Shown here in pieces: positions 1 through 10,938 of a stretch of DNA of 10,938 nucleotides. Numbering within the stretch: position 1 is the stretch's first letter; the number at the start of each line of letters is the position of its first letter. Source of the DNA: Candidatus Latescibacterota bacterium (lineage in GTDB: Bacteria > JAAXHH01 > JACQVL01); the NCBI GenBank assembly GCA_016209865.1, contig JACQVL010000187.1, positions 1 to 10,938 of the forward strand, read 5' to 3'. The position numbers and the translations under genes were made by a program. The notes beneath the pieces were generated by a model that was given only the letters and a program-made list of their open reading frames with translations, had not been told where the DNA came from and made no database searches.

Positions 1-463
1 ATATGGGACGACGATCACCGTCAACGTCCCGACCCATGTGGCGGGGGTGATGGATTTCGCCAACGGCGCGGTCGGGACGATCATCACCAGTTTTGACGTC
101 TGGGCCGCTCAACTCCCGCGCATCGAAATCTACGGGACGGACGGGTCGTTGAGTGTGCCTGACCCGAACGGATTCGGCGGCCCGGTTCGCGTCCGGCGCG
201 CGGGGGCGAGCGACTGGACGGACATGCCGCTCACGCATGGGTACACGACGCAGAGCCGGGGGGTCGGGGTGGCGGACATGGCGTACGCCTTGCGTTCAGG
301 CCGGCCGCACCGGGCGAACGGAGAACTGGCGTACCACGTGCTCGATATCATGCATGCCTTTCACGACGCCTCGGCCGACGGCCGGCATGTGGAACTGGCC
401 AGCACCTGCCGCCGGCCTGCGCCGTTGCCGCTCGGCCTGGCGGAGAACACGTTGGACGAATGA
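1..463 (+). CDS. Gfo/Idh/MocA-family oxidoreductase, C-terminal part (5' end outside window)
   Basis: The reading frame is open from base 2 and ends at TGA 461-463. The visible 153 or so residues match the C-terminal beta-sheet domain of NAD(P)-dependent Gfo/Idh/MocA oxidoreductases. Seen: the stretch [17 protein letters not shown], then [10 protein letters not shown], then a run ending in the [21 protein letters not shown] type of tail, all typical of the family's last 150 residues. Family members oxidise or reduce sugars, cyclitols and related alcohols in the cytoplasm. The Rossmann NAD-binding half lies upstream of the window, so substrate and catalytic Lys/His cannot be judged. The stop overlaps the start of the next gene (ATGA, 460-463), which suggests translational coupling and one operon. 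The family call is firm, the substrate unknown. Confidence 0.88.
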
Positions 464-1704
464 ACAGGCTCCCGGTACAGATGCTGGTCGCGCTCGTGTG
501 CGCGTGGGGCGGCGGGTGCTACAGGACGGAGCACAGTAACCCGCTGGATGGCCACTCCTCACTCCTGTTCGCGGACGAAGAGGGGCCTTCGCTCATCCAG
601 CCAGACGGCGCGGAACAGTGGTACGCCGGGACGACCCAGCAGATCATCTGGGGGACCGGCCACCGGTCGGCGGATACGACCGTCAGCCTGCGACTGTCGA
701 TCGATGACGGGCAGACGTACCCGTACGAGATCGCCAGCCGCGTCCCCAACCGGGGCACGTACGCCTGGCCGGTTCCGGATCTGCCGTCGAAACAGTGTCG
801 TGTCCAGGTTGTGGGCGCAACCACCCGCGGCGCGAGTCACGCGTCGTTCTCCATCCTCAGGAAGCCGGTCCCGCGACAGATGACCACCGGCGGGGGGGAA
901 TGGCCGTCCTGGCGGGGCGACCGTCTGGCCTTCATGTCGGACCGGACGGGCAACTCTGACGTCTGGGTGCTCAACATCGAGAGCAATCAGCTCGTCCAGG
1001 TCACGACCGATCCCCATTTCGACGGCTATCCGGCCTGGGACAAGAAGGGGTTGCATCTCGCGTTCACGTCTGCCCGCACCGGCCGGAACGAGGTCTGGGC
1101 GAGTTCGCTCTTCTTTGATGCTCGTGCCACGCAGACGCAGATTCAACTCACCACCACCGGGGGCGAGCAGTCGAGCTGGCAGCCGTTACCGGCCTCCAAA
1201 AAACTCGCGTATCTCTCCCCCCTCTTCGGGCAGTTTGACCTCGCCACCCTTGAATTCTCTCTACCCCTTTCCTCCTCGTCTGTCATCACCGCCCCACGCT
1301 TGTTGACTGACGATGGAGGGAAAATAAAGCCGGTCTGGGTCATCCGAACGTCTGATAATACGAACATCATCTACTTTCAAACGGTCAGACAGATGTTCGG
1401 CTCGACTGAGATTCAGACGATCCAGGCGGATGCCGCGTTCGCCCTGCCGAATTCCCTCTCGCTTCCGTTCACTTCACCTGTCCGCCATCCAGCCGTGTCG
1501 CCCAGCGGGACGAGGCTCGCCGTGAGTGTCGATGGAGATATCTGGATCGTCCCCTTAGCAGAAGGCAGAGTGACCGGGGCGCCGCTTCAGGTCACGTTCG
1601 ACCCGGCGGCGGAGGACGTGCCTGATTGGAGCACCGACCGTGACCTGGCCTTCCAGTCGCGTCAGACCGGACAATGGGAGATCTGGACGATCAGGGTGCC
1701 GTAA
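460..1704 (+). CDS. Predicted lipoprotein with Kre9/KNH-like Ig domain and six-unit TolB-like (PD40) propeller
   Basis: A 414-residue protein. Residues 1-19 form a short hydrophobic signal ending in Cys20 (AWGGGC). This is a lipobox-like site with a poor -3 residue, so lipid anchoring is likely but not certain. Residues about 45-133 look like the Kre9/KNH Ig-like domain (IQPDG...W..GT.Q.I.W, then [13 protein letters not shown] and GTYAWPVPD). From about 145 to the end there are six WD40-like beta-propeller (PD40) units, with anchors at [63 protein letters not shown] and [12 protein letters not shown], the number found in the TolB propeller. It probably binds a partner or substrate in the periplasm; nothing shows catalysis. 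Start 460 is chosen because ATGA overlaps the previous stop; the nearest GGAG (442-445) is rather far, consistent with coupling. The stretch 1200-1320 is pyrimidine-rich and less GC-rich than its surroundings, and it encodes a Ser-rich insertion (about 267-275) between units 3 and 4. Confidence 0.82.
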
Positions 1705-1707
1705 AAA

Positions 1708-1798
1708 CCTCACCCATCCTCACCCAAACCCTCCCCTTCGCAAGGAGAGGGAAGGGGAGGGAGCGAAGCGGGAGGGGTTAGGTGAGGTATAGGATGAG
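1708..1798. repeat. Imperfect inverted repeat, intergenic dispersed-repeat type (family A)
   Basis: The gap between the lipoprotein gene and the ATPase gene is almost wholly one imperfect inverted repeat. The left part (1708-1735) has CCTCACCC twice followed by AACCCTCCCC. The right part (1769-1798) has GGGAGGGGTTAGGTGAGG and then TAGGATGAGG, its near reverse complement. The loop holds CTTCGCAAGGAGAGGGAAGG. Such CCTCACC...GGTGAGG elements are known as multi-copy intergenic repeats in several GC-rich bacteria; whether it is multi-copy here cannot be told from one window. In RNA it would form a long hairpin but lacks a U-tract, so it is not a classical terminator. Confidence 0.75.
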
Positions 1799-1800
1799 GA
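1796..1800 (+). promoter_or_regulatory. Ribosome binding site at the edge of the repeat
   Basis: GAGGA lies 7 bases before ATG 1808. All but its last two bases belong to the right arm of the family A inverted repeat, so the repeat supplies the translation signal of the ATPase gene and could hide it when folded. Confidence 0.6.
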
Positions 1801-1807
1801 ATTCCCT

Positions 1808-2713
1808 ATGCCCCAGGATTCATCACATTCTTTGTACGACTTCCTGTCCCGGTTAGAACGTCTGCTCGACAAGCTGGAGCGTGTCCTCGACCGGACGCTC
1901 GCCGGGCGGACGGACGGGGCGGACGTGTTCGCCTCCTGGGTCGCGTTCCGGTGGGTCCGGCGCGACGGCCGCGGCTGGCTGGAGGCCATCGTCCACCCCG
2001 ACCTGGCCCGGCTGGATGACCTGATCGGCCTCGACCGTGAGCTGGCCATCCTCATCCGGAACACCGAGCAGTTCGTCCGCGGTCTCCCGGCGAACAACGT
2101 CCTCATCTGGGGGGAACGGGGCACGGGCAAATCGTCGACCGTGAAGGGCCTGCTGACCCGGTTCGCCTCAGAGGGGCTGCGGATGATTGAAGTCCACAAG
2201 CACGACCTGACCGACCTCCCGCTGATCGTCGAACCCCTGTGGGAGCGGCCGGAGCGGTTTATCCTGTTCTGCGACGACCTGTCATTCGACGAGGGGGAAA
2301 GCCTGTACAAGGAGTTGAAGGCGATGTTAGAAGGGGGGCTGGCCGCCCGGCCGGGGAACGTCCTCATCTATGCCACGTCCAACCGCCGGCACCTGATGCC
2401 GGAGCGGTTCCGCGACAACCGGCCGGTGTTCAGCGATGAGGATGGCGAGATTCATCCCCAGGAAGGGGCGGAGGAGAAAGTCTCCCTGAGCGACCGGTTC
2501 GGCCTCTCGATCGGGTTCTACGGGATCGATCAGGACACGTACTTGCGGATCGTGACCCACTGGGCGGCCCAGCGGGGACTCCGGGTCGCGCCCGACACCC
2601 TCCGGCGCGAGGCGCTCCAGTGGGCGCAGCGGGCGAGCGGGCGGTCGGGACGGGTCGCCCGGCAGTTCATAGACGACCTGGCGGGACGGTTGGGGTTGGA
2701 GGGAGAAAAATGA
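1808..2713 (+). CDS. DUF815-type AAA+ ATPase
   Basis: A 301-residue cytoplasmic P-loop ATPase matching the DUF815 family in length and motifs. Seen: an N-terminal helical region (1-60); family-typical LDDLIGLDRE (69-78); Walker A GERGTGKS at 102-109; Walker B FILFCDD at 151-157 followed by LSFDEGE; a sensor-1-like segment LIYATSNRRHLMPE at 186-199; the SLSDRFGLSIGF block at 226-237 with a candidate arginine finger R230; and a C-terminal lid-like part with ASGRSGRVARQFIDDL (277-291). The family is widely distributed but its cellular role is not established; an ATP-driven remodelling role is inference from the AAA+ fold. The start at ATG 1808 is supported by GAGGA 7 bases upstream and by the family-like N-terminus. 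The gene stands alone, separated by repeats from both neighbours, and converges with the next gene. Confidence 0.92.
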   Translation: MPQDSSHSLYDFLSRLERLLDKLERVLDRTLAGRTDGADVFASWVAFRWVRRDGRGWLEAIVHPDLARLDDLIGLDRELAILIRNTEQFVRGLPANNVLIWGERGTGKSSTVKGLLTRFASEGLRMIEVHKHDLTDLPLIVEPLWERPERFILFCDDLSFDEGESLYKELKAMLEGGLAARPGNVLIYATSNRRHLMPERFRDNRPVFSDEDGEIHPQEGAEEKVSLSDRFGLSIGFYGIDQDTYLRIVTHWAAQRGLRVAPDTLRREALQWAQRASGRSGRVARQFIDDLAGRLGLEGEK

Positions 2714-2714
2714 C

Positions 2715-2832
2715 GGGGTACGGAATTCGGGGTACGGGGTTCGGGAAACAAAGAAGAAGCATTCGGGGTCTGCTTTCTGTTCTTTCCCGAATCTCGTCTT
2801 TCCCGAATCCCGAATCCCCAACCCCGAACCCC
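2715..2832. repeat. Long inverted repeat between convergent genes, possible two-way terminator (family B)
   Basis: The left arm (2715-2747) starts with a 14-bp unit repeated in tandem (GGGGTACGGAATTC, then GGGGTACGGGGTTC) and ends GGGAAA. The right arm (2799-2832) reads TTTCCCGAATCCCGAATCCC and then CAACCCCGAACCCC, an approximate reverse complement. The roughly 50-base loop itself holds an extra TCTTTCCCGAATC copy (2781-2793) directly repeated at 2797. Pieces built from ATTCGGG/CCCGAAT units are a known style of intergenic repeat in uncultured GC-rich bacteria. It starts one base after the ATPase stop codon and ends five bases before the stop of the convergent gene, so a role as a bidirectional terminator is plausible but inferred. 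Confidence 0.75.
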
Positions 2833-2837
2833 GGGGG

Positions 2838-5800
2838 TTATTTCACCAGCGCCATCTTCCTCGTCTTCACGAACGCGCCGGCTTCTAAGCGATAGAAGTA
2901 AATCCCGCTCGACACTCGTTCCCCGCTGTGACTCCGTCCGTTCCACCGGATCGCATAGAACCCGGCCTCCTTCGGCTCGTTGTGCAGCAGGGCCACGACT
3001 TCCTGTCCCAGCAGGTTGTAGACCTTGAGCGTGACGACACTGGCCGTGGGCAGGTCGAACCGGATTGTCGTTTCCGGGTTGAACGGGTTGGGGTAGTTCT
3101 GGCCTAACGCGAACACCTTCGGCGCACTCACCCGGATGGCGATCGGCCCGAACCGCGTGGACAGACCCGCCGCATAGACCGCTTCCACCTGGTAGTAGTA
3201 CACCTGATTGACCGTCACCCCTCGATCCACGTACTGGAACGCCTGACCCGTCACCGGGGTTTTCGTCAATTTCTCAAACCCCGCCTGCGGACGCAAACTC
3301 CGATAGACGTGGAACCCGGTCAGCCCCGGCTGCCCGCGCGCAATCGTCCAGGTCACTGTGACGACCCCCCGTTCATCCGTGGCCGCGAAGCTGGCCAGTT
3401 CCACGGCCGAGGGCTTACTCGTGCTGGCGATGAACGTCCGCTTGGCCGACCATCCGCCGTCGAACACGCTGTCGTTCGCCCGTGACCGCCAGTAGTAGCG
3501 CGTGCCACTGACCAGCGCCGTGCTGTCCGTCTGGCCGACATCCAGCACCTGCCAGTGGGTCGGGTTGGTGGACGTCCCCTGCGCGATGCCCGTCTTCGCG
3601 GCCGTCAGGGTCGTGAACAGAGAGTCTTCCGCCACCTGGAACGCGTACACGAGCGTCGCCCGGCTCGCATCCCCCGTCACCGGCGTGGCGTCCCCCACGA
3701 TCAGGACGGGCTTCAGGGAGACGGTATCCGGCGTGGCCACGGACGTCGGCGCGGTCGGCACCTGAGTCGTATTGGGGGTGACGTTCGCCGTGGCCGCCGA
3801 CGCCGTCCCCGTGTTGCCTCCCAAGTCGAGCGCCGCGACGGTGTAGCTGTACGCCGTCCCGTTCGTGACGTTCACATCCAGGTAGGTGGTGTCCTGCACG
3901 TTGGAGACGATTGCGGCGCTGTTGCGGGTGAGGTTATACCCCGCGATGCCGGAGGCGTCCGTGCTCGGGGCCCAGCGCACCCGCACCGCCCCGTCGCCAG
4001 GAATGGCCACGACCGTGGTGGGCGTGCTCGGCGGGGTCGCGTCTACGGAGGCGGGCATCTGCTGGTTGTCGAGCGCACTCAGCGCGGCCGGGGCGGGCAC
4101 CCGGGTGTCGTTCACGTTCACCGACCCGACCTTGAAGTAGTAGGTCTTATTCAGCGTCAGCTTCGTGACCGAGAGGCTGTGGGTCAGCGTCCCGGTCTGA
4201 TCCCCGACGGTGATCTTCGTGGCCAACGTCGCCACCGTGTCATAGTCGACGAAGCTCGTCGCCAGCTTGTCCGTCGTCCAGGTGACGGTCAGCGTCGCGC
4301 TCGTGTCCGGCTTGGCCACCGCCGCCTTCTGGATGGTGGAGAGCACCGGCTGGGCGGTGTCGGGCGTCGCCAGCGTGGTGAACGTGTTCGTCGCGCTGGG
4401 GGTCGGCCCGTTGTTACTCACGTCCGTCGAGAAGACCCGGTAGTAATACGGCGTACTGGTCGTCAGACTCGTCAACGTCAGGAGATGACTCGTCACCGGG
4501 GTTGCGTCGGTGACCGAGAGGGTGAGACTGTCCGGATGCGAGTTCGTCCCGAACCGCACCTCCGAGGAGGCGGCTTCATCCGTCGTCCAACTGACGGTCG
4601 CCCGGGTGTCTGACGGGGAGGCGGTGATGGAGGCGTCGCTGATGACCGGCGGGGTGGTATCCGCCGAGAGCGCGGTGGCTCCTACCGCCTGGGTGCTCTG
4701 CGTCGGCCCGTTGTTGCTCGGGTCGGTCGAGGCGACCTGGTAGGTGTACGTCGTGTTCGCCGCTAAGTTCGTCACGGTCAACTGATGGAGCGTCACCTGC
4801 GTCGGATCCTGCACGGTGTTCGTGAGATTCCCCCCGGCGCCGTAATTGACCACGCTCGTGCTGAGTTCGTCCGTCTCCCACTGGATGACGAGCTGGTTGT
4901 CGGTCTGGGCGATGACGCTCGGCCCGTTGAGGATGACCGGCGACTGGGTATCCGGCTGACTGTTCGTCGTGAACCGGCCGGTCGAGCCGGGGACCTGCCG
5001 GATGCCCGTGGGCACCAGCCGCCGGGAGTTCCCGACGACGATCACTTTGGCGAACACCGTGCCGGGCGGCCAGATCAACGCGTCCCCCGTCGGGGTGCTG
5101 GAGGTGATGACGAACAGGTACCCCATCCCCGGCGTCAGCCCGCTGACCCCGATCAGATGATGCCGGTCGAGCTCATCACTCCCCCGGACCAGGCTCTGAT
5201 CGACGGAGAACACCGCTGTCCCGTCCGGATCGGGCATGTAGTAGACGTACCCATCGCTCGGGATGTTCGTCCGCCAGCGGAAGACGACGTACGTATCCGT
5301 CTGGTAGACGAGCTGCGGGGAGATGACAAAGTCCAGCTTCGGCACCTGGCCGCTCGCCCGGGTGCGGAATCGCTCCACCCGGCTCCTCACGCTCCGGTTG
5401 TTGGACACCCGCGTCGAGCGGACGAAGTACCGGTAGATCGTCTCCGGCATCAGACCGGTGAGGATCACGACATGCTGGTTCGTGGGCACCGCGTCGACGA
5501 CGGTCATGGTATCCGTCGTCCCCTGTTTCCAGAACACCACCTCACTGTTACTCGCCACATCGGTCACCCACGTGATGATGGCCGTGGTATCGGTCACCCC
5601 GTAGAAGTCCGCGTTCGGCGGGACGATGATGACCGGCGGCAGGGTGTCGAGTTCGGCGGGCGTCTGGACGGTCATCGTGTCGCTCGAGGCCGTCCCTCCA
5701 GCCGCTTCTGACTGGACGAAATAGTAGTAGAGCTTGCCGGACTTCAGTCCCGTCAGGGTCACCCGGTGCCGGCGCTCAAGGCTGGCATCCGTGACGATCT

Positions 5801-6971
5801 GTGTCGCCAGGACGGCGGTCGAATCATACAGCACCGTGCTGGTGGCCCGGCGATCCGTCTCCCAGAAGATCAGCGCGCTCGTCGTCGTGATATCCAGCGC
5901 GACCGGTCCCAGGGTGATCCGCGGCGGGGCGATATCGGGAATCCCCCGCGTCTTGAACGAATCGATCAGACTGCTCACCGTCTGGCCGAACGGGTCGGTC
6001 GAGCGCACCCGGAAGTAGTAGCGCGTCGCCTTCTGCAACCCGGCCAGCGCCACCTGATGCTCGGTCACCCCCGTCGAGTCCGCCGCCGTCTCGGCCGAAT
6101 CCCCTAACGCGGGCGTCGTCCCGTAGAACACCCGGCTATCGCTCGGCCGGTTCGTCCGCCAGAGGACGATCGCGGTCGTCGTATCCGGCTCGACCACCGG
6201 CCGGCGCGTGATATCAGGGGGCCGTGGGGGTCTGATATCCTGCGCGCGGACTCCGACAAGATCGGACAGATGGGTAATCCGGACGAACAGGTCGTTCCCC
6301 TTCGTCGCAGAAAAGATGCCCTCCCGCGTGAGCCCGTCCGGCGTCAAGAACGCCAGCCCCAGCTCGTCGAACGGTGTTCCAGTGAACCCGGAGTGCTCCA
6401 GTAACGCCACGAAGTTGCCCAGGGGCAGTTTCAAGACGGCCGGGAACCCGTCCCGGAAGTCATACCGCGCCAGCACCCCGTACTTGGTTTCGATCGTCAT
6501 CCGGATGAAGAAGAAAATAGGAATCGTGTCCCCGTCGACGACGACCGGGGCAATCTTAATATTATCCTGGTCGGTCGCATCGATATTGCGAATATTGAAG
6601 TTAAGGGTAATATCCTCATCTGCGATTGATTCCTCGGGAATCAGGAGGGAGAGTGCCGTGAGGGCGTCCACGAATGGTTGGAGCAGCTCGCCATTTGGAA
6701 GGCCCGTCACATCATGCTGTTCGAGGATATTGGGAACACCAAGATCGATCGTGCCCGAATCGATCGGGACGGTGACGGTGATCGCGCCCAGGATGGGCAC
6801 CTGGATCTTGGCGGTGACCGTCACCCGCGCCTTGATCTGCCGTTGTTGGGGGTGTTGGGCTGAAGCCACCGATGCACTCAAGAGCAGCATGAATGGCAGG
6901 CACCACGCGGCCATACGTTGTAAGCTCTTGGATGAGCAAAAAATCCTGAACAGCACGCAAGTTCGGTTCAT
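2838..6971 (-). CDS. Giant secreted multi-FN3 protein with PAP-like domains and C-terminal type IX-type sorting domain
   Basis: A 1377-residue protein starting at 6971. That start is preferred over the longer frame beginning at 7064 because it has a strong GGGAGGGG ribosome site and opens directly into a signal peptide (hydrophobic about 20-35, cleavage ASA|Q at 38/39). Residues about 39-245 form a domain I do not recognise. From about 247 to 1285 come roughly ten FN3-type domains. Domains 1-7 repeat the pattern W-x-T-(D/N)-x(3)-S-x-V-x-(Y/F), then L-T-x-L-x(4)-Y-Y-x-(F/V)-x-V-x-S-T, which resembles the purple acid phosphatase N-terminal/FN3 fold. Domain 8 is a classical FN3; 9 and 10 are more diverged. 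Domains 5 and 6 share SNNGPT and look like a recent duplication. Residues about 1286-1377 are the sorting domain: QNYPNPFNPETTIRFDLP, VYNLLGQEV, SGIYFYRL, ending KTRKMALVK. It is probably exported and attached to or released from the cell surface. No catalytic domain is visible; binding or adhesion is inference. Confidence 0.88.
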   Translation of the reverse strand: MNRTCVLFRIFCSSKSLQRMAAWCLPFMLLLSASVASAQHPQQRQIKARVTVTAKIQVPILGAITVTVPIDSGTIDLGVPNILEQHDVTGLPNGELLQPFVDALTALSLLIPEESIADEDITLNFNIRNIDATDQDNIKIAPVVVDGDTIPIFFFIRMTIETKYGVLARYDFRDGFPAVLKLPLGNFVALLEHSGFTGTPFDELGLAFLTPDGLTREGIFSATKGNDLFVRITHLSDLVGVRAQDIRPPRPPDITRRPVVEPDTTTAIVLWRTNRPSDSRVFYGTTPALGDSAETAADSTGVTEHQVALAGLQKATRYYFRVRSTDPFGQTVSSLIDSFKTRGIPDIAPPRITLGPVALDITTTSALIFWETDRRATSTVLYDSTAVLATQIVTDASLERRHRVTLTGLKSGKLYYYFVQSEAAGGTASSDTMTVQTPAELDTLPPVIIVPPNADFYGVTDTTAIITWVTDVASNSEVVFWKQGTTDTMTVVDAVPTNQHVVILTGLMPETIYRYFVRSTRVSNNRSVRSRVERFRTRASGQVPKLDFVISPQLVYQTDTYVVFRWRTNIPSDGYVYYMPDPDGTAVFSVDQSLVRGSDELDRHHLIGVSGLTPGMGYLFVITSSTPTGDALIWPPGTVFAKVIVVGNSRRLVPTGIRQVPGSTGRFTTNSQPDTQSPVILNGPSVIAQTDNQLVIQWETDELSTSVVNYGAGGNLTNTVQDPTQVTLHQLTVTNLAANTTYTYQVASTDPSNNGPTQSTQAVGATALSADTTPPVISDASITASPSDTRATVSWTTDEAASSEVRFGTNSHPDSLTLSVTDATPVTSHLLTLTSLTTSTPYYYRVFSTDVSNNGPTPSATNTFTTLATPDTAQPVLSTIQKAAVAKPDTSATLTVTWTTDKLATSFVDYDTVATLATKITVGDQTGTLTHSLSVTKLTLNKTYYFKVGSVNVNDTRVPAPAALSALDNQQMPASVDATPPSTPTTVVAIPGDGAVRVRWAPSTDASGIAGYNLTRNSAAIVSNVQDTTYLDVNVTNGTAYSYTVAALDLGGNTGTASAATANVTPNTTQVPTAPTSVATPDTVSLKPVLIVGDATPVTGDASRATLVYAFQVAEDSLFTTLTAAKTGIAQGTSTNPTHWQVLDVGQTDSTALVSGTRYYWRSRANDSVFDGGWSAKRTFIASTSKPSAVELASFAATDERGVVTVTWTIARGQPGLTGFHVYRSLRPQAGFEKLTKTPVTGQAFQYVDRGVTVNQVYYYQVEAVYAAGLSTRFGPIAIRVSAPKVFALGQNYPNPFNPETTIRFDLPTASVVTLKVYNLLGQEVVALLHNEPKEAGFYAIRWNGRSHSGERVSSGIYFYRLEAGAFVKTRKMALVK

Positions 6972-6976
6972 GAATA

Positions 6977-6984
6977 CCCCTCCC
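6977..6984 (-). promoter_or_regulatory. Ribosome binding site deciding the start of the giant FN3 protein
   Basis: On the minus strand GGGAGGGG is followed, 7 bases after its GGAGG core, by ATG at 6971. None of the earlier in-frame starts up to 7064 has a comparable site, and they would put 31 extra residues in front of the signal peptide. Confidence 0.75.
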
Positions 6985-7031
6985 TCTTCAGATGGAATGT
7001 GGAAACAGATTGCAAGGGTCATCGATCTTTC

Positions 7032-7060
7032 GTAATATATTATCAATATCGACCGAGCAA
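7032..7060 (-). promoter_or_regulatory. Candidate proximal promoter of the giant FN3 protein gene
   Basis: On the minus strand TTGCTC (7060-7055) and TATTAC (7037-7032) are 17 bases apart within the only strongly AT-rich patch near the gene. Transcription would start near 7025, giving a leader of about 54 bases. Both boxes are only partial matches to the sigma-70 consensus. Confidence 0.35.
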
Positions 7061-7188
7061 GCAAGGCATGGGACTGGACAGGTGGGATTCTCTACCGTTG
7101 AAGGTAGTGACCGATCCGATGTCTGAATATGACCCACATCACATCACGACCCACGCCGTCATCGGGAATCGACTCGAGGAACGTCCAT

Positions 7189-7217
7189 AGTGTACTATAG
7201 AGAAAAGGAGGTGTCAA
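7189..7217 (-). promoter_or_regulatory. Candidate distal promoter of the giant FN3 protein gene (consensus -35)
   Basis: On the minus strand a perfect TTGACA (7217-7212) is followed after exactly 17 bases by TACACT (7194-7189). Transcription would start near 7182 and give a leader of about 210 bases. The -35 box and spacing are the best sigma-70 match in the window; the -10 box is a 4-of-6 match. Confidence 0.5.
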
Positions 7218-7345
7218 CAGAAAATATGGGGGCGCGTGTAGCCGAGCCGGACTGAACGAGGGAGACGCATATCATCACAGACGCGCTTGTAGTCGAGTGG
7301 AGGACAGCCCCCCCCTGGACACGAAATTTTTTTAGGATGAGGCTC

Positions 7346-7372
7346 TTGACTTTTGGGTGAAATCATTATAGT
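7346..7372 (+). promoter_or_regulatory. Candidate promoter of the molybdenum hydroxylase operon
   Basis: TTGACT (7346-7351) and TATAGT (7367-7372) are good single boxes but only 15 bases apart, shorter than ideal. They lie in an AT-rich stretch directly before the palindrome, so a transcript would begin near 7379-7380 and carry the palindrome at its 5' end. Confidence 0.4.
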
Positions 7373-7381
7373 GATTGTATA

Positions 7382-7409
7382 GTAGGGGCGCAGAATTCTG
7401 CGCCCCTAC
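7382..7409. repeat. Perfect 28-bp palindrome (family C)
   Basis: GTAGGGGCGCAGAA is followed at once by its exact reverse complement TTCTGCGCCCCTAC. The GTAGGGGCG...CGCCCCTAC ends resemble a known kind of short dispersed intergenic palindrome. No T-tract follows, so it is not a simple terminator. As RNA it would fold into a stem near the 5' end of the hydroxylase operon message, about 95 bases before the first start codon; as DNA it could be a dimeric protein site. Confidence 0.8.
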
Positions 7410-7493
7410 AAAGATTCCCCATTGTTGATTCGTAGAACCATCGGGCAGGGATGAGCCGAACCTGGCGCCTGCCCCGAACCCACGACCCCACAA

Positions 7494-7498
7494 AGGAG
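7494..7498 (+). promoter_or_regulatory. Ribosome binding site supporting a TTG start
   Basis: AGGAG (within AAAGGAG) stands 7 bases before TTG 7506. No ATG or GTG in the same frame is close to it, and the protein N-terminus from this TTG (YDFDYASP) matches the usual start of the family. Confidence 0.75.
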
Positions 7499-7505
7499 CG
7501 CCATC

Positions 7506-8381
7506 TTGTACGACTTTGACTATGCGTCACCCCGGAGTGTGCGTGAGGCGGTCTCGTTGCTGGAACGGCGGGGGGATGACGCCCGCGTCCTCAGCGGCGG
7601 CACCGACCTCATCGTGCAGCTCAGAGAAGGCCGGCGGAAAGCCGGCCTGGTGGTCGACATCAAGGAGATCCCCGAGGTCAACGATCTGTCGTACGGCCCC
7701 CGGCAGGGTCTCCGGCTCGGCGCAGCCGTCCCCTGCTACAAAATTTACGGGAATGAGACGGTCCAGAAGCTCTATCCCGGCCTGATCGACGCCGTCTCCC
7801 TCGTCGGCGGCATCCAGATTCAGGGACGGGCGACGGTCGGTGGGAACCTGTGCAACGCCTCGCCCGCCGCCGATACCATTCCCCCCCTGATCGTCTTAGG
7901 GGCCGCCTGCGTGATCGCCGGTCCCCAGGGCACGCGCACGGTGCCCGTCGAAGACTTCTGCATCGCCCCCGGCCGGACCGTCCTTCAGCGGGGTGAATTC
8001 CTCCTCTCCCTCCGCATCCCACCTCCCCTCAAAAACTCCGGCGCGTTCTATCTTCGCTTCATCCCGCGGAATGAGATGGACATCGCGGTCGTCGGCGCGG
8101 GCGCCAGCGTGGTGCTGGGCAAAAGACGGACCGTGTTCGTGTCCGCCCGCGTCGCGTTAGGGGCGGTCGCCCCGACGCCGCTGTTCGTGCGCGAAGCCGG
8201 AGATGCGTTAGCCGAGAAACCAGTGTCCGATGAGAGCATCCAGCAGGCGGCTGAGATCGCCAGGGCGGCCGCCCGGCCGATCAGTGATATGCGCGGGACG
8301 GCCGACCATCGACGCCACCTCGTCGGCGTCCTCACCCGACGAGCCCTGGAAGGCGCCATTCGACGAGCGAAGGAGTCGTAA
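7506..8381 (+). CDS. FAD-binding medium subunit of a xanthine dehydrogenase/CODH-family molybdenum hydroxylase
   Basis: A 291-residue protein of the CoxM/HcrB type, the usual length for the stand-alone FAD subunit. It takes electrons from the iron-sulfur subunit and passes them to an external acceptor. Seen: the FAD-binding signatures LSGGTDL (29-35) and ATVGGNLCNASPAAD (109-123), and the C-terminal CO_deh_flav_C-like part with RNEMDIAVVGAG (188-199) and later SDMRGTADHRR. The TTG start is set by the ribosome site 7 bases upstream. It is the first gene of the operon: its TAA is 3 bases before the ATG of the small subunit, and the small subunit's AAGGAG (8370-8375) lies inside its last codons. 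Subunit identity is firm. The enzyme's substrate is not shown by this subunit, so I give no gene symbol. Confidence 0.93.
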   Translation: MYDFDYASPRSVREAVSLLERRGDDARVLSGGTDLIVQLREGRRKAGLVVDIKEIPEVNDLSYGPRQGLRLGAAVPCYKIYGNETVQKLYPGLIDAVSLVGGIQIQGRATVGGNLCNASPAADTIPPLIVLGAACVIAGPQGTRTVPVEDFCIAPGRTVLQRGEFLLSLRIPPPLKNSGAFYLRFIPRNEMDIAVVGAGASVVLGKRRTVFVSARVALGAVAPTPLFVREAGDALAEKPVSDESIQQAAEIARAAARPISDMRGTADHRRHLVGVLTRRALEGAIRRAKES

Positions 8382-8384
8382 TCG

Positions 8385-8864
8385 ATGTCCAGAGTCCACG
8401 TCCAAGCCCGAATCAACGGAGAAGAGACGGAATTCCTCTGCGAGCCGCGCCAGAGCCTGCTGGAAGTCTTGCGAGACGTCCTGATGCTCACCGGCTCGAA
8501 AGAGGGTTGCAACAACGGTAACTGCGGGGCGTGCAACGTCATCCTCGACGGCCGTCTGGTGAATTCCTGCTTAGTGCTTGGGGTCGAGGCCCAGGGGAAA
8601 GACATCCAGACGATCGAGGGACTGGCCACCCCCGATCGCCTGCATCCGCTCCAGCAGCAATTCTTAGAGCATGCCGCCCTCCAGTGCGGCATCTGTACCC
8701 CCGGCTTCATCGTCGCCGCCAAGGCGCTGCTGGACAAGAACCCGCACCCCACCGAACCGCAGGTGCGCCATTGGCTGGCCGGGAACCTGTGCCGCTGTAC
8801 CGGGTACGATAAGATCGTCAGAGCCGTCCTCAGCGCCGCCGACGCGGTGAGGGACGGGAGATAA
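8385..8864 (+). CDS. [2Fe-2S] small subunit of the molybdenum hydroxylase
   Basis: A 159-residue protein of the CoxS type, normal length, carrying two [2Fe-2S] clusters that carry electrons from the molybdenum centre to FAD. The N-terminal plant-type ferredoxin domain has C42, C47, C50 and C62 (GCNNGNCGAC ... SC). The C-terminal four-helix domain has C101 and C104 in QCGICTPG, and C136 and C138 in NLCRCTGY. All eight ligands are present. The Gln before C101 is the residue that contacts the molybdopterin cofactor in characterised relatives. The start ATG 8385 has AAGGAG 9 bases upstream. It is followed by a repeat-filled gap of about 100 bases and then the large subunit, so the three are probably cotranscribed. 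Confidence 0.95.
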   Translation: MSRVHVQARINGEETEFLCEPRQSLLEVLRDVLMLTGSKEGCNNGNCGACNVILDGRLVNSCLVLGVEAQGKDIQTIEGLATPDRLHPLQQQFLEHAALQCGICTPGFIVAAKALLDKNPHPTEPQVRHWLAGNLCRCTGYDKIVRAVLSAADAVRDGR

Positions 8865-8867
8865 CAC

Positions 8868-8948
8868 ATTGCGGATTGCGGAATGCGGAATGAAAAAGAT
8901 GTCCTTTGGGCTGGAATAATCCAAAATCCGCAAGCCAAAATCCAAAAT
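8868..8948. repeat. Imperfect inverted repeat inside the hydroxylase operon (family D)
   Basis: The left arm (8868-8892) is ATT followed by GCGGATT, GCGGAAT and GCGGAAT, three copies of a 7-bp unit. The right arm (8918-8948) is AATCCAAAATCCGC, then AAGCCAAAATCCAAAAT, an inverted but diverged version (ATTTTGGATT unit). The middle reads AAAAAGATGTCCTTTGGGC. ATTGCGGATT-type elements are seen as multi-copy intergenic repeats in many uncultured bacteria. This one fills the gap between the small- and large-subunit genes and ends 2 bases before the large subunit's ribosome site. A short open frame from 8906 that runs through it into the large subunit is not taken as coding. Confidence 0.7.
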
Positions 8949-8950
8949 AC

Positions 8951-8958
8951 GGAGGTGA
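8951..8958 (+). promoter_or_regulatory. Ribosome binding site supporting a GTG start
   Basis: GGAGGTGA, close to the perfect anti-16S match, stands 7 bases before GTG 8966. It places the large-subunit start at 8966 and excludes the longer frame from TTG 8906, whose extra residues are translated repeat sequence. Confidence 0.85.
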
Positions 8959-8965
8959 ACCCATC

Positions 8966-9775
8966 GTGTCAGAATCCACAGCATACAAAGTCATCGGGAC
9001 GCGCCCGATCCGCCATGACGGCCTCGACAAGGTGACCGGCCGGGCGATCTACGGCGCGGACGTGCAGATGGTCGGACTGTTGTACGGGAAGATCCTGCGC
9101 AGCCCGCACGCGCACGCGCGCATCCGCAAGATCGACACCAGCCGCGCGCTGGCCCTCCCGGGGGTCAAGGCGGTGACGACCCATCAGGACCTGCCCAGTC
9201 TTGATGATAAGATCGCAGATTTGGGCGAAGCCGTCGTCAACATGCGGTACATGAGCAACAACATTTTAGCGGAGGGGAAGGTGCTCTACAAGGGCCACGC
9301 CGTGGCCGCGGTCGCCGCCACCAGCCCGCACATCGCGGAAGAAGCCCTCGCCCTGATCGACGTGGAGTATGAAGTCCTCCCGCCGGTGATGGACGTGCTC
9401 GACGCGATGAACGAGCGCGCGCCGCTCGTGCTGGAGGACCTCAAAACCTCGTCGATCGGCCAGAAGGGGGATAGGCCGAGCAACGTCGCCAGCCATTTCC
9501 AGCACAAATTAGGCGACCCGGAGAAGGGGTTTGCGGAAGCGGACGTGGTGATCGACCGGGAGTTCCACACCGCGACGGTGCACCAGGGGTACATCGAGCC
9601 GCACAACGCCACCGCCCTCTACAGCCCGGACGGCCATCTGACGGTGTGGTGCAGCACTCAGGGGGCGTTCGCTGTCCGCTCCCAGCTCGCCGAGATCCTC
9701 CAGATGCCCATCGCGACGGTCAAGGTCGTGCCTCCGGCGCTCGGCGGCGGGTTCGGCGGGACGATGACCTACTAA
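8966..9775 (+). CDS. Molybdopterin-binding large subunit, N-terminal portion ending at an in-frame premature TAA
   Basis: This encodes residues 1-269 of a xanthine dehydrogenase-family molybdopterin-binding subunit, which would normally be about 750-780 residues. Seen: the N-terminal a/b hammerhead domain (RHDGLDKVTGRAIYGADV at 17-34, then ILRSPHAHARI) and the beginning of the first molybdopterin-binding domain (VHQGYIEPHNATA at 205-217, TQGAFAVRSQLAEIL, and GGGFGG at 260-265). The frame then meets TAA at 9773-9775, yet clear homology continues in the same frame right after it (LEPEAAILSKKTG). The Lys that usually follows GGGFGG is Thr here. The gene is therefore disrupted, read through, or mis-sequenced at one spot. 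If the stop is real the product lacks most cofactor contacts and the complex would be inactive. It follows the small subunit in the operon; the GTG start is set by GGAGGTGA. Confidence 0.85.
   Translation: MSESTAYKVIGTRPIRHDGLDKVTGRAIYGADVQMVGLLYGKILRSPHAHARIRKIDTSRALALPGVKAVTTHQDLPSLDDKIADLGEAVVNMRYMSNNILAEGKVLYKGHAVAAVAATSPHIAEEALALIDVEYEVLPPVMDVLDAMNERAPLVLEDLKTSSIGQKGDRPSNVASHFQHKLGDPEKGFAEADVVIDREFHTATVHQGYIEPHNATALYSPDGHLTVWCSTQGAFAVRSQLAEILQMPIATVKVVPPALGGGFGGTMTY
9773..9775 (+). other. In-frame TAA interrupting the large subunit
   Basis: Reading from GTG 8966 this is codon 270. It follows TAC and precedes CTT. It sits where relatives have the Tyr of a Y-LEP segment, or alternatively is an extra codon just after that Tyr. 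Being TAA it cannot encode selenocysteine or pyrrolysine by known mechanisms. Confidence 0.9.
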
Positions 9776-10938
9776 CTTGAGCCGGAGGCCGCCATCCTGT
9801 CGAAGAAGACCGGCCATCCGGTCAAGATGGTGATGAACCGGACGGAGGTGTTCGAGGGCACCGGGCCGACGCCGGGGTCGTACATCCGGGTGAAAATGGG
9901 GGCGACGAAGCAGGGCCGGCTCACGGCCGCGGAGGCGTACATGGCCTACGAAGCCGGGGCGTACCCCGGCTCGCCCGTCGGGGCGGGCGCCGGGTGCATC
10001 TTCACCCCGTACGACATCCCCAACGTCGTCATCGACGGGTACGACGTCATCGTCAACAAGCCGAAGACGAACGCCTACCGGGCGCCCGGCGCGACCAACG
10101 CCGCGCTCGCCTCAGAGACGGTCGTCGATGAACTCGCCGAACGGCTGGGCATCGACCCGCTGGAGTTCCGCCGCCTCAACGGGGCGAAGGAAGGCGCCCG
10201 GCGGGCGGACGGGCCGATCCACCCGCGCATCGGGTATCTTGAGGTGGTCGAGGCGGCCATGAAACACCCGCATTACACCGCCCCGCTCGGCGGCCCCAAC
10301 CGGGGCCGCGGAGTGGCGTCCGGGTACTGGTTCAACTGGAACGGCGGCAAGTCGTGCATCTCCGTCAGCGTCAACCCGAACGGGACGGTCAACTTAGTCG
10401 AAGGGTCGACGGACATCGGCGGGACGCGCGCGTCGGTCGCCATGCAATTCGCCGAAGTCCTGGGCATCGCGGCCGAGGACGTGAACCCGATGGTCGTGGA
10501 CACCGACTCGATCGGGTACACGGACGTGACGGGCGGGAGCCGGACGGCGTTCGGCACGGGCTGGGCCGCGTACGAGGCCGGGCAGGCGATCAAACGACAG
10601 ATGATGGAACGGGCGGGCAAGCTGTGGGAAGTCTCCCCGGATGCGGTTGATTTCAAGGATGGGGTGTTCTTCTACAAGAGCGACCCGGAGAAGCGGATCA
10701 CCTTCAAGGAACTGGCGGGGAAGCTGGATCAGACTGGCGGGCCGGTCGTGGCGTCTGTGACCACCGACCCGCAAGGCGCCTTCGGCGGGGCGTTCGCCAC
10801 GCATATCGTCGATGTCGAAGTCGACCCGGAGACGGGCAAGGTGCAGGTCCTGCGGTATACCACTGTGCAGGATGTGGGCAAGGCCATCCATCCGAGCTAC
10901 GTGGAGGGCCAGATGCAGGGTGGAGTGGTGCAGGGCAT
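9776..10938 (+). pseudogene. Molybdopterin-binding large subunit, continuation after the stop (3' end outside window)
   Basis: These 387 codons continue the large-subunit frame with no further stop and with codon use like the upstream part. Seen in order: LEPEAAILSKKTGHPVKMVM; the active-site loop motif AYRAPG (10073-10090, about residue 370-375 of the whole protein); PNRGRGVASGYWFNW; GSTDIGGTRASVAMQFAEVL; VTGGSRTAFGTGWAAYEAG; and GQMQGGVVQG at the window edge. AYRAPG marks the xanthine/aldehyde/hydroxybenzoyl-CoA-reductase-like branch, as opposed to AYRCSFR of form I CO dehydrogenase, so the substrate is unknown. The catalytic Glu expected near the C-terminus lies beyond the window. The first ATG (9827) has no ribosome site and lies inside a conserved strand, so independent translation is unlikely. 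The conserved state of this half argues for a very recent mutation or a sequence error. Confidence 0.8.

Follow-up and report, generated by a model that had tools for sequence, protein, structure and literature searches.

Molybdenum hydroxylases of the xanthine dehydrogenase and 4-hydroxybenzoyl-CoA reductase type, which are built from separate subunits, have the gene order FAD subunit, [2Fe-2S] subunit, large subunit, and their large subunits carry the domains Ald_Xan_dh_C, MoCoBD_1, and MoCoBD_2. In nicotinate dehydrogenase (3hrd), the molybdenum subunit is itself made in two pieces, chains A (425 aa) and B (330 aa). The locus described here shares its gene order and domains with the first type and a molybdenum subunit in two pieces with the second, and it resembles bacterial nonsense pseudogenes in having a stop confined to a single lineage in an otherwise conserved gene. 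It differs from the xanthine dehydrogenase type in its internal TAA, in a Thr that replaces the Lys after the GGGFGG motif, and in a large subunit that reaches none of the NCBIfam equivalog cut-offs. The split of nicotinate dehydrogenase, by comparison, coincides with a domain boundary ~160 residues past the present break, and nonsense pseudogenes differ in that here there is no decay elsewhere in the gene and several conserved residues are lost beside the stop.

The operon and its interrupted large subunit gene

The window, the whole 10,938-nucleotide stretch that was analyzed, makes up all of contig C133, from a fragmented assembly of metagenome type (MAG) of a Candidatus Latescibacterota bacterium (3.75 Mb, 356 contigs, 83% completeness). 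A three-gene molybdenum hydroxylase operon begins at 7506, with the subunit order assigned from Pfam matches (Table 1). The FAD and [2Fe-2S] subunits share 60-70% and 73-80% identity, respectively, with their counterparts adjoining the orthologues of the large subunit. The large subunit is placed in the xanthine oxidase family by the presence of all three Pfam domains, and its best solved relative is 1rm6 chain A. The contig stops ~110 residues before the protein would, judged by the ~770 codons typical of orthologue frames, and the C-terminal catalytic Glu would also fall past that point. Upstream of the operon, a perfect 28-base palindrome (GTAGGGGCGCAGAATTCTGCGCCCCTAC, 7382-7409) sits between divergent genes, and the minus strand at 2838-7064 encodes a large secreted-looking protein of 1408 aa. 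Inspection of it by eye suggests fibronectin-like segments that recur along the chain and, at the C-terminus, a tail resembling those of FlgD or sorting signals.

The original prediction of a gene open from 8966 and broken by an in-frame TAA agrees with the reading frame, the GTG start codon at 8966, and the ribosome-binding site in front of it, and the 387 open codons that it described past the TAA in the same frame are there as well (9776-10936), continuing as far as the contig end. The Pfam match to MoCoBD_1 (residues 169-405) spans the TAA and is followed by MoCoBD_2, and codon usage is coding-like to an equal degree on either side (0.32 before, 0.34 after). The open frame on both sides, the domain match across the TAA, and the equal codon usage together indicate one interrupted gene and not a chance arrangement of frames.

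Table 1. Features of the operon, the interrupted gene, and other in-frame stops in the same assembly.
Feature	Position	Strand	Evidence or content
FAD subunit, intact	7506..8381	+	Pfam FAD_binding_5 1.2e-44, CO_deh_flav_C 9.6e-23
[2Fe-2S] subunit, intact	8385..8864	+	Pfam Fer2_2 2.1e-32, Fer2 2.2e-7
Ribosome-binding site of large subunit, GGAGGTGA	8951..8958	+	Sequence; good site
Large (molybdopterin-binding) subunit, TAA-interrupted, cut by contig end	8966..10938	+	Pfam Ald_Xan_dh_C, MoCoBD_1, MoCoBD_2; 15 uninterrupted orthologues in phylum
9-base inverted repeat bracketing patch	9730..9789 (arms 9730-9738, 9781-9789)	.	Absent from homologues
Patch, codons 258-270	9737..9775	+	E258A, I259L, K266T, V269Y, Y270stop; 39 bases
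In-frame TAA, codon 270	9773..9775	+	Column is Tyr in 26/26 close homologues
TAG in type I restriction-like SWI2/SNF2 ATPase (DREDLDDQI-stop-RTF)	L056 (G000:C14) 13333	minus	Pfam match across stop
TAG in Helicase_C protein (RLIFT-stop-YADT)	L119 (G000:C316) 328	plus	Pfam match across stop
TGA in AhpC/TSA-family protein (...GYW-TGA-PLC...)	L131 (G000:C68) 5247	minus	Pfam match across stop

A patch of departures around the stop

The stop does not stand alone in an intact gene; it is one of several anomalous codons in a local patch. Of the 299 columns with at least 95% conservation in 26 close homologues, 15 have a different residue or the stop in the large subunit, and these are distributed as 8/115 before codon 258, 5/11 in codons 258-270, and 2/173 after. 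A scan statistic for this clustering gives p 0.0015 with the stop included and ~0.02 without it; a Fisher test on the patch gives 6e-5, with boundaries that were picked after seeing the data. The original description of the gene as otherwise intact thus holds in so far as there is no general decay, as the low count after the stop confirms, but the TAA is not the sole lesion. The same applies to the claim that all family motifs are present: GGGFGG is there, but the Lys that follows it (Lys266), invariant in 41/41 aligned homologues, is replaced by Thr. GGGFGGK is common and not absolute in the family, and 4-hydroxybenzoyl-CoA reductase (1rm6) is without this Lys.

Three sequence features were considered as a cause of the patch and set aside. 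A 17-base exact direct repeat (5613-5629 and 9751-9767), the longest in the window, occurs exactly at these two places only in the assembly and reaches into the patch as far as its first altered codons, and 1 of 400 Markov simulations contained a direct repeat as long; it ends short of the stop and was found after looking, so it is probably a chance match. For a template switch, an 18-mer search that allowed up to 3 mismatches turned up no near copy of the patch in the genome. A hairpin formed by the 9-base inverted repeat was likewise rejected, its fold not being significant (DNA z -0.88) and the repeat not unusual for the composition.

Probable recent lesion or possible local consensus error

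All 15 other genomes of the phylum that were examined carry an uninterrupted orthologue at 70-72% identity, and loci in Zixiibacteriota, Gemmatimonadota, Latescibacterota, and SAR202 assemblies are likewise uninterrupted, with the partner FAD and [2Fe-2S] genes adjoining the orthologues tested. A stop at the corresponding position was found in 0/15 phylum genomes and in no other homologous locus compared. Aligning homologues from the closest genomes, a check proposed with the original prediction, therefore shows the TAA to be confined to this assembly, a lineage-specific stop in a gene intact elsewhere, as in nonsense pseudogenes. In Gemmatimonadota and Latescibacterota loci (L035 to L038, L040), the FAD and [2Fe-2S] genes are followed by two large-subunit genes in tandem, whereas one large-subunit gene was found in genome G002 (L144), from which ~0.4 Mb of sequence was sampled.

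In-frame stops were also surveyed elsewhere in the genome, as had been suggested, by coding-score and homology scans over ~0.98 Mb, about a quarter of it. Two TAG codons and one TGA stand inside Pfam matches (Table 1); most other candidates look like antisense shadow frames or same-frame neighboring genes and were discarded. The TGA occupies the first position of a CxxC-like motif, and a tRNA-SeC (on C14) is encoded in the same genome, so the AhpC/TSA-family protein is probably a selenoprotein. The two single TAG stops mean that nonsense lesions are not unique to the large subunit; this assembly has a few of them per megabase, an unremarkable rate.

We give about an even chance to the explanation that a single lineage or strain has recently suffered an ordinary loss-of-function lesion. 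A premature TAA would have been acquired at a conserved Tyr codon of the large subunit in an otherwise intact operon, with a few neighboring substitutions gained along with it, possibly in a single multi-nucleotide event. Translation would be expected to end after 269 residues, inside MoCoBD_1, leaving no active enzyme, and the remainder of the gene would have been inactivated too recently to have decayed. The strong constraint seen past the stop indicates that any inactivation is recent. The letters of the patch are, on this explanation, presumably real in the DNA of the organism, and the truncated product is presumably inactive. A single nonsense mutation is a poorer fit, as the clustering of departures within 13 codons exceeds what it predicts, and a wrong local consensus would also account for that clustering.

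Such a consensus error is nearly as likely as a real recent lesion, although we place it somewhat short of an even chance. Here codons 258-270 would be corrupted in the consensus from a poorly covered or low-quality stretch of the MAG, and the gene of the living cells would be intact. The departures are crowded into 39 bases between normal flanks, and the kind of change within them also differs from the rest of the gene: in the patch, transversions account for all 5 of the unanimous changes at first or second codon positions (3 are A>C), versus 15/26 outside. Illumina substitution errors have been described after GG-ending motifs and inverted repeats, with A to C reported as the commonest (PMC3334598, PMC4787001). 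The GGC/CGG/GGG-rich run GGCGGCGGGTTCGGCGGG directly 5' of codon 266 and the inverted repeat at the patch resemble these motifs, a circumstantial likeness given that the assembly's platform may be another. The fragmentation and incompleteness of the MAG point the same way. Against this, clusters of errors seldom persist into a consensus, the inverted repeat is of an ordinary kind, and E258A and I259L could be normal divergence, 4-hydroxybenzoyl-CoA reductase having Leu at 259. A literature search on MAG-specific nonsense artefacts returned nothing useful.

Unlikely alternatives: readthrough, subunit splitting, and recoding

The original prediction named recent inactivation, sequence error, and readthrough as the options. 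This is the right set, but the last of them finds no support, and it is very unlikely that the TAA is read through by a near-cognate Tyr-tRNA or a suppressor to give full-length subunit at a useful level. The constraint on the gene after the stop would fit such a process, as would the identity of the missing residue, since TAA is near-cognate for Tyr. The features expected of programmed readthrough are, however, lacking in the material compared: no homologue has a stop at this place, no stimulatory fold stands out, and only tRNA-Tyr(GTA) was seen, with no TTA or CTA anticodon among the tRNAs read (36 genes found in the incomplete assembly, with anticodons read for all except one, on C241). The genome encodes intact RF1 (C114) and intact RF2 (C195). 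In E. coli reporters, TAA is the strictest of the stop codons (PMC10959953), and readthrough leaves the loss of Lys266 and Val269 unexplained. The stronger form of the idea, in which efficient decoding of the TAA, probably as Tyr, yields a molybdenum hydroxylase whose cofactor loop is altered, is more improbable still; if true, it would be surprising in a free-living bacterium that has RF1 as well as RF2. Selenocysteine recoding requires TGA and does not apply to a TAA codon, even in a genome with tRNA-SeC.

It is similarly improbable that each half is made as a subunit of its own. Nicotinate dehydrogenase provides a precedent, but its natural split, placed on this protein, falls at 432/445, where MoCoBD_1 gives way to MoCoBD_2, whereas the break at 270 falls just past the GGGFGG loop and inside MoCoBD_1. 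The first possible start past the stop, ATG 9827, would skip 17 codons of conserved sequence, and no clear ribosome-binding site precedes it.

Least probable of all is organism-wide reading of TAA, or of TAG and TAA, as an amino acid, for which the two other in-frame TAG codons could be cited, but which is opposed by the presence of both release factors and of tRNAs with ordinary anticodons, by a total of just three such unexplained stops in ~1 Mb, and by the absence of internal stops from paralogues and release-factor genes.

The observation stands, and the biology behind it is ordinary. Because the stop occurs in no relative and other odd letters lie in the same patch, the most likely cause is a mutation of recent date or an error in the local sequence, and not a novel reading of the genetic code. 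The significance beyond annotation is small. Since the neighboring codons here reveal the whole patch as odd, the locus illustrates why a gene from a metagenome assembly that shows a lone in-frame stop needs a codon-by-codon comparison with its orthologues before readthrough is considered.
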